Source of the DNA: Devosia sp. RR2S18
GTDB lineage: Bacteria; Pseudomonadota; Alphaproteobacteria; Rhizobiales; Devosiaceae
NCBI RefSeq assembly: GCF_030177755.1
Contig: NZ_CP126539.1
Coordinates: 1,016,001-1,080,000, forward strand
Direction: 5' to 3'
DNA: 64,000 nucleotides
The notes below the pieces were generated by a model. That model made no database searches. It was not told the origin of the DNA and saw only the letters and a list, made by a program, of their open reading frames with translations. This document shows, piece by piece, positions 1 to 64,000 of this stretch. The position numbers were made by a program, and so were the translations under genes. The number at the start of each line of letters is the position of its first letter. The first letter of the stretch is position 1.

Positions 1-933
1 GTTGGCCTCGATCTGGGCCCGGCGCGGTTCCAGGAAGGGGGGCAGGGCGAGGCTTTCGCCCAGCGTTTCCATCGGTTCGTCGGCGGCAAAGCCCGGCACG
101 TCGGTGGCAAGTTCAAACAGAATGCCATTGGGTTCGCGGAAGTAGAGCGAGGTGAAATAGAACCGCTCGACCTCGCCACTGGAGCGGATGCCAAAGGAGT
201 TCACCCGCTCGATCCACTCACGCAGCGTGTCCTCGTTGGGCGTGCGGAAGGCCACATGGTGCACGCCGCCGGCACCCGGCCGGGCGGGCGGCAGGTTCGG
301 ATCAACCGCGACATGCAGTTCGGCACCCGGGCCGCCGGGACCCATTTCATAGACATGGGTTTCGGGCGTATGGCTGGTCATGGGGTATTCGCGCACCTTG
401 CGCATGTTCATGACCTTGAGCAGCACCGGCTCGGTGCGGTCCAGCCGCGGCACCGAGAGGGTGATCGGCCCCAATCCGATGATCTGCCGCTCCGCCGGCA
501 CGGGCGACTTGGCCCAGGGCACGACCTTGTTGACGGCGTCGATCACCATGCGGAAGCGCTGGCCCTCGAAATCCTCGAAGTCGAGCGAGAGGTGGCCGTT
601 GCGTTCCTTTATGCCGCTGGTGCCGACATTGTGGGACTGCAAATGCTCCTTCCACCACAGGAGGCTCTCTTCGCTATCGACCCGCAGGCCGGTGCGCCCA
701 ACCGTGTGGTTGCCGCGCTGCTCGCGTGCCGCTGGAAAATCAAAAAAGGTCAGGTCGGCGCCAGGCGAGGCAACGCCATCACCGTAAAAAAGGTGGTAGG
801 CGGTGGTGTCGTCCTGGTTCACCGTTTTCTTGATGAGCCGCATGCCCAAGGTCTGGGTGTAGAAATGAAGGTTCTTCTTCGCCTCGGCGGTAACTGCCGT
901 GAGGTGATGGATGCCTCCCAGTTCGAGTGCCAT
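1..933 (-). CDS. Ring-cleaving dioxygenase, VOC/glyoxalase superfamily (3' end beyond window)
   Basis: The minus-strand frame is open for 311 codons from the ATG at 933 to the window edge, so the C-terminus is missing. The protein begins MALELGGIHHLTAVT and contains two vicinal-oxygen-chelate modules. His9/His10 lie in the first strand (GGIHHLT), a second module has GGVHHVAF, and Glu lies in NGILFELATD; these are the usual metal ligands. A strong Shine-Dalgarno (AGGAGA) sits 6 nt before the ATG. The closest known type is the MhqO/LinE-like ring-cleaving dioxygenase, which opens hydroquinone or catechol rings with Fe(II). The substrate cannot be told from sequence. It is divergent from the radical-SAM gene, with about 220 nt between the starts. 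Confidence 0.85.
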   Translation of the reverse strand, partial: MALELGGIHHLTAVTAEAKKNLHFYTQTLGMRLIKKTVNQDDTTAYHLFYGDGVASPGADLTFFDFPAAREQRGNHTVGRTGLRVDSEESLLWWKEHLQSHNVGTSGIKERNGHLSLDFEDFEGQRFRMVIDAVNKVVPWAKSPVPAERQIIGLGPITLSVPRLDRTEPVLLKVMNMRKVREYPMTSHTPETHVYEMGPGGPGAELHVAVDPNLPPARPGAGGVHHVAFRTPNEDTLREWIERVNSFGIRSSGEVERFYFTSLYFREPNGILFELATDVPGFAADEPMETLGESLALPPFLEPRRAQIEAN

Positions 934-1155
934 TTGCTGTCTCCTGCTGCGGCGAGATCTGTTCCCGCGTCCTGTTGTGACCAAGATGTAATCCAGAGCG
1001 CTCGCCTCTGGCAGATGTCCAATCCCGACAGACTGGTGCGATTTCTTGAACAAGGGCGGTTGCTCGTTCGATCACAACTTAGCGTCTCATGTCTTTTTAG
1101 CATGATCTGCGACCGGCATCTGGCGTATCACTTGTGTGAACATAAGAAGAACGCC

Positions 1156-2397
1156 ATGCCCCCCCTTACGCTCCGCCGCAAGCTTGCCATTCTGTCCGAT
1201 GCTGCCAAATACGATGCCTCCTGTGCCTCCAGCGGAACCGAAAAGCGCAACAGCGCCGGCAAGGGCGGCATCGGCTCAACCGAGGGCAGCGGCATTTGCC
1301 ACTCCTATGCTCCGGATGGTCGCTGCATCAGTCTGCTCAAAATCCTCCTGACCAATTTCTGCGTCTATGACTGCATCTATTGCGTCAACCGCTCCTCCTC
1401 CAATGTGCAGCGCGCGCGCTTCAGCGTCGAGGAAGTTGTCGGGCTGACGCTAGACTTCTACAAGCGCAACTACATTGAGGGGCTGTTCCTGTCCTCGGGC
1501 ATCATCCGCTCGCCGGACTACACTATGGAAGAACTGGTGCGGGTGGCGCGCTCGCTGCGGGAAGATCACCAGTTCGCCGGCTACATTCATCTCAAGGTTA
1601 TTCCCAATGCCGCGCCCGAGCTGCTCGCCGAAGCCGGGCGATGGGCGGATCGGCTGTCGACCAATATTGAGATGCCGACCGACATCGCGCTTGAAACCCT
1701 CGCACCCGAAAAGCGGCCGAGCGAAATCCGCACCGCCATGGCCCGGGTGCGCGGCAAGCTTGATGAAGCCGCACCAGAAGCCAAAACCAAGACCAGGACC
1801 GCCAAGCCAAAGTGGGCGCCCGCCGGGCAGTCGACGCAGATGATCATCGGTGCCGATGGCGCCAATGACGGGGCCATCCTCAATCGGGCGGCAGGGCTCT
1901 ATTCCGGCTATAAGCTGCGCCGCGTCTACTACTCGGCCTTTTCGCCCATCCCCGACGCCAGTTCGCGCCTGCCGCTCAGGCCGCCGCCGCTGATGCGCGA
2001 GCACCGGCTTTACCAGGCCGATTGGCTGATCCGCTTTTATGGCTTCGACGTGCCGGAGATCGTGGCGGGTGGGGAGGATGGACTGCTTGATCTGGCTATC
2101 GACCCCAAGCTCGCTTGGGCGCTCAAGCATCGCGAGCGCTTCCCCGTGGACGTCAACCGTGCGGACCGCGACATGCTCCTGCGCGTGCCGGGTCTGGGAA
2201 CGCGCAGCGTCGACCGTATCATCGCTACGCGCCGTCACCATTCGCTCCGGCTTGACGATGTGGCGCGGATTGCCGGATCGATCGACAAGGTGCGACCCTT
2301 TATCGAGGCTCTCGACTGGACGCCGGGCGGGTTGACCGACCATCAGCGCCTGCGGGCAAAGCTCACGCCCGCGCCAGAGCAATTGGCGCTGTTCTAG
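1156..2397 (+). CDS. Putative DNA modification/repair radical SAM protein (UdgX partner)
   Basis: The 413-residue protein carries the radical-SAM cluster motif CVYDCIYC (C-x3-C-x2-C, about residues 69-76). Its C-terminal helix-hairpin-helix DNA-binding segment (VNRADRDMLLRVPGLG, about residues 330-385) resembles those of DNA repair proteins. This is the family always found beside UdgX-type uracil-DNA-binding proteins (the TIGR03916 description), and here the UdgX gene starts 1 nt after this stop, so the two are one operon. The frame is open much further upstream, but the ATG at 1156 is chosen because the family begins with the MPPLTLRRKLAIL helix and the upstream part shadows the divergent dioxygenase. 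The reaction is unknown; a role in handling uracil or damaged DNA is inferred from the pairing. Confidence 0.85.
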   Translation: MPPLTLRRKLAILSDAAKYDASCASSGTEKRNSAGKGGIGSTEGSGICHSYAPDGRCISLLKILLTNFCVYDCIYCVNRSSSNVQRARFSVEEVVGLTLDFYKRNYIEGLFLSSGIIRSPDYTMEELVRVARSLREDHQFAGYIHLKVIPNAAPELLAEAGRWADRLSTNIEMPTDIALETLAPEKRPSEIRTAMARVRGKLDEAAPEAKTKTRTAKPKWAPAGQSTQMIIGADGANDGAILNRAAGLYSGYKLRRVYYSAFSPIPDASSRLPLRPPPLMREHRLYQADWLIRFYGFDVPEIVAGGEDGLLDLAIDPKLAWALKHRERFPVDVNRADRDMLLRVPGLGTRSVDRIIATRRHHSLRLDDVARIAGSIDKVRPFIEALDWTPGGLTDHQRLRAKLTPAPEQLALF

Positions 2398-2398
2398 A

Positions 2399-3853
2399 AT
2401 GATCGCGGTACGCCTCCAATCGCTCAACGATTTCGACGAGTGGCGCGGCAAGGCCCGCCAATTGCTCGCGGCTGGTTTATCCCCCGAGAACGTGGCCTGG
2501 CGTATACCAGGAGAAGCCAACGGGCTCTTTGAAGGCGGCGACGCCATGCTGCCCGAAGCGGCTGGACCGATCGGTTCGGTGCCGCGCCAGTTCATCGAAC
2601 TTGCGCAAACTGCCATCAACCACGCCGATCCGGCGCGGTTCGACCTTCTTTATCGAGTGCTCTGGCGGCTACAGGAAGTGCCCCAACTGCTGCTGAATGC
2701 TGCTGATAAGGACAACAGTACGCTAACACTAATGGCCTCTGCGGTGCGGCGCGACAGCCATAAGATGAAGGCCTTTGTGCGCTTCAAGGCGATCACCGAT
2801 GACACTGGCTTCGAGCGCTTCGCCGCCTGGTTCGAGCCCGAACATTACTCGCTCGAGCTCACCGCCCCCTTCTTTGCCCGGCGCTTCGATGGCATGGTTT
2901 GGGCCATCGTTACGCCCTATCGCTCGGTCTATTGGGACACCCAAACCCTTGTTTTTGCTGAGGGCGGTCGCCGCACCGACGTACCGGAGGTCGATGCGGT
3001 GGAGGAGGACTGGCGGACTTACTTCTCCTCCATCTTCAATCCCGCGCGCCTTAAGATCTCGGCCATGAAATCGGAGATGCCGGTGAAATACTGGCGCAAC
3101 CTGCCCGAAGCCGAACTCATTGCTCCCTTGGTGCGAGGCGCCAGACAAGCGGAGCAGCAGATGATCGAGCGCGCAGCCAGCCAGCCTCCCTCGCGGCATG
3201 TCAAGCAAACGGAAAAGTACGCGCAAGCCGCTGAAGCGCAAAGCGAAATTACTTCGCTTGCCGATGCGCGCGCCGCCGTCCAGGGGTGCCGTCGCTGCCC
3301 GCTTTACGAGCACGCCACGCAGGCCGTTTTCGGTGAAGGGCCCGAGCACGCGCAGGTGATGTTCGTCGGCGAACAGCCTGGGGACCAGGAGGACCTCGCC
3401 GGTCAGCCCTTCATTGGTCCGGCTGGCAAAGTCCTTGATGCAGCAGTGGAAAAGGTCGGTATCGACCGCAGTCGCGTCTATGTCACCAATGCCGTCAAGC
3501 ACTTCAAGTTCGAGCCGCGCGGCAAGCGCCGCATCCACAACAAGCCCGATGCCGGCGAGATCCAGGCTTGCAAGTTCTGGCTCAACCTCGAGATCGGATT
3601 CGTAAAACCCAAGGTCATCGTCGCCCTTGGCGCCACCGCAGCGCACAGCCTGCTTGGCCGTACCGCCACCATCAGCAAGCTGCGGGGCGCGCCGATTACC
3701 ATGGAGGACGGCACAGTGCTCTTCGTCACCAATCACCCCTCCTACCTGCTGCGCATCCCCGATCCTGAGCGCAAAGCGCTGGAGCGCGAAAAGTTCGAGC
3801 AGGATCTGGTGCTGGTGCGTGATGCCATCGCGGCTTTGGAGGCCTGCCACTAA
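2399..3853 (+). CDS. UdgX family uracil-DNA-binding protein with N-terminal DUF4130-type domain
   Basis: A 484-residue fusion. Residues 1 to about 240 match the DUF4130 'probable DNA metabolism' domain (TIGR03915 type). Residues about 275-484 are a UdgX-type uracil-DNA glycosylase fold. Visible motifs are the cluster cysteines CRRC (near 296), GEQPGDQEDLAGQPF (near 323), the diagnostic KRRIH loop (near 375) and HPSYLLRI (near 446). In characterised UdgX the His of KRRIH forms a covalent bond with the deoxyribose after uracil removal, so the protein becomes locked on DNA. At the position where family-4 enzymes have a cluster Cys, this protein reads AVKHF, as is usual for UdgX. It is translationally coupled to the radical-SAM gene (1 nt gap). 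Confidence 0.9.
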   Translation: MIAVRLQSLNDFDEWRGKARQLLAAGLSPENVAWRIPGEANGLFEGGDAMLPEAAGPIGSVPRQFIELAQTAINHADPARFDLLYRVLWRLQEVPQLLLNAADKDNSTLTLMASAVRRDSHKMKAFVRFKAITDDTGFERFAAWFEPEHYSLELTAPFFARRFDGMVWAIVTPYRSVYWDTQTLVFAEGGRRTDVPEVDAVEEDWRTYFSSIFNPARLKISAMKSEMPVKYWRNLPEAELIAPLVRGARQAEQQMIERAASQPPSRHVKQTEKYAQAAEAQSEITSLADARAAVQGCRRCPLYEHATQAVFGEGPEHAQVMFVGEQPGDQEDLAGQPFIGPAGKVLDAAVEKVGIDRSRVYVTNAVKHFKFEPRGKRRIHNKPDAGEIQACKFWLNLEIGFVKPKVIVALGATAAHSLLGRTATISKLRGAPITMEDGTVLFVTNHPSYLLRIPDPERKALEREKFEQDLVLVRDAIAALEACH

Positions 3854-3868
3854 GCCCCTGCGAAGCGC

Positions 3869-3897
3869 TTGACAGGAGGAAGCGGCAAACCTAGTAA
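3869..3897 (+). promoter_or_regulatory. Probable promoter of tRNA-Met
   Basis: A perfect -35 box TTGACA (3869-3874) is followed after 17 nt by TAGTAA (3892-3897), 36 nt before the tRNA. The -10 match is weak, so the call rests mainly on the -35 box, spacing and position. Confidence 0.5.
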
Positions 3898-3932
3898 AGC
3901 GCGTCGCCGGGGCAACCCCGCGCGCCCTTTGG

Positions 3933-4009
3933 GGCGGAGTAGCTCAGTTGGTTAGAGCAGTGGAATCATAATCCATGTGTCGGGGGTTCAAATCCCTCCT
4001 CCGCTACCA
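3933..4009 (+). tRNA. tRNA-Met (CAT), elongator type, CCA encoded
   Basis: A 77-nt cloverleaf: acceptor GGCGGAG/CTCCGCT with an A discriminator and encoded CCA, D-arm GCTC/GAGC, anticodon stem GTGGA/TCCAT with loop ATCATAA (anticodon CAT), and T-arm GGGGG/CCCTC with TTCAAAT. The body matches alphaproteobacterial elongator tRNA-Met rather than the initiator, which would carry three G-C pairs under the anticodon loop. The 3' end lies 186 nt upstream of a recombinase gene, so it is the likely attachment site of the island. Confidence 0.95.
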
Positions 4010-4195
4010 TTTTTCTCTTGTAGATCAGTGCTTTAGCTTTTGGTTGCGAGCCAACTGTGCTGGCATTATGCCTAGCACAGTCCAGCACAGCGGCTGATCC
4101 TGCTCCTTGAAAGCATTGACGGATTGCCTGCGCGTGCGTCGCGGGGTAGCACATTTTCAACACAGCTGAGCTACCTCCATAACCGGAGGTGCGCG

Positions 4196-5454
4196 ATGAT
4201 CGAGGCAGAAACAAAGCCTTACAAATTGTTCCAGCGCCCCGGCACCAGCAAGTGGTGGGTGCGGTTTTCCATCAAGGGCCACGGGCAGGTTCGCAAGTCG
4301 CTGGAGACCAGTGATCCTGTGTCGCTGAACGCAAGGCTCATGAAGTCTGGTTCGAAGCATCCTACCGAGCGCGAAACGGTTTGAAGGTGGAGGCTGCCTC
4401 GTTCGCGAAAGTTGCTGAAGACTACATCAAGCTTCTCGAGAATGAGGTCGAGCGCGGCGAGCGCGCTGCCTATCACGGCAAGTCCGTGCCAGCCTTCATC
4501 CGGCGATACCTGATCGCCTTCTTCGGCGACAAGGACATCGACGCAATCTCAGGGCGGGATATCCAGGCTTACCTCGAGTGGCGCAAGGCATACTGGTTGA
4601 CGGGGTCCGGTAAAGACATCACCGAAATCCGCTACGAGCGTAACGGCCGTTCGATCCGCCGACCACTGGCAGAAAAGCGCATGCCTACGGTCAGCCGCCA
4701 ACGTGGTGAACTGGTGGTGCTGCGGCAGATATTCCGCCAAGGAGTTAAGTGGGGCTATTTGAACTGCGGTCAGGTGCCTGAGATTTCTTTGGACCGCGCG
4801 AAAGCACCGAACAACCGCCCGAGCTTCTCGCCAGAAGAGTTTCAGCGGTTGGTAAGCGCAAGTCTTCAGCGGCTTTCCGATGCTGATATCCACGAGCACC
4901 TCAGATGGGATCGCACCATCTTGCATGCGCAGCTGATGATCGCGGCTTATTCCGGTATGCGACCCACAGAACTCAAGAACCTCAACTGGGGCGATGTGCT
5001 CGATTATCGGCTGGGTCGGAACAAGCCGCTCGGACAGCGTGACATCAAGCTGCGAGTACACGGCAAAGCCAAGAGCCGGACGTTTGTGGCTCAAGAAGCT
5101 GCACTCACTTGGTTCGACATTTTATGGCAGTTCTGGACGGAACAGATCGGACGGGAATCTGCAGACAGCGATCCGGTCTTTGCGACGCGTTCCGGCCAGC
5201 GTCTAGGCTCGACGCGGAATGCCCTCTCACAGCTGCTCAAGTGCTGCGACCTGGTCGCGGACTACCGTGGTGTGCGACGCACTTTGTACTCGTTCCGGCA
5301 CTTCTACATCAGCCAGCAGCTTGCACATGGGGTCGACGTTTTCGCGCTTGCTCGGAATACCGGCACCAGCTCTTCAATGATCGACAAGTTCTACGGTCAG
5401 GTCAGCAATGAACGGATGAAGGATCACCTGCGGCCGGTCTGGAGCGAGCACTGA
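4196..5454 (+). pseudogene. Tyrosine recombinase/phage-type integrase, frameshifted
   Basis: The N-terminus from ATG 4196 (MIEAETKPYKLFQRPG) reads to a stop at 4384. The rest of the protein continues in the -1 frame to 5454. Switching frames between 4313 and 4327 restores a natural junction (SDP...ERKAHEVWFEASYRA), so one base has been lost. The catalytic domain is otherwise intact: the first Arg box in YSGMRPTELKNL, Lys in VHGKAKSRTF, Arg/His in YSFRHFYIS, and the nucleophile Tyr in MIDKFYGQ. The gene sits just downstream of tRNA-Met and points away from it, the usual layout of an integrated element. It is probably inactive unless the shift is a sequencing error or the 357-residue C-part is translated from the TTG at 4381. 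Confidence 0.8.
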
Positions 5455-5636
5455 CCATAGCAGGCGGGATGTTGCAACTGGTTGGTGGCAGCTACCGACC
5501 CCATTCCTGCCATCAGAAGGAGACGGGCAGGCTCCTGAAAGCTGCCACTTTGGCTTGGTCTGCCCCCACAGGAGTGGTCCTTTTTGAAGTATGGGAATGG
5601 TCCCATTTGAAAGGATACGCAGACGCCCAGGAAACG

Positions 5637-5644
5637 GCCTACGG
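5637..5644. repeat. 8-bp target duplication, left copy of IS256 element 1
   Basis: GCCTACGG stands immediately left of the element and again at 7069-7076 immediately right of it. Eight bases is the usual IS256-family duplication. Confidence 0.9.
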
Positions 5645-7068
5645 GATCGTGTCCTTCGGCGTGGTGTAACTGAGGCAGGGCCTCCACGCATATCCGGCTT
5701 GGCCGGGTTGGTCAGCGTGCGGGGACTGCCGGCAGGCTGACGAGGGGATCATCGCTCAAATGGGCAACGGATTCCAGCGACATGTATCTGGCGCGCTGCA
5801 CAGCCCACTCATCGTTTTGCTCGAGCAGGATGGCGCCCACGAGCCGGACGATGGCATCCTCGTTGGGGAAGATGCCCACCACCTCGGTCCGGCGCTTCAC
5901 CTCGCCATTGACCCGTTCTATCGGGTTGTTCGAGTGAAGCTTGGCCCGATGCTCCTTGGGGAAGCTCATATAGGCGAGGACGTCGTGCTCGGCCTCATCC
6001 ATGATGGTGGCGAGCTTGGGCACGCGAGTGCGGATCTGGTCGGCAACGGCGCGCCATTGGATACTTGCGGCCTCAGGGGTCTCCTGGGCGAAGGCTGTAG
6101 CGATAAAGGCGCTGGCCACCCGGCGACCGCTCTTGCCAGCATGAGCAAGGACGTTGCGCATGAAGTGAACCCGGCAGCGTTGCCAGGTTGCACAAAGGAC
6201 CTTGGTGACAGCCGCCTTGATGCCTTCATGAGCATCGGAGATGACCAGCTTCACGCCTCGTAGGCCGCGGCGGGTCAGCTTGCGCAGGAACTCGGTCCAG
6301 ATCGCCTCGGCTTCCGAGGTGCCGATCTCCATGCCCAGCACCTCGCGTCTACCATCGGCGTTGACGCCGATAGCCATGATGGCAGCCACCGAGACAATGC
6401 GGCCACCCCGGCGCACCTTGAGGTAGGTGGCGTCGATCCACAGATAGGGCCAATCGCCCTCGATCGGTCGGTCCAGGAACGCTTTAACCTTACCGTCGAT
6501 CTCCTCGCATAGCCGGCTCACCTGGCTTTTGGAGATGCCGCTCATGCCCATGGCCTTGACCAGGTCATCTACCGAGCGGGTGGAAATGCCTTGGATGTAG
6601 GCTTCTTGGATCACTGCCGTCAGCGCCTTCTCCGCCATCCGGCGCGGCTCAAGAAAGCCAGGGAAGTAGCTGCCCTTGCGCAGCTTGGGGATGCGCAGCT
6701 CGACTGTGCCGGCTCGTGTCTCCCAGTCCCGTTCGCGGTAGCCATTGCGCTGGACCCGCCGCTCAGTGCTCTTCTCGCCATAAGCGGCGCCGGTGGCAGC
6801 GCTAACCTCCAGCTCCATCAACCGTTCAGCAGCAAAGCCAATCATCTCGCGCAGAATATCGGCGTCGGGGGTCTTCTCTACCAGCGTGCGCAGGTTCATC
6901 ATCGAGTCGGTCATCGGTGGTCCTTCAGGTGCAGGGTTGGGGTAAGCAACCAGACCTTACCGGAAATCCGTCGATGACCACCCAGCCGCTCGCTCGCTAC
7001 GGCGCTCGTAATGGCGCGCTCGCGAGCGGCTTGACCAGCTCAGTTACACCACGTCCCGGGACACGACC
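5645..7068 (-). mobile_element. IS256-family insertion sequence, copy 1 (1424 bp)
   Basis: The element is bounded by imperfect terminal inverted repeats: GATCGTGTCC...CGTGGTGTAACTGAG on the left and the complement of GGTCGTGTCC...CGTGGTGTAACTGAG on the right. It is flanked by the 8-bp direct repeat GCCTACGG. It has the same length as the second copy at 8356-9779, in the opposite orientation, and encodes an identical transposase, so the two are a recent duplication. It has inserted in the 5' part of an IS3 orfA. Confidence 0.93.
5712..6914 (-). CDS. IS256-family transposase (copy 1)
   Basis: A 400-residue Mutator-type DDE transposase of full family length. The catalytic acidic residues are visible in [10 protein letters not shown] (D), [12 protein letters not shown] (D) and [14 protein letters not shown] (E). 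An N-terminal helical DNA-binding region precedes the catalytic core. The sequence is identical to the copy at 8510-9712. Cutting and joining of the element ends is the expected activity. The gene is intact, so the element may still move. Confidence 0.93.
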
Positions 7069-7320
7069 GCCTACGGCTGAAGAGATAGTCGCCAAGCTTC
7101 GTCAGATTGACGTGCTAACCGCGCAGGGGAAGACGGTTGCGGAGGCGGTGCGGGCGATAGCTGTGACGGAGGTGACGTACTACCGCTGGCGCAAGGAATA
7201 TGGTGGGCTCAAGGGCGATCAGGTGAAGCGGCTCAAGGAGCTGGAGGCTGAGAATGCCCGCTTGCGACGAGCCGTATCGGACCTGACGCTGGACAAGATG
7301 ATATTGGCAGAGGCCGCCCG

Positions 7321-7327
7321 GGGAAAC
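7321..7327 (+). promoter_or_regulatory. -1 ribosomal frameshift heptamer, IS3 orfA to orfB
   Basis: The heptamer GGGAAAC is positioned as G GGA AAC in the orfA frame, six bases before the orfA stop. Slipping back one base gives LLSPARRRACVEHV, the usual start of IS3 orfB. This is the classic way IS3 elements make the OrfAB transposase. Confidence 0.7.
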
Positions 7328-7356
7328 TACTGAGCCCCGCTCGTCGCCGTGCGTGC

Positions 7357-8214
7357 GTGGAGCACGTTGTCACCCAGTTCGGCATCTCGCAGCGACGCGC
7401 ATGCCGGGTTCTGGGACAACATCGATCCACTCAGCGCAAGCTCCCAAAGACCCGCGAGGATGAAGCGGCACTGACTGCCGATATCATTGCTCTCGCTACC
7501 GAATATGGCCGCTATGGCTATCGCCGGATCACGGCGATGCTGCATCGGTCCGGCTGGGCGGTGAACCACAAGCGAGTGGAGCGGATCTGGCGACGAGAGG
7601 GGCTCAAGGTTCCACAAAAGCAACCCAAGCGCGGGCGACTCTGGCTCAACGACGGATCCTGTATCCGGCTGCGGCCTGAGCATCCCAACCATGTTTGGTC
7701 CTACGACTTCGTCGAGGACAGAACCCACAGTGGCAGAAAGTTCCGCATGCTCAACGTGATCGACGAGTTTACCAGGGAGTGCCTGGCCATCCGGGTTAAT
7801 CGCAGGCTCAAGGCGGTCGACGTCATAGACGTGCTCACGGACCTCTTTATCCTGCGCGGAGCCCCGGCACATGTTCGTTCAGATAACGGCCCCGAGTTCG
7901 TCGCCAAGGCCGTGCGGGAATGGATCGCTGCCATAGGCGCCAAGACCGCCTACATCCTGCCAGGTAGCCCTTGGGAGAACGGCTATTGCGAGAGCTTCAA
8001 CTCCAAGCTCCGTGATGAACTGCTCAATGGCGAAATCTTCTACACCCTCAAGGAAGCCAAGATCGTCATCGAAGCATGGCGGTGCCACTACAACGTGGCC
8101 AGACCGCACTCTTCGCTTGGCTACAGACCGCCGGCGCCAGAGGTCATCTCATGGCCGCCAACCCAGAGCGGATCAACTCCGCCTGTGGTGACATCAAGTC
8201 CAACTATGCACTAA
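7357..8214 (+). CDS. IS3-family transposase OrfB (DDE integrase core)
   Basis: A 285-residue protein with the HTH_21 segment RYGYRRITAMLHRSGWAVNH followed by the rve integrase core. Catalytic residues are visible in VWSYDFVEDRT (D), VRSDNGPEF (D) and NGYCESFNSKLRDELL (E). The listed GTG start is nominal; the normal product is an OrfAB fusion made by -1 frameshifting at 7321. OrfA is split upstream by an IS256 element, so this copy is probably not mobile by itself. Confidence 0.9.
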   Translation: MEHVVTQFGISQRRACRVLGQHRSTQRKLPKTREDEAALTADIIALATEYGRYGYRRITAMLHRSGWAVNHKRVERIWRREGLKVPQKQPKRGRLWLNDGSCIRLRPEHPNHVWSYDFVEDRTHSGRKFRMLNVIDEFTRECLAIRVNRRLKAVDVIDVLTDLFILRGAPAHVRSDNGPEFVAKAVREWIAAIGAKTAYILPGSPWENGYCESFNSKLRDELLNGEIFYTLKEAKIVIEAWRCHYNVARPHSSLGYRPPAPEVISWPPTQSGSTPPVVTSSPTMH

Positions 8215-8347
8215 CAATAACCTTGGACCGCTAATGCGGGGCAGACCAACTATGCTCCGACCCACATGGTGTGGCGCAAGACTGATGAGGGTCAGCGGGT
8301 GCAGGTGGAAGCGCCCAAACGGTTGCGTGCAGGCTGGTTTATTGACG

Positions 8348-8355
8348 CCAGCGGC
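8348..8355. repeat. 8-bp target duplication of IS256 copy 2 (left)
   Basis: CCAGCGGC is repeated at 9780-9787 on the far side of the element. Confidence 0.9.
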
Positions 8356-9779
8356 GGTCGTGTCCCGGGACGTGGTGTAACTGAGCTGGTCAAGCCGCTC
8401 GCGAGCGCGCCATTACGAGCGCCGTAGCGAGCGAGCGGCTGGGTGGTCATCGACGGATTTCCGGTAAGGTCTGGTTGCTTACCCCAACCCTGCACCTGAA
8501 GGACCACCGATGACCGACTCGATGATGAACCTGCGCACGCTGGTAGAGAAGACCCCCGACGCCGATATTCTGCGCGAGATGATTGGCTTTGCTGCTGAAC
8601 GGTTGATGGAGCTGGAGGTTAGCGCTGCCACCGGCGCCGCTTATGGCGAGAAGAGCACTGAGCGGCGGGTCCAGCGCAATGGCTACCGCGAACGGGACTG
8701 GGAGACACGAGCCGGCACAGTCGAGCTGCGCATCCCCAAGCTGCGCAAGGGCAGCTACTTCCCTGGCTTTCTTGAGCCGCGCCGGATGGCGGAGAAGGCG
8801 CTGACGGCAGTGATCCAAGAAGCCTACATCCAAGGCATTTCCACCCGCTCGGTAGATGACCTGGTCAAGGCCATGGGCATGAGCGGCATCTCCAAAAGCC
8901 AGGTGAGCCGGCTATGCGAGGAGATCGACGGTAAGGTTAAAGCGTTCCTGGACCGACCGATCGAGGGCGATTGGCCCTATCTGTGGATCGACGCCACCTA
9001 CCTCAAGGTGCGCCGGGGTGGCCGCATTGTCTCGGTGGCTGCCATCATGGCTATCGGCGTCAACGCCGATGGTAGACGCGAGGTGCTGGGCATGGAGATC
9101 GGCACCTCGGAAGCCGAGGCGATCTGGACCGAGTTCCTGCGCAAGCTGACCCGCCGCGGCCTACGAGGCGTGAAGCTGGTCATCTCCGATGCTCATGAAG
9201 GCATCAAGGCGGCTGTCACCAAGGTCCTTTGTGCAACCTGGCAACGCTGCCGGGTTCACTTCATGCGCAACGTCCTTGCTCATGCTGGCAAGAGCGGTCG
9301 CCGGGTGGCCAGCGCCTTTATCGCTACAGCCTTCGCCCAGGAGACCCCTGAGGCCGCAAGTATCCAATGGCGCGCCGTTGCCGACCAGATCCGCACTCGC
9401 GTGCCCAAGCTCGCCACCATCATGGATGAGGCCGAGCACGACGTCCTCGCCTATATGAGCTTCCCCAAGGAGCATCGGGCCAAGCTTCACTCGAACAACC
9501 CGATAGAACGGGTCAATGGCGAGGTGAAGCGCCGGACCGAGGTGGTGGGCATCTTCCCCAACGAGGATGCCATCGTCCGGCTCGTGGGCGCCATCCTGCT
9601 CGAGCAAAACGATGAGTGGGCTGTGCAGCGCGCCAGATACATGTCGCTGGAATCCGTTGCCCATTTGAGCGATGATCCCCTCGTCAGCCTGCCGGCAGTC
9701 CCCGCACGCTGACCAACCCGGCCAAGCCGGATATGCGTGGAGGCCCTGCCTCAGTTACACCACGCCGAAGGACACGATC
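8356..9779 (+). mobile_element. IS256-family insertion sequence, copy 2 (1424 bp)
   Basis: Same ends and length as copy 1 but inverted relative to it. It has its own perfect 8-bp direct repeat, CCAGCGGC, at 8348-8355 and 9780-9787. The two copies enclose IS3 orfB and the broken gene between 7069 and 8355. Because each copy has its own matched duplication, the segment between them has not been inverted since insertion (an inversion would have mixed the duplications). Confidence 0.93.
8510..9712 (+). CDS. IS256-family transposase (copy 2)
   Basis: Residue-for-residue identical to the 400-residue transposase of copy 1, with the same D, D, E catalytic positions ([24 protein letters not shown]). 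It is intact and on the opposite strand to copy 1. Two complete identical copies within 3 kb indicate recent local transposition. Confidence 0.93.
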
Positions 9780-9981
9780 CCAGCGGCCAGACCTTCTTTG
9801 GCCTGCGCTACGCGGGCAAGCCAATAGAATTCGCTAAAGACAAGAACGCAATCGCTGTCGGGGAGCTTGCCGCATTGCCGCAAATTCTCGACACCCTGAC
9901 CGAAGCTGTACGTGCCGGCGAACTCGACACCCAGCTTCCGGCTGCTGCCGCAGAACGCGGCCACATGCTGCGCAAGACCGG

Positions 9982-10392
9982 TTGATCCCGGTACTCACCA
10001 GATACCTCCGGGTGCCGGGGACGGCCATTGTGCTGTTCCTGGCATTTCTGTCTTTGATCGGTCCTGCCCATGCCAATGAACAACAAGGGCAACGCGATTG
10101 TGCCAATCTTCGGCTGGCAGTCATGCAGTTCGTGGGTGAGTGGTCCAAGGCCATGCTGTTCGCTAGCCGCGACATGGATCGCAACGGCTGGCTTGATGCA
10201 AATGTGGCGAACTCCGCCTTCAAGGATATGCAGATCGCGGTTATGCAGTTCGACTACGCCTATGAGGATGTGCCGAAGGCCCGCCTAGCTTGCCGTGATC
10301 TGGCTTTACGGTCCGGCATGGATGTCGCCATCTACATCGACGATGTGACGGCCACCGGTAAGCGCCCAGCGAGGGGCATAACGGGCTGGTAG
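9982..10392 (+). CDS. Hypothetical secreted or periplasmic protein
   Basis: A 136-residue product. Residues 1-31 form a plausible Sec signal peptide: basic TRYLR, a hydrophobic VLFLAFLSLIG core and a PAHA cleavage site. The mature part contains NLRLAVMQFVGEW and MQIAVMQFDYAY, two related helices, plus several Cys residues (RDCANL, RLACRDL). No family is recognised. The TTG at 9982 overlaps the stop of the broken gene upstream; a GTG at 10012 is an alternative start but would spoil the signal peptide. Confidence 0.5.
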   Translation: MIPVLTRYLRVPGTAIVLFLAFLSLIGPAHANEQQGQRDCANLRLAVMQFVGEWSKAMLFASRDMDRNGWLDANVANSAFKDMQIAVMQFDYAYEDVPKARLACRDLALRSGMDVAIYIDDVTATGKRPARGITGW

Positions 10393-10444
10393 CCAGCCCC
10401 GCCAGTGAGGGCCGTAGGAGCAGCGCGGGTGCAGGCAGAGTGGA

Positions 10445-10627
10445 TCAGCGGGCGCGAATGCGCACCGGTCCACCAGCAGCTTGCTCGACATCGAACTTGT
10501 TGGTGCCGCGCACCAAATCGCTGAGCTTTCGAAACCCGAACGTTCGTGGATCAAAGTCCGGTGCCATGATCGCAAGCCGACTGCCGCGAGCGAGGTGAAC
10601 TGTACCTCGGCGGCACTTAATCGGCGC
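10445..10627 (-). pseudogene. Remnant of an OST-HTH/LOTUS domain (C-terminal end of a NYN-type protein)
   Basis: On the minus strand a 60-codon open stretch ends at 10445 and reads ...GSRLAIMAPDFDPRTFGF then RKLSDLVRGTNKFDVEQ and GGPVRIRAR. The pattern DFDPRTxGFxKLSDLV...F is typical of the C-terminal OST-HTH domain that follows a NYN/LabA-like RNase domain. A stop codon in frame lies just upstream and no NYN domain is found, so only the tail of the gene survives. Confidence 0.5.
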
Positions 10628-10850
10628 TTAAGCATGCTTTCGCCTTGCTGCACCCATCAACCGTGGCTATTGAGCACCTAAGCAAGAGGACAAGCCTAAG
10701 CGCTGCCGCGCACTTGAACTCTCGAGCGCGGCAATGCCCGCAAGCCACAAAGTACAACGTCTGCTATCCCGAACGGTGATCCGTAAGCTGCCGGTCGGCG
10801 GCGCAGCAGTATTCCAACAGCACTCAGCTTGTCGCGCGGGCACGGCTGCA
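10628..10850. other. Intergenic, nothing recognised
   Basis: No convincing gene, RNA or terminator is seen. The short open frames here lack start signals and family features. The stretch lies among remnants of mobile DNA. Confidence 0.4.
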
Positions 10851-11255
10851 TCAGGAGTTCAGCGTTAGCGGGGTGCCCTGGTTACCTGTGTCATGTCCAG
10901 CTGCCGCTAAGCTCGGACGGCCGGGTTCTAGATTTCGGCTGCGGACCAGGCTGGTCCGGGCGCACGATCCATTCTGCTCTGCGAATTGCGTGAAGGAGCT
11001 GCTCGCGAGAGCACGCCGGCGGTTTTCGGTTCTGTCCTGCACCTGGGTGGCGAGCTGTTTGTAGTCGTCCATCACTTCCAGCAATTCGGCGGCGTGGTCA
11101 GCGTATTCGTATGCGAGTTCGCCGATTTTGCGGACGTCGATGTTGAGAAGCCGCACGACTTCGTCGGGATCTTCCGAAAGCTCCGACATCCATTGCCATG
11201 CCGATAGGACGCGTCTGAAGCGCTCTATTTCTGCGTCGATTCTAGACCGGGCCAT
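10851..11255 (-). CDS. Hypothetical protein, helical
   Basis: A 134-residue product starting MARSRIDAEIERFRRVL, with a good Shine-Dalgarno (GGGAGAC) 5 nt before the ATG at 11255. The first 75 residues look like a real charged helical protein (coiled-coil tendency in ELAYEYADHAAELLEVMDD). The last 55 are low in structure and may be read-through past a frameshift. No family is recognised. Confidence 0.5.
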   Translation of the reverse strand: MARSRIDAEIERFRRVLSAWQWMSELSEDPDEVVRLLNIDVRKIGELAYEYADHAAELLEVMDDYKQLATQVQDRTENRRRALASSSFTQFAEQNGSCARTSLVRSRNLEPGRPSLAAAGHDTGNQGTPLTLNS

Positions 11256-11615
11256 GGCTGTCTCCCTTGGGCGGCTTGACGGCGACCAACGGTGCTGGCG
11301 TTCGGCGGTTTCTTTGCAGCTGGAGGTTAGGTGAACGGTGGATTAACGCTCGAAACTGGGGCCCTCAGGCGACACGGGGCACATCCTCCGGGGAAGGCAT
11401 CACACTTCTCCCATGAGGTGCAACAGGTGCTCTAGGGACGGAAAACGCTCCGCTCCTGAAGGCAACATCTGGCGCCCAACCGAGCGGGAACAAACCCTGT
11501 GGGAACCCCTGGTCCACTGCAACATTGGCGAACAGAGCCGCGCATATTGCGGCGGGCAGGGCAGTGAGTGACCACGTCACCATTCTTCTGCAGAACTAGG
11601 ACTGGACAAAGCTCA
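11256..11615. other. Intergenic region upstream of the P450 gene
   Basis: About 360 nt without a supported gene. It must hold the promoters of the divergent hypothetical gene and the P450 gene, but no clear -35/-10 pair or operator is visible. The P450 frame is open from a GTG at 11568, so part of it may be coding. Confidence 0.4.
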
Positions 11616-12983
11616 ATGGAATCGGGACCCGCCGCTAGCTTCTCTTCTGTGCACGCTGTCTCTCGGGCAAGCCTCGCCGACACTATTGCATTCCTCAAGG
11701 ATGTGTTGGTTCCGACCCTGGCAAAAGGTCCGTTGATCCGACGCAGGAAGGTAGTGGGTTTCGCGGAACGGGAAAACATCGACGATAAGGCGGTCCTGCG
11801 GATGCAAGAGCTACGGCGCAAATATGGGCCGGGTCCATTGCTGCTCAAGATCCCGTTTCGCGCGCAGGCGGTGCTGCTGTCGCGCGAGGACGTAACGGCA
11901 GTGCTCGAGAGGTCACCGGAGCCCTTCAAAGCCGCGAGCATGGAGAAAGTCGCAGCATTGGGGCACTTCGAGCCTTTCGTGGTGCTGGCCTCGCACGGTC
12001 CGGCACGGAGCATCAGGCGTCAGCTCAACGAGCAGACGCTTGAAACCGGATGCCAAATGCACTCGTTGGCCGCGCATTTGTCAGTCGTCATCACCGAGGA
12101 GATGGATGCGGTAGCTAACGAGGCCACCAGCAAAGGGACGTTGGACTGGGACACTTTCTTTATCGGCTGGTTCCGCATGGTCCGGCGGATAGTGCTTGGC
12201 GACGCGGCGCGGGAGGATGCCGAGCTCACCGACATGCTCCAGGATTTGCGCTATAGAGGGAACTACGCTTTTCTCCGTCCCAAGGATCGCGCCAAGCGGA
12301 AAACGGTGCTGAAGCGGCTCCACGGCTATGTCGAACGCGCCCAGCCTGGCAGCCTCGCTGCGCGAATGGCTGCAGCCTGTGCGAACCCCGAGCAGAAGCC
12401 GCACCATCAACTCCCGCAGTATCTCTTTGCCTTCGATCCAGGCGCCATGGCCAGCTTCAGGACCTTGGCGTTGCTTTCGGCCCACCCTGACGCTGAAGCC
12501 CAGGTGCGCCAGGAGCTGGTAGCGACGAAGGACGAGAGCGCCCCTCGGCTCCCCCTCCTCAAAGCCTGCTACTTTGAAGCACTGCGGCTGTGGCCGACAA
12601 CGCCCGCCATATTGCGGGAAACAACACAGCGGGTTGACTGGGCCGAGGGCCATCTCGACCCTGCCACCCACGTCATCATCTTCGCGCCATTCTTTCATCG
12701 AGATGACGAAATGCTGACCGATGCCCATACCTTCAATCCCAGCCTGTGGGCCGACGGCATCTCTCGTCCGGACCTCGCCTTTTTCCCGTTCAGCCATGGA
12801 ACGGTCGTTTGCCCCGCTGCGGACTTCGTTCCCATGGTGGCGACTTTGGCCTTGCGCCGGCTCGTCACCCAAATGAGCCTGCGCTTCGAGCAGATCGACC
12901 GGTTGAGGCCGGAACGGCTGCCGGGCACACTCGACAATTACACGCTTAGCTTTTCGGCGGCCAAGGGCCAATCAGCACCATGA
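11616..12983 (+). CDS. Atypical cytochrome P450-like protein
   Basis: A 455-residue protein with P450 layout. The helix-K motif ExxR is in EALRLWPTTPAILRETTQ (near residue 321). The PERF-like region is HTFNPSLWADG. The haem loop is FPFSHGTVVCPAADF, with the proximal Cys near residue 399. The loop departs from the standard FxxGxRxCxG: there is no Arg/His before Cys and Ala replaces the last Gly. The helix-I oxygen-activation motif AGxDT is not recognisable (FAFDPGAMASF). It could be a P450 with peroxygenase or isomerase chemistry, or a degenerate one. A GTG at 11568 is an alternative start. No ferredoxin or reductase gene is adjacent. Confidence 0.7.
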   Translation: MESGPAASFSSVHAVSRASLADTIAFLKDVLVPTLAKGPLIRRRKVVGFAERENIDDKAVLRMQELRRKYGPGPLLLKIPFRAQAVLLSREDVTAVLERSPEPFKAASMEKVAALGHFEPFVVLASHGPARSIRRQLNEQTLETGCQMHSLAAHLSVVITEEMDAVANEATSKGTLDWDTFFIGWFRMVRRIVLGDAAREDAELTDMLQDLRYRGNYAFLRPKDRAKRKTVLKRLHGYVERAQPGSLAARMAAACANPEQKPHHQLPQYLFAFDPGAMASFRTLALLSAHPDAEAQVRQELVATKDESAPRLPLLKACYFEALRLWPTTPAILRETTQRVDWAEGHLDPATHVIIFAPFFHRDDEMLTDAHTFNPSLWADGISRPDLAFFPFSHGTVVCPAADFVPMVATLALRRLVTQMSLRFEQIDRLRPERLPGTLDNYTLSFSAAKGQSAP

Positions 12984-13040
12984 GCACCGGAAAGCGCTAT
13001 CCCGCCTTGTACGCCTCACCTTCCCCGTAACACGGCCCTG

Positions 13041-14246
13041 CTAGATATCGCGTGCCAACTGGTCGGCGGAGCCCAAAGCCAAGGTGAAGCCTAGGGCGCC
13101 ATGCCCCACATTGAGGCGGAGATTATCGATACCGCATTCGCCAATGATCGGCTGCCCCGTTGGCGTGGCGGGGCGAAGGCCAGCCCAGAGCACAGCATCA
13201 TCCCAGTTTGCCGCAGCAGGGAAATCGGCTTTGGCGTCCGCTATTAGCTGCCCGGTGCGCCTTGTGTCGATCTTGAGGTCGGTGCCGACTAGGTCAGCGG
13301 CGCCTGCCAACCTGAGAGTGGACCCGAGCCGAGCCAGCACGACCTTGCGGGCAATGTCGGTTACGCTCACACTCGGCGCGGCGGCGCTCGACGCGATCGG
13401 AACCGAAAGGCTATAGCCCTTTATCGGGTAGATCGGCAGGTTGATCCCGGCGGTTCGGCCCAAGGCGCGGGATTGAACTCCGGCTGCCAGCACATAAAGG
13501 TCCGCCTCCATCTTGCCGCGGCTGGTTTCGAGGCCTGCGATCTTGCGCCCTTCGCGGCGGATCCGCTCGACGCGGGTATCGTAGAGCATCGTTGCGGGTT
13601 TGTCGGGGCTGGTGATCAGGCGCTCCAGCTCGCGGCAGAGCAGTAGTGCGTCGGCCGTCTCGTCACCGGGCGAGAAGAGGCCGCCCACTAGGCGGTGCGC
13701 AATGGATGCGAGTGCCGGCTCTAGGGTGAGGCACTCGTCGGTGGTCAGGGCGCGCTTGTCGGTTCCACTGGCGATCTGGTGGTCGGCCTGTCGGCGGGCA
13801 GCGGCCAAACCTGGCTCGGCGCTATAGACGACGAGCTTGCCCGTTTGCGACCAGTTGAACTCTGCCGTTCGCAGGTCCTCGCTCTCATGCAGCAGTTGCC
13901 GGCTTCGGCTAGCGAGGTCACCAAGGCGTTCAATCGTCTCGTAGGCCTGGCGCTGGTTGCAAGCGGCAAGAAAGCTGAGGAGCCAACGATACTGAAAGTA
14001 GTCGGCGCCCGGCCGAAACTGGACCGGGGACGCAGGATCGGTGAGAAGCTTGGGCAGTTGGCGCCACACCGACGGATCTGCAAGCGGCGCAACATAGGAG
14101 TAGCTGAGTTGCGCCCCATTGGCGAAACTCGAGCCTTGCCCGGTCGAGGAGGCGCTATCAAGAACGGTGACCTCGTGACCGTCCTGCAGCAGCCGCCAGG
14201 CGGTGCTCATGCCGATGATCCCAGCACCAATGACGATGATCTTCAC
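13041..14246 (-). CDS. D-amino-acid dehydrogenase-like FAD oxidoreductase (DadA/DAO family)
   Basis: A 401-residue DAO-family flavoprotein. The N-terminal dinucleotide-binding motif is [15 protein letters not shown] (residues 5-19), followed by [21 protein letters not shown], a segment typical of DadA. The C-terminal FAD-binding part is [20 protein letters not shown] and [18 protein letters not shown]. DadA oxidises D-amino acids to 2-oxo acids with electrons going to the quinone pool. The gene is transcribed divergently from a TAXI-type TRAP transporter, so the transporter may bring in its substrate (inference). Exact substrate is not determinable. Confidence 0.85.
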
Positions 14247-14316
14247 GATTCACATAGCCTTATCGATTGTGCGTCTCAGAGAAGATCCTACTCTGTTGCA
14301 GCGCCAAAAACATCTC

Positions 14317-14344
14317 CTCCTAATCCAAAAGGGTTGCTTAGGAG
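14317..14344. promoter_or_regulatory. Possible operator: inverted repeat in the dadA-like/TRAP divergent region
   Basis: CTCCTAA at 14317-14323 and TTAGGAG at 14338-14344 form a 7-bp inverted repeat with a 14-nt gap, between two divergent genes. It could bind a dimeric regulator; no regulator gene is adjacent. Confidence 0.25.
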
Positions 14345-14447
14345 ATTGATTTTCCTCTTAATGCACTCCGGCTACGGCGTTTGCCGTTACCAAGAACAAG
14401 GTCGGCCACTTCCGGGCGACTGCGATGTAAGACGGAAGGAAGACGAA

Positions 14448-15416
14448 ATGAAGTACAAGCTCCTGGGGCTGCTCACCGCTTCGCTGCTCGCCGGTACCGG
14501 CGCTGCGCAGGCACAGCAACAGTTTATCACCATTGGTACGGGCGGCGTCACGGGTGTCTACTATGCTGCCGGTGGTGCCATCTGCCGCCTGATGAACCAG
14601 ACACGTGACGAGCACGGCTTCCGGTGCTCGGTGGAATCAACTGCGGCCTCGGTCTACAACCTCAATGCAATTCGGCAGGGCGAACTTGATTTCGGCGTCA
14701 CGCAGTCGGACGTGATGTACTACGCGGTTGAGGGTGAGGAAGATTTCGCCGACGCCGGCGCGTGGGGCGACCTGCGCGCTGTGTTCTCGCTTCATCCAGA
14801 GCCCTTTACGCTGGTCGCTCGTGCTGACGCTGAGATCGAGGAGTTCGCAGATCTCGCGGGCAAGCGCGTCAATGTCGGTGCACCTGGTTCGGGCACGCAG
14901 ACTTCCATGGACATCATCCTCGACGCCATGGAAATGTCGCGCGATGATTTCAGCCTGGCTTCGGAACTGCGCCCCGACGAGCATGGTCCCGCACTCTGCG
15001 ACAACCAGATCGACGCGTTCTTCTATGGCGTTGGTCATCCTTCCGCCAACATCGCCGACCCGACCACGACCTGCGAAGCGCAACTGGTGCCGATCACGGG
15101 TGATGCAATCGATCAGCTGATCGAAGACAACCCTTACTACGCCTCGGCGACCATTCCGGGCGGCACCTATGCTAACAACGAAGACGACGTGGAGACCTTC
15201 GGTGTGCTGGCCACTCTTGCCGCATCCACCGAAACACCTGAAGACGCCGTTTATGCGCTGGTCAGCGCGGTGTTCGAGAACTTCGACACCTTCAAGAGCT
15301 TGCATCCCGCGCTAGCGAATCTCAGTGAAGAAGACATGGTTGTTGACGGGCTATCGGCTCCGTTGCATGCGGGCGCCGAGCGGTATTACCGCGAGCGTGG
15401 CTGGCTGTCCGAATAA
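14448..15416 (+). CDS. TAXI family TRAP transporter solute-binding protein
   Basis: A 322-residue periplasmic binding protein. Residues 1-22 are a signal peptide ending AAQA. The mature start [28 protein letters not shown] is the hallmark of TAXI binding proteins, and [19 protein letters not shown] is the second conserved block. It delivers ligand to the fused TRAP permease encoded 68 nt downstream. Shine-Dalgarno GGAAGGA precedes the ATG. TAXI proteins of this type often bind dicarboxylates or glutamate-like acids; the ligand here is unknown, though the divergent D-amino-acid dehydrogenase hints at an amino acid. Confidence 0.92.
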
Positions 15417-15439
15417 TCGGATAGCATTACCCTGAACTT

Positions 15440-15470
15440 GATGGCGGCTCCTGAGCCGCCATCGTCTTTT
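15440..15470 (+). terminator. Intra-operon hairpin (partial terminator/attenuator)
   Basis: A perfect 10-bp stem GATGGCGGCT/AGCCGCCATC with a 4-nt loop is followed by GTCTTTT. It lies between the binding-protein and permease genes. It likely ends most transcripts after the binding protein or protects its 3' end, giving more binding protein than permease. Confidence 0.65.
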
Positions 15471-15484
15471 GCGATAGGATTGCC

Positions 15485-18124
15485 ATGAGCAACGAGACTG
15501 GCGCTGGTGGACCAACTGCGGTTGAGCCGGGTGCATCGGGCACGGCCAACCGGGAGGAACTCGACCGGCTGGTGGCCGAAACGGACACCGGCGGTCGCGA
15601 CCCCCAGAGCCGCTGGGCCCGTATCATCCTGTTCGTCGTTCCACTGGCCTGGGCGCTGTTTCAGCTCTGGTACGCATCGCCGCTGCCATTCCAGTTGCGC
15701 ATTGGCGTGTTCAACGCCACCGAAGCCCGCGCAATCCATCTCGCCTTTGCGCTGATCCTGGTCTTTGCGGCTTTCCCGGCCTTCCGCCGGTCGCCACGCG
15801 ATCATGTGCCGTGGGTCGATTGGGGGCTCGGCATTGTCGCGGCGGGCTGCTCGCTTTATCTCTTCTTCTTCCAGTCTGAGCTGGCCGCTAGGCCGGGGCT
15901 GCCGACTACCACCGACTTAGTTGTGGGCGTGCTCGGCGTCATTCTCTTGCTTGAGGTGGCTCGGCGCTCGCTGGGCATCGCCCTGCCGATCGTCGCCATG
16001 CTGTTTCTTGCCTACGCTTTCTTCGGCCCCTACCTCCCTGATCTCTTTGCCCACCGGGGCGCCTCGATCGGCCGTGCAGCAACGCAATATTGGCTGACGA
16101 CCGAGGGCGTTTTCGGTGTTGCCCTGGGTGTGTCTACGGCATTCGTGTTCCTCTTCGTGCTGTTCGGGTCGTTGCTGGAGCGTGCCGGAGCCGGCAATTA
16201 CTTCATCAAGGTCGCTTTTGCGCTGCTCGGGCACTTTCGCGGCGGCCCAGCGAAGGCGGCTGTCCTGGGTTCCGGCGCCACCGGCATGATCTCTGGTTCG
16301 TCGGTGGCCAATGTGGTCACAACGGGTACCTTCACCATTCCGCTGATGAAGCGGGTTGGCTATTCGCCGGTAAAGGCGGGGGCAATCGAAGTGTCGGCCT
16401 CGGTTAACGGGCAGATCATGCCGCCGGTCATGGGAGCGGCGGCCTTCCTGATCGCCGAGTATGTCGGCATCTCTTATGCCGAGGTGGTGCGGCACGCGAT
16501 TATTCCGGCTCTCCTTACCTATATCTCGCTCTTTTATGTGGTGGATATCGAGGCGCGGAAGGCAAACCTTACGGGACTGCCGCGCCAGCGCCATCGCTCG
16601 GCGCTGATGAGCCTGGCGCTGTTCGGCATGACCGTTGCCGGATTTATCCTCTTCTGCGCCTTAGTCTATTATGGCCTGGGTTGGACTCGTGAGCTCTTCG
16701 GCGAGACTGCAACCTGGGCCGCCATGATCGGCGCCTTGGTCCTCTATGTAGCTCTCGTCGCGGTACGGGCCCGCTTTCCCGATCTGGAGGTGGATGACCC
16801 AAACGCGGACGTGCAGCTGCCCGACACCCTACAGGTGGCGCCCACGGGCATTCACTTCCTGCTGCCGGTCTTCATTCTCGTCTGGTGCCTGATGGTGGAG
16901 GAACTGTCACCAGGGCTGTCGGCGTTTTACGGCACCTGTGCGCTGATCTTCCTGCTGCTGACGCAGCGGCCCCTCACTACGCTGTTCCGCGGGCAAAGCG
17001 ATCTTCTTGCTTCCACGATCGCGGGTGGTCGCGACGTGATCGAAGGGATGGTCACAGGCTCGCGCAACATGATCGGCATTGCCATCGCTACGGCTGCCGC
17101 TGGCATCATCGTGGGCACGGTGTCCCTGACCGGCATCGGTCTGGTGCTAACCGAAATAGTCATCAGCCTCTCCGCGGGCAATCTGATCATCATGCTCTTG
17201 ATGACGGCGCTGATCTGCATGGTGCTTGGTCTGGGCATGCCGACGACTGCCAACTACGTCGTCGTTGCCACGCTGATCGCGCCGGTGATCGTGGAAGTGG
17301 CCAGCCTGAACGACTTGGCTGTCGCGCTCGTCGCCGTGCACCTTTACGTCTTCTACTTCGGCCTGATGGCCGACGTGACACCGCCGGTGGGGCTCGCGTC
17401 CTTCGCGGCTTCGGCGATATCGAGGGCAGACCCGGTACGCACGGGTGTGCAGGCGTTCCGATATGAGATGCGGACGGCCATCCTGCCGCTGATCTTTATC
17501 TACAACCATCAGCTGCTGCTTATTGGCGTCTCCAATTGGATGCACCTCATCCTCATCGTGGTGAGCGCACTGGTGGGCATGCTCGCCTTCGTTTCGGTAA
17601 CACAGCAGATCTTCATCAGCCGCAGCCGGATCTACGAGACGGGGCTACTGCTGCTTGCCTGTGGCATGCTGTTCCTGCCCGGCTACTTCATGGACCGGAT
17701 CGTCTCGCCTACGGTGGATGCCCCGGCCGAGAACATCGTTGAACTCGCCGAAGTGGCACCGCCAGGAGCGTTCCTGCGCGTGGAGGTGGCAGGCGTCAAT
17801 CTGTCGGGCGAGGATTACACCCGAGTCGTCCGGCTGCCGCTGGGAGAGGCGGGACTGGGTGCCGAGCGCCTCTCGAGCGCTGGCCTGCAGGTGACGAGCT
17901 TTGCCGGACAAACGCAAGTGGTCAATGTACGCTTCCGGAGCCAAGCCGAACGGCTGGGGCTGCAGGTCGGCGAGAACGTCAACCGCGTGATCCTGCCCAA
18001 TCCGGATCGTCCTGCGCCCGAGTGGATATATATCGGTGGCTACCTGCTCATCGGTCTGGTCGCTGCATTACAGTGGCGACGGCGCAAATGGGATCAGCCG
18101 GGGAGCACCGCGCAGCCAGCCTGA
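15485..18124 (+). CDS. TRAP transporter fused permease (4TM-12TM) with C-terminal DUF3394-like domain
   Basis: An 879-residue membrane protein. The N-terminal part has the small DctQ-like helices (WARIILFVVPLAWALFQLWY onward). It is followed by the large DctM-type permease with GSGATGMISGSSVANVVTTG and VLGLGMPTTANYVVVATLIAP, both conserved TRAP signatures. From about residue 690 there are further helices and a soluble segment with a PDZ-like pattern (PPGAFLRVEVAGVNLSGEDY), as in DUF3394 fusions. It works with the TAXI protein upstream as an ion-driven importer. Confidence 0.92.
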   Translation: MSNETGAGGPTAVEPGASGTANREELDRLVAETDTGGRDPQSRWARIILFVVPLAWALFQLWYASPLPFQLRIGVFNATEARAIHLAFALILVFAAFPAFRRSPRDHVPWVDWGLGIVAAGCSLYLFFFQSELAARPGLPTTTDLVVGVLGVILLLEVARRSLGIALPIVAMLFLAYAFFGPYLPDLFAHRGASIGRAATQYWLTTEGVFGVALGVSTAFVFLFVLFGSLLERAGAGNYFIKVAFALLGHFRGGPAKAAVLGSGATGMISGSSVANVVTTGTFTIPLMKRVGYSPVKAGAIEVSASVNGQIMPPVMGAAAFLIAEYVGISYAEVVRHAIIPALLTYISLFYVVDIEARKANLTGLPRQRHRSALMSLALFGMTVAGFILFCALVYYGLGWTRELFGETATWAAMIGALVLYVALVAVRARFPDLEVDDPNADVQLPDTLQVAPTGIHFLLPVFILVWCLMVEELSPGLSAFYGTCALIFLLLTQRPLTTLFRGQSDLLASTIAGGRDVIEGMVTGSRNMIGIAIATAAAGIIVGTVSLTGIGLVLTEIVISLSAGNLIIMLLMTALICMVLGLGMPTTANYVVVATLIAPVIVEVASLNDLAVALVAVHLYVFYFGLMADVTPPVGLASFAASAISRADPVRTGVQAFRYEMRTAILPLIFIYNHQLLLIGVSNWMHLILIVVSALVGMLAFVSVTQQIFISRSRIYETGLLLLACGMLFLPGYFMDRIVSPTVDAPAENIVELAEVAPPGAFLRVEVAGVNLSGEDYTRVVRLPLGEAGLGAERLSSAGLQVTSFAGQTQVVNVRFRSQAERLGLQVGENVNRVILPNPDRPAPEWIYIGGYLLIGLVAALQWRRRKWDQPGSTAQPA

Positions 18125-18149
18125 GAGCTGGCTGCGGCCCAATTGGTGC

Positions 18150-19112
18150 TTAGAGGCGCTGCTGCAGCCACTCCAGCCGAACCATCTCGTGCAGGGCGCC
18201 GCCGCCCTCATGATCGTTGAACTCGTAGTCACGAATGGTCTTCTCGCCAGCGTAGGCATTGTAGGCAGCATAAACGGTTGAGGGCGGGCAAACAGTGTCC
18301 ATGAGGCCTGCAGATAACAGCGCCGGCGCCGTTGCGCGTGCTGCAAAGCACACTCCGTCGAAGTAGGAGAGCGTGGCAAACACCTGCTCCACCTTGTCCC
18401 GGTGCATGGCCAGGAAACGAGCGATCTCGCCATAGGGATCGCGCGCGGCGATCCGCACTGCTCGCGGAAAGTCGCAGAGAAATGGCACGTCAGGCGCGGC
18501 CAACTGCACCCTCCGGTCGAGACCGGCTACGGCAAGAGCAATGCCACCGCCTTGGCTGCCACCGATCACGGCCAGCCGCTCAGGATCGACCGCCTCGTGC
18601 ACCAGGAGGGAGTCGATGGCGCGGACGGCATCGGTGAAGACGCGTCGGTAGTAGTAATCGTGCTTGTCGAGGATGCCCTTGGTCATCACGCCGGGAACTT
18701 GCGGAGCACTGCCCACCGGGTCGGCGGTGTCGCCAAGGCTCCAGCCGCTTCCTTGCCCACGGGTGTCCATGCGGAAGTAGGCAAAACCAGAAACAGCATA
18801 GTGCAGCATTTCATGAGCCATGCCGCGTCCGCCGCCATAGCCGACATATTGTACCACTAGCGGCAGACGACCCTGACGCTGGCGCGGCAGTTGCAGCCAA
18901 CCCTTTATTGGGTGTCCACCAAACCCGGGGAAGGTTACATCGAAGACTTCTACAAGATGGAGGGGAGAGGGAACGGCCCGGAAGACCGCTGTTCCGCTGT
19001 GTGCACGAGCCTCGCTCAGGGTTGCGTCCCAGAACGCGTCGAAGTCTTGCGGCGTCTCGACCGTGCTGCGGTAACTTCCGAGGGCGGGATGGGTAAGGTC
19101 GTTGAAGGGCAT
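18150..19112 (-). CDS. Carbohydrate esterase family 7: acetylxylan esterase / cephalosporin-C deacetylase
   Basis: A 320-residue alpha/beta hydrolase with the complete CE7 set. The nucleophile Ser is in VIGGSQGGGIALA (near residue 185), with the oxyanion pattern RGQGSGWS. The catalytic Asp is in GLMDTVCPPST (near 272) and His in NDHEGGG (near 300). Family members remove acetyl groups from short xylo-oligosaccharides and related sugars. No signal peptide is present, so it acts in the cytoplasm. It lies after the glycoconjugate cluster, whose terminator separates the two. The beta-xylosidase-like gene at 31168 may use a related substrate (inference). Confidence 0.9.
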   Translation of the reverse strand: MPFNDLTHPALGSYRSTVETPQDFDAFWDATLSEARAHSGTAVFRAVPSPLHLVEVFDVTFPGFGGHPIKGWLQLPRQRQGRLPLVVQYVGYGGGRGMAHEMLHYAVSGFAYFRMDTRGQGSGWSLGDTADPVGSAPQVPGVMTKGILDKHDYYYRRVFTDAVRAIDSLLVHEAVDPERLAVIGGSQGGGIALAVAGLDRRVQLAAPDVPFLCDFPRAVRIAARDPYGEIARFLAMHRDKVEQVFATLSYFDGVCFAARATAPALLSAGLMDTVCPPSTVYAAYNAYAGEKTIRDYEFNDHEGGGALHEMVRLEWLQQRL

Positions 19113-19130
19113 GAATACAGTCGATCAGGA

Positions 19131-19166
19131 TGAAAACAAAGGCGCTGCCCCAAAAGGAGCAGCGCC
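19131..19166 (-). terminator. Rho-independent terminator of the glycosyltransferase operon
   Basis: On the minus strand GGCGCTGC/GCAGCGCC (19141-19166) forms an 8-bp stem followed by a T-rich run (TTTGTTTTC, 19131-19140). It follows the UDP-xylose synthase-like gene, the last of the minus-strand run. Confidence 0.75.
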
Positions 19167-19234
19167 CTGACGCTAAGGTTCTTTGCCGCCGAAGTCACGG
19201 CTATGTTCGGTGCGTCGGCACGTTCCCGGAGACG

Positions 19235-20275
19235 CTAGTGCCCGAGACCGACCTCGACGCCCATCGTTGCGTCACTACGCGTCGGACGAGCGGGCGCTTT
19301 GGCCTTTTCCCGTAGCGCGGACGCGAAGGAGGGAATGGTTCGCGCGAGGCCTTCAGCCAAGGGGATCTGTGGCTGCCAACCGAGCAGGGCCTTGGCGCGG
19401 CTGATGTCGGGACGGCGGCGCTGTGGATCGTCCACTGGAAGTGGCTTGTGAACGATTTCCGAGGAGGTGGTGATCATCGAAAGGACCATCTCGGCCAGTT
19501 CATTGATGGTAAACTCACCAGGGTTGCCGATGTTGACCGGGACGCCAGGATTGGGGTCCACATTCATGAGCTTTATAAGGCCGTCCACGAGGTCTGCCAC
19601 ATAGCAGAAGGAGCGTGTCTGGTCGCCCGTGCCATAGATGGTGAGGGCATCGTTGCGGAGTGCTTGCACGATCAAATTGGAGACGATCCGACCGTCATCC
19701 GGGCTCATGCGCGGGCCGTAGGTATTGAAGATGCGCACCACCCGGGCATCCACGCGTCCGGCCCGCAGCATATCAAAGCACAAGGCTTCGGCAGCGCGCT
19801 TGCCTTCGTCATAACAGGCGCGCGGACCCGTGCAGTTGACGTGTCCCCAATAGTCTTCCTGCTGGGGATGCTGCTCGGGATCGCCATAAACCTCGCTGGT
19901 GGAGGCTTGGAGGAACGCCGCCTCGTTGCGCTGCGCCAGCCGCAGCAGATTGGTGGTGCCCAGCACACTCGTCAACATGGTGTGCACCGGATCTGCCTGA
20001 TATTGCGGCGGTGAGGCGGGGCAGGCGAGATTATAAATCTGATCCAGCGGTTCATCCACGCTCAGCGGCTGGCAGATATCTGCCTCGATCAACTCGAAAT
20101 TGGGATGGTTGCGCAGGGGCATCACATTACGGATCGATCCGGTCTGGAAGTTGTCCACACAGATCACGCGGTGACCCTGCTCCAAGAGAGTGTCGCAGAG
20201 GTGAGAGCCAACGAAGCCTGCGCCTCCCGCCACGAGGATCGTTTTGTTTGGGACTGCGGCGAAGTGTATTGTCAT
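19235..20275 (-). CDS. UDP-glucuronate decarboxylase-like (UDP-xylose synthase), extended SDR
   Basis: A 346-residue SDR epimerase/dehydratase. The NAD motif is GGAGFVGSHLCDTLL at the N-terminus. NLACPASPPQYQADPVHTM is the UXS signature, with the active site S/T in STSEVYGDP and the YxxxK pair in YDEGKRAAE (near residue 155). Known enzymes convert UDP-glucuronate to UDP-xylose, supplying xylose for glycosyltransferases. It is the last gene of a seven-gene minus-strand run of sugar epimerases and glycosyltransferases, with an 18-nt gap to the gene upstream. The C-terminal 35 residues are basic and unusual. Confidence 0.88.
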   Translation of the reverse strand: MTIHFAAVPNKTILVAGGAGFVGSHLCDTLLEQGHRVICVDNFQTGSIRNVMPLRNHPNFELIEADICQPLSVDEPLDQIYNLACPASPPQYQADPVHTMLTSVLGTTNLLRLAQRNEAAFLQASTSEVYGDPEQHPQQEDYWGHVNCTGPRACYDEGKRAAEALCFDMLRAGRVDARVVRIFNTYGPRMSPDDGRIVSNLIVQALRNDALTIYGTGDQTRSFCYVADLVDGLIKLMNVDPNPGVPVNIGNPGEFTINELAEMVLSMITTSSEIVHKPLPVDDPQRRRPDISRAKALLGWQPQIPLAEGLARTIPSFASALREKAKAPARPTRSDATMGVEVGLGH

Positions 20276-20293
20276 TGTTATCCTCGCTTCTGT

Positions 20294-21385
20294 TCAAACG
20301 GCCGTGCGCAGCCGTTGGCGGTGTTGGTCCAGCGCTAGGAGGAGGTCGCGAGCACGCTCAGTGCCGGTGTGGCCCTCCATCACGCGTTGGTACGCAGCGC
20401 CCGCCAGCGCCGCGCGTTTTTCCTTTGAGGTTGAGCACAGCGCTGCGACGACATCGTCGCTGCTCTGGGCAATCGTGATCGCCTCACCCTCTGGGAAAAA
20501 GTCGGTGAGCCCGTCCCAGTGATCGCTGATCACCGGAGTGCGGCATGCCGCGGCTTCGAACAGGCGTACGCTGGGTGACCAGCCCGCCGCGATCATGTCG
20601 GCGCGGGTGACGTTGAGGGTGAAGCGTTGGCGGCTGTAGAAGGAGGCATGCTCGGCCGGCGGCAGGTGCTCGATGCGTTCTACGTTTTCCGGCCAGTCGA
20701 TCTCGGCGGGATATTGTGGTCCCGCAACCACGAACCGCATCTGCGGCAGGCGCCGGGCAGGCTCGATCAGGAGCCTTTCCAGAACCGGCTGCCGATCTGG
20801 ACTATAGGTGCCGAGATAGCCCAGGTCCCAATGCTCCAGCTCCCCAGTGTTCTGGTAACGTTTGGCGTCTACCGAGCAATAGAGCGGCAGGGCGGCACGC
20901 GCGCCGTATTGCTGCTCCAGGCGATCAAGCACCGGACCGCCGGAGAAGGAGAAGTAGATGTCAAAAATCGGGATCTGCCGCCGAGCCAGATATTCTTCAT
21001 CGCCACGTTCGAGCTTGGCCAAGGTGACCGGTGTGTCGATGTCGTAGAAGCAGAGCACTTGGGGCTCCAATGCCGCTACGGCGTCAATCGTCGCCACCCC
21101 TTCAGGGACGTAAGAGCCGATCATTACCGCATCGGCAGCCTGCAAAGTCGGGCCGAAGCGCTCCGCCAAATCTTCAAGGCTCGTGAAGTATTCCAGCTCG
21201 CAGAAATCGGGATCTGGCAGGTCGCGATTGCTGGCGTACCAAGGCACGTCGCGCTCGAGAAAGAGCACACGGCTACCTTGCGCCTTGAGGCCACGCAGGA
21301 GCGCCCGAAAGGTCGTGGCGTGCCCGTTGCCCCAGGATGATGAAAGGCTGAGGCCGATGACGACGAGGTCATAGGACTGGTTCAT
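20294..21385 (-). CDS. CgeB-family glycosyltransferase (first of three)
   Basis: A 363-residue two-Rossmann glycosyltransferase of the CgeB type. The N-terminus VVIGLSLSSSWGNGHATTFRALL is the DUF3880-like acceptor domain. The C-terminus SPSVRLFEAAACRTPVISDHWDGL carries the GT4/CgeB donor-site Glu block and ends TGTERARDLLLAL. Donor and acceptor are unknown. The stop overlaps or abuts neighbours tightly (4-nt overlap with the gene upstream), so it is co-translated in the sugar operon. Confidence 0.8.
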   Translation of the reverse strand: MNQSYDLVVIGLSLSSSWGNGHATTFRALLRGLKAQGSRVLFLERDVPWYASNRDLPDPDFCELEYFTSLEDLAERFGPTLQAADAVMIGSYVPEGVATIDAVAALEPQVLCFYDIDTPVTLAKLERGDEEYLARRQIPIFDIYFSFSGGPVLDRLEQQYGARAALPLYCSVDAKRYQNTGELEHWDLGYLGTYSPDRQPVLERLLIEPARRLPQMRFVVAGPQYPAEIDWPENVERIEHLPPAEHASFYSRQRFTLNVTRADMIAAGWSPSVRLFEAAACRTPVISDHWDGLTDFFPEGEAITIAQSSDDVVAALCSTSKEKRAALAGAAYQRVMEGHTGTERARDLLLALDQHRQRLRTAV

Positions 21386-22473
21386 TCAGCGGCCTCCATC
21401 GACGAGCGCACCCGATCGCGGAAGATGCGGTCCGCCTCCTCGGCCCGATGGGTATAGGTGTGTTCCCGTAAGACCCGGTCGAGCGCTGCCTTGCCGATAG
21501 TCTGTGCACGCTCTGGCGTGAGTGCAGCGAGATGATCGGCGACGTCCTGACCATCGCGGGCGACAAGCACTTCTGTGTTCGGTTCAAGGAACAGCTCAAT
21601 GCCTTCCCAGTAGTCGGTGATGAGGCAGGCGCCAGCCCCGGCAGCCTCGAACACACGCGTGGCGGGGGAGAAGCCATTCTCCGCCATGCTCTCGCGCGAA
21701 ATGTTTAGCACCGCCTTGGGCGTAACATTGAAGGCATTGTGGTCGCCCGTGCCGACATGGCCAACATAGGAGACGTTGGCTGGCATGGATTTATCGCCCC
21801 AGCCGGAACCACCCAGCAGAAAACGCTGCAGCGGAGTACGGGTAGCCGGCTCAAGAAAGAAGTGTTCAACGCGCGCTTCGCGATCGGGCAGGCGATTGCC
21901 TAGGAAGCCCAAGTCGCCGCGGAACCGAATATTGGGCGCCACGGGATGGTGGGTCTCTGGATCAAGGGCGTTGTAAATAGGAATGCACTCGCTTGCGCCC
22001 AGTTCACGATAGGCATGGACGACCGGATCTCCGCCACCATAGGTGAGAACCAGATCGATGCCTTGCAATGCCCGGCGCAGTGGGTGTTCAGGGGCGGCGC
22101 GCAGCTCAGCCAGGGTCGCTGGCGCGTCGACGTCCCAGAAAATCTTCAACGCTCCAGGTCGGCAGGCGCGCAGCACCTCTTCGAGCAACAGATCATCCTC
22201 GAAGCCGACGCCGCTAGCTTTGACCACAATGTCCGCTTCGACGGCGTGGGCTGCCACTTCCTTGAGCGTCTGGACGGTGCCCTTGTAGACCACCACCTTG
22301 CACCAGCCTGGTGGATCGATGTCACGGTTCTTCTGCCGATCATAGACGTCAGGCTCATAGAAGGTGATGTCGTATCCCTTGGCGCTTAGGGCCCGCAGCA
22401 TGCCGCGATAGTAGGTTGCGGCTCCATTCCAATAGGCGGAGAGCAGGCTCGATCCATAAAAGGCGATCTTCAT
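21382..22473 (-). CDS. CgeB-family glycosyltransferase (second of three)
   Basis: A 363-residue protein related to its neighbour: KIAFYGSSLLSAYWNGAATYYRGMLRAL at the N-terminus and SPATRVFEAAGAGACLITDYWEGIELFLEP in the donor-binding C-domain. Same length as the product at 20294-21385, so the pair probably arose by duplication. It overlaps the genes on both sides by 4 nt (ATGA type). Substrate is unknown. Confidence 0.8.
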   Translation of the reverse strand: MKIAFYGSSLLSAYWNGAATYYRGMLRALSAKGYDITFYEPDVYDRQKNRDIDPPGWCKVVVYKGTVQTLKEVAAHAVEADIVVKASGVGFEDDLLLEEVLRACRPGALKIFWDVDAPATLAELRAAPEHPLRRALQGIDLVLTYGGGDPVVHAYRELGASECIPIYNALDPETHHPVAPNIRFRGDLGFLGNRLPDREARVEHFFLEPATRTPLQRFLLGGSGWGDKSMPANVSYVGHVGTGDHNAFNVTPKAVLNISRESMAENGFSPATRVFEAAGAGACLITDYWEGIELFLEPNTEVLVARDGQDVADHLAALTPERAQTIGKAALDRVLREHTYTHRAEEADRIFRDRVRSSMEAAE

Positions 22474-23600
22474 TTCGCGGCCTCCGCATTTGCGAGTTGA
22501 TCTGTGACTTGGGTGGTGCCGACCTGCTTAAGAACCGTCAGCAGTTCATCGACCCTGTGCCGGCAGGTGTGCCGGGCCCTGATGGTCTCGAGGCCGGCGG
22601 CGATCAGCGCGTCAGCGCGACCATGATCTGAGAGCAACTCCTGGAGAAGCGCCTGCATCTCCAAGCCATTCCTGGCGAAGAGAAAGTCCTGTCCCGGGCG
22701 GAAGAGGCTTTCGGCATCATCCCAGGGCGCTGAGATCAACGGAATGCCGCTCGCCAGTGCCTCAAACATTCGAATTGTGGGGATGCCGGGGAGCGACTCC
22801 ACATAGGGTCGACGAGGGATGTGCATGGTGACGCGATGCTGGGCGAAAGCCTTGGGCGCGTCGGCGTTGGCGATCCAGCCCTGGTAGTCGAGTCCGGCGG
22901 TTCCAAGCGCGTCGATTGCGGCGTCTGGATAGCGCACGCCGCGCACCGTGCCGATGAGCTGCAGCGCGGCCGCCGGCTCAATCAGGAACTCGGCAATTTC
23001 AGCAGTGCGCTCGTCGTCGCCCCAATTGCCGATCCAGATCAGGTCCTTCTCGCGTGCAATTTCTGGATGAGGCTGGAAGAGGATGTCGTCGGCAGCTTCA
23101 TGCCAGGTGAATACCTGCTTGCCCCACCCGGCGCGGAGATAGCGCTGCCGCAGCGTTTCGCCGAACGCGAGCACGCCATCATAGTCACTGAGGTCCATCC
23201 CGCCGATGTCCTGCTCGGCGGAAACCGCACGATGGTGGGTGTCGTGGAAGAGGAGGGTGAAGCGAGCGCCGTCGCGGCGCATACGCCCGATGCGGGCAAT
23301 CAGTGCGGGGTCGGTCCACTCGTGCACCAACACCACATCGGCGTCGGCTAGCGCTGCCTCGTGGTCGAAATCGGCCCCATAGCGCTGCGAGCAAAGCTCG
23401 GGAAAGTCATTGCGAAAGCGCTCAACGGCGGCGGGACCTTGCGTCTGGAGGAGGTTCTCTCGGCTCCAGGCGTCGATTGGCTCAAGTGCGGTGGCCTTGT
23501 ACCCGCGTCGCAGCAGGTCGCGCATGACGCCACGCAGGAAATGGGCGTTGCCGTGGTTCCAGTCCGACACGAGAGAATGGGTGTAAAAGACAAATCGCAT
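22470..23600 (-). CDS. CgeB-like glycosyltransferase (third of three)
   Basis: A 376-residue protein starting RFVFYTHSLVSDWNHGNAHFLRGVMRDLL. It shares the 'G.A.F.RG...L...G' opening of the two CgeB proteins downstream, and the donor-site block TIRMFEALASGIPLISAPWDD. The final segment TIRARHTCRHRVDELL is the usual CgeB tail. Together the three suggest stepwise addition of similar sugars. A 9-nt gap separates it from the GT4 gene upstream. Confidence 0.78.
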   Translation of the reverse strand: MRFVFYTHSLVSDWNHGNAHFLRGVMRDLLRRGYKATALEPIDAWSRENLLQTQGPAAVERFRNDFPELCSQRYGADFDHEAALADADVVLVHEWTDPALIARIGRMRRDGARFTLLFHDTHHRAVSAEQDIGGMDLSDYDGVLAFGETLRQRYLRAGWGKQVFTWHEAADDILFQPHPEIAREKDLIWIGNWGDDERTAEIAEFLIEPAAALQLIGTVRGVRYPDAAIDALGTAGLDYQGWIANADAPKAFAQHRVTMHIPRRPYVESLPGIPTIRMFEALASGIPLISAPWDDAESLFRPGQDFLFARNGLEMQALLQELLSDHGRADALIAAGLETIRARHTCRHRVDELLTVLKQVGTTQVTDQLANAEAAK

Positions 23601-23609
23601 CGCCAGACC

Positions 23610-24758
23610 TCAGGCCGTTCGTACTACTGGATTGGGCTGCAGCAGGTGGTCATAGACGTCCTGCATGGCCTGGGACTGGGCGGCGAGAGTGTAGCGGCCA
23701 GCGCGATGCTGCGCTTTGGCGGCGAGGTCTGCCCTGAGGGTCGCATCATTGGCCAGCGTGTTGATGGCTGCCGCGAACGCCTCAGGATCATTGCAGGCCG
23801 CGAACAATGCGGCACCCTCCCAAAGCTCTCGGTAGGTGGGATTGTCGGCGAGCACCAAGGCCGCGCCGGCGCCCGCTGCCTCCAGGGGCGCCAAGCCGAA
23901 GGGCTCATAAAGCGAGGGTGACGCCACAATGGCGGCTTTGCCCATCCACTCCATCACCTCACCATGCGGGAGTTCCCCGAGGAGGTCGGCGTGGTGAAAC
24001 TCTCGAGATTGCCCGTTTGGCCCCCTGGTGGCGCCAGCCATGGTTATGGGCCAAGTCGCGTGCTCTGCTGCTTGGTCCAGAACGGCGCCATTCTTGCCGT
24101 CATCCCACCAGCGGCCTGCAGCGAAGACCACAGGATCTTTGTTTGAAGAGCCTGATGCGAGGGTCGCACCATTGTAGACAACGTTGAGTGCAGGGATTGC
24201 GCCGTAGCTCTTCCGCAACATCGCGGCATGGGCATTGCTCGGCGCGATCACGGCATCAGCGGCATCGAAGCCCGCTTGATTGCGGCGTTGCTGCCACTGC
24301 CAGTCCGCTGGAACTCCGCTCTGCCGCACCGCAGCAAACCATGTGACCACGCAGGAATGCGACACGACCAGTACGGGAACACTGAGGCTCAGCCCTGCCG
24401 CCTGGGACGGCAGGTTAAGATGGACCAGATCGATGTCGCGTTGGTCAACCAGTTGCTCGAGGAGAGCGGGAATGCGGTCGAGTTCGGCTTCGTGCTGCGT
24501 CGTCCAATCGAGTGGCGCATCGAACCAGGCAAGTTCTCCCAACCCTTTCGCCTCTGCCTTCTGGGCAGGGGAGGGCGCAGGGCCGAAACCGGCGAACACG
24601 AACTCATAGCCATGCGGTCGCATCGCTCCTGCCAAATCCATGGCATAGCGCCACACGCCCCCCACCGCGTCGACTGTCATGAGAATGCGCGGGGTGTGCG
24701 TTAGGGCCAATGTCGAAGAGGTATGCGGGCTGGGGAGCGGGACGGACAGTCCAATCAT
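23610..24758 (-). CDS. GT4-family glycosyltransferase
   Basis: A 382-residue GT-B glycosyltransferase. The N-terminal motif is MTVDAVGGVWRYAMDLAGAMRPHG. The C-terminal donor-binding block is ASPSLYEPFGLAPLEAAGAGAALVLAD, the GT4 E-x7-E signature. The first about 25 residues (rich in Ser, Thr, Pro) precede the domain and may be dispensable; a later start is possible. It overlaps the epimerase gene upstream by 4 nt. Confidence 0.82.
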   Translation of the reverse strand: MIGLSVPLPSPHTSSTLALTHTPRILMTVDAVGGVWRYAMDLAGAMRPHGYEFVFAGFGPAPSPAQKAEAKGLGELAWFDAPLDWTTQHEAELDRIPALLEQLVDQRDIDLVHLNLPSQAAGLSLSVPVLVVSHSCVVTWFAAVRQSGVPADWQWQQRRNQAGFDAADAVIAPSNAHAAMLRKSYGAIPALNVVYNGATLASGSSNKDPVVFAAGRWWDDGKNGAVLDQAAEHATWPITMAGATRGPNGQSREFHHADLLGELPHGEVMEWMGKAAIVASPSLYEPFGLAPLEAAGAGAALVLADNPTYRELWEGAALFAACNDPEAFAAAINTLANDATLRADLAAKAQHRAGRYTLAAQSQAMQDVYDHLLQPNPVVRTA

Positions 24759-25837
24759 GCGCTTACCCTTTGGGCAGCATCACGCCGGCCGAACCGTTCC
24801 GCTGCCAGCCAGTCGGCAAGGTCACGAAGCCCATCGCGCCAGCTGATTTTGGCTTTCCAACCCAAATCGGTTTCAAGGCGCCCGGTGTCGGCGACGAAGT
24901 AGAGTTGGTCGCCCTCGCGCCAATCAGCGTGCGTGACTGGCACGGCATGGCCAACAATCTGCTCGATCTCCGCCAGCACCATGTTGAGGCTGACAGCATT
25001 GCGTGGTCCGCCTCCGAGATTGAAGGCACGGCCCTTGAGCCAATCGATGTTGTCGAGCACCGCAAGATAAGCCGCGATTGCATCACTGACATGCAGCACA
25101 TCGCGCACCTGCTTGCCGTCACCATAGAGGGTCACTGGCTGGTTTTGCAGCGCCCGGATCAGGAAATGGGCCACCCAACCCTGGTCCTCTGTCCCGAACT
25201 GGCGGGGCCCATAGATGCAGCTCATCCGCAGCACAGCCGTAGGAATGCCATAGGAGTTCGAATAATCGAGCACATACTGATCGGCCACGCCCTTGGAGCA
25301 GCCATAGGGGGTGCAGAAGTCGAGCTTGCGTTCCTCGCTCACGCCCCGCGCGCGCATCAAGTCATCGGCGGGCATGTGCCGACCGTCTCGATCGACGAGC
25401 CGCATATCGGCCAGGCCGCCATAGACTTTGTTGGTGCTCGAAAAGATCACTGGTGCGTTGGTGCGAGCCTTGCGCACGGCTTCCAGAACATTGAGCGTGC
25501 CCCGGCCATTCACCTCGAAATCGTCCAAGGGGTCGACAAGGCTTGTGGTGACGGCGGTCTGGGCGGCGAGGTGAAAGACCGCACTTGCTTGGGCGATCAC
25601 CGGGTCAATGCTGGCGGCATCGCGAATGTCGGCAGCGACTTCGCGCACCTTGCTCCCATGCTTGGCTTGCAACCACTCAAGGTTCTGCTTCACGCCCGGG
25701 CGGCTGAAATTGTCGAGGATGACCACATCATTCCCGGAACTCAGCAGAGCATCCGCGAGATTGGAGCCGATGAACCCGGAGCCACCGGTTATGACGACGG
25801 GCCCGCCCCTGGCCGGTCGGGAAGTCGTTGAGGTCAT
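24755..25837 (-). CDS. NAD-dependent sugar epimerase, CDP-paratose 2-epimerase-like SDR
   Basis: A 360-residue extended SDR. It has GGSGFIGSNLADALLSSG at the N-terminus, LDNFSRPGVKQNLEWL (a block typical of CDP-paratose/tyvelose 2-epimerases), STNKVYGGL and the YxxxK pair in YGCSKGVAD. It probably epimerises a nucleotide-linked sugar for the adjacent glycosyltransferases; the exact sugar is not provable. The ATG at 25837 is chosen over the longer frame because the Rossmann motif follows within 15 residues and it overlaps the upstream stop by 4 nt. Confidence 0.8.
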   Translation of the reverse strand: MTSTTSRPARGGPVVITGGSGFIGSNLADALLSSGNDVVILDNFSRPGVKQNLEWLQAKHGSKVREVAADIRDAASIDPVIAQASAVFHLAAQTAVTTSLVDPLDDFEVNGRGTLNVLEAVRKARTNAPVIFSSTNKVYGGLADMRLVDRDGRHMPADDLMRARGVSEERKLDFCTPYGCSKGVADQYVLDYSNSYGIPTAVLRMSCIYGPRQFGTEDQGWVAHFLIRALQNQPVTLYGDGKQVRDVLHVSDAIAAYLAVLDNIDWLKGRAFNLGGGPRNAVSLNMVLAEIEQIVGHAVPVTHADWREGDQLYFVADTGRLETDLGWKAKISWRDGLRDLADWLAAERFGRRDAAQRVSA

Positions 25838-26940
25838 GATACCAGACCCCGCTCCTCCAGCTGGCGCTTCATCTCGGCACCTCGGTCCACCGCCTGGGCT
25901 TGGCGAACCCAATCGGCCAGTTCGCCGAGCGAATCCTCGAGGCGGTGCTTGGGCTCAAAGCCCAAAAGATCGCGCGCCTTGGAGATGTCGGCATAGCAGT
26001 TACGGATGTCGCCAGAACGGGCCTTGTTCATGATGTCCGGCGATACTTCGGGCATGCCCATGGCCGCGGCCAACATGGTGGCCACTTCGGTGATGGTATA
26101 AGCGTTGCCGCTACCCACATTGATGACATGGCCGGCGGCCGATTTCTGTTCCAGTGCAAGGCGGAAAGCCCGGGCGACATCGCGAACATGGACGAAGTCG
26201 CGCCGTTGCTGGCCGTCTTCGAAGATCATCGGCGGCTGACCGTTGATCAGGCGCGAGGCGAAATTGGCCAGCACACCGGTATAGGGATTGGAGAGCGCTT
26301 GACCCGGACCGAAGACGTTGAAAAGTCGCAGGGCGACCGCATCCACGCCATAGGCATCGCCGTAGATCAGCACCGACTTTTCTTGTGCATATTTGGTCAG
26401 AGCGTAGATGGATGCGAGGTCGACAGGCTTCTGCTCGTCGGTGGGAATTGGCGATAATTGCTCTTCGTTGGGGCCGGTCGGGTCCCACTGCCCGGCCTTG
26501 ATACTCGTCTGCCGCCGGCGAACGGCGCTGAAGCGCTCACCATTATCGCCTTGGTAGAGCCCTTCACCATAGACGCTCATGGAGGAGGCCACCACGATGC
26601 GCTTGATCGGTTGACCGATCATGGCTTCTAAGAGAACAGCGGTGCCGAGATCATTGCCTCCCACATAGCGAGCAATCTCGTACATCGACTGGCCAACACC
26701 GACTTCAGCTGCCAGGTGGATGACGCCGTCGATGTCCTTAAGGGCATCGGATACGACTGCCTTGTCGCGGACATCAGCGCGGATGAGTTCTACGCCCTCG
26801 GCAATGCTGGGGGCTGTATCACCATGGACCTGATCGACAAGGCTATCGAGAACACGAACCTTGTAGCCTTGGGAGAGCAGTTCCTCAGTGACATAGCGGC
26901 CGATAAAACCGCAGCCACCCGTGACGAGAACATGTTTCAT
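25834..26940 (-). CDS. NAD-dependent epimerase/dehydratase (extended SDR), first gene of the sugar operon
   Basis: A 368-residue SDR with LVTGGCGFIGRYVTEELL, LDSLVDQVHG, SSMSVYGEG and the catalytic YxxxK in YALTKYAQE. The LDSLVDQVHG and AEVGVGQSMYEI blocks resemble dTDP-L-rhamnose 4-epimerase/WbiB-type enzymes. It begins a minus-strand run of seven genes (26940 down to 19235) with overlaps or short gaps throughout. Promoter signals would lie in 26941-27379. Confidence 0.82.
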   Translation of the reverse strand: MKHVLVTGGCGFIGRYVTEELLSQGYKVRVLDSLVDQVHGDTAPSIAEGVELIRADVRDKAVVSDALKDIDGVIHLAAEVGVGQSMYEIARYVGGNDLGTAVLLEAMIGQPIKRIVVASSMSVYGEGLYQGDNGERFSAVRRRQTSIKAGQWDPTGPNEEQLSPIPTDEQKPVDLASIYALTKYAQEKSVLIYGDAYGVDAVALRLFNVFGPGQALSNPYTGVLANFASRLINGQPPMIFEDGQQRRDFVHVRDVARAFRLALEQKSAAGHVINVGSGNAYTITEVATMLAAAMGMPEVSPDIMNKARSGDIRNCYADISKARDLLGFEPKHRLEDSLGELADWVRQAQAVDRGAEMKRQLEERGLVS

Positions 26941-27379
26941 TCTGCACCTGACGCTAGGATGTAAGTACCTGCATCAGGAAGTCTGGAGTAAACGCACAGT
27001 TCCCTGTTCTGTGCTGCTGCCACGAAAGCAGTTGTGATCGAACCTTCCGCGCAAACTACCTTGGGAGCGGCGAAACTCAAGGAATCTGCATGGCTTGCGC
27101 TGTTGAGACCGCCTGAACGCTGCAAGGGCATGGGCACAACGGTCTGCCGCAAACTTATCATGAGTTAACCCCATCGCCCCCCTGGTCCCCCACATGAATG
27201 AGTCCAAGGTTGAGCGGGTGCCCTAAACTGCCGGCTACCGACGAGACGCTGGGCGCCATGCTCTTCTGGCTCACGGAGGTCTGTCAGCAGGAACCCCGAA
27301 GGCGATATGCAAGTTGCAGAGGGAGAAGATGGTTGCCGGTTTCGGCAGATCAGCTGAAGCGTCCAAGCAGGAGATCGTT
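26941..27379. other. Divergent intergenic region between the two arms of the sugar cluster
   Basis: About 440 nt between the minus-strand epimerase operon and the plus-strand small-protein gene. It must contain two divergent promoters. No clear consensus pair, riboswitch or operator was seen by eye. Short open frames on both strands lack ribosome binding sites. Confidence 0.4.
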
Positions 27380-27643
27380 ATGAGCAGTGCGCAAACCACC
27401 ACCAATCACGAGGAGATCCGGAGTTGGGCGGAGGCGCGCGACGGTCACCCGGCAATGGTTGACACCAAGGGAGACGGCGGCATTCTGCGCATCGACTTCG
27501 GTGAACCCGAGGAAAACCTGACCAAAATTTCCTGGGGCCAGTTCTTCGAGATTTTCGACAGTAACAATCTTGCCTTTCTCTATCAGGACAAAACCAGCGA
27601 TGGTGGGACCAGCCGGTTCAACAAGTTCGTTGAGCGGGAATAG
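27380..27643 (+). CDS. Small conserved protein of unknown function
   Basis: An 87-residue acidic protein: EEIRSWAEARDGHPAMVDT, ILRIDFGEPEENLTKISWGQF and LAFLYQDKTSDGGTSRFNKFV. These blocks look like a compact conserved family found in several alpha- and betaproteobacteria, sometimes annotated loosely with glucan enzymes. I know of no experimental function. A good Shine-Dalgarno (AGGAGA) is 5 nt before the ATG. It is followed after 15 nt by the dehydrogenase gene and so heads the plus-strand arm of the cluster. Confidence 0.75.
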   Translation: MSSAQTTTNHEEIRSWAEARDGHPAMVDTKGDGGILRIDFGEPEENLTKISWGQFFEIFDSNNLAFLYQDKTSDGGTSRFNKFVERE

Positions 27644-27658
27644 AGAAAGGCTGCCATA

Positions 27659-28645
27659 ATGAATGTTGCCGTTGTCAAACCCGCTGTCATGCAGGCAGCG
27701 GTAGTCACCGGGCCTGGGGCAGTGGTGGTGGAAAGCCGTCCACTACCGGAGCCGGGCGCAGGCCAGGTGCGGGTGCGTCTGGAAGGTTGCGGGGTCTGCG
27801 CCTCCAACCTTACCCCCTGGGCTGGCCCGGAATGGATGAAGTTTCCCACCGAACCTGGCGGGCTCGGGCACGAAGGCTGGGGCATCATTGATGCAGTAGG
27901 GGAGGACGTTGCGGAGTTCGCCATCGGTGACCGCGTCGCGGCACTTTCCTATCACAGCTATGCCACCCACGACATTGCCGAAGCCGATGCCGTGGTGAAG
28001 CTGCCAGACGAACTTGCAGGCATGCCTTTTCCCGGTGAGCCGCTCGGCTGCGCCATGAACATATTCAAGCGGGCCGACATCCAAGCTGGCCAGACTGTCG
28101 CAATCGTCGGCATCGGCTTCCTGGGCGCATTGCTGACACAACTCGCCGTCAAGGCGGGTGCGCGGGTGATTGCCGTCGCTCGGCGCCCCTTCGCGCTGGA
28201 ACTCGCAAAGAAAGCGGGCGCCGCCGAGGTGATTGCGATGAACGATCAATGGGAGATCATAGAGCAGGTAAAGCAACTGACCGGTGGCCGCTTCTGTGAC
28301 CGCGTCATCGAAGCCGTTGGCAAGCAGTGGCCGCTCGACCTGGCCGCGGAACTGACCATGGAGCGCGGCAAATTGATCATTGCTGGGTATCATCAGGACG
28401 GACCGCGGCAGATCAACATGCAGATGTGGAACTGGCGTGGCCTTGACGTGATCAACGCCCATGAGCGCGATCCGAAGATTTACATCCAGGGGATCCGGGA
28501 TGCCATTGAAGCCGTGCAGGAGGGGCGCCTTGATGCCAGTGCACTCTACACGCACACCTACCGGCTCGATCAGCTCGATGAGGCACTCAATGCCACACGC
28601 GACCGGCCCGACGGGTTCATGAAGGCGCTGGTCCTCTACCCCTGA
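27659..28645 (+). CDS. Zinc-type alcohol dehydrogenase (MDR superfamily)
   Basis: A 328-residue medium-chain dehydrogenase. The N-terminal GroES-like domain has GCGVCASNLTPW (catalytic zinc Cys) and GGLGHEGWGII (GHE zinc-ligand motif). The nucleotide-binding domain has VAIVGIGFLGALLTQLAVKAGARVIAV. The structural-zinc lobe with four Cys is absent. It may oxidise or reduce a polyol or sugar group, and the cluster's inositol-phosphate synthase makes an inositol substrate conceivable (inference). Confidence 0.85.
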   Translation: MNVAVVKPAVMQAAVVTGPGAVVVESRPLPEPGAGQVRVRLEGCGVCASNLTPWAGPEWMKFPTEPGGLGHEGWGIIDAVGEDVAEFAIGDRVAALSYHSYATHDIAEADAVVKLPDELAGMPFPGEPLGCAMNIFKRADIQAGQTVAIVGIGFLGALLTQLAVKAGARVIAVARRPFALELAKKAGAAEVIAMNDQWEIIEQVKQLTGGRFCDRVIEAVGKQWPLDLAAELTMERGKLIIAGYHQDGPRQINMQMWNWRGLDVINAHERDPKIYIQGIRDAIEAVQEGRLDASALYTHTYRLDQLDEALNATRDRPDGFMKALVLYP

Positions 28646-28726
28646 GCCTGGCTTGGCGCATTGCAGACCGCGTCAGCCAGCGTCTTCCGCCACATCAGAG
28701 GCGGGGCCCCTCTTTCTTCTACGAGT

Positions 28727-29791
28727 ATGCGTTTGTCCAAGATTGGCGTTCTGACCTTCCACCGCTGCATCAACTATGGTTCCTACTGGCAGGCCAGGTG
28801 CTTGGTGGAAGGGTTACAGGCGCGCGGGCACGATGCAGTCTTGCTGGATCATCATTCGGCTGCGGTAAACAGGGATGAGTGGCGGGTCGCGCTGTGGCCG
28901 GACCGCTTCCAGGCCAATACAGGTGATCAGCGGCAGATCTACGCTATTAAGGCCCGCAAGTTTTTCGCCGCATTTGACGGGCTGCCACTGTCCAAGCCGT
29001 TCCCCCTAGATGGCACGCCGGAGGAGCCGTTCGACTATGTGGTCGTCGGTAGCGATGAGGTGTGGAACCTGCAGCACCCCTGGTATGGTGGCGAGCCGCT
29101 GTTCTGGGGCGAAGGACTTGCCGCTCGTCGCGTCTCCTATGCCGCCAGTTTCGGTAGCCAGTCCGCGGAAGCGGGGCTGAGTAGCGTCTGGGCAGAGCGG
29201 TTGCAGCACTTCGACGCCATCTCCGTGCGCGATGAGAATTCGCGGCGGCTGGTGACGGGGGCCACAGGGGAAGATCCGCCGTTGGTGCTTGATCCGTGTC
29301 TAAAATTTCCCGAGCTTATCGTCTCTTCAGCCAATCTGCCGGAGCGGGAAAGCTATGTTGCCGTTTACGGGCACGGCTTTCCAGATTGGTTTACAGATGC
29401 AGTTCGGCGCTGGGCCAGCGACGTGGGGCATAGTCTGGTCAGCATCGGTTATCGCAACGACTGGGCAGACGAACAGTGGATCGACGCGGGGCCCGACGAG
29501 TTCGCCGCGTTCATGGCGGCGTCGAGCGCCGTCGTGACTAACTTCTTTCATGGCTGCGTGTTCGCGCTGTTGAACGGCAAGCCCTTGGCCACCGCCCCGT
29601 CCAACTACCGGTTCAACAAGGTTCGCGATCTGACAACGGCGCTCGGAGCGCAGCGGCACATGGTGTCAGCTGAAACTCCCGACGAGACCTATGCGGCCAT
29701 TCTGGGCGATGCCCCTGACCCCGCAATTGCGCGTAACATTTCCCGCCTCAGGGCGCAGTCTAACAGTTTCCTTGATGCCGTCCTCTCCTGA
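28727..29791 (+). CDS. Polysaccharide pyruvyl transferase family protein
   Basis: A 354-residue product with the PF04230 pattern: TFHRCINYGSYWQARCLVEGLQARGHDA at the start, VVVGSDEVWNLQHPW in the middle, and VTNFFHGCVFALLNGKPLATAP near the end. Characterised members put pyruvyl ketals on exopolysaccharide or cell-wall sugars using phosphoenolpyruvate. The frame opens at 28661, but the ATG at 28727 begins directly before the domain. The next gene starts 17 nt inside its 3' end. This protein and an FrhB-like protein commonly occur as neighbours in glycan loci. Confidence 0.82.
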   Translation: MRLSKIGVLTFHRCINYGSYWQARCLVEGLQARGHDAVLLDHHSAAVNRDEWRVALWPDRFQANTGDQRQIYAIKARKFFAAFDGLPLSKPFPLDGTPEEPFDYVVVGSDEVWNLQHPWYGGEPLFWGEGLAARRVSYAASFGSQSAEAGLSSVWAERLQHFDAISVRDENSRRLVTGATGEDPPLVLDPCLKFPELIVSSANLPERESYVAVYGHGFPDWFTDAVRRWASDVGHSLVSIGYRNDWADEQWIDAGPDEFAAFMAASSAVVTNFFHGCVFALLNGKPLATAPSNYRFNKVRDLTTALGAQRHMVSAETPDETYAAILGDAPDPAIARNISRLRAQSNSFLDAVLS

Positions 29792-31163
29792 AGCGATCAG
29801 CCCCAAGCAGGTTATTTCCAGCGGCCTCTGCATCGGCTGCGGCAGTTGCGTAGGGCAGTTGGCTGGCGGCGACGCGAAGATGGCGCTCAACCGCTATGGG
29901 CAGTTCGAGCCGAGTGGGTCTGAGGCTTGGCTCAACGGCAAAAGCCAAGCCATGGCGCAAATCTGCCCATTCTCCCCCCGGGCTACCGATGAAGACCACT
30001 TGGCTGAGGTTCGCTTTCCAACAGCTCCGTCATTGGACGCCCGGTTAGGGCGCTTTGAAGGGAACTACGTCGGAGCGGTGGCTGAGGAAGACTACCGCGC
30101 CAATGGCAGTTCAGGAGGGATGGTCACCTGGGTAGCAGCCGAATTGTTGCGACAGGGGTTGGTCGATGGGGTCGCGCATGTTGGGCCGACCCCCGACAGT
30201 GACGGCTTTTTTGGGTACCGGATTTCCCGAACGCTGGACGAGCTGTGCTCGGGTGCCAAGTCGCGCTACTATCCGGTCGAACTCTCGGGCGTGATCGAAA
30301 CGATCCGCAACGAGCCGGGTCGCTACGCCGTTGTTGGCATTCCCTGCTTCATCAAGGCCATCAGCCTGCTGCGCCAGACCGATCCCGTTCTGCAGGAGCG
30401 GATCACCCACACGCTGGGACTCTTTTGCGGACACATGAAGAGCGCCCGGCTGGTGGAGAGTTTTGCCTGGCAGCTAGGCGTCGATATCGATGCGGTTGCC
30501 CAGCCTGAATATCGGCTGAAAAACCCAGAGCGACCAGCGAACTGGTATACAGCCCATCTGGCTCTCAAGGACGGCACAACGCGCCAGCAGGATTGGTGGC
30601 ATCTTTGTGACGGCGACTGGGGAGCGGGATTCTTCATGAGCTCGGCATGCAATTTCTGCGACGACGTCATGGCGGAAACGGCCGATATTGCCTTCGGTGA
30701 TGCATGGGTGGAGCCCTATTCCTCGGATGGCAGGGGCACCAACGTGGTGATCGTTCGTTCGCCTGAACTCCATGGGCTGGTGGAGAGCGCCATGGCGCAT
30801 GGCCGGCTCGAGCTCGAGGCGGTGGATGCGGAGTTCATTGCCCACACCCAGGCAGCCGGTTTGCGGCAGCGTCGCGAAGGCCTCGCCTATCGCCTGACAT
30901 GGTTGCGGGCCGGCTTGCGTCCACGCAAGCGGGTGAAGCCGAGCAACGCGCTTCCGCTGCGACGTAAAGCGATCTATCGCATGCGTTACGGGATCAGCGC
31001 CTGGAGCCATCGCGTGTTCTGGGCGGCGCGAAAGCTGCAGAAGCCCAATATCTATATCCGCTGGGGTCATCAGGCGCTCAGCGCCTATCAGGGGCTTACT
31101 TATGGTCGCGGCTGGATCGGCAAATTGGTGAGCCGCCTCGGCCTGTCGGGCCGAGACGGCTGA
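29775..31163 (+). CDS. Coenzyme F420 hydrogenase/dehydrogenase beta-subunit-like protein (FrhB/FdhB C-terminal family)
   Basis: A 462-residue protein. An N-terminal ferredoxin-like site has SGLCIGCGSCVGQ (Cys19, 22, 25) and a fourth Cys in QICPFSP. It is followed by FrhB_FdhB domains with GSSGGMVTWVAAELL, CSGAKSRYYPVELS, VVGIPCFIKAIS and FCDDVMAETADIAFGDAW. Related proteins act as FAD/Fe-S reductases, but those paired with pyruvyl transferases in glycan clusters are not characterised. The last about 80 residues are basic and may lie at a membrane. It overlaps the pyruvyl transferase gene by 17 nt. Confidence 0.82.
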   Translation: MPSSPEAISPKQVISSGLCIGCGSCVGQLAGGDAKMALNRYGQFEPSGSEAWLNGKSQAMAQICPFSPRATDEDHLAEVRFPTAPSLDARLGRFEGNYVGAVAEEDYRANGSSGGMVTWVAAELLRQGLVDGVAHVGPTPDSDGFFGYRISRTLDELCSGAKSRYYPVELSGVIETIRNEPGRYAVVGIPCFIKAISLLRQTDPVLQERITHTLGLFCGHMKSARLVESFAWQLGVDIDAVAQPEYRLKNPERPANWYTAHLALKDGTTRQQDWWHLCDGDWGAGFFMSSACNFCDDVMAETADIAFGDAWVEPYSSDGRGTNVVIVRSPELHGLVESAMAHGRLELEAVDAEFIAHTQAAGLRQRREGLAYRLTWLRAGLRPRKRVKPSNALPLRRKAIYRMRYGISAWSHRVFWAARKLQKPNIYIRWGHQALSAYQGLTYGRGWIGKLVSRLGLSGRDG

Positions 31164-31167
31164 AGGA

Positions 31168-32106
31168 TCAGACTACCAATCGCTGGGGGGAGGCGTTCGC
31201 CGCCGACGAATTGGTCGTCGCCGGAGCGTAGCGCTCGATCATCTGGGCGCAGAATGCTGCGAACTCCTCAGGCACCTGAGGCGCACTGGTGTGGTGTGGA
31301 GCGATGCCACGATGTTCCGGCGTGAAGCAGAAGGTCACCGTAACGTCGAAATCTTCGAGCGCTTCCATCTGCCGGTCGAACCAGTCCAGCGCGTTCGGAC
31401 GGAAGCTGTCCGCCCAGGAAAGCCCGGTGCGTAGATAGGTTACTCCCAGGCGTTTCAACCATGCGACGGCATTGTCTAGCCGGTGATCCTCGTAGTGGAA
31501 CCACTGCACCAGCCCCATGTCGGGCGTATGCTTCCGGAACTCCTCCAGAGCTGGCTTGGGCGAGCCGTCCTCACGCAAGAGGCCCATATAGAAGTGCCGA
31601 TAATAGCTCGACCCCTCGGCCTCCCGGTGGCGGGTGGTCGCCTCCCAGGAGCTTGGTAGGTCGTAAAGGCTGTACCATTGAATGCGCTCGACCTTGCCCT
31701 TGAGCAGTTCGGCGGTGCGCTGCAGACCCCAGAGTTGGACCTCCTCGGCACCAAATGTCGAAACGCCGACTTCGCTGACCCAGATCGGCAGGTCGGTCAC
31801 CGCACGGATTTCATCGATCTTGTTGGGCCAATCGTGGATTTGCCACAGGTTCCAATCGAGTGGGAAACCGTGCACGGCTACGGCATCGACCCGGTCGAGA
31901 ACCCCATAGGCCTTCATCTTGTCCATGAAGCCGGCGTCGATCGGCGATATGCCTCCGAGCACCCTTTTGATCTCAGGGTTGGCAGACTTGATCGCATCGG
32001 TCGCAAGGCAGGCCATCTCACCAAACCGGACCCATTCAGGGTCGATCTCGGGATCCCAATGTGACTTGTTGTTGGGTTCGTTCCAGATCATGGCCGATTT
32101 GATCAC
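31168..32106 (-). CDS. Beta-xylosidase-like clan GH-A glycoside hydrolase, apparently circularly permuted
   Basis: A 312-residue protein whose first lines hold the acid/base motif WNEPN (residues 8-12), the motif of barrel strand 4 in GH39 and relatives. The nucleophile is in PIWVSEVGVST (near residue 111, strand 7). The strand-8 part is EGSSYYRHFYMGLLREDG SPKP. After this come segments that normally stand before WNEPN: RLGVTYLRTGLSWADS, DVTVTFCFTPEHRG and FAAFCAQMIERYAP. The barrel order is thus 4-8 then 1-3. The GTG start overlaps the methyltransferase stop (GTGA), so the two are translationally coupled. No signal peptide is seen. Confidence 0.75.
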   Translation of the reverse strand: MIKSAMIWNEPNNKSHWDPEIDPEWVRFGEMACLATDAIKSANPEIKRVLGGISPIDAGFMDKMKAYGVLDRVDAVAVHGFPLDWNLWQIHDWPNKIDEIRAVTDLPIWVSEVGVSTFGAEEVQLWGLQRTAELLKGKVERIQWYSLYDLPSSWEATTRHREAEGSSYYRHFYMGLLREDGSPKPALEEFRKHTPDMGLVQWFHYEDHRLDNAVAWLKRLGVTYLRTGLSWADSFRPNALDWFDRQMEALEDFDVTVTFCFTPEHRGIAPHHTSAPQVPEEFAAFCAQMIERYAPATTNSSAANASPQRLVV

Positions 32107-32888
32107 GAGGCGGCTCCCTTGCTTGGATAGATGGGGGTGGCATAGTCCGAGCGCTGTGCGGCTCGGCAGATGTAAACTTCGGCTTCAGGGTGCGAGACGA
32201 TCTCGAAACCCGAACTGCGCAGCATGGCTTCAACGCAGGCTGCATTGGGCACCCACCAATTGGTGGGATCGTCGGCATAGCGGTGCTCTATAAAGTGCAT
32301 CTTCGGATAGCTGGGTTCGTCGAACAGCTCGACATCGGTGAAGGGGTAGTTTTCGGCTACTGGCTTCACCTCGCTGTTGCCCCGCTGCATGGATTGGAAA
32401 ACCAGCAGATCTTTGGCCACGTGTTCACGGATGAGGTCTAGCGCAAGGAGGGGATGCCGCAGGTGATAGAGAACCCCCATGAAGATCACCACGTCGAACT
32501 GCTCTTGAAGCGAGCCAACGTCGTAAACTGACAGCTTGCGAAACTCGATATCAGCTTGCGCCACCTCTGCCGCAAATTTGGCCTGGTTGAGATAGACGTC
32601 GTCGAAATCGACGCCTAGCACCCGGTCGGCGCCGCGCTTCTTCATCTCGATCGAATAGAAACCGGCGTTGCAGCCAATATCGAGCACGGTCTTGCCCGTG
32701 AGGTCTGCCGGAATTGCGTCGGCAAACTTCCGCCATTTCATGTGCGGGTAGTCGCCCAGGAAATGGTTGGGTGCGGTGCGGACTCCTCCCAGATCGATAT
32801 TGTGGAACCATGGGCCGAGAGCATCGACCTGCTTTTGTATCTCAGTGGTGGATAGACCCATTCGGCTGTCCTCTGCCTGTATGCTCAT
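32103..32888 (-). CDS. SAM-dependent methyltransferase (TIGR04290-like)
   Basis: A 261-residue class I methyltransferase. Motif I is TVLDIGCNAGFYSIEM, the acidic residue ending strand 2 is in VLGVDFDDVYL, and the motif IV region is FDVVIFMGVLYHLRHPLLAL. The N-terminal PWFHNIDLGGVRTAPNHFLGDYP helps binding and resembles the TIGR04290 family, which sits in glycoconjugate gene sets. The ATG at 32888 shares one base with the upstream stop (TGATG), so translation is coupled. It probably methylates the sugar product; acceptor is unknown. Confidence 0.82.
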   Translation of the reverse strand: MSIQAEDSRMGLSTTEIQKQVDALGPWFHNIDLGGVRTAPNHFLGDYPHMKWRKFADAIPADLTGKTVLDIGCNAGFYSIEMKKRGADRVLGVDFDDVYLNQAKFAAEVAQADIEFRKLSVYDVGSLQEQFDVVIFMGVLYHLRHPLLALDLIREHVAKDLLVFQSMQRGNSEVKPVAENYPFTDVELFDEPSYPKMHFIEHRYADDPTNWWVPNAACVEAMLRSSGFEIVSHPEAEVYICRAAQRSDYATPIYPSKGAAS

Positions 32889-33487
32889 CAGTCGATGACC
32901 TCGTTGAGCTTGAGAAGCTTGGCGCCCCAATCGCCAAGTACGAGGGTGGTGATCGAAGCTGGTCCGACATCGAAGCGCGGCCACGCATCGATTGGGAGAC
33001 CCAGAACGAAGCCTGCCGCCGTTTTGATGACATCGGCATGGCTGACCAGCACCAGGCGGCTATCCGGGTTGCTCCGGGCGAGTTCGAGCATGAAGTCGAT
33101 CACCCGCTTCTGCACGTCCAGCATAGTCTCGCCGCCGGCTGCACGGGCGAGGCTCCGCGTGCTGTTCCAGGCGAGCCAAGCGGGATCTTTGTTCAGCACG
33201 TCAAATGTGTTGCCCGACCAAGGGCCGAAATCGACTTCGTCGAGCGCCTCACTGGTTTGGGCTGACGGGGTGCCGCAGGCCGAGGTGATGGCTGCTGCGG
33301 TTTGCTGCGTCCGCTCGCGCGGGCTGGCGTACACTGCGCTGAAACTCTCGCGCTTCATGCGCTGGCCGAGCCGCTCGGCTTGCGCCAGGCCATCCTTGCC
33401 CAGAACCACGCCCGGCTTGCGGCCAGCAAGGAAGCCGCCGACATTGTCATGTGCGGCGTGACGGACCAGATAGAACGTCGTGGTCAC
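32888..33487 (-). CDS. Histidine phosphatase family protein (phosphoglycerate mutase-like)
   Basis: A 199-residue branch-1 histidine phosphatase. The phosphorylated His is in [10 protein letters not shown] (residues 9-11 RHA instead of the usual RHG). The second Arg is in [13 protein letters not shown], Glu in [12 protein letters not shown] and the second His in [11 protein letters not shown]. Encoded between inositol-3-phosphate synthase (4-nt overlap) and a methyltransferase, it could remove the phosphate from inositol phosphate or a sugar phosphate (inference). Confidence 0.85.
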
Positions 33488-34590
33488 TCCGCCGCTTCTC
33501 CCAGCACTGGTTCGTCCAGCCCGGCGATGAAGTCCTCCGTGCGGCGACGGGCTTCGGCATCAGTGAATTGGCGCGGCGGTGACTTCATAAAGTAGCTGGA
33601 GGGGCCCACCAGCGCACCGCCGATACCGCGGTCTAGCGCCAGCTTGGCGCACCGCACCGCATCGATGACAACGCCCGCTGAGTTTGGCGAGTCCCAGACT
33701 TCGAGCTTGAGTTCGGCGCTGAGCGGCACGCCGCCGAAAGTGGTGCCCTCCAAACGGATATAGGCCCACTTGCGGTCGGTCAGCCATGGCACATGATCGC
33801 TCGGCCCGACATGGATGTTATCGGCTGCGAGAGGAACGTCGATCTGACTGGTCACTGCCTGGGTCTTGCTGATCTTTTTGGATTCCAGCCGATCCCGCTC
33901 CAGCATGTTGAGGAAGTCGGTGTTGCCGCCAAAATTGAGCTGATAGGTGCGGTCAATCTTGACCCCACGGTCGCGGAATAGATTGGCCAGCATGCGGTGC
34001 ACGATGGTGGCGCCCACTTGGCTCTTGATGTCATCGCCAACGATCGGCAGGCCTGCATCGGCGAAACGCTGCTCCCATTCGGGCTTGGAGGCGATGAAGG
34101 CGGGAATACAGTTCACAAATCCACAACCGGCCTTGAGGGCCTGTTCGGCATAAAACTGCGTTGCCTCTTCCGACCCTACGGGGAGATAGGAGATCAGCAC
34201 ATCGGTGCCGCTGCGCCGCAATTCCTCGGCGACATCGGCTTCGGGTGCGTCCGACTCTAGCACCGCCTCTTGGAGGTAGCGCCCGATACCGTCCAGCGTT
34301 TTGCCGCGTGTTACTTTCACGCCAGTCTCTGCAACGTCCGCGAAGCGATGAGTATTGTTAGGCTGAGCATAGATCGCCTCGGCGACGTCCTTGCCCACCT
34401 TGTTGCCAGCAACGTCGAACGCCGAAGCGACCACGATATCGGAGACATGGTAGCCGCCCAAATTAACATGCATTAATCCTGGCACTGGCTCATTGCCGTC
34501 GGCATCACGGTAGTACGTCAGTCCTTGCACCAGCGAGGAGGCGCAGTTCCCCACGCCCACGATCCCGATCCGTACCTTCCGCTCTGCCAT
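33484..34590 (-). CDS. Inositol-3-phosphate synthase (myo-inositol-1-phosphate synthase)
   Basis: A 368-residue NAD-dependent synthase of the actinobacterial/archaeal size class. It has the Rossmann motif [14 protein letters not shown], then [17 protein letters not shown], the active-site block [20 protein letters not shown], and [28 protein letters not shown] with the catalytic lysines. It converts glucose-6-phosphate into 1L-myo-inositol-1-phosphate. This makes an inositol-containing glycoconjugate likely as the cluster's product. It is first in a four-gene minus-strand unit (INO1, phosphatase, methyltransferase, glycosidase) and divergent from the phosphoribosyltransferase/kinase-like gene. 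Confidence 0.93.
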
Positions 34591-34687
34591 TGGTGACGCT
34601 CCATAGTTTCAATCTTGAGGGAGCAACGGAACCCACCGAGCTTTGTTCCTCCCGGGGCCGGAGCAAAGGGGAGGTGGCGAGTTGCTG

Positions 34688-36430
34688 GTGTATGGGGATT
34701 TGGAGTGCGTCGAAGATCGTGCCGGTGTCGCATCCGATGTCGAATGCCGCCTTGAGCGTATTGCCCACCTAGAGCTCGGCATTGACCGGCATGCCGCACT
34801 TGTGGCCGCTTACATCCGCCTAGGCGAGCTCGTGCAAGGTATCGCAGATGCCGAGTTCGAGAAGGCCGGAGCGGATGAGCACACCTCTTTGCAGCAAACA
34901 GGGAGCGAGCTGCTGCTGCTCTTGGCTCATGTGCTCAAATCCTCCTGGGAAAGCGGCGTTCGCGAGCAGGTTCTGCCACCGTGCCAGGACCAGTTGAGGA
35001 TCCTTGCGCAGCCCGGTCAGATCCGGACGAAGCAGGCCGAAGGCTTTGCCTTTTACGCCCTATATCCGGAAAGCTACCTCCTGGCTGCGGCCCAGTCCGG
35101 CCTTCCCCCCAGCACTGTCGTTATTGGTATTCGGAGCATCGGCACCAGCCTCGCGGCTATGGTGGCCGCAGGCCTCAATGCCGGTCCAGCACTGACGGTC
35201 CGTCCCTCCGGACATCCGTTTGACCGCCAACTTTCGATTGCCCCCGACCTTGAGGAACGGATCCTGCGTGACAGGAACGCTCCATTCGCAATTGTTGATG
35301 AAGGCCCGGGCTATTCCGGCAGTTCCTTGAACTGCGTTGCCGACTGGCTTGTGGAGCGCGGCATGGGTGAGCACCAGGTTCACTTTTTCCCTAGCCATGG
35401 AGGGGAGCTGGGCGGCGCCGCGCAAGAGGCGCATCTTCGGCGCTGGGCGAATGCCAACCGGCACTTTGTCGGTTTCGACGAAATCGTTTTCAACGATGGG
35501 CTGCTGAGTTCCTGGGTCTCTGCTGCGGTCGGAAACCTGACGGCACCGATGGAGAACCTCTCTGGTGGTGCCTGGCGCCGCTTTCAGGATCGTCCCTCTA
35601 CCATCCCGGTGGACACAGCCCTTGAGAAGCGCAAGTTCCTGGCCCGGACCACCGGTGGTGACTATCTGGTCAAGTTTTCTGGACTGGGCGCCTTCGGTGA
35701 GCGCAAGTTGGCCTTGGGCCAACAACTGGGCCAGAAGGGGCTGACCTCAGAGCCCGTGGCGCTTTGTCACGGTTTTCTGGTGGAGCCGTGGGTCGCTGGT
35801 GATGAGCTGCAGCTGCCGCTGAAGCCGGATCAGGTGCAGCAAGTTGGCCGCTACCTTGCGGTCCGCGCACGCCAAATGGCGCCCTATGCTGGTGCCTCTC
35901 TCCCAACTCTTTTCGGAATGGCCGCATACAATGCGGGTCAATGTCTTGGTGGTGGTGCCGAAGAGCGGGTTCGCAACGCCCTTGGTGATCCTGCACGATT
36001 TCACCCGCAGCCCTGCTGCACCGATAATCGACTGCATCGGTGGGAGTGGGTTGTCACCGAGGACAACTCGCTCCTGAAGACGGATGCGCTTGACCATCAT
36101 GCCGCGCATGACCTGATCGGAAGTCAGGACATCACCTGGGACATCGCCGGCGCGAAGGTGGAGCTGGCGCTGACTCACGGGCACTTGGCTCAGTTGGTGG
36201 AGATAGTTCGAGAAAGTGCCACTGCTGATCTCGCGCTGCTGCAGGCGATGGAGATCTGCTACCTCGCCTTCCAGATAGGACTTTGGACACAGGCCGCTGG
36301 CCGGTGCGGCGCTGCTGAGCAGGCTGGTATCGCTGCCCTGATTCAATCCTATTCCCACCGGCTCGAAAGCTGTGTTGCCGGGCAGCACGACACAGCCGAG
36401 GGCTCCGCGACGGCAGCGGCAGCGTCCTAG
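34688..36430 (+). CDS. Phosphoribosyltransferase-like protein fused to a kinase-like C-terminal region
   Basis: A protein of about 580 residues. Its N-terminal third carries a type I PRTase pattern: STVVIGIRSIGTSLAAMVAAGL (nucleotide loop) and FAIVDEGPGYSGSSLNCVAD, the PRPP-binding loop with two acidic residues and Ser/Gly. The C-terminal half resembles a small-molecule kinase: KFLARTTGGDYLVKFSG, a hinge LVEPWVAGDELQL, and VTEDNSLLKTDALDHHAAHD with DITWDIAGAKVE as catalytic/metal-like blocks. It is divergent from inositol-3-phosphate synthase. I do not know a characterised member. The start is uncertain: the frame opens at 34643 (TTG); GTG 34688 is used here. Confidence 0.6.
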   Translation: MYGDLECVEDRAGVASDVECRLERIAHLELGIDRHAALVAAYIRLGELVQGIADAEFEKAGADEHTSLQQTGSELLLLLAHVLKSSWESGVREQVLPPCQDQLRILAQPGQIRTKQAEGFAFYALYPESYLLAAAQSGLPPSTVVIGIRSIGTSLAAMVAAGLNAGPALTVRPSGHPFDRQLSIAPDLEERILRDRNAPFAIVDEGPGYSGSSLNCVADWLVERGMGEHQVHFFPSHGGELGGAAQEAHLRRWANANRHFVGFDEIVFNDGLLSSWVSAAVGNLTAPMENLSGGAWRRFQDRPSTIPVDTALEKRKFLARTTGGDYLVKFSGLGAFGERKLALGQQLGQKGLTSEPVALCHGFLVEPWVAGDELQLPLKPDQVQQVGRYLAVRARQMAPYAGASLPTLFGMAAYNAGQCLGGGAEERVRNALGDPARFHPQPCCTDNRLHRWEWVVTEDNSLLKTDALDHHAAHDLIGSQDITWDIAGAKVELALTHGHLAQLVEIVRESATADLALLQAMEICYLAFQIGLWTQAAGRCGAAEQAGIAALIQSYSHRLESCVAGQHDTAEGSATAAAAS

Positions 36431-36708
36431 TTCTCGACCCGTATTCGTACGGGGAGGAGAGCCCTTCGCTCAACATTTATCTAGCCAGATTGCGGCGGCT
36501 TCGCGGCGGCAAAAGTTCATCGGAATGCGCCTCGGGTTGATCTCCGAGGCGGAATAGCCTAGGTTGCATTCAAAGCACGTGAACATTGATGGATGTTGCG
36601 CTGGATTCTGTATGGGAATTCGGCGGCCTTCTTGTGTTTGTGCAAATGTAAAAGGAGATATTGCTTAGCTGGCTGTGAATACAGTCGCGGCGATGCAACA
36701 TCAGCTAC
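36431..36708. promoter_or_regulatory. Leader region of proVWX
   Basis: About 280 nt, more AT-rich than its surroundings near 36640-36670. GATGTTGC (36592-36599) is complementary to GCAACATC (36695-36702), just before the proV ATG, and no Shine-Dalgarno is obvious there. The match may be chance. No riboswitch was recognised. Confidence 0.3.
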
Positions 36709-37935
36709 ATGCCACCTAAGTTAAAAGTTCAAAACATCTTTAAGATCTTTGGAGACCAGCCGCAGATCGCACTGGAGCGGTTGCAGCAAGGACAGAGCAA
36801 AGAAGTCATTTTCGAAGCAACGGGCCAGACGGTCGGCGTCCAAGACGCCAGCTTCGACGTCGAAGAGGGGCACATCTTCGTCGTCATGGGGCTGTCCGGT
36901 TCGGGGAAATCCACCTTGGTCCGCATGCTCAACGGGCTGATCCGCCCCACCAGCGGCGAAATATTGATCGACGGGGAGGATGTAGCCTCCTGTTCAGCCG
37001 AAACACTGCGTCGGATTCGTCGGGAGAAAATCTCGATGGTCTTCCAGCACTTTGCGCTGTTTCCCCATATGAGCGTGCTTGAAAACGCTGCCTACGGGCT
37101 GCGGGTGAAGGGCGTTGGCGTGGCCGAGCGCCGCCGCCGTGCGCTTCACGCTCTGGAGCAGGTGGGCCTTGCCGCCTATGCCGAGAGCAAGCCGGGAGAT
37201 CTCTCGGGTGGTATGCAACAGCGTGTGGGGCTTGCCCGAGGCCTAGCGACTGATCCTCAGGTGCTGCTGATGGACGAGCCGTTTGGTGCACTCGATCCGC
37301 TCATCCGCCGGGAAGTGCAGGACGAGCTGCTGCGCCTGCAGAAGACGCTCAAAAAGACCATCGTCTTCATCACGCACGACCTCAACGAGGCGCTGCTGTT
37401 GGGAGACCGCATCGCCATCATGAAGGATGGCGAGCTCGTCCAGATCGGCTCTGCCCAGGAGATCGTCGACAGTCCAGCGAACGAGTATGTGGCAGCCTTC
37501 GTCGCTGACATCGATCGCGGCAAGGTCTTCACAGCCGATACGATCGCGCAGGAGCCGGTGTCATTGCAGTTGCATACCGACACGGCCGAAACCGCCCTTC
37601 AGAACATGGAGGATCTCAATCGCAACGCGCTTTATGTCCTCGATGGCGAAGATATTGCCGGCGTCATCACCTATCAGGATGCGGTCGTCGCCGCCCGTGA
37701 CGACAACACCACGCTGGCCGAGGCCATGACATCGGGCTTTTCTTCCGTCGAGGCCGGTGCATCCCTGCACGAGCTCTATGGCCCCGCCAGTGCTGGCCTG
37801 CCGATTGCAGTTACAGACGAAGACAACAAGCTGGTCGGCGTCGTCGAACCCGAGGCGGTTCTGGCGCAATTGTCAGGCGAAGCCGTGACGCCGCCGTTAG
37901 CTGAAGATGAGGCGAAAGGAGCGACACATGCCTAG
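36709..37935 (+). CDS. proV: Glycine betaine/proline ABC transporter ATP-binding protein
   Basis: A 408-residue ATPase with Walker A GLSGSGKST, Q-loop VFQHFALFPHMSV, signature LSGGMQQRVGLAR, Walker B VLLMDEPFGALD and H-switch THD. The C-terminal region from about residue 285 looks like a pair of CBS modules (NALYVLDGEDIAGVITYQDAVVA), which in OpuA/ProV sense ionic strength. It powers uptake of compatible solutes under osmotic stress. Its stop overlaps the proW ATG by 8 nt. Confidence 0.93.
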   Translation: MPPKLKVQNIFKIFGDQPQIALERLQQGQSKEVIFEATGQTVGVQDASFDVEEGHIFVVMGLSGSGKSTLVRMLNGLIRPTSGEILIDGEDVASCSAETLRRIRREKISMVFQHFALFPHMSVLENAAYGLRVKGVGVAERRRRALHALEQVGLAAYAESKPGDLSGGMQQRVGLARGLATDPQVLLMDEPFGALDPLIRREVQDELLRLQKTLKKTIVFITHDLNEALLLGDRIAIMKDGELVQIGSAQEIVDSPANEYVAAFVADIDRGKVFTADTIAQEPVSLQLHTDTAETALQNMEDLNRNALYVLDGEDIAGVITYQDAVVAARDDNTTLAEAMTSGFSSVEAGASLHELYGPASAGLPIAVTDEDNKLVGVVEPEAVLAQLSGEAVTPPLAEDEAKGATHA

Positions 37936-38860
37936 TCCATCCGATCTCCTGATGATTCCGTTCGACGACTGGGTCAACGTGCTCGTCCGCGAATGGATCG
38001 TGCCGAACTTCCGACCCTTCTTCAGGGCAATGCAGGTGCCGGTCAGTTCCGTACTTGCCTGGCTCGATACCTTCTTCAATGCTGTGCCGATGCTGGCCTT
38101 CACCGCGGTGCTCGCCTTCATCGCCTGGCGCACCGCTGGTCGTGGCGTAGCAATTTTCACCGTCATTGCCCTCGTTTTCATCGACATGATCGGGCTCTGG
38201 CCCGAGACAATGACCACGCTCTCGATGATCATCACTTCGGTGCTGTTCTGCGTGGTGCTCGGCATCCCCTTGGGTATCCTGGCGGCCCGCAGCGACAAGG
38301 TTCTCGCGGTGGTCCGGCCGGTGCTCGACATTATGCAGACCATCCCGTCCTTTGTGTATCTTGTGCCCATCGTCATGCTTTTCGGCGTCGGCATGGCTCC
38401 GGGGATCATCGCCACCATCATCTTCGCTCTGCCCCCGATTGTGCGCCTCACCAATCTTGGCATCCGCAATGTCCGCGCCGACCTGATTGAGGCCGCGGAA
38501 GCATTCGGTTCCACCTCCTGGCAGATGCTCAAGGACGTGCAGTTTCCGCTCGCCCTGCGCACCATCATGGCAGGCCTAAACCAGACCCTAATGCTGGCGC
38601 TCTCGATGGTGGTGATCACTTCCATGATTGGTGCCGGAGGCTTGGGCCTCACGGTTTACACCGGTCTCGGGCGCCTCGATGTTGGCGGCGCCACAGCAGG
38701 CGGTGTCGGTATCGTTCTGCTCGCCATTATTCTGGATCGCATTACGCAGGCTCTAGGCGAAAACAGCGGATTCCGCACCGTTTCGCTCCGCCATACCCTG
38801 CTCACCTTCTTCCGCCGTGGCCGCCCTGTGGTCACCGGGGAAACGCGAAAGGCAAACTAG
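37928..38860 (+). CDS. proW: Glycine betaine/proline ABC transporter permease
   Basis: A 310-residue membrane permease with about seven helices. The EAA loop for contact with the ATPase is VRADLIEAAEAFGSTSWQMLKDVQFPLALRTI. The ATG at 37928 lies within the proV stop, which indicates coupling. The typical TM block VLDIMQTIPSFVYLVPIVMLFG is present. Confidence 0.92.
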   Translation: MPSPSDLLMIPFDDWVNVLVREWIVPNFRPFFRAMQVPVSSVLAWLDTFFNAVPMLAFTAVLAFIAWRTAGRGVAIFTVIALVFIDMIGLWPETMTTLSMIITSVLFCVVLGIPLGILAARSDKVLAVVRPVLDIMQTIPSFVYLVPIVMLFGVGMAPGIIATIIFALPPIVRLTNLGIRNVRADLIEAAEAFGSTSWQMLKDVQFPLALRTIMAGLNQTLMLALSMVVITSMIGAGGLGLTVYTGLGRLDVGGATAGGVGIVLLAIILDRITQALGENSGFRTVSLRHTLLTFFRRGRPVVTGETRKAN

Positions 38861-38896
38861 CCTTTCTCAACGCGGCGCAAGTCTGCGCCACTTCGA

Positions 38897-38914
38897 GCGG
38901 ACCCTAAGGTCCGC
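38897..38914 (+). other. Stem-loop between proW and proX
   Basis: GCGGACC/GGTCCGC with a CTAA loop; a perfect 7-bp stem with no T-run. It lies 34 nt before the proX start and may protect the more abundant proX message from decay. Confidence 0.45.
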
Positions 38915-38948
38915 AACAACAAGAACCAACAAAGGGAGACAAAAACCT

Positions 38949-39986
38949 ATGTTCCGTCTCACGAAGTCCCTCGCCGTCCTCTCCGCTGCAGCCATGCTGT
39001 CGGCGGCTCCAGCAGCCGTGCTCGCTCAAGAAGAGCCGGGTGCCGGCACCACGATCAATATGGCACAGGCCACTTGGGATACCGGCTGGTTCCATGCCGA
39101 GATCTACAAGCAACTGTTTGAAGAACTGGGTTATGACGTGCAGGGCCCGACCACGCTCGACAACCCGCCCTTCTATCAGGCGGTTGCTCAGGGCGACGTT
39201 GACCTCTGGGTCAATGGCTGGTTCCCGCTGCACAACACCTATCAGAGCACTTTCGAAGGTCAGGCCGAGATCATCGGTGCCGTCGCCGAAGGCGGCGCTT
39301 TGGAGGGCTATCTCGTCGACAAGGCGTCGGTCGAAGAGTTCGACATCCAGTCTCTTGAGGACTTCAAGCGTCCTGAAGTGAAGGAAGCCTTCGACCGGGA
39401 CGGTGACGGCCGTGCCGACCTCGTCGCTTGCCCTCCGGGCTGGGGCTGCGAGATCAATATCGAGCATCATCTGGACGCCTATGAACTGCGCGACCACGTG
39501 AACCCCATCAAGGCCAGCTATTCGGCTTCGATGGCCGACGCGGTTGCCGCCTATGAAGCAGGCGAGCCGATCTTCTTCTACACCTGGACGCCAAACTGGA
39601 CCGTCAACGAGCTGGTGCCGGGCGAAGACGTGATGTGGATCGAGGTCCCCGAGGTCAATCTGCCTGAAGATATGGCCGATCTCGCCGATGCGGCTGTGCT
39701 CGAGGGCGTCGAAGGCTGCGTCGCCGATCCGTGCAAGCTCGGCTTCCCTGCCAACGACATCGTGCCGGTGGCCAATTCGGCCTTCCTTGAAGACAACCCG
39801 GCCGCTGCAAAGCTGCTCGAGGTCACTTCCATCCCGCTGCAGGCCATCTTCGCCCAGAACGCTGAGATGAATGCGGGTGCCGGTAGCTCCGAAGACATCC
39901 AGAACCAGGCATCCACCTGGATCGAAGAGAACCGCGACATGGTTGACGGCTGGCTTGAAGAAGCTCGTGCCGCCGCGCAGTCGTAA
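38949..39986 (+). CDS. proX: Glycine betaine/proline ABC transporter substrate-binding protein
   Basis: A 345-residue periplasmic protein. Residues 1-26 are a signal peptide ending AVLA before QEE. The body has the ProX/OpuAC features NMAQATWDTGWFHAEIYKQLFEELGYDV and VDLWVNGWFPLHNTY; the Trp residues form the aromatic box for quaternary amines. YTWTPNWTVNELVPGEDVMWIEVP is a second conserved block. Third gene of the proVWX operon, followed by a strong terminator. Confidence 0.93.
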   Translation: MFRLTKSLAVLSAAAMLSAAPAAVLAQEEPGAGTTINMAQATWDTGWFHAEIYKQLFEELGYDVQGPTTLDNPPFYQAVAQGDVDLWVNGWFPLHNTYQSTFEGQAEIIGAVAEGGALEGYLVDKASVEEFDIQSLEDFKRPEVKEAFDRDGDGRADLVACPPGWGCEINIEHHLDAYELRDHVNPIKASYSASMADAVAAYEAGEPIFFYTWTPNWTVNELVPGEDVMWIEVPEVNLPEDMADLADAAVLEGVEGCVADPCKLGFPANDIVPVANSAFLEDNPAAAKLLEVTSIPLQAIFAQNAEMNAGAGSSEDIQNQASTWIEENRDMVDGWLEEARAAAQS

Positions 39987-40025
39987 AAAGACGCCGGCTG
40001 CCTAAGCGCAGCCATGGTGGACTGA

Positions 40026-40058
40026 GGGCTCCCGCGCAATTGCGCGGGAGCCCTTTTT
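40026..40058 (+). terminator. Rho-independent terminator of proVWX
   Basis: A perfect 12-bp inverted repeat GGGCTCCCGCGC/GCGCGGGAGCCC with an AATT centre (40026-40053), followed directly by TTTTT. Confidence 0.95.
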
Positions 40059-40091
40059 ACGCGACATACCAGAGAGTCTTCGGGGTGTTCC

Positions 40092-40116
40092 GGAACCACT
40101 AAGGGGCCGGCTCGTT
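40092..40116 (+). promoter_or_regulatory. EcfG-type general stress promoter
   Basis: GGAAC (40092-40096), 16 nt, then CGTT (40113-40116) match the alphaproteobacterial sigma-EcfG consensus. It lies 41 nt before the start of the ferritin-like gene, a family that is stress-induced elsewhere. Confidence 0.7.
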
Positions 40117-40156
40117 TTTGACGCAGCGTCAAGCTACCCAATTTCCGGAGATGACA

Positions 40157-40648
40157 ATGGCTAACGAAAAGACTCTCGACGATCTGTTCCTTGAGACACT
40201 CAAGGACATCTATTACGCCGAAAAGCAGATCCTGAAGAACTTGCCGAAGATGGCCAAGGCAGCTCAGTCCGACAAGCTCAAAGCCGGCTTCGAGCAGCAT
40301 GCCGAAGAGACCGAAGGTCAGATCGAGCGCCTCGAGCAGATCTTCGAGATGATCGGCAAGGCCCCGCGCGGCAAGACCTGCGATGCGATCCTCGGCATTC
40401 TCGAGGAAGGCAAGGAAATCATGTCCGACTTCAAGGGCGCGCCCGCACTTGACGCTGGCCTGACCGCCGCGGCACAGGCTGTCGAGCACTACGAAATCGC
40501 TCGCTACGGCACGCTCAAGACCTGGGCTCAGCAGCTGGGCATGAACGATGCCGTCAAGCTGCTCGACCAGACCCTGTCGGAAGAAATCGCCACCGACAAG
40601 AAGCTCACGCAGGTTGCTGAAGCCAGCGTGAACCAGAAGGCCGCTTAA
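40157..40648 (+). CDS. YciE/YciF-type ferritin-like protein (DUF892)
   Basis: A 163-residue four-helix protein. TLDDLFLETLKDIYYAEKQILKNLPKMAKAA is the DUF892 opening, with later Glu/His positions in EQHAEETEGQIERLEQIFE and AVEHYEIARYGTLKTWA that fit a di-metal site. Members are general-stress proteins; function is not settled. The ATG at 40157 is chosen because CGGAG lies 6 nt before it (ATG 40151 overlaps that site). Controlled probably by the EcfG promoter upstream and closed by its own terminator. Confidence 0.92.
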   Translation: MANEKTLDDLFLETLKDIYYAEKQILKNLPKMAKAAQSDKLKAGFEQHAEETEGQIERLEQIFEMIGKAPRGKTCDAILGILEEGKEIMSDFKGAPALDAGLTAAAQAVEHYEIARYGTLKTWAQQLGMNDAVKLLDQTLSEEIATDKKLTQVAEASVNQKAA

Positions 40649-40655
40649 GTCTTCT

Positions 40656-40684
40656 AAAGGCACGGACCTTGGGTCCGTGCCTTT
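40656..40684 (+). terminator. Rho-independent terminator after the ferritin-like gene
   Basis: AAAGGCACGGACC/GGTCCGTGCCTTT is a 13-bp stem with a 3-nt loop, ending in TTT then CTTCT. Confidence 0.85.
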
Positions 40685-40705
40685 CTTCTGGCGCCTGGGG
40701 TGGGG

Positions 40706-40927
40706 ATGCGCAAGAACACAGATCTGGCCGAAGCTGTTCGGAACACTGCATATTTCTTGTGGGAGCAGGACGGCAGGCCGGAAGATCGGGCATTCCACTA
40801 CTGGCTCAAGGCCAAGGAGATGCATCAGCGCCAGCTAGCCTATGATAAATGGCTGGCCGAAGGCACACCGCAGGAGCGCGCCGAGGATAATTGGCGGGCT
40901 GCGGCCGGTGAAATTGAAGAGAAATGA
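40706..40927 (+). CDS. DUF2934 domain protein
   Basis: A 73-residue protein with the DUF2934 pattern EAVRNTAYFLWEQDGRPEDRAFHYWLKAKE, then a second similar helix QERAEDNWRAAAGEIE. Function is unknown. It sits between two terminators, downstream of a stress gene. Confidence 0.8.
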   Translation: MRKNTDLAEAVRNTAYFLWEQDGRPEDRAFHYWLKAKEMHQRQLAYDKWLAEGTPQERAEDNWRAAAGEIEEK

Positions 40928-40930
40928 AAA

Positions 40931-40953
40931 CGGGCCCCGCAGGGCCCGCTTTT
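40931..40953. terminator. Bidirectional terminator between DUF2934 gene and efp
   Basis: CGGGCCC/GGGCCCG with a CGCA loop is preceded by AAAA and followed by CTTTT, so it has a T-run on both strands and serves both converging genes. Confidence 0.85.
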
Positions 40954-40972
40954 GTATTCGCCTCCAGAACAA

Positions 40973-41542
40973 TCAGTCCTTGGCGCGTTCCACGTAGGAA
41001 TTGTCTTCCGTGAGGATGACGATGCGGGTGCCGGTATCGATGTGCGGCGGCACCATGACGCGCAAGCCATTGTTGAGCACGGCGGGCTTGTAGGACGACG
41101 ACGCTGTCTGACCCTTAACCACTGGTTCCGTTTCGACGATCTCGAAGGTCAGGCGCTGCGGCAGTTCCATCGAGAGCGCCACACCCTCATGGGTCATCAG
41201 GTGCACCTTCATGCCATCGGTGAGATAGGCCTTTTGGTCGCCGATGACGTCGTCGGGAACTGTGATCTGCTCATAGGTCTGGGGCTCCATGAAGTGGTGC
41301 CCTTCGCCGTCGGAATAGAGATAGTCATAGACACGATCGTCGACGTCTGCCTTCTCGACCATTTCCACGGTGCGCCAGCGCCCGATCACCTTCACTCCGT
41401 CGGAGATGCGACGCATGTTGACGTTGGTGACCGAATTACCCTTGCCGGGGTGGACGTTCTCGGCGGTGAGGATGACATGCAGATTGCCGTCCTGCTCGAC
41501 GACGTTGCCCTTGCGGAGCGACGAGGCGATGACCTTGACCAT
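40973..41542 (-). CDS. efp: Translation elongation factor P
   Basis: A 189-residue protein of normal length with three beta-barrel domains. The modified Lys34 is in [15 protein letters not shown] rescues ribosomes stalled on polyproline. The two enzymes that put beta-lysine on Lys34 (EpmA and EpmB) are encoded divergently next door, so the complete modification unit is here apart from the optional hydroxylase EpmC. Confidence 0.96.
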
Positions 41543-41670
41543 ATTTCTTCCTTGTTAGAACTCGTGGCGCGGCGTAGAGCCGTTTTGTCCAGCGCGCCGT
41601 CAATAAACTCTGTCGGTGCGCCAACTACCCTATCTCTTGGGAAATCTCTAGTCCGAACGGCCAAGAGCGC

Positions 41671-42729
41671 GTGAGCAATTCTTCTGACATGCCCGAAAGC
41701 TCCTGGTGGTCGCCGCATAGGCATGCCGACCGACGACCAATTCTGCTGGCGCGGAACCGGATCGATGCTGCACTGCGGCAGTACCTTGTCGAGCGGGATT
41801 TCCTGCTGGTGGACCCGCCTGGGTTGCAGCGTTCGCCCGGCAACGAGACGCATCTGCACGCTTTCGGCACGACGATGATCGGCAATGACGGGGAGGGCAA
41901 GGCTATGTATTTGCACACCTCTCCCGAATTCACCATGAAGAAGTTGCTGGCGGCCGGCGAGCGGCGGATTGCCAGCTTCCAGCATGTCTGGCGCAATCGC
42001 GAGCGGAGTGCGCTGCATCATCCTGAGTTCACTATGCTCGAGTGGTATCGCGCGGGCGAGGACTATGGCGTTATAATCGAGGACTGCCTTGCCATGCTGC
42101 GCCTTGCGGCGGAGACTACAGGGGCGAAAAAGCTGCAGTTTCGCGGGCGAGAGGCCGACCCATTGGCGGAAGCCGAGCGGATCAGCGTTGTTGAAGCCTT
42201 CGCAAGATATGCGGGAATCGATCTTCTCGCGACCATCGATGCCGATGGTATTGCCGATGGCGATGCCTTTGCCGAGCAGATGACGGAGCGCGGGCTGAGC
42301 GTGCCCGAGGATCGCAGTTGGAGTTATCTCTTCAGTCGCGTCCTGGTCGAGAAGGTCGAGCCAAATCTAGGCCTTGGGCGGATCACAGTGCTTGATCGCT
42401 ATCCCGCCTGCGAGGCGGCGCTGGCCCGGCGGGCGGCGGATGATCGGCGGGTGAGCGAGCGTTTCGAGCTCTATGCCTGTGGCGTGGAACTGGCCAATGG
42501 CTTCGGCGAACTGACCGATCCGGAGGAGCAGCGCCGCAGATTTGCCGCCGAGATGAACGAAAAACACCGACTTTATGGGGAGCAATACCCCATCGATGAG
42601 GAGTTTCTGGCAGCTTTGGCGATCATGCCCGAGGCAAGTGGAGTGGCAATGGGCTTTGACCGTCTGGTGATGCTTGCCACGGCGGCGCCGCGGATCGAGA
42701 TGGTGCTGTGGGCGCCGGTTGCCGAATGA
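41671..42729 (+). CDS. epmA: EF-P lysine aminoacylase EpmA (PoxA/GenX)
   Basis: A 352-residue class II lysyl-tRNA-synthetase-like enzyme without the anticodon-binding domain. Motif 2 is FQHVWRNRERSALHHPEFTMLEWYRA, motif 3 is GVAMGFDRLVMLA. MYLHTSPEFTMKKLL is typical of EpmA. It activates beta-lysine and transfers it to EF-P Lys34. The GTG at 41671 has an AAGAG site before it; ATG 41689 is the alternative. The stop overlaps the epmB start (ATGA). Confidence 0.95.
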   Translation: MSNSSDMPESSWWSPHRHADRRPILLARNRIDAALRQYLVERDFLLVDPPGLQRSPGNETHLHAFGTTMIGNDGEGKAMYLHTSPEFTMKKLLAAGERRIASFQHVWRNRERSALHHPEFTMLEWYRAGEDYGVIIEDCLAMLRLAAETTGAKKLQFRGREADPLAEAERISVVEAFARYAGIDLLATIDADGIADGDAFAEQMTERGLSVPEDRSWSYLFSRVLVEKVEPNLGLGRITVLDRYPACEAALARRAADDRRVSERFELYACGVELANGFGELTDPEEQRRRFAAEMNEKHRLYGEQYPIDEEFLAALAIMPEASGVAMGFDRLVMLATAAPRIEMVLWAPVAE

Positions 42730-43769
42730 AGCCCGCTCGCGCCATTAAAACCGTAGACGAACTGGTCGGGGCCGGCCTTGCTCGCGATGCCGCCGTCTTA
42801 GCGGCAGTGGCGTCGCGCTACGCCATTGCGATCACCCCAAGTGTTGTCGAACTGATGGACAGTTCTGCACCAGATGACCCCATAGCGCGACAATTCGTGC
42901 CCTCGGACGCTGAACTGGTGACGACGCCCGAGGAGCGGGCCGATCCGATCGGGGATCTGGCGCATTCTCCGGTCGAGGGTATCGTGCATCGGTATCCCGA
43001 CCGGGTGCTGCTCAAGGCTGTGCATGTGTGTCCGGTTTATTGCCGCTTCTGCTTTCGCCGGGAGATGGTAGGTCCCTCTGGCTTGGGGACGCTCACGGCT
43101 GAAGCGCTGGACCGCGCCATCAACTATATCGCGGCGCATGAGGAGATTTGGGAGGTTATCCTCACCGGCGGCGACCCCCTGGTCCTCTCGCCGCGACGGC
43201 TGCGGGAGATCACCGCGCGGCTGGCCGGGATCGAACACGTTAGAATTGTGCGCTTTCACACGCGGGTGCCTGTGGTGGAGCCCGAGCGGGTGGATGGCGC
43301 GCTGATCGATGCACTCAAGGCCAGCGGCAAGACCACTTACCTGGCGCTGCATGCCAATCACCCGCGGGAGTTTTCACCGGCTGCGCGTGAGGCTGTCAGG
43401 CGGCTGGCGGATGGTGGCGTGGTGCTGGTCAGCCAATCGGTGCTGTTGCGGGGGGTGAATGATGATGTCGAGACGCTCGCAACCCTGATGCGGACCTTCG
43501 TCGAAAACCGCATCAAGCCCTATTATTTGCATCACCCCGACCTGGCGCCGGGGACCAGCCATTTTCGTCTGTCGATCGAGGAAGGCCAACGGCTCGTCTC
43601 GGCACTGCGGGGGCGAATCTCGGGGCTATGCCAGCCGACCTATATCCTCGACATTCCCGGGGGGTACGGCAAGGCCGATATCGGCACGAGCGCAATCACG
43701 GGCACCGATGGTTGCTTCACCGTTCGCGACCATCGCGGGCAGGAGCACCTCTATCCGCCGGCGGAATAG
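42726..43769 (+). CDS. epmB: EF-P beta-lysylation protein EpmB (lysine 2,3-aminomutase-like radical SAM)
   Basis: A 347-residue radical-SAM/PLP enzyme. The cluster motif is CPVYCRFCFRR (near residues 102-109), the SAM-binding GGDPL follows, and the PLP lysine is probably in DIPGGYGKADI near the end. It converts L-alpha-lysine to beta-lysine for EpmA. Start ATG overlaps the epmA stop by 4 nt, so the two are translated together. Confidence 0.93.
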   Translation: MKPARAIKTVDELVGAGLARDAAVLAAVASRYAIAITPSVVELMDSSAPDDPIARQFVPSDAELVTTPEERADPIGDLAHSPVEGIVHRYPDRVLLKAVHVCPVYCRFCFRREMVGPSGLGTLTAEALDRAINYIAAHEEIWEVILTGGDPLVLSPRRLREITARLAGIEHVRIVRFHTRVPVVEPERVDGALIDALKASGKTTYLALHANHPREFSPAAREAVRRLADGGVVLVSQSVLLRGVNDDVETLATLMRTFVENRIKPYYLHHPDLAPGTSHFRLSIEEGQRLVSALRGRISGLCQPTYILDIPGGYGKADIGTSAITGTDGCFTVRDHRGQEHLYPPAE

Positions 43770-43853
43770 AGCTTGAAGCAAAGCGGGCGCTGCTGCACCT
43801 TGCTTCCTGGGAAGCAGATGTGGTGCGCCATCCGGATTTGATGGACACGAAGT

Positions 43854-44129
43854 ATGAGTGACATGGGTCACAATGGCGGGCCGCCGCTCGAGGAGCCGCA
43901 CGAATGGGGTGCGGGGCCGGTGGGCAAGTATTTCGACTGGAAGCATGCTCATCGCGAGGCCTTCGAGGTGCCCTACGAAATTGCGCTGATGCGGGCACGG
44001 CGGGCGGCGGCACTGGGGCTGACTTACGAGGAATATACGCTTGAGCTGATGGAGCGCGGGCGTTTCCTCCAGGCCAGTGACACCGAACGCATCATGCAGA
44101 TCAAGCTCAAGCGGCCGGTGGAGTGGTGA
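43854..44129 (+). CDS. Small conserved hypothetical protein (GHNGGPP type)
   Basis: A 91-residue protein starting MSDMGHNGGPPLEEPHEWG, an opening common to small alphaproteobacterial proteins of unknown function. A helix-rich part follows (EIALMRARRAAALGLTYEEYTLELMERGRFL). No domain with known role is recognised. Confidence 0.7.
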   Translation: MSDMGHNGGPPLEEPHEWGAGPVGKYFDWKHAHREAFEVPYEIALMRARRAAALGLTYEEYTLELMERGRFLQASDTERIMQIKLKRPVEW

Positions 44130-44152
44130 AGCGGTGGTAGTAGGCACCCTCA

Positions 44153-44190
44153 CCCTTTCTTCCTCTCGAGGGGGAAGGGTGAAGAAAGGG
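44153..44190. repeat. Palindromic element between converging genes
   Basis: CCCTTTCTTC at 44153-44162 and GAAGAAAGGG at 44181-44190 form a perfect 10-bp stem, with a smaller palindrome around CTCGAG inside. There is no clear T-run. It resembles dispersed palindromic repeats of Hyphomicrobiales rather than a terminator, though it could end transcripts of either gene. Confidence 0.6.
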
Positions 44191-44195
44191 AGCGC

Positions 44196-44843
44196 TTACG
44201 CGGTCTCCAACGCCTTGCCGGCCGGGAAGATGCCGGACATGACCACAAAGCCAGGGATGCGGCGGACGCGGTCTGTCCAGCGCCGGAGGGCAGGGTAGTC
44301 CTGCCGGCTGATGCCGCCTTCCTCGGAAAGCATCACATAGGGAAAGCAGGCGATGTCGGCGGTGGTGGGGTGTGCGGGTGAACAGAGCCAGTCGCGGCCG
44401 TCGCGCTCGCCGAACCAGAGATGCTCGTCCATGATGCGGAAAATGCGGTGTGCGCCCTTTTGCGTGGCTTCCACGTCGAAATTGTAGTCATAGCCGAGAG
44501 CGAGCCGAGCCGCCGAAGAGGTGCTGGTGATGTCATCGGCCACTGCATGCCAGCGCAGGATTTCGGCGGTGACTGACGGGTCATCAGGGAACCACTGCCC
44601 TGTGGGATCATACTTTTTCGCGAGATAGGCAAGGATTGCGCCGCTGTCAGACAGGACGAGGTCGCCGTCCGTGAGCACCGGCAATTGGCCGAACGGGTTG
44701 AGGCACAGGAACCAATCGGACTTGTGCTCGCGGCCGGGGAAGAAGTCGACCGGCACGATGTCGTAGCTGACGCCCAAAATGCTCATCAACAGGCGGAGCT
44801 TGTAGCAATTTCCAGAAAGTTCAAAGTCGTAAAGAGTGATCAT
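44196..44843 (-). CDS. GST-family protein, NdmE-like by position
   Basis: A 215-residue glutathione S-transferase-fold protein. The thioredoxin-like domain is ITLYDFELSGNCYKLRLLMSILGVSYDIV, with LNPFGQLPVL and the G-site LSDSGAILAYLA. The helical domain has HPTTADIACFPYVML (the conserved N-cap/hydrophobic staple Asp). It is the last of a three-gene minus-strand unit after a Rieske-less oxygenase subunit and a Rieske-containing reductase. In Pseudomonas caffeine degraders a GST homologue (NdmE) is a structural partner of exactly such a pair, so a scaffold role is proposed. An ordinary GST role is the alternative. Confidence 0.82.
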   Translation of the reverse strand: MITLYDFELSGNCYKLRLLMSILGVSYDIVPVDFFPGREHKSDWFLCLNPFGQLPVLTDGDLVLSDSGAILAYLAKKYDPTGQWFPDDPSVTAEILRWHAVADDITSTSSAARLALGYDYNFDVEATQKGAHRIFRIMDEHLWFGERDGRDWLCSPAHPTTADIACFPYVMLSEEGGISRQDYPALRRWTDRVRRIPGFVVMSGIFPAGKALETA

Positions 44844-44892
44844 GGGCAGTCACGGAGCGATGGGCTGGGGGAGGCGGGAGCGGGGTGCATGA

Positions 44893-46599
44893 TCAGATAT
44901 CCAGAACTAGCCGGTCGCCCTTGGCGCGGCTGACGCAGGTGAGGATGGCGGTATTGGCCCGCTTCTCGCTCTCGTTGAGGTAGACGTCTTGGTGGTCGAC
45001 CTCGCCCTCGATCACCCCGCAGAGGCAGGTGCCGCAGGCACCCTGCTCGCAGGAGGAGGGGACCGACAGGCCCGCTTGGCGCATGGCTTCGAGGATGGTC
45101 TTGCCGGCCGGTACATGCAGCGTCATCGCCGAGCGCGCCAGTTCCACGTCGAAGGCGGTGGAGTTGTCGATGATCTTGTCGTTCTTGAAGTACTCGAAAT
45201 GGACGGCCTCGTCGGGCCAGTTCCGGGCCGCCGCCGTGGCGCGCACAGTTTCCAGCATGGACGCTGGCCCGCAGACATAGACGTGCTGGGCAAAGCTGTA
45301 CTCGCCCAGGATCTCGGCAATGCGAGCACTACTCGCTTCGCGCGGCAGCCCGGTGTGGAACTCGACGCGGCCATGCAGCACTTCGAGTTCGGAGCGGAAG
45401 GCGACCTGCTCGCCCAAACGTGTGAAATAATGCAGCTCATAGGGCAGGCCGGACTTGTCGAGAAAGCGAGCCATGGAGAGGAGCGGCGTAATGCCGATGC
45501 CGCCGGCGATCAGCACGGTGCGGGTGGCGTCGCGGCGGAGCGGGAAATTGTTGCGGGGCTCGGAAATGGCGAGCACGTCGCCCTCGCGCACACGCTCCAC
45601 CAACACCTGGGAGCCACCGGTGCTGGTGCTCTCCTGCTTGACGCCGATGACGTAGCTGAGGAGTTCGCCTGGACCATTGGTGATGGAATATTGCCTTGTC
45701 ATGCCGTTGGGCAGGTGCACGTCGATGTGGGCGCCGGGTTGGAAGGTTGGGAGGTGGCCGTCGCGCGCCGCCAGCTCGAAGCCCATAATGGCGTCAGCCG
45801 ACTGCCATTTGCGCTTGACCACAACGGGGATCGTGTTGCCGCGCGGCACGGCGATGTCGGGCATGGTCGCAAGATCGACCGAGACCTGCTCGAAGACCGG
45901 CTGCAGGGGCGCCGGCTGCGGCTTGCGAGCGGCGGCTCGCTCCAGCCGATCGCGCAGCCGGGTCAGCATCTCGTTGTAATGCCGCAGCACCGTCAACGGA
46001 GCTTCCGGACGGCCGGCGTGGAGGCCGCGAATGACAGCGCGGGTGGAATCGACCGGCTGTACGAACCAGGTGACGGGCGCCAACCGCACGACCAGTTCGG
46101 AGAGCATCTCGGCCGGCTGGTCGTCGGGTGCGAGCCGCGCCAGGGCTGCGGCGACGTCTTCCGGCGCGGCGTTGACGGGCATGGGCCGGAGCGCAATCCA
46201 GTCAGCTGCTTCCGCGCCTGGGAAGGGGGCGAAGGGCAGCTCGGCATTGGCGGCGGACCAGACAAGGCCGAAGGCCTCCCGCACTGGGTACTTGCGGTTT
46301 TCGATGCGGCGAGCCGGTGCGTCAGCGGGGTGGGCGGGAATATAGGTGCAGCCAGCGGAGCGATTGGCATAGCGCCAGCCGTGATACTGGCATTTGAGCT
46401 CCTGGCCCTCATTGATACCAATGGAGAGGCGCACGCCCCGATGGAGGCATCGGTTTTCCCAGACATTCACATTGCCGTCGTCGGCGCGCCAGACGGCCAA
46501 TTCCCGGCCCAGTAGCTGCCCCTGATAGACATGGCGGAAGGGCAGATCGTCCGAACTGGCGATGGGGTACCAATGGGGATCGGTGAGGGAAAGGGGCAT
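44893..46599 (-). CDS. Reductase with extra N-terminal Rieske domain (NdmD-like)
   Basis: A 568-residue four-part protein. (1) An N-terminal Rieske domain has CLHRG (near residue 50) and CQYHGW (near 70), giving C-x-H and C-x2-H ligands. (2) A linker region of about 110-240 resembles an oxygenase small part. (3) An FNR-type flavin/NADH module has RQYSITNG, AGGIGITPLLSM and VCGPASMLE. (4) A plant-type 2Fe-2S domain has CEQGACGTC (near 516) and a final ILTC. Normal oxygenase reductases lack part 1; NdmD of purine-alkaloid demethylases has it, and that Rieske domain serves an oxygenase subunit that has lost its own. The gene just upstream is such a subunit. Confidence 0.9.
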   Translation of the reverse strand: MPLSLTDPHWYPIASSDDLPFRHVYQGQLLGRELAVWRADDGNVNVWENRCLHRGVRLSIGINEGQELKCQYHGWRYANRSAGCTYIPAHPADAPARRIENRKYPVREAFGLVWSAANAELPFAPFPGAEAADWIALRPMPVNAAPEDVAAALARLAPDDQPAEMLSELVVRLAPVTWFVQPVDSTRAVIRGLHAGRPEAPLTVLRHYNEMLTRLRDRLERAAARKPQPAPLQPVFEQVSVDLATMPDIAVPRGNTIPVVVKRKWQSADAIMGFELAARDGHLPTFQPGAHIDVHLPNGMTRQYSITNGPGELLSYVIGVKQESTSTGGSQVLVERVREGDVLAISEPRNNFPLRRDATRTVLIAGGIGITPLLSMARFLDKSGLPYELHYFTRLGEQVAFRSELEVLHGRVEFHTGLPREASSARIAEILGEYSFAQHVYVCGPASMLETVRATAAARNWPDEAVHFEYFKNDKIIDNSTAFDVELARSAMTLHVPAGKTILEAMRQAGLSVPSSCEQGACGTCLCGVIEGEVDHQDVYLNESEKRANTAILTCVSRAKGDRLVLDI

Positions 46600-46690
46600 G
46601 GTCGATCAGATCCGAAGTCTGTTGGATCGCGCCACGATCGAAATTCGTGTTTGGCGTGGCCCTGGCGTACGGGGCAACGTCTCTACTCTA

Positions 46691-46767
46691 TGTCATCCCT
46701 GCGAGAGCGGGGACCTCTGCTGGGTTGGCAGCATCTTCAACAGGGATTCCCGCTCGCGCGGGAATGA
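46691..46767. repeat. Paired palindromic intergenic repeat
   Basis: Left arm GTCATCCCTGCGAGAGCGGG and right arm CCCGCTCGCGCGGGAATGAC each form small hairpins and are inverted relative to each other, with 37 nt between. This is the common 'GTCATTCCCGC' palindrome type of many proteobacteria. It fills most of the gap between the oxygenase and reductase genes. Confidence 0.7.
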
Positions 46768-46786
46768 CCCTGCGGGTGGGCTGCGC

Positions 46787-46810
46787 CGGTCACCCCGCCT
46801 GCGGGATGAC
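46787..46810. repeat. Related palindrome covering the 3' end of the oxygenase gene
   Basis: GGTCACCCCGC and GCGGGATGACC form an 11-bp near-perfect stem with a CT centre. Read on the minus strand it supplies the last residues VIPQAG and the TGA stop of the oxygenase subunit. Confidence 0.65.
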
Positions 46811-47686
46811 CCCATAGGTGATGCCCTTTTGGCTCAGCCACCGGCGGTAAGCGATGGCGCTTTTGTCGGCGCGGATCGGGGTTTCGGCGCGCGGATCGAG
46901 CGGCAGCTTCTTGGGGTATTGGTTTTCGAGAATGGGCTTGTCCTGGCCGAAGATGGTCTGCTGAAATCGGCGCAGCTCGGTGATCGAATTGGTGGAATCG
47001 ATCATCGACTGGAGCAGATGAGCGCGGCAGCGTTCTTCCGTCATGGGCTGGAGGAAAATGCCGATGACATCGCGGCGCGTTTCGTCCTCGGGGCAGGATT
47101 TATAAAGCACCGAGCAGAAAGGATGGGGGACACGATAGACATACTCGACTTCGATGCTGCCGCTGGCCGAGAGAGCCGCTCTGGGCTGCATGAAGCGGCA
47201 TTTGGTGGCCAGCACCTCGTCCCGCTCCTCGGAGACTTCGACGTCGTATTCCTTGACCTCGGTATGGGGCTCGGATCCCAGGATATCGGTGTGCACATAG
47301 GGGAAGTGCCCCATGTCGAGGAAGTTCTCGACGGCACGCGGGGCCGAGACGTGGATGCCGATGGACCCGCAGCTCATGTTGACCCGGTCCGGCTCGGCAA
47401 ATTCGGGAATGGGAAAGAGCTCGCTCTGCGGAGTGCCCAGGCTGGTCCAGACATAGCCGTAGGCGGTCTTAACCGGCAGGCGCTCGAGGATGGTCTCGGG
47501 GTCGATCTCATCGCCCGCTTCTTCATCGCTGCGCAACCAGACGACAGGCGCGCCATCACTGCCGCGCGTCAGTGCGAGGCGCGTGTCGAGCAGCAGGGTG
47601 GTTTCCACCATCCCAACGGGCAGTTCGTCAGTGGCGGCAATGACGTGCCAAAGATCGCGCGTGACGGGGTCGAGTGATGAAGGCAT
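46790..47686 (-). CDS. Rieske-less oxygenase catalytic subunit (NdmC-like)
   Basis: A 298-residue protein aligned by pattern with VanA/PaO-type oxygenase alpha subunits. The N-terminal start LWHVIAATDELP and LLLDTRLALTRGSDG are kept, but where the CPHRG/CPYHGW Rieske cluster should follow there is only a short acidic linker (LRSDEEAGDEIDPETILERL). The catalytic Fe site is intact: ENFLDMGHFPYVH (D-x2-H-x4-H, near residues 120-133), with the third-ligand Asp likely in FGQDKPILENQ. The electron must come from a Rieske domain in another protein, and the next gene encodes one. A TTG at 47698 is an alternative start. The C-terminal end is formed by a palindromic repeat. Confidence 0.88.
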   Translation of the reverse strand: MPSSLDPVTRDLWHVIAATDELPVGMVETTLLLDTRLALTRGSDGAPVVWLRSDEEAGDEIDPETILERLPVKTAYGYVWTSLGTPQSELFPIPEFAEPDRVNMSCGSIGIHVSAPRAVENFLDMGHFPYVHTDILGSEPHTEVKEYDVEVSEERDEVLATKCRFMQPRAALSASGSIEVEYVYRVPHPFCSVLYKSCPEDETRRDVIGIFLQPMTEERCRAHLLQSMIDSTNSITELRRFQQTIFGQDKPILENQYPKKLPLDPRAETPIRADKSAIAYRRWLSQKGITYGVIPQAG

Positions 47687-47822
47687 GACAGGTCTCAACT
47701 TTGCTCTTCAGCATAGCGCGGTCGAACGCCCGTGCCACCCGAAAAGTTCGTCCTGGATCATGCGCCGGATGGTTCGCTTCGATCCGGCGCCGTGGCATAA
47801 GGCTGAGGAAAGGGAGAAGCAG

Positions 47823-48863
47823 ATGGCAAGCACGGAACAGGGGGCACGGTTTCCCGAGGCGCTGCTCGAGGAACGCGTGGCCGGTGCGTTGCGGGCGGCA
47901 GGCGCCAGCGAGGCTTCGCTCGGCGCCGCCACCACGGCTATGCTGCATGCGAGCCAGGTAGGCGTGGACAGCCATGGCGTGCGGCTGACGGAACATTATT
48001 GCCGCATGCTGGGCGGTGGACGGCTCAACAAGAACCCACAACTCCAGGTGGAGCGTCGCGCGGCGGGCAGCGCCATTGTGCATGGCGATGACGGGCTTGG
48101 GCACTACGCCATGTACCACGCTGTTGAGGTAGGCATGGAGCTGGCGCGCGAAAGCGGCGTAGCCGGGGTGGGCGTTAGCCACTCCTCCCATCTTGGTGCC
48201 GCCGGGGCCTATGCCTTGGCGGGGGCGGAACTGGGCTTTGTCACCTTTGCCACCACCAACACCGATTCCATGGTGGCGCTGTTCGATGGCGCCGAGCGAT
48301 TCCACGGCACCAACCCGCTCGCCTTTGGCGCGCCGGTGCCGGGGCAGAAGCCGTGGCTGCTCGACATGGCGACCTCGTCGATCCCGATGAACCGGGTGCT
48401 GCTGCACCGGTCACTGGGGCTGCCGCTACCCGAGGGTGTCGCAGCTGACGCGGACGGGCAGACGACCACCGATGCAGATGCGGCCGAGATGCTGCTGCCG
48501 CTGGGCGGCGCGGATTATGGCCACAAAGGCGCTGGGCTGGCGGGCGTCGCCACGCTGTTCTCGGCGCTGCTCACCGGGACGACACTCGATACCGATTTCA
48601 TCCCCATGTATGGCGGGGACGATATCGCGACCCCGCGGAACATGGGCCACTTCGTGCTGGTCATCGACCCCGACAAGTTCGTTGGGCGCGAGCTCTTCGG
48701 GCTGATGATCACGCGCTATCTCGCGAGCCTGCGGGGGGCGCGGGTGCGGCCCGGCGCTGAGCGCGTCCTGGCGCCGGGCGATCGGGAGTGGGAGGAGGCC
48801 GCAAGTCGGGCCGAAAAGGGCATCCCCATCGACCCGGATACGGCGCGGTTCCTCGGGCTCTAG
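47823..48863 (+). CDS. Ldh2-family NAD(P)-dependent oxidoreductase (malate/L-lactate/ureidoglycolate dehydrogenase type)
   Basis: A 346-residue member of the Ldh2 family, which is unrelated to Rossmann dehydrogenases. Conserved blocks are ASQVGVDSHGVRLTEHY (catalytic His), VGVSHSSHLGAAGAYA, FGTNPLAFG-like HGTNPLAFGAPVPG, and LPLGGADYGHKGAGLAG. Family members reduce 2-oxo acids; one branch oxidises ureidoglycolate in purine breakdown. It is divergent from the NdmC-like gene, so a shared role in N-methyl or purine degradation is possible but not shown. Shine-Dalgarno AAGGGAGAAG precedes the ATG. Its stop overlaps the converging SDR stop. Confidence 0.85.
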   Translation: MASTEQGARFPEALLEERVAGALRAAGASEASLGAATTAMLHASQVGVDSHGVRLTEHYCRMLGGGRLNKNPQLQVERRAAGSAIVHGDDGLGHYAMYHAVEVGMELARESGVAGVGVSHSSHLGAAGAYALAGAELGFVTFATTNTDSMVALFDGAERFHGTNPLAFGAPVPGQKPWLLDMATSSIPMNRVLLHRSLGLPLPEGVAADADGQTTTDADAAEMLLPLGGADYGHKGAGLAGVATLFSALLTGTTLDTDFIPMYGGDDIATPRNMGHFVLVIDPDKFVGRELFGLMITRYLASLRGARVRPGAERVLAPGDREWEEAASRAEKGIPIDPDTARFLGL

Positions 48864-49636
48864 CCTTCGCGGTAGATGTCGAAGGGGCCGAAGGCCTGGG
48901 TCGTTGCCATGAGCTGCAGGCGATTGACGTTGACATGGGCGGGCAGCGTGGTGGTCCAGAAAATGGACTCCGCGATATCATCGGCATTCATGGCCTTGGT
49001 GCCCGCATACGGCTTGGCGGCCTTGTCCTCATCGCCCTTGAAGCGGACCAACGAGAATTCCGTCTCGGTCAGGCCCGGCTCGATATTGGTGACGCGGATG
49101 TTCTTGCCCTGCACGTCGGACCGGAGGTTGAGCGCGAACTGCTTGGCGAAGGCCTTGGTGGCGCCATAGACCGAGCCTCCGGGATAGGGGTAGTCGCCGG
49201 CCACCGAGCCCAACGTCACCACATGCCCCCCGCCGCGGTCGATCATGCCCGGCAGGAGGAGCCGCACGGTATAGACGAGGCCGGTGATGTTGGTGGCGAT
49301 CATGGTCTCCCAATCGCCGAGATCGGTCTCATGCGCCGGCTGGAGACCCAAGGCGAGACCGGCATTGGCGAGGACGATGTTGACGCCGGCAAAGGGCGGC
49401 GGCAGGTCGGCGATGGCCTGCTCCATGGCCGCGCGGTCCTGCACGTCGAGCGGGATGATGTGGCAGTTTTTGGCGCCGAGTTCGAGCTGCAGCTCCACCA
49501 GGCGCTCCTCGCGCCGGCCGGTGGCGATCACTTTGGCGCCCGCTTCGGCATAGCGGCGGGCGGCGGCGGCGCCGAAGCCGGAGGTGGCGCCAGTGATGAA
49601 GACCACGAAGGTGCTGGGATCGAGCAGCTGATACAT
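48860..49636 (-). CDS. SDR family oxidoreductase (YdfG-like)
   Basis: A 258-residue classical SDR: cofactor motif TGATSGFGAAAARRYAE, NAG in VLANAGLALG, catalytic Ser in LGSVAGDYPYPGGS and the YxxxK pair YGATKAFAK. The GRREERL pattern after strand 2 suggests NADP(H). It resembles 3-hydroxy-acid dehydrogenase/malonic semialdehyde reductase YdfG, particularly in the ending VNVNRLQLMATTQAFGPF. It converges on the Ldh2 gene, with the two stops overlapping. Confidence 0.88.
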   Translation of the reverse strand: MYQLLDPSTFVVFITGATSGFGAAAARRYAEAGAKVIATGRREERLVELQLELGAKNCHIIPLDVQDRAAMEQAIADLPPPFAGVNIVLANAGLALGLQPAHETDLGDWETMIATNITGLVYTVRLLLPGMIDRGGGHVVTLGSVAGDYPYPGGSVYGATKAFAKQFALNLRSDVQGKNIRVTNIEPGLTETEFSLVRFKGDEDKAAKPYAGTKAMNADDIAESIFWTTTLPAHVNVNRLQLMATTQAFGPFDIYREG

Positions 49637-49713
49637 CGATTGTGTCCGTGAGGCTTGGGTCAGAGGAGGCGAGGACGTTGTACCGGCAGGGCCGCTCCCG
49701 TCAACCGCCGCCC

Positions 49714-52700
49714 CTAGTAGTCGCGCTCGTAATAGACGCCGACGCTCGACTCCCCGTTTTGCGCGGCGGCCCCCTTAACGGTCAGATCATCGGTGACATC
49801 GAGATTGATGGTGACCCGCGAGGTTCCGCCCGCGCCGGCCTGCACACCCAGATAGATATTGTCCTGGATATAGGTGCCGGCGGCGACGCCGACATTGCCC
49901 GCGTCATCGGTGACGATGTCGAGATCGGCAAGTCCAGCCGCGCCACGGAGGCTGTCGGTAAGGCCGCCACCGCCGCCACCCACAAGGCTCGCGGCTGCGC
50001 CGGCCAGACGGGCCAGTTGGAGCGGGGAAAGCTCGCCCATGGAGCGGTTGAAGATGAGGCGCGACAGCACCTCGTCCTGCGGCAAAGCGGGGTCGGAGGT
50101 GAAGGTGACATCGATATCGGAGGCGCGACCCGACACGGTGATGAAAACCGTGATGTCGTCGCCCTCGGTGCTGGCCACCAGATTGATGAAGGGATCGAGA
50201 TCGCCCACCAGTGTCACGGTGCCAGAGTCAAAGACGATGCGCTGGCCCAGGATATCGAGTCGGCCGCGGATCAACGACAAGCCACCAACGGGCTGGATAT
50301 CGCCGATGGGGCCGATCAGGCGGACCGAGCCGCCGACTTCGGCGTCCAAGCCACGACCACGGATGAACACCTGGTTGGGTGCGTTAAGCCTCACGTCGAG
50401 CAGGAGGCCGCGCGGGCGGTCCTGCGGGACGGGTGCTCCCGATTCATCGATGCGGGCGCGCTCAAGCGTCCGTTCGACGGCGGGGGGCGTGTTGACGTGC
50501 TCGACATCGATCAGTTCAGCGGCGCCGCCGAAGAGCTCGGGCACGGTAATGTTGCCTTCCTCGACGAAGAGGTCACCCGAAAGCAGTGGCGTGCCGGTGA
50601 GGTTGCCAGTGAGGCTTAACCCCCCGGTGACAGTGGCAACGAAGATATTGCCATCGGCATAGCGCGCCGAATTGAGCGCGATCCGGATGTCGGCCGGGAA
50701 ACCACCGCTGAGGCCAATCGAACCCGAGGCGCTGACCGTGCCGCCGGAGGCGAGGCTGGCGCCCAGATTGTTGATGACGAGCCGGTCGCCACTAAGGCTT
50801 GCCGAACCGGTGATCCCCACGAGGCGCAGATTGAGCTCGGGGTCGACATAGCCGGCATTGCTGGTGGCAACGGTGCCGCTGAATTGCGGATTGGCGAGGC
50901 TGCCGGTGACATTGGCGTCGAGGGTAACGGTGCCGCTCAGTTGGGCGCCACGCTCCGCCACGAAGCGGTTGGCGAAGGCGAGGGGCGCCGAACCGGTCAG
51001 CGAAAGATCAAGGCCGCTGCCATCGAGCGGGACAGTGCCGGAGCCCGACAGGGTCAGCCCGCCCGAACCAGTGGCCGAGAGCGAAGCCAGTCGCACCGTG
51101 CCGTCAGCATAGCTGCCGCTTGCCGATGCGGTCAGCGGTGCAATACCGAGATCGCCGATGGCGGCGGCATCGACGCCTGCGGCCTGGGCCTGGAAGCTGA
51201 CTTCCGGATCGGTGGCGCTGCCGCTGATCTGGGCCGTGCCGGTCAGGGTGCCGGAGAGCCCTAGATCGGGAGCCACCGTGTTGGCGATCGAGAGGGGCAG
51301 GGCATTGACGTCGAGGGAGACATCGAGGTTTTCGCCAGCAGTGCCCGTGGCGGTGATGGAGCCTGAACCCACATCAAAGCGGATGCCGTTCAGCCCGACA
51401 CTGGAGCCGGCTACTTCGAGAACCGTCGGCTGCGCGAGGCGGGCGGAGAGATCTCCCTGGGCCAGTTGGGCGCGATCTATGGCGAGGCGGTAGCCGTCCT
51501 CGATCGAGGTCAGCGTCCCCGCCAGATCGACATCGGTGCCGGTGGCAAGGCGTGCCTGGGCATCGAAGCTGGTCGACCCGCCGCTCTGGTTGGCGGTGGC
51601 TGTGAGCGTCTCAATGTCGACGCCGGCAGCGGCAATGTCCGACCCGTTTATCGAGCCATCTATCATGGGTACGCCGAAGAGATCGGCAATGCTGGCACTG
51701 ATGTCAGCCGATCCGATGGTTATACCCTCGGCGCTGAAGTCGCGCAGGGTGCCTTCGACGGTTGCATCCTGCCGCCCACCGGTGGCGCCCAGTTCCACAA
51801 CGGCATCGACACCGCCACTGGCTTCCTGCAGCGCCAGGGCTGCTGCAAGGGAAATGTCGCTGGCGTCGACGCGCAAGGTGCCATCGATGAGCCCGGTGTC
51901 GGCCGCGCGGGTAAAGGCCCCCTCGATATCGGTACCCGCAACGGCGAAGTCGAGATTTTGCAGGCTCTGAGCTTCATCGGTGACGGAAACGTCGGCGGAG
52001 AGTTGGGCGAGGTGGCCCTCGAGCATGGCCGAGCCATCGATCGTGCCGCCCAGATTGCTGCCATCAAGGGCGCCATCAAATCCGATCGTCGCGTCGCGCA
52101 CCGAGCGGCCAGCCAGGGTGCCAGAGGGAACAGTGCCATCAAGGCGCAGAATGAGCGGTTCGCCTTCTTGCGATTGGGCGGTACCGACAACCGACAGCGC
52201 GCCAGTCGCCTGATCAGTCAGGAGGGCCAGCTCGGCCAGATCGAGATTGAAGGCGAAGTCGGCCTGCTGGCTTGAGAAGGTGCCGTCCGCCGCAATCTGC
52301 ACCTGCTGGTTGGCAATGCGGAATTCGTCGGCCATGAACCCGGCTTCGGTGCGAGCGATCTGGCCCGACAGGGTGACTGTGCCTGCGAGAAGATCGTCGG
52401 CCACGGCGTCGTCGATCGAGAGATCGGTGCCGGTGCCATCGAGCGTCAGGCTGAACCCGCCGGTCAGCGGCATCAGCGAGCCGGTGGCGGCAAGCGACAG
52501 GGAGCCGTCAAGGTCACGGCCCGCAAGGCCGGAGAATGGCGCAATGCTGGATGTCTCGAGCGCGATGTCGCCGTGGAAATCGGTGCCATCAACAATGCCA
52601 TTGAGGACGGCGGTCAGCGCGTCGCCGACTACCCGGAACTCGGCCAGTTGCACCGGTTCGCCGGCATTCCAGAGCCCGGCAATGCCGATATCGATGGAGT

Positions 52701-54051
52701 TGCCCAGGGCGGCCTCCACTTCCTCCGATGCGGTGATGCCTGAAATGGTGCCATCACCGTTGAAGGTCAGTCGCCGTGTCTCTGGATCGGAGAGGTTGGC
52801 GGCGACGCCACCCAGATTGAGGGCGACGCGATCGGCTGCAAAGCCATCGGTCTGGTAGTCCTCGACCGAGAGAACCGAGGTCCACTCCTCTTCGGTTTCG
52901 CCGCCAAAGGCGATGACCAGTTGAGCGGACTCCACCTGCGTTGATGCACCGGGCACCGGCAGGGTGACGGGCCCGCCATTGGGGTCGGCAATGCTGGCGT
53001 TGAGCGCCAGCGTGCGTAGGAAATTATCTGCCGTCGTTTCAGCCGCCGCTTCGAGGTTGAGCTGGCCGCCTGAAAGCTGGAGGTTGCTGATGGAGAAGCC
53101 ACCTTCGTCCCGGACGAGAGCATCCACGGACAAAGCCGTCTCTGGACCGAAGAACGGCCGGTATGGTTCGGCGACCAGGGTCGAAAGGGGGCCGCCCACA
53201 TCGGCGTCCACCTGAAAGCCCTCAGCGACCTGCGAAATGGTGGCAACGCCGCTCAGCGCTGTCTGCCCGTTGGCCGCGAGGGTGAGCTGGGTCTCAAGAT
53301 CGGAAACGGGACCACTGCCAGCCAGGGTCAGCGTGACAGCCGGGCGGCCCTCGATATTGAGCAGGTTGGCGATGACGCCGTTTTCGGGCTCCACCAGGGC
53401 AAGGCTGAGGTCGAGAACGTTGGTCTCGTTGGTATAGGCGACGTCGAGATCAAGCGTGCCGCCCGGTCCGTCCAGACGCACGATGTCAAGGCTGGTGTCG
53501 AGATTGCCGTCCTCCAGTGTCAGGCCTCCGGTCAGGGAGATCTCGGAGCCCAGACCGAAAACGTCCTCGCCAAAGGTGACGCGGGGAACCGTCACTTCCT
53601 CGATGTTAACAGCGACAGGAAACTCGGGCACCTGGAAGGTACCTGCTTCGGGTGCTGGCAGGTCGACGGCTTCGCTGGGGTTCGGATTGCGCAGATACTC
53701 GATGGAATCGGCTGCAAGCGTCTCGACTTCCAGCCGGCCCAACAGCAGGGCGGCCTGGTTCCAGTCGAGCCGCGCATTGTTGACGCGCAGCCAGACACCC
53801 TCGTCGTCGGCGATGGTGATTTCGTCGATCTGCACATTGGAGCCGAGAACGCCGTCGATATTGGAGAGCCTGATCTGACGTTCGGGCGTCGAGAGACGAT
53901 CCTGCACCAGTGTGGTCAGCCAGTCCTTCTGCTCCTCATTGTCCATTTCCAGCGGGTTGTCCTGAGCGACCGCAATGACGGGCACCGCAACAGGGCTGGA
54001 GAGGGCAATGCAGAGCGCCAGGGTGCGCGAAGTGGAGCGGATCATGGTCAT
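49714..54051 (-). CDS. tamB: Translocation and assembly module subunit TamB
   Basis: A 1445-residue giant beta-rich protein. The N-terminal hydrophobic anchor is LALCIALSSPVAVPVIAVAQ. A long repetitive AsmA/TamB beta-taco body follows, and the C-terminal DUF490 domain is intact: GRLDILGQRIVFDSGTVTLVGDLDPFINL and ITVSGRASDIDVTFTSDPALPQDEVLSRLIF, ending in YYERDY. It spans the periplasm and works with TamA in moving lipids or outer membrane proteins. The ATG overlaps the tamA stop. Confidence 0.95.
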   Translation of the reverse strand: MTMIRSTSRTLALCIALSSPVAVPVIAVAQDNPLEMDNEEQKDWLTTLVQDRLSTPERQIRLSNIDGVLGSNVQIDEITIADDEGVWLRVNNARLDWNQAALLLGRLEVETLAADSIEYLRNPNPSEAVDLPAPEAGTFQVPEFPVAVNIEEVTVPRVTFGEDVFGLGSEISLTGGLTLEDGNLDTSLDIVRLDGPGGTLDLDVAYTNETNVLDLSLALVEPENGVIANLLNIEGRPAVTLTLAGSGPVSDLETQLTLAANGQTALSGVATISQVAEGFQVDADVGGPLSTLVAEPYRPFFGPETALSVDALVRDEGGFSISNLQLSGGQLNLEAAAETTADNFLRTLALNASIADPNGGPVTLPVPGASTQVESAQLVIAFGGETEEEWTSVLSVEDYQTDGFAADRVALNLGGVAANLSDPETRRLTFNGDGTISGITASEEVEAALGNSIDIGIAGLWNAGEPVQLAEFRVVGDALTAVLNGIVDGTDFHGDIALETSSIAPFSGLAGRDLDGSLSLAATGSLMPLTGGFSLTLDGTGTDLSIDDAVADDLLAGTVTLSGQIARTEAGFMADEFRIANQQVQIAADGTFSSQQADFAFNLDLAELALLTDQATGALSVVGTAQSQEGEPLILRLDGTVPSGTLAGRSVRDATIGFDGALDGSNLGGTIDGSAMLEGHLAQLSADVSVTDEAQSLQNLDFAVAGTDIEGAFTRAADTGLIDGTLRVDASDISLAAALALQEASGGVDAVVELGATGGRQDATVEGTLRDFSAEGITIGSADISASIADLFGVPMIDGSINGSDIAAAGVDIETLTATANQSGGSTSFDAQARLATGTDVDLAGTLTSIEDGYRLAIDRAQLAQGDLSARLAQPTVLEVAGSSVGLNGIRFDVGSGSITATGTAGENLDVSLDVNALPLSIANTVAPDLGLSGTLTGTAQISGSATDPEVSFQAQAAGVDAAAIGDLGIAPLTASASGSYADGTVRLASLSATGSGGLTLSGSGTVPLDGSGLDLSLTGSAPLAFANRFVAERGAQLSGTVTLDANVTGSLANPQFSGTVATSNAGYVDPELNLRLVGITGSASLSGDRLVINNLGASLASGGTVSASGSIGLSGGFPADIRIALNSARYADGNIFVATVTGGLSLTGNLTGTPLLSGDLFVEEGNITVPELFGGAAELIDVEHVNTPPAVERTLERARIDESGAPVPQDRPRGLLLDVRLNAPNQVFIRGRGLDAEVGGSVRLIGPIGDIQPVGGLSLIRGRLDILGQRIVFDSGTVTLVGDLDPFINLVASTEGDDITVFITVSGRASDIDVTFTSDPALPQDEVLSRLIFNRSMGELSPLQLARLAGAAASLVGGGGGGLTDSLRGAAGLADLDIVTDDAGNVGVAAGTYIQDNIYLGVQAGAGGTSRVTINLDVTDDLTVKGAAAQNGESSVGVYYERDY

Positions 54052-55940
54052 CAGAAAGCCTGCCCTATGCCGGCATAGATGGCGTAGTCAGGATCGCCGG
54101 ACCGCTTGTTGAGCGGGATGGCGATGTCGAGCCGGAGTGGGCCGAGGCCGGTATAGTAGCGCACACCGACACCCGCGCCGAGGCGAAGATCCTCCAGGCC
54201 GGGGAAGGTATCGGCAGCCACATAGCCGCCATCGAGGAAGCCGACCACGCCGAAGGTCTCGTTGATCCTGGCGCGCGCTTCCACCGACGCTTCCAAGAGA
54301 TAGCGGCCGCCGGTGACGTCGCCCGAGCCATCCTCAACGCCGATCGAGCGATAGCCATAGCCGCGGACCGATCCGCCACCGCCGGCGAAAAACAGCTTGT
54401 CGGGTGGTATTTGACTGAGGTCGGGGCCAAGCAGGGCACCACCGCGCAGCTTGCCGGCGATCACGAACGGATCCTCATCGCCAAAACCGAAATAGGTGCG
54501 GCCCTCCAGGATCACCCGCGCCTGCGGATTGTCGTAGTTGAACTCGTAATAGGGCTCGACATCGGCCTGGACATACCAGCCCGAGGTGGGATCAACCGTA
54601 TCATCGCGGAAATCGAGCGTGGCACCGGCATAGACGCCGGCAATCGAAAAGTCGCGCGTGCCGAAAACATCCTCGAACCGGCTGCGCTCATATTCGGCGC
54701 CGCCCGAAACGGTGATCTGGTCGGACAGGAAGTGGGTGAGGCCCAACCGGGCACTGCCGGAAATTTCGGTATAGCGTGGATAGACGTTGCGCTCAGCGGC
54801 GATGGACGCCACCAAATCGGTGTCGGGGTGCAGAAAGCCGGGCTTGGTGAACGTGCCACCAAAGAAATAGTCGAATTCGGCGGTGTCGACGGGATAGCCG
54901 ATGCCGGCGACCCGGGCATCGAGTCGCAGCCGTTCCGCCTGGCCGAACAGATTGCGCCAGAGGTGGAAAGCCTCGGCACCCAGACCATCCACGGTGGAAT
55001 AGCTGGCGCCCACGCCGAAGCGGCGGCCCCGACGCTCCTGCACAATCAAATCATAGGGGAGCAGCCCATCGGCGCCCACATCCTCGGCAGCTTCAAACCG
55101 CGCCGAGCGGAAGACCTGCAGGCGATCAATTCGGGCTTGAGCCCGGTCGATCTCGTCGGGATCGTATTCCTCCCCGACGACGAGGCCCGTCTGCTGGCGC
55201 ACGAACGCAGGGTTCATGCGCTCGGTGCCGACGACACTGACCGGACCGAAAGCGGCATAGGGGCCAGGATTGATCTCAAGTGCGACATCGACCGTGCCGG
55301 TCGCATGGTCAGCCACCACATCGCGGCCGGCGATGCTGGCCTTGGGATATCCCAATTCACGCCATGCCTCGAGAGCGAGCTGCTCGGCACGAAGAATGGC
55401 GCTGGAGCTGGCGATCTCGGCAGCGGCGAGCCCGACGCTCGACGGCGGCTCGACATAGTCATAAGGGTCGGTGGTAGGTGGGGCCGTGTTAGTCAGCACC
55501 ACGCGGTTGAAGCGGAAGAGCGGACCGGGTTCGACGAACAGCGTCACCGGAACCGGGTCGGGCAGATTGGTGTCAGGGGGCAGGGTGGCAGCCTCCACCC
55601 CGTTGACACGGATGCTGACCACGCCACCATAATAGCCCTCGTCATAAAGGGCGGCGATGATGCGGCGATAGTCGCCTCGGGCTGTGGCCAGTAGGCCGGC
55701 GGCGCCTGAGGCGGGCTCATCCTGCCCGGCCACGAGTGACGAGGCATTGCGGACGGCATCCACCACGTCGCCCACACCATTTACCGAGACATCGAGCACA
55801 TAGGGTTGCGGGTCGGCGATAACTGCGTCGACCGCGCTCTCGTCCTCGAAGAATTTGATGCCAAAAAGCTCAAACGCAGTTGCCGGTGCCGCCGTCATCA
55901 GTGTGGCGGCAACGCACAGGGCGCTCATACTCGATACCAA
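54051..55940 (-). CDS. tamA: Translocation and assembly module subunit TamA (Omp85/BamA family)
   Basis: A protein of about 629 residues. A signal peptide (LCVAATLMTAAPATA) precedes POTRA domains (VVSIRVNGVEAATL; PGPLFRFNRVVLTN; PGPYAAFGPVSVVGTERMNPAF). The C-terminal Omp85 barrel has GGGSVRGYGYRSIG (the VRGF/Y lid-lock motif) and ends DYAIYAGIGQAF with a C-terminal Phe. TTG 55940 opens the frame; ATG 55928 is a likely alternative. Operon tamA-tamB with overlapping stop and start. Confidence 0.93.
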   Translation of the reverse strand: MVSSMSALCVAATLMTAAPATAFELFGIKFFEDESAVDAVIADPQPYVLDVSVNGVGDVVDAVRNASSLVAGQDEPASGAAGLLATARGDYRRIIAALYDEGYYGGVVSIRVNGVEAATLPPDTNLPDPVPVTLFVEPGPLFRFNRVVLTNTAPPTTDPYDYVEPPSSVGLAAAEIASSSAILRAEQLALEAWRELGYPKASIAGRDVVADHATGTVDVALEINPGPYAAFGPVSVVGTERMNPAFVRQQTGLVVGEEYDPDEIDRAQARIDRLQVFRSARFEAAEDVGADGLLPYDLIVQERRGRRFGVGASYSTVDGLGAEAFHLWRNLFGQAERLRLDARVAGIGYPVDTAEFDYFFGGTFTKPGFLHPDTDLVASIAAERNVYPRYTEISGSARLGLTHFLSDQITVSGGAEYERSRFEDVFGTRDFSIAGVYAGATLDFRDDTVDPTSGWYVQADVEPYYEFNYDNPQARVILEGRTYFGFGDEDPFVIAGKLRGGALLGPDLSQIPPDKLFFAGGGGSVRGYGYRSIGVEDGSGDVTGGRYLLEASVEARARINETFGVVGFLDGGYVAADTFPGLEDLRLGAGVGVRYYTGLGPLRLDIAIPLNKRSGDPDYAIYAGIGQAF

Positions 55941-56244
55941 ACGCGCGATATGCAGTGGACCAGTTCCCGCCCGTTACGCCTCTGCCGCAGCAGACGCTCA
56001 GTTTGCCCCTGGGGCCATAAGATAGGGTTAAGTGTCTTCACCCCGGCTGCCGAGTGCGCCAGCCGGCGTCACATCGATGGCGAGTTTAAGGCTGCAGCGG
56101 GATGATAGACACCCCTAAAGTTGTGCAGCGCCCTAAGAAGCGGCTGAATCGTGGCGCCGATGGCACAGTCCAAATGAACCAATGGAACAAAGTGCCCGTA
56201 AGAGATTTGTCAGGTAACAGTTTGCACTTGGGAAGGTCCTTAGA
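55941..56244. other. Divergent intergenic region, tamA to DUF378 gene
   Basis: About 300 nt. It holds an inverted repeat CCGGCTG/CAGCCGG (56043-56066) without a T-run. GGAAC near 56183 is not followed by CGTT at the right distance, so no EcfG promoter is claimed. No RNA gene was recognised. Confidence 0.4.
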
Positions 56245-56475
56245 ATGAAAGCTCTAAATCTTATTACGCTTCTGCTGATCATCATCGGCGGTATCAACTG
56301 GCTGCTGGTGGGTGCATTCCAGTTCGATCTGGTTGCTGGCCTGTTTGGCGGGGTGGATTCACCGCTCGCTCGCATCGTTTACGTCCTTGTTGGCCTCTCT
56401 GCTCTCTACCAGCTGGTGCCGTTCTTCAAGGCAATGTCCAGCGACGAAGTGCACGCCGAGCGCGGCCGCCACTAA
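56245..56475 (+). CDS. DUF378 domain membrane protein
   Basis: A 76-residue protein with two membrane helices, LITLLLIIIGGINWLLVGAF and ARIVYVLVGLSALYQLVPFF. The GGINWLLVG motif is the DUF378 hallmark. Function is unknown. It has a GGAAGG site 10 nt before the ATG. Confidence 0.9.
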   Translation: MKALNLITLLLIIIGGINWLLVGAFQFDLVAGLFGGVDSPLARIVYVLVGLSALYQLVPFFKAMSSDEVHAERGRH

Positions 56476-56515
56476 AAAACTAAAAGGCTGTCGGTCCGGG
56501 TGCGGAGCGACAGCC
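56475..56515 (-). terminator. Rho-independent terminator for yejA
   Basis: On the minus strand GGCTGTCG/CGACAGCC (56486-56515) is followed by TTTTAGTTTTTT (56474-56485). It follows the yejA stop at 56546. Confidence 0.8.
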
Positions 56516-56545
56516 CTGCCCTGAGAATGGATGCGGACCGCGGCG

Positions 56546-58399
56546 CTATCGAGCGCCGCCGGTCCGCTCTGCCTTTGCCTCGTCCCACCACCAGATGGTA
56601 GGAAAACCGTTGGAGAATTCCGGCAGGTTTTCGGGATGGCTGAAGCGGTCCCACCGGGCGACGCGGGAGGCGCGTAGCGTGTAGCTGGGGACGACGTAGT
56701 GGTTGGCGAGCAGCACCCGATCAATCGCCTTGGTGATCGCCTCCTGGCTCTCCCGGTCATCGGCCACCACCAGTTGCTCGATCAGCGCATCGATCGCCGG
56801 ATTGGCGATGCCGGCATAGTTCTGCGAACCTTCCTCATTGGCTGCCGCTGAGCCGAAAAAGAAGCGCTGCTCATTTCCCGGCGACCAGGATTGCGCCCAG
56901 CCGGTATAGATGACGTCGAAGTCGAACGAGCGGGTGCGGTTGATATATTGCGGGCTGTCAACGGTTCGCAGCGAGACGTCCACGCCGATCTGGCGGAGAT
57001 TGGTCGCTAGGTTCTGGGCGACCGGTTCAATCGTGGGTCCATTGAGCAGGATCTCGAAACCGAACTGCTCCCCGTTTCCATTCACAAGACGGTTGCCTTC
57101 CAGCGTGTAACCAGCCTCGTTAAATAATTGCAGCGCCTGCCGGAGGTTTGCTCGCAGCTTGCCGGGATCGCCGCTGACGGGGTTGGTGTAGGGCTCGGTA
57201 AAGACGCTCTCTGGCACTTGGTCGCGTACGGTTTCGAGCGCCTCCAGTTCCTCGCCTTCAGGCAAGCCGCTGGATTTGAAGGGCAGGCCGAAGAAATAGC
57301 TGTCGATGCGATCATATTGATTGAAGAAGAGCGTGTTGCTCAGTTCCTCGAAATCGAAGGCATAGTTGAGAGCTTCGCGCACTAGCGGATCCTGAAACTT
57401 GTCGCGCCGCAGATTGGGAACGAAGCCCATCATCAGGCCAGAATTGGCGTAGTCCTGCGGGAAAACCTCCTTGATGACCCGTCCCTGTTCCACGGCGGGA
57501 AAGTCATAGGCGTTGGCCCAACGGGCGGCTTGATTTTCATACCACCAGTCGAACTGATCAGCCTTGAAGGCCTCGAACATAACCGTCATGTCGAGGAAGT
57601 ATTCGATTTGGTAGGTGCCGAAATTGTTGTGGCCCACCTCGGTCGGCTCATTGATACCCCAGTAGTCCTCCACCCGTTCATAGGTGATGGTGCGGCCCGC
57701 ATCAAAGCTGTCCAACCGGTAGGGTCCCGAGCCAAGCGGCGGCTCCAGGGTGGACTGGGCAATGTCGCGGGCGTTGCCTTGCGCGTCCGTGCCCTCCCAC
57801 CAATGCTGCGGCAGAACCATGAGCTGACCCAAGATCAGAGGCAGTTCGCGATTGCCGGTCTGGTTGAAGGTGAACGTGACTTCCCCGGGAGAGGTTACCT
57901 CGGCAGATTCGATATTGGCATAGTATTGCTGCCGGTCGGGGTTGACCTCGAGCAGCTTCTCGAAGGTCCAGACCACGTCCTCGGCGGTCACTGGCTCACC
58001 ATCGTGCCAATATGCGTCGGGATCGATACGGAACGTCACCGAGCCATAATCGGGCGCGATCATCAACGCCTCGGCGAGGTGGCCGTAATAGGTGTTCACC
58101 TCGTCCAACGAGGGGGTCATAAGTGTCTCGTAGAGGAGGCCGATACCGCCTGCAGGCTCGCCCTTGGGGAGGATCGGGTTGAAGGTATCGAAGCCGCCCA
58201 TATCCCCCATCCGGACGGTGCCGCCCTTGGGTGCATCGGGATTGACGTAGTCGAAGTGCTCGAAGTCCGCGGGATATTTGGGTTCACCTTCCAGCGTGAA
58301 GGCATGGGTCCAAACGCCGGTAGGCGTCTGGGCTATTGCGGGAGCAGCCAGGCTGGTGAACACCATGCCGGTAGCGAGAAGGGCGGCGGCGAACTTCAT
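56546..58399 (-). CDS. yejA: Peptide/microcin C-type ABC transporter substrate-binding protein
   Basis: A 617-residue family 5 extracellular solute-binding protein. Signal peptide at residues 1 to about 23 (LAAPAIA). YejA-type blocks are GEPKYPADFEHFDYVNPDAPKGGTVRMGDMGGFDTFNPI, DAYWHDGEPVTAEDVVWTFE and TGWAQSWSPGNEQRFFFGSAAANEEGSQNYAGI. It delivers oligopeptides (and microcin C-like compounds in E. coli) to YejBEF. Here it is the last gene of the operon rather than the first. Confidence 0.9.
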   Translation of the reverse strand: MKFAAALLATGMVFTSLAAPAIAQTPTGVWTHAFTLEGEPKYPADFEHFDYVNPDAPKGGTVRMGDMGGFDTFNPILPKGEPAGGIGLLYETLMTPSLDEVNTYYGHLAEALMIAPDYGSVTFRIDPDAYWHDGEPVTAEDVVWTFEKLLEVNPDRQQYYANIESAEVTSPGEVTFTFNQTGNRELPLILGQLMVLPQHWWEGTDAQGNARDIAQSTLEPPLGSGPYRLDSFDAGRTITYERVEDYWGINEPTEVGHNNFGTYQIEYFLDMTVMFEAFKADQFDWWYENQAARWANAYDFPAVEQGRVIKEVFPQDYANSGLMMGFVPNLRRDKFQDPLVREALNYAFDFEELSNTLFFNQYDRIDSYFFGLPFKSSGLPEGEELEALETVRDQVPESVFTEPYTNPVSGDPGKLRANLRQALQLFNEAGYTLEGNRLVNGNGEQFGFEILLNGPTIEPVAQNLATNLRQIGVDVSLRTVDSPQYINRTRSFDFDVIYTGWAQSWSPGNEQRFFFGSAAANEEGSQNYAGIANPAIDALIEQLVVADDRESQEAITKAIDRVLLANHYVVPSYTLRASRVARWDRFSHPENLPEFSNGFPTIWWWDEAKAERTGGAR

Positions 58400-58449
58400 G
58401 AGCGGGCTCCAGGCGAGATGTCAGTTCTATGACGGCAGACTAGGGGTAT

Positions 58450-60072
58450 TTACTGCGGCGTCAAAGTGGGGGAGCGATCAGTTTCCAGTGTGCTGATGTC
58501 GAAGGCTGCGGCCATCAGGGCACGGGTGTAGTCGGACCGGGGAGAGGTGAAGATGTCGTGCGCGGCGCCTGCTTCCACGACCTTGCCGTTGCGCATGACG
58601 ATCAGCCTGTTGGCGAGGGCGCGCACAACCTTGAGGTCGTGCGAAATGAACAGGTAGGTGAGGCCATGCCGCTCCTGCACGGCGCGGAGGAGATCGACCA
58701 CCTGCGCCTGGATGGAGACGTCGAGCGCCGAGGTCGGCTCGTCCAGCACGAGGAATTTGGGCTCGAGCACGAGTGCCCGCGCGATGGCAATGCGCTGGCG
58801 CTGGCCACCGGAGAACTCATGCGGATAGCGGAAGCGGGCCTCTGCCGGCAGGCCGACTTCTTCGAGCACGCGCACCACACGCTGCTCGCGCTCGGCGGCG
58901 CTCAATCGCTTGGCATGCACCTTGAGGCCTTCGCCGATGATCTCGCTGATCGACAGGCGGGGGCTGAGCGAGCCGAACGGGTCCTGGAAAACGATCTGCA
59001 TGTCGGACCGGAGCGGCCGCATGGCACGCCAGGAGCGGGACTGCACTTGCTTGCCAAGGACAATGATGCGCCCCTCGGACGCAATGAGACGCAAAAGCGC
59101 ATAGCCCAGTGTCGACTTGCCGGAACCGCTTTCGCCGACCACGCCGAGCGTTTCGCCACGGCGAATGGAAAGGTCCACGCCATCCACGGCACGGATATGT
59201 CCCACCGTGCGGCGCAGCAGGCCGCGCTTGATGGGAAACCAGACCTTGAGATCGGCGACGTTGACAATTGTGGGCGCGTCGGGGATCGACACCGGCGGGC
59301 TGCCCTTGGGCTCAGCGGCCAGCAGATGACGGGTATAGGCGTGCTGCGGCTGGGTGAAGATGGTCTCGACCGGACCCGCCTCGACTATTTCCCCGTTGGT
59401 CATGACGCAGACCCGATCCGCGATACGCCGGACGATCCCCAGGTCGTGGGTGATAAAGAGCATGGCCATGCCGAGCCGCTGCTGCAAATCCTTGAGGAGC
59501 ATGAGGATCTGCGCCTGCACGGTCACGTCGAGCGCCGTCGTGGGCTCGTCGGCGATCAAGAGGTCCGGCTCATTGGCCAGCGCCATGGCGATCATCACGC
59601 GCTGGCGCTGCCCGCCCGAAAGCTGGTGCGGATAGGCGGCGAGGCGGGTGGCCGGGTCGGGGATGCCCACCGCCTCGAGCAGTTCGAGCGTGCGCTCTCG
59701 GGCTGCACTGGCGCGCAGCCCACGATGGATGGCCAGCACTTCGCCGATCTGGCGCTCGACCGTATGCACCGGATTGAGCGAACTCATCGGCTCCTGAAAG
59801 ATCATCGAGATGCGGTCGCCGCGAATGGCGCGCAGCTCGGCATCGGGTGCCGTGACTAGGTCCGTGCCCTTGAAGGCGATCTGCCCTTCGAGCGTCGCTA
59901 CGCGCGGCTGCAGCTTGAGCACCGAGAGAGCCGTCACCGATTTCCCCGAACCACTTTCGCCGACGAGGGCGAGCGTTTCCCCAGGTGCGATGTCAAAGGA
60001 CACATTGCGCACGGCCCCATGTGCGCCAAAGCGGATGTTGAGATCGCGGATGGAGAGCAGGGGCGCCGTCAT
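58450..60072 (-). CDS. yejF: Peptide ABC transporter ATP-binding protein, two fused NBDs
   Basis: A 540-residue protein with two ATPase modules. The first has [24 protein letters not shown] and [11 protein letters not shown]; the second has [24 protein letters not shown] and [11 protein letters not shown]. This tandem arrangement is typical of YejF. The ATG at 60072 is chosen from the longer frame because it begins [15 protein letters not shown] just before the domain and overlaps the yejE stop by 4 nt. Confidence 0.92.
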
Positions 60073-61214
60073 GCCAACGTCTTTCGCGGATCGAAGGCAT
60101 CGCGCACCGCCTCGCCGATGAAAACCAGCAGCGTCATCATGATGGCGATGGTGAAAAAGCCGGTGAGCCCCAGCCACGGCGCCTGGAGGTTGTTCTTGCC
60201 CTGGGCGAGAAGCTCGCCCAGCGACGGTGATCCCGGCGGGAGGCCAAAGCCGAGCAGGTCGAGCGAGGTCAGCGTCACCACCGATCCCGAGAGAATAAAC
60301 GGCATGAAGGTCAGGGTCGCCACCATCGCATTGGGCAGCAGGTGCCGCCACATAATGGTGCCGTTGGAGACGCCCAGCGCGCGTGCGGCCGTCACATACT
60401 CGAAATTGCGGGCGCGCAGGAATTCGGCCCGAACAATCCCCACCAGCGACACCCAAGAGAACAGCAGCAGAATGCCCAGCAGCACCCAGAAGCTGGGCGC
60501 GATGACGCTGGAGATGATGAGCAACAGGTAAAGGGCGGGGACGGACGTCCAGATCTCAATGAAGCGCTGGCCCAGCAGGTCCACCCAGCCGCCGAAAAAG
60601 CCCTGTGCCGCGCCGGCGGCAACGCCGATGACCGATGAGAGGATGGTGAGCGTCAGGCCGAAGAGTATGGAGATGCGGAAGCCGTAGAGAAGACGCGCCA
60701 GCACATCCCGACCACGCTCGTCAGTGCCCAGCCAATGGTAATTGCCCCAGTGGCAGTTCGGGTCAGCGGCGCCTTGCGGATAGCGGACACAGTATTGTTC
60801 CTGGGTCATCGTCCAGGTTGGGGCAACTGCGCCCGAATGGGGCAGAAAGCCGTCAACCGTGGCGTAGCTGAAGCGCACGGGCGGCCAGATAGCCCAGCCA
60901 TTGGCGTCGATCTCGTCGGCGATGAACTCGTCACGATAATTGGTGATGGCGAGAAAGCCGCCAAAGCGGGATTCGGGGTAGTCAACGAAAGCGGGTAATA
61001 GCAGCTCGCCCTTGTAGGACACGACAATCGGCTTGTCGTTGGCGATGAATTCGCTGCCCAGTGTCGCCAGGAACAGCGCGAGAAAGATCCAAAGCGACCA
61101 CCACCCACGGCGGTTGCGGCGGAAATTGTCCCAGCGGCGCTGATTGAGGGGCGAGACAAAGCGGTTGCGGGGCGCTTCCAACACGGCGGCCTGACGGGTC
61201 ATGACCTCACTCAT
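60069..61214 (-). CDS. yejE: Peptide ABC transporter permease
   Basis: A 381-residue permease. The N-terminal NQRRWDNFRRNRRGWWSLWIFLAL is typical of YejE, which has an extended periplasmic part (CHWGNYHWLGTDERGRDVLARL). The EAA loop is YVTAARALGVSNGTIMWRHLLPN. The ATG at 61214 overlaps the yejB stop (ATGA). Confidence 0.92.
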   Translation of the reverse strand: MSEVMTRQAAVLEAPRNRFVSPLNQRRWDNFRRNRRGWWSLWIFLALFLATLGSEFIANDKPIVVSYKGELLLPAFVDYPESRFGGFLAITNYRDEFIADEIDANGWAIWPPVRFSYATVDGFLPHSGAVAPTWTMTQEQYCVRYPQGAADPNCHWGNYHWLGTDERGRDVLARLLYGFRISILFGLTLTILSSVIGVAAGAAQGFFGGWVDLLGQRFIEIWTSVPALYLLLIISSVIAPSFWVLLGILLLFSWVSLVGIVRAEFLRARNFEYVTAARALGVSNGTIMWRHLLPNAMVATLTFMPFILSGSVVTLTSLDLLGFGLPPGSPSLGELLAQGKNNLQAPWLGLTGFFTIAIMMTLLVFIGEAVRDAFDPRKTLA

Positions 61215-62305
61215 ACTTCGCGGCTTTCGAAGTCGAGGCGCGGATCGACCCACATATAGGCGAGGTCGGAAATCAACGAGATCACGAGGCCCAGAAGGCT
61301 GAAGATATAGAGCGTGGCAAACACCACCGGATAGTCGCGGGTCGTCACCGATTGCAGGCCCAGAAGGCCCAGCCCATCGAGCGAGAAGATGGTTTCGATC
61401 AGCAGCGAGCCGCTGAAGAAGGCGCCGATAAAGGCGGCCGGAAAGCTCGCGATGATCAGCATCATGGCATTGCGGAACACATGGCCATAGAGCACCTGCC
61501 GCTCGGTCAGGCCCTTGGCGCGGGCGGTGGTGACATATTGTTTGCCGATTTCATCGATGAACGAGTTCTTGGTGAGAAGCGTGGTGGTGGCAAAGGCGCC
61601 CAGGCCCATCGCTATGATGGGCAGGACCAGGTGCCAGAAATAATCGAGCACCTGCCGCCACCAGGGGAAGCTCTCCCAACCGGGCGAAGTCAGCCCGCGC
61701 AGGGGGAAAATCGACCAGAAGCTGCCCCCAGCAAAGAGAACAATCAGCATGATGCCGATCAGAAAGCCGGGAATGGCGTAGCCGATGATGACAATGGTGG
61801 AGGTCCAGACATCGAAGCGCGAGCCATCGCTGACCGCCTTCTTGATGCCCAGTGGAATGGAGATGCCATAGGCGATCAGCGTCATCCAGAGCCCGAGCGA
61901 AATCGAGACGGGCATCTTTTCGAGGATGAGGTCGATGACGGAGATGTCGCGGTAGTAGCTCTCGCCGAAGTCGAAGCGCAGGTAATTCCAGAGCATGTTG
62001 ACAAAGCGCTCCAGCGGCGGCTTGTCGAAGCCGAATTGCCGCTCGATCCGCTCCACCAGCTCAGGTGGCAGGCCCTGGCTGCCGCGATAGCCCGACTCGT
62101 TGCCTTGCCCCGGCTGACCGGCGAAATCTCCAGCCGAACTGCCGGTGATGCGTTCGGCGATGGAGTTGTTCTGGCCCGAAAGATTGGCGAGCGCCTGTTC
62201 GACCGGGCCACCCGGAGCGAATTGGGTGATCAGAAACGAAATCGCCATGATCCCCAACACGGTCGGGATCATCAGCAGCAGGCGGCGGAGGATATAAGCG
62301 CCCAT
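61211..62305 (-). CDS. yejB: Peptide ABC transporter permease
   Basis: A 364-residue permease starting MGAYILRRLLLMIPTVLGIMAISFLITQFAPGGPVEQ, the standard DppB/YejB opening. A Gly/Gln/Ser-rich insert occupies about residues 45-80 (typical of YejB). The EAA loop is YVTTARAKGLTERQVLYGHVFRNA. It is the first gene of the operon yejB-yejE-yejF-yejA, with a GGAGA site before the ATG. Confidence 0.92.
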   Translation of the reverse strand: MGAYILRRLLLMIPTVLGIMAISFLITQFAPGGPVEQALANLSGQNNSIAERITGSSAGDFAGQPGQGNESGYRGSQGLPPELVERIERQFGFDKPPLERFVNMLWNYLRFDFGESYYRDISVIDLILEKMPVSISLGLWMTLIAYGISIPLGIKKAVSDGSRFDVWTSTIVIIGYAIPGFLIGIMLIVLFAGGSFWSIFPLRGLTSPGWESFPWWRQVLDYFWHLVLPIIAMGLGAFATTTLLTKNSFIDEIGKQYVTTARAKGLTERQVLYGHVFRNAMMLIIASFPAAFIGAFFSGSLLIETIFSLDGLGLLGLQSVTTRDYPVVFATLYIFSLLGLVISLISDLAYMWVDPRLDFESREV

Positions 62306-62491
62306 CAAGTCTCCGGCAGGTGCATTCTGCCTAAGCTAACCCCGCCAGTAGTTGCGGCAGCAAATCACCATAGGGTGAAACGACTTGTCGGCAAGTGCAA
62401 CAGTTTGGTGAAGGCAAGAGGCCGCAGCAGCGCCGTTTCCGCTTGCCCTCGGGGCGGGGGGAGGCCACCATCGGCGTCAAAGGAGCCGACC

Positions 62492-62719
62492 ATGTCCTAT
62501 GAAACCATTGCCCTAGCCGACTCCTTGTCCACCGCCCGCGTTCTGGTCGCCGCCTTGCGGGCGCACGGCTTTCATCCCCTGGAAGGCCCCGAGGGCGGAC
62601 TGCCCGGTATCAGCGGTCTGTTTGGACCGGACGGCGTGCCTGTGCAGGTGCCCGAGGAGGAGGCGCGCGACGCCGGATTGCTCGCCCGCGATCTGTTGCG
62701 GGAGATGAGCGGATCGTAA
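62492..62719 (+). CDS. Small DUF2007-like protein
   Basis: A 75-residue protein: ETIALADSLSTARVLVAALRAHGFHPLEG, then VPVQVPEEEARDAGLLARDLL. This short beta-alpha layout matches DUF2007 'putative signal transducing protein' domains, although without the usual metal-binding part. Shine-Dalgarno AAAGGAG is 6 nt before the ATG. Function is unknown. Confidence 0.7.
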   Translation: MSYETIALADSLSTARVLVAALRAHGFHPLEGPEGGLPGISGLFGPDGVPVQVPEEEARDAGLLARDLLREMSGS

Positions 62720-62863
62720 GCGCCCCCTATGCGTTGCCCCTCAAATCGGCCACAATGGTGAGCCTTACGTGCCGGGCGGGCGGCAGTTGAACGACTTCAG
62801 GGCTTTGGCTATAAGCCGGCCACACAGTAACCTTTTGTTAAGCCTTAGGGCAGGAGCAGACCG

Positions 62864-63526
62864 ATGATGGTTTGGATGCGCGGATCGTTTTCCGCGGCAG
62901 GACTTGCGGCAATCGCGCTTCTCGTGGCCGGGTGTCAGTCCACTGGCTCGAATACCGCCAATCTCAACACGATCGGCGCGCCGCAGCAGCAGATCGCGCC
63001 CGTGCAGCAGTCAAGCGTGCAGCAAAGCACGCTCCCCGTTCTTGGTGGTGCCACCGGTGTTCCGGCCCCAGGCCTTTCGGGTCAGCCGGTGATGGGCGGG
63101 GTTCCCGCAATCCCGCCGACCACGACCACGACCATGCCTGGCCCCGGTGGCACCAGCACGCAGGTGGCTTCCAACGGCTCCTTCGTGACACTTGGGCCGA
63201 CCGGGCAGCCGACCTCGCTTGGCGTCAGCTCGGGCATGGGTGCCGGCGTCGGTACCGGACCTGAAGGCGTGTGGAACGTCACAGCGGGTGCTGCAACCTG
63301 CCGGCTGAACCTGCCGATGACCACCAAGACCGGCACGAACCACTATCGTGCCTCGGCCCCAGGCTGCGCGGTTCCGGCGCTGGCCGGCGTCAGTGGTTGG
63401 CAGCAGGTCGGCTCGCAGCTGCAGCTTTATGATGAAAACGGCAATATCGCCGCGTTCCTGGCCCCCAATTCCGGCCGCTATATCGGTACGCTCAGCGGTG
63501 GCCAGGCTATCTCCATGTCGCGCTAA
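62864..63526 (+). CDS. Omp19-like lipoprotein with AprI/Inh protease-inhibitor domain
   Basis: A 220-residue lipoprotein. The lipobox LLVAGC places the modified Cys at residue 24. A Gln/Pro/Thr/Gly-rich linker (about 25-130) follows. The C-terminal Inh barrel is GVWNVTAGAATCRLNLP and SGWQQVGSQLQLYDENGNIAAFL, with two Cys that likely pair. Brucella Omp19 has the same arrangement and inhibits proteases. Located at the outer membrane. Confidence 0.85.
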   Translation: MMVWMRGSFSAAGLAAIALLVAGCQSTGSNTANLNTIGAPQQQIAPVQQSSVQQSTLPVLGGATGVPAPGLSGQPVMGGVPAIPPTTTTTMPGPGGTSTQVASNGSFVTLGPTGQPTSLGVSSGMGAGVGTGPEGVWNVTAGAATCRLNLPMTTKTGTNHYRASAPGCAVPALAGVSGWQQVGSQLQLYDENGNIAAFLAPNSGRYIGTLSGGQAISMSR

Positions 63527-63553
63527 GCTGGACAGGTATTCGTTCAGCCCGGT

Positions 63554-64000
63554 TTGAGCTCCCAACAGACATCACCTAGCCATGGTCCCGTCAGCACTGC
63601 CTATGCAGAGCTGGCGGGCCGTGGTGTTTTGGTGGCTGACGCGGCGCAGCAGCAGGCGGCGGGTCTGCTCGACCAGGTGCTTGCGGGGCTGGCGGCGGAC
63701 CAACCGCGCGGTTTTTTCGCCAAGCTGTTCGACAAGCCGGCTGAGCCAGTCGCTGGGCTTTACCTCCATGGCGAGGTGGGGCGCGGCAAGACCATGCTTA
63801 TGGACCTGTTCTTTGCAGCGGTGCCGATTGCCGAAAAGCGCCGGGTGCACTTTCACGAGTTCATGGACGAGATGCATGCCGGCATGGCCGCCTTTCGCAA
63901 GAGCGAGAAAGGGCGGGATGCCGATCCGGTCGAGGCAGTGGTGCGGCCGCTCGTCAAATCCAGGCTGCGCCTCCTGTGCCTGGACGAATTCCATGTGCAT
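63554..64000 (+). CDS. zapE: Cell division protein ZapE / AFG1-type ATPase (3' end beyond window)
   Basis: The first 149 codons of an AFG1-family P-loop ATPase, running off the window. Walker A is GEVGRGKTMLMDLF, then RVHFHEFMDEMHAGM, and Walker B is LLCLDEFHVH. Family members act at the Z-ring and with membrane proteases. The start is read as TTG at 63554, since no ATG or GTG occurs in frame before the domain; it lies 28 nt after the lipoprotein stop. Confidence 0.88.
   Translation, partial: MSSQQTSPSHGPVSTAYAELAGRGVLVADAAQQQAAGLLDQVLAGLAADQPRGFFAKLFDKPAEPVAGLYLHGEVGRGKTMLMDLFFAAVPIAEKRRVHFHEFMDEMHAGMAAFRKSEKGRDADPVEAVVRPLVKSRLRLLCLDEFHVH

Follow-up and report, generated by a model that had tools for sequence, protein, structure and literature searches.

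A three-gene unit of Devosia resembling NdmCDE and its proposed role as a bisected Rieske oxygenase for methylated purines

INTRODUCTION

NdmCDE is the 7-methylxanthine N7-demethylase of caffeine-degrading Pseudomonas, and the accounts surveyed here describe it in the context of caffeine degradation. One review reports the enzyme to be specific for 7-methylxanthine and to form a 3:3:3 complex that owes its solubility to the GST, and it places the functional demethylation genes of Paraburkholderia caffeinilytica on a 174-kb plasmid (PMC10380055). The plasmid record itself carries no Ndm names. We took the cluster of P. caffeinilytica CF1 (L106), a caffeine degrader, as the NdmCDE reference in place of the proteins of P. 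putida CBB5, for whose ndmE gene PMC13237722 gives the accession KC778191.

Here we describe an NdmCDE-like unit in Devosia sp. RR2S18, located in a window of 64,000 nucleotides (NZ_CP126539.1, positions 1,016,001 to 1,080,000, forward strand), which may recycle methylated purine bases from sources other than caffeine. Our literature search found no gene-level account of bacterial nitrogen salvage from methylated purines outside caffeine degradation and, with subscription journals mostly beyond its reach, no description of this oxygenase branch.

RESULTS

Three intact open reading frames lie on the minus strand where the preliminary description had placed them, encoding an oxygenase subunit (OX), a reductase (RED) and a GST-fold protein. 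That description had read them as an oxygenase with an iron site but without Rieske ligand pairs, a reductase extended by a Rieske domain at its N terminus and a protein of the GST fold, together forming a unit of NdmCDE design, and each of these readings holds. A motif scan, Pfam and alignments agree on OX, Pfam families and invariant ligands identify RED, and the three proteins match those of P. caffeinilytica over nearly their full length, with identities of 45% (NdmC), 39% (NdmD) and 56% (NdmE). The identity of OX to the Rieske-bearing oxygenases of the same organism is about 25%.

OX, the NdmC-like subunit, spans 46790..47686 (minus strand) from its ATG; its longest start is an in-frame TTG that extends the frame to 47698, and residues are numbered here in the 302-aa reading. 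The mononuclear iron motif D-x2-H-x4-H (47291..47317, minus strand; residues 128-136) reads D-M-G-H-F-P-Y-V-H. D128, H131 and H136 are invariant in 22 aligned sequences including that of the window, as is D253 (codon at 46940..46942, minus strand; invariant in alignments A1 and A3), a candidate for the third iron ligand. OX has no C-x-H and a single C-x2-H, at residue 224, which lies within the catalytic domain and has no partner pair. Pfam matched PF19112 (VanA_C) and no Rieske domain in OX, and an NCBIfam search gave zero matches. Among the 71 distinct oxygenases from relatives and the window in our alignments and tree, all have D-x2-H-x4-H and none has the C-x-H plus C-x2-H pair, which is present in 3/3 full Rieske controls. 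One of the 71, a betaproteobacterial protein, contains a lone C-x-H. OX is predicted to have a Rieske oxygenase fold: its AlphaFold2 model (pLDDT 83.8) best matches SxtT and GxtA in the PDB (query TM 0.73-0.79, rmsd 5.3-6.3), and it matches NdmA with a query TM of 0.64-0.65.

RED (44893..46599, minus strand; 568 aa) is an NdmD-like reductase with an extra Rieske domain at its N terminus (residues 9-91; 46327..46575, minus strand; PF00355, 68.3 bits), in which C51/H53 and C70/H73 are invariant among 18 aligned sequences. Its C-terminal part (residues 255-568; 44896..45837, minus strand) comprises a flavin/NAD reductase and a plant-type ferredoxin, the latter recognized as PF00111 at residues 487-560, and this reductase half resembles phthalate dioxygenase reductase (2pia). 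Between them, at about residues 122-225 (45925..46236, minus strand), profile alignment with controls and the structure model delineate a degenerate domain, modeled with strands and helices at a pLDDT of 77-93 per 10-residue block. The region of the Rieske cluster (residues 51-100) is modeled at a pLDDT below 50, and the structure search with the RED model was dominated by the reductase half, barely probing the Rieske half.

In a profile comparison with hhalign, RED 10-239 aligned to OX 14-251 (profile positions) with a probability of 97.7 and a P value of 1.7e-12, a score reached in 0/60 column-shuffle controls; without the Rieske part the match was weaker (probability 71, P value 3.7e-5). 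D-x2-H-x4-H is absent from the first 260 residues in 33 of 34 distinct RED sequences, and the string occurs in one. We propose that the degenerate domain descends from the catalytic domain of a Rieske oxygenase and no longer has the iron ligands. Judged by the profile alignment, a single Rieske-oxygenase fold seems to have left complementary remnants in OX and in the N-terminal half of RED.

The third gene (44196..44843, minus strand) encodes an NdmE-like GST-fold subunit of 215 aa with PF02798 and PF13417. When P. caffeinilytica NdmE was searched against the Devosia genome, the window protein was the best match (E value, 4.6e-84; next, 1.9e-7). The GST tree has poor internal resolution, and its bootstrap had yet to converge; in it, three other GSTs of the same genome and one unlinked GST lie on long branches apart from the window protein. 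Genome search and tree together place the latter nearest to NdmE and to cluster-linked GSTs, and we therefore rejected an ordinary detoxifying GST; a grouping with such enzymes, raised beforehand as a possible objection, did not occur.

A PF00355 search of the Devosia sp. genome at E values up to 0.001 returned three hits, in frames of 570 (RED), 197 and 188 aa. With no second Rieske protein of oxygenase length, proteins of the NdmA/NdmB type were not found in this genome, which widens the earlier remark that neither lies nearby to the whole genome.

The unit is conserved as a unit. Of 80 loci, 73 keep the strict order oxygenase-reductase-GST, and the remaining 7 lie at contig ends or have disturbed gene calls (genes were called with a purpose-written codon-score script, so that starts and some frames are approximate). 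OX was found in 21 of the 25 same-genus genomes examined, and one of the other four is only 62% complete. That an assembly error truncated a full-length Rieske protein, the other objection raised beforehand, is ruled out by the absence of the ligand pair from all 71 oxygenases and by the conserved gene order. Related clusters encode either two or three oxygenases that lack Rieske ligands or a Rieske subunit as a separate protein. OX1 and OX2 co-occur in rhizobia, which suggests a different substrate for each. The type III clusters were sampled from weaker matches (18 of the 48 matching genomes), and in 1/18 (L160) a reductase is encoded by a separate gene alongside. A neighbouring Ldh_2 gene immediately precedes the triple in 20/80 loci, among labeled loci only in Devosia and near relatives; we rejected its assignment as ureidoglycolate dehydrogenase (186.8 bits against an AllD cutoff of 496.2).

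In two trees, OX forms clades with rhizobial relatives (OX2 and OX3) and not with NdmC, here represented by P. caffeinilytica and betaproteobacterial proteins rather than by Pseudomonas. The second tree left out three full Rieske proteins and four long-branched sequences (two betaproteobacterial, one type III and one OX1). OX1 and the type III oxygenases are placed with NdmC at modest support (91/91). A tree holding OX together with NdmC was marginally rejected (p-AU 0.048) in a test whose groups were named after the first tree had been seen. OX2 and NdmC also differ at group-specific columns, for example H192 versus R. The separate branch anticipated in the preliminary description is recovered in the best trees, and strict NdmC orthology of OX was rejected as an assumption. 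Since these trees put OX outside the NdmC clade, N7 specificity is not simply transferable.

The genome encodes a purine pathway 83-99 kb from the unit. Proteins scoring above the NCBIfam cutoffs are XdhA/B/C (xanthine dehydrogenase), guanine deaminase, HIU hydrolase, allantoinase PuuE/OHCU decarboxylase and ureidoglycolate lyase, and a Bmp-family ABC transporter is located in the same cluster. At the two closest non-Devosia loci (L047 and L048; OX 83% identical), a transporter 72-79% identical to this one adjoins the unit. In rhizobial relatives, Bmp-type ABC genes are divergent from the unit (Pfam tested in L091), and one locus (L061) has Xdh-like and allantoinase-like genes, named by eye, downstream. 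Type III relatives have guanine and 8-oxoguanine deaminases above the cutoff and an adenine-deaminase-like protein below it. Other relatives lie beside unrelated genes, named by eye as a TRAP-type set (L055) and a sugar-type ABC transporter (L097). Within Devosia, the Bmp binding protein is present in 25/25 same-genus genomes, including the four where OX was not found; hence, we rejected a transporter dedicated to the OX substrate. In P. caffeinilytica, the unit is followed by a gene for formaldehyde dehydrogenase. Homologues of this enzyme (72-81% identity) occur in 15/80 loci, many loci breaking off shortly beyond the GST gene, and the Devosia genome has one (72%) away from the unit.

DISCUSSION

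Our analysis suggests that the three genes probably specify a single bisected Rieske oxygenase, dependent on NADH, which demethylates a methylated purine base. We infer the complex, the electron path, the complementary loss and the purine substrate, the last because of the purine pathway in the genome and the orthologous transporter beside the unit in close relatives. Electrons would pass from NADH to flavin, to the plant-type ferredoxin domain and to the N-terminal Rieske cluster of RED, and from there to the mononuclear iron of OX, a separate chain that the GST-fold protein would hold together with RED. In OX, the part of the Rieske domain that binds the cluster would have been lost; in RED, the N-terminal half would have kept the cluster and lost the iron site, so that together they would amount to a single working oxygenase. 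The methyl group would leave the base as formaldehyde, and the product would enter the xanthine pathway. Several observations count against this reading: the distance of the purine genes from the unit in this genome, the presence of the Bmp binding protein where OX was not found, the placement of OX apart from NdmC, the unrelated neighbours of some relatives, and the weaker profile match once the Rieske part is removed. With much less certainty, we name 7-methylxanthine as the most likely single substrate, formed for example from 7-methylguanine via guanine deaminase.

The unit could simply be the alphaproteobacterial version of NdmCDE, acting specifically at N7 of 7-methylxanthine either to end the breakdown of caffeine or theobromine begun by other organisms or to serve that of 7-methylguanine. 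This is a narrower form of the methylpurine-demethylase explanation, with which its odds overlap, and we entertain it as a possibility short of an even chance. It fits the shared architecture, the 39-56% identity to the caffeine degrader's proteins, the specificity given for NdmCDE in PMC10380055, and the presence of guanine deaminase and xanthine dehydrogenase. However, OX clusters with OX2 and OX3 of rhizobia, and the oxygenases nearer to NdmC are, with modest support, OX1 and those of type III; the joint occurrence of OX1 and OX2 in rhizobia suggests different substrates.

The same separation from NdmC, the column differences such as H192 versus R, and the guanine and 8-oxoguanine type deaminases adjoining related clusters agree with another narrower form of the purine explanation, in which a demethylase with a different preference (N1, N3 or an exocyclic position, as in N2-methylguanine) acts on modified bases from nucleic-acid turnover. 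No sequence feature here points to a methyl position, however, and we regard this form as unlikely.

A substrate other than a purine, either an N-methylated pyridine or betaine of the homarine, trigonelline or stachydrine type or a methoxy compound, an alternative of the kind raised in the preliminary description, is brought to mind by a ProVWX-type betaine transporter 4-8 kb from the GST gene, by the Pfam family of OX, named after vanillate O-demethylase, and by a bacterial homarine pathway cited in PMC13390433. Yet genes for EF-P, an EpmA-like and an aminomutase-like protein separate ProVWX from the unit, and relatives repeatedly have transporters and deaminases of the purine type as neighbours; we think such a substrate improbable. 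We give practically no credence to a decayed or misassembled oxygenase without function, for which we found nothing but the missing Rieske ligands, because the intact frames, the invariant iron-site residues, the same state and order across relatives and the retention of OX in most same-genus genomes speak against it.

A purine-demethylating bisected oxygenase could also belong to a wider picture, which we offer tentatively, as something short of probable: a widespread, undescribed alphaproteobacterial family of bisected Rieske enzymes that N-demethylate purine bases from nucleic-acid turnover, such as 7-methylxanthine derived from 7-methylguanine. An ancestral Rieske oxygenase would have been duplicated, one copy losing the cluster and the other the iron, and the two would have become obligate partners. 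The caffeine NdmCDE complex would be one specialized offshoot, and in other branches a free cluster-bearing subunit would work without a fused reductase, or one reductase would serve two or three oxygenases. A conserved Devosia and rhizobial branch without NdmA and NdmB would mean that split Rieske oxygenases are common and would suggest a substrate source other than caffeine, which bears on bacterial nitrogen recovery from methylated purines. Such natural dissections, with a free Rieske subunit or several oxygenases per reductase, would allow the study of electron transfer from cluster to iron between chains.

Full-length oxygenases of the NdmA/NdmB and VanA types have the overall fold and the iron motif in common with OX, but they keep both Rieske ligand pairs, of which OX has neither, and their identity to it is about 25%. 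SxtT and GxtA, the best PDB matches of both the OX sequence and the OX model, bear their own Rieske cluster, and their Rieske region also matches RED. Phthalate dioxygenase reductase (2pia; 321 residues) lacks the N-terminal Rieske half and matches only residues 252-568 of RED. The locus differs from NdmCDE itself in that no formaldehyde or transporter gene directly adjoins it, its oxygenase falls in another clade in the best trees, and NdmA and NdmB were not found in the Devosia genome. It resembles NdmCDE in its Rieske-less oxygenase, its reductase with an extra N-terminal Rieske domain and its adjacent gene for a GST-fold protein.

An NdmCDE-type unit with a proposed complementary split between oxygenase and reductase

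The three-gene unit is a new and distinct representative of the type of NdmCDE, the caffeine-pathway 7-methylxanthine N7-demethylase. Its genes are intact open reading frames, all on the minus strand: OX (Rieske-less oxygenase subunit; 46790-47686) comes first, followed by RED (reductase with an extra N-terminal Rieske domain; 44893-46599) and GST (GST-fold protein; 44196-44843). OX (PF19112) retains the D-x2-H-x4-H iron motif, and its sequence contains neither C-x-H nor a paired C-x2-H. By Pfam, RED combines PF00355, a reductase and PF00111, and the third protein has GST domains. No variation is seen in the iron motif and Asp253 across 22 aligned oxygenases, or in the four Rieske ligands across 18 aligned reductases. 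Among the distinct Rieske-less oxygenases used in the analysis, the iron motif is present in 71/71 and a Rieske ligand pair in 0/71; all 34 distinct reductases have the pair. These data bear out the preliminary description of an oxygenase that keeps its iron site without Rieske ligand pairs, followed by a reductase with an added Rieske domain and a GST-fold protein.

A profile of the first half of RED, built with NdmD and the stand-alone (type III) Rieske proteins, gave an end-to-end match to the OX profile (query 10-239, OX 14-251; probability 97.7, P 1.7e-12), OX lacking the cluster-binding stretch and RED being gapped across much of the catalytic domain. The post-Rieske part of RED alone matched the end of OX over 63 columns (probability 71, P 3.7e-5). 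Neither score was attained by any of 60 column-shuffled OX profiles, and an unrelated GST profile gave a probability of 0.1 against the post-Rieske part. The OX model (pLDDT 83.8) matches SxtT/GxtA with a query TM of up to 0.79 (rmsd 5.3-6.3) and NdmA with 0.65. Residues 106-224 of the RED model form strands and helices compatible with a reduced catalytic domain, in a model whose cluster region is poorly predicted and whose structure comparison is taken up by the reductase half. We therefore infer that OX and the N-terminal half of RED derive from one shared Rieske-oxygenase fold, of which each lost what the other kept. By analogy with NdmCDE, and from what is known of the chemistry of such domains, electrons would pass from NADH through flavin and ferredoxin to the Rieske cluster of RED, and on to the iron of OX.

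A wider family with several architectures

The novelty lies in the family at large, which includes a second and a third architecture. The nearest named relatives are Devosia species, mostly with 80-90% OX identity and a few records at 66-69%. Counting its own genome each time, OX was found in 21/25 genomes of the genus (one of the four negatives is only 62% complete) and in 48/297 of the order (E <= 1e-40), and RED in 6/398 drawn from the phylum (E <= 1e-80). Strict OX-RED-GST adjacency on a single strand holds in 73 of 80 named loci; the exceptions are four cut by contig ends (L029, L038, L040, L065), two with RED called as two pieces (L054, L075) and one with an intervening opposite-strand call (L028).

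The second architecture has additional Rieske-less oxygenases: OX1, as a second one, in 33/80 loci (>60% identity to a single reference), and a third in L061, L079, L086 and L108. In S. meliloti 2011, the second such cluster on pSymA (L108; 1184000-1206000) combines a single reductase and a single GST with three different Rieske-less oxygenases; it also has an ABC set and a zinc alcohol-dehydrogenase-like gene similar to the formaldehyde dehydrogenase. pSymA of strain 1021 carries another such cluster (L107).

The third architecture, sampled in 18 loci from genomes of the order (L149-L166), comprises a stand-alone Rieske protein, a Rieske-less oxygenase and a GST, without a fused reductase. 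GST was called near the oxygenase in all 18, and the Rieske protein (162-257 aa) in 15; its gene was not called in L153, L159 and L162, one of which has a tblastn match in the shorter overlapping locus L148. A separate reductase adjoins in one locus (L160). Bmp-type ABC genes lie nearby in 10/18 (L151 is truncated by a contig end), and 10/18 have amidohydrolases that are guanine-deaminase-like or related. When ten neighbours were scanned, the models for guanine deaminase (L152, L154) and 8-oxoguanine deaminase (L155, L161) were matched above cut-off; an adenine-deaminase-like protein (L154) and others scored below it. A small protein recurs beside the stand-alone Rieske gene (L152:10048-10344, acylphosphatase family; L154:3274-3546, no Pfam match; and others).

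A first tree (maximum likelihood, 72 rows) placed the Rieske-less oxygenases in a single group against three full Rieske proteins. A second tree (65 rows) resolved five well-supported clades: OX2 (which holds the window OX), OX1, OX3, betaproteobacterial NdmC and type III, with OX2 paired with OX3 (98/92). The suggestion that the unit may represent a separate branch agrees with this placement apart from NdmC and with the marginal rejection of a joint OX2-NdmC constraint (p-AU 0.048); joining NdmC to OX1 (p-AU 0.32) or to type III (p-AU 0.45) was not rejected. The groups were named only once the first tree was known, and long branches are present; the deep branching order is therefore uncertain. 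Orthology gives no ground for assigning N7 specificity to OX.

Genomic context and the likely substrate

The unit likely acts on a purine, either at N7 or at another methyl position. On the same contig, 83-99 kb away at higher coordinates, lies a purine cluster with matches above NCBIfam cut-off for ureidoglycolate lyase, allantoinase/OHCU decarboxylase, hydroxyisourate hydrolase, XdhA, XdhB, XdhC and guanine deaminase. Its Xdh genes on one side and the deaminase gene on the other flank a Bmp-type ABC transporter. The unit of L047 and L048 (OX 83% identical to that of the window) adjoins a transporter 72-79% identical, gene by gene, to this one; the next best loci reach 39-54%. Downstream of the unit in L061 are ureidoglycolate-lyase-like, allantoinase-like and Xdh-like genes (named by eye), the XdhB-like protein being 68% identical to the own-genome XdhB. 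In rhizobial loci, Bmp-type ABC genes and a regulator of the GntR family are divergent from the unit (domains tested in L091). As a caution against reading too much into this context, the Bmp binding protein occurs in 25/25 genomes of the genus, including the four where OX was not found. In Hansschlegelia quercus (L073:3-9877), the unit is preceded by a Bmp-like ABC set and amidase-like and isochorismatase-like genes (by eye), neighbours that suggest a different nitrogen-heterocycle pathway.

Homologues of the Paraburkholderia caffeinilytica formaldehyde dehydrogenase and formylglutathione hydrolase occur in 15/80 and 6/80 loci, respectively, and many of the 80 loci stop shortly past GST; a 72% homologue of the dehydrogenase lies elsewhere in the own genome.

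Divergent from OX is an Ldh_2 family oxidoreductase gene (47490-48863, plus; ureidoglycolate-dehydrogenase-like, below cut-off), found directly upstream of the triple in 20/80 loci. Other window genes encode elongation factor P, an EpmA-like ligase and a lysine-2,3-aminomutase-like protein (TIGR03822; 40973-43769), a ProVWX-type betaine/proline ABC transporter (36709-39986, plus) and a 595-aa protein with no Pfam/NCBIfam match at the limits used (34643-36430, plus), the last adjoining an inositol-phosphate synthase-like gene.

Comparison with the caffeine pathway

Our yardstick was plasmid p1 of P. caffeinilytica CF1 (NZ_CP031468.1, 174,591 bases; L106); according to a review (PMC10380055), this strain has its full functional set of demethylation genes on a 174-kb plasmid. 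On p1, two oxygenases with both Rieske pairs precede one that is Rieske-less, and a reductase bearing a Rieske domain and GST come after it. S-(hydroxymethyl)glutathione dehydrogenase and S-formylglutathione hydrolase are next in line, and the vicinity also has ABC genes with a Bmp-family binding protein, as well as a nucleobase symporter. NdmA and NdmB, the full Rieske oxygenases of caffeine degraders, had been described as lacking near the window unit, and this extends to the whole genome, where a search with PF00355 hit three places, RED and frames of 197 and 188 aa, which are too short to be oxygenases. The window GST is the top genome-wide match of p1 NdmE (E 4.6e-84; runner-up 1.9e-7), with 56% identity over 211 columns. 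RED and the P. caffeinilytica reductase are 39% identical over 599 columns, and OX shares 45% identity over 292 columns with the Rieske-less oxygenase and about 25% with the two full Rieske oxygenases.
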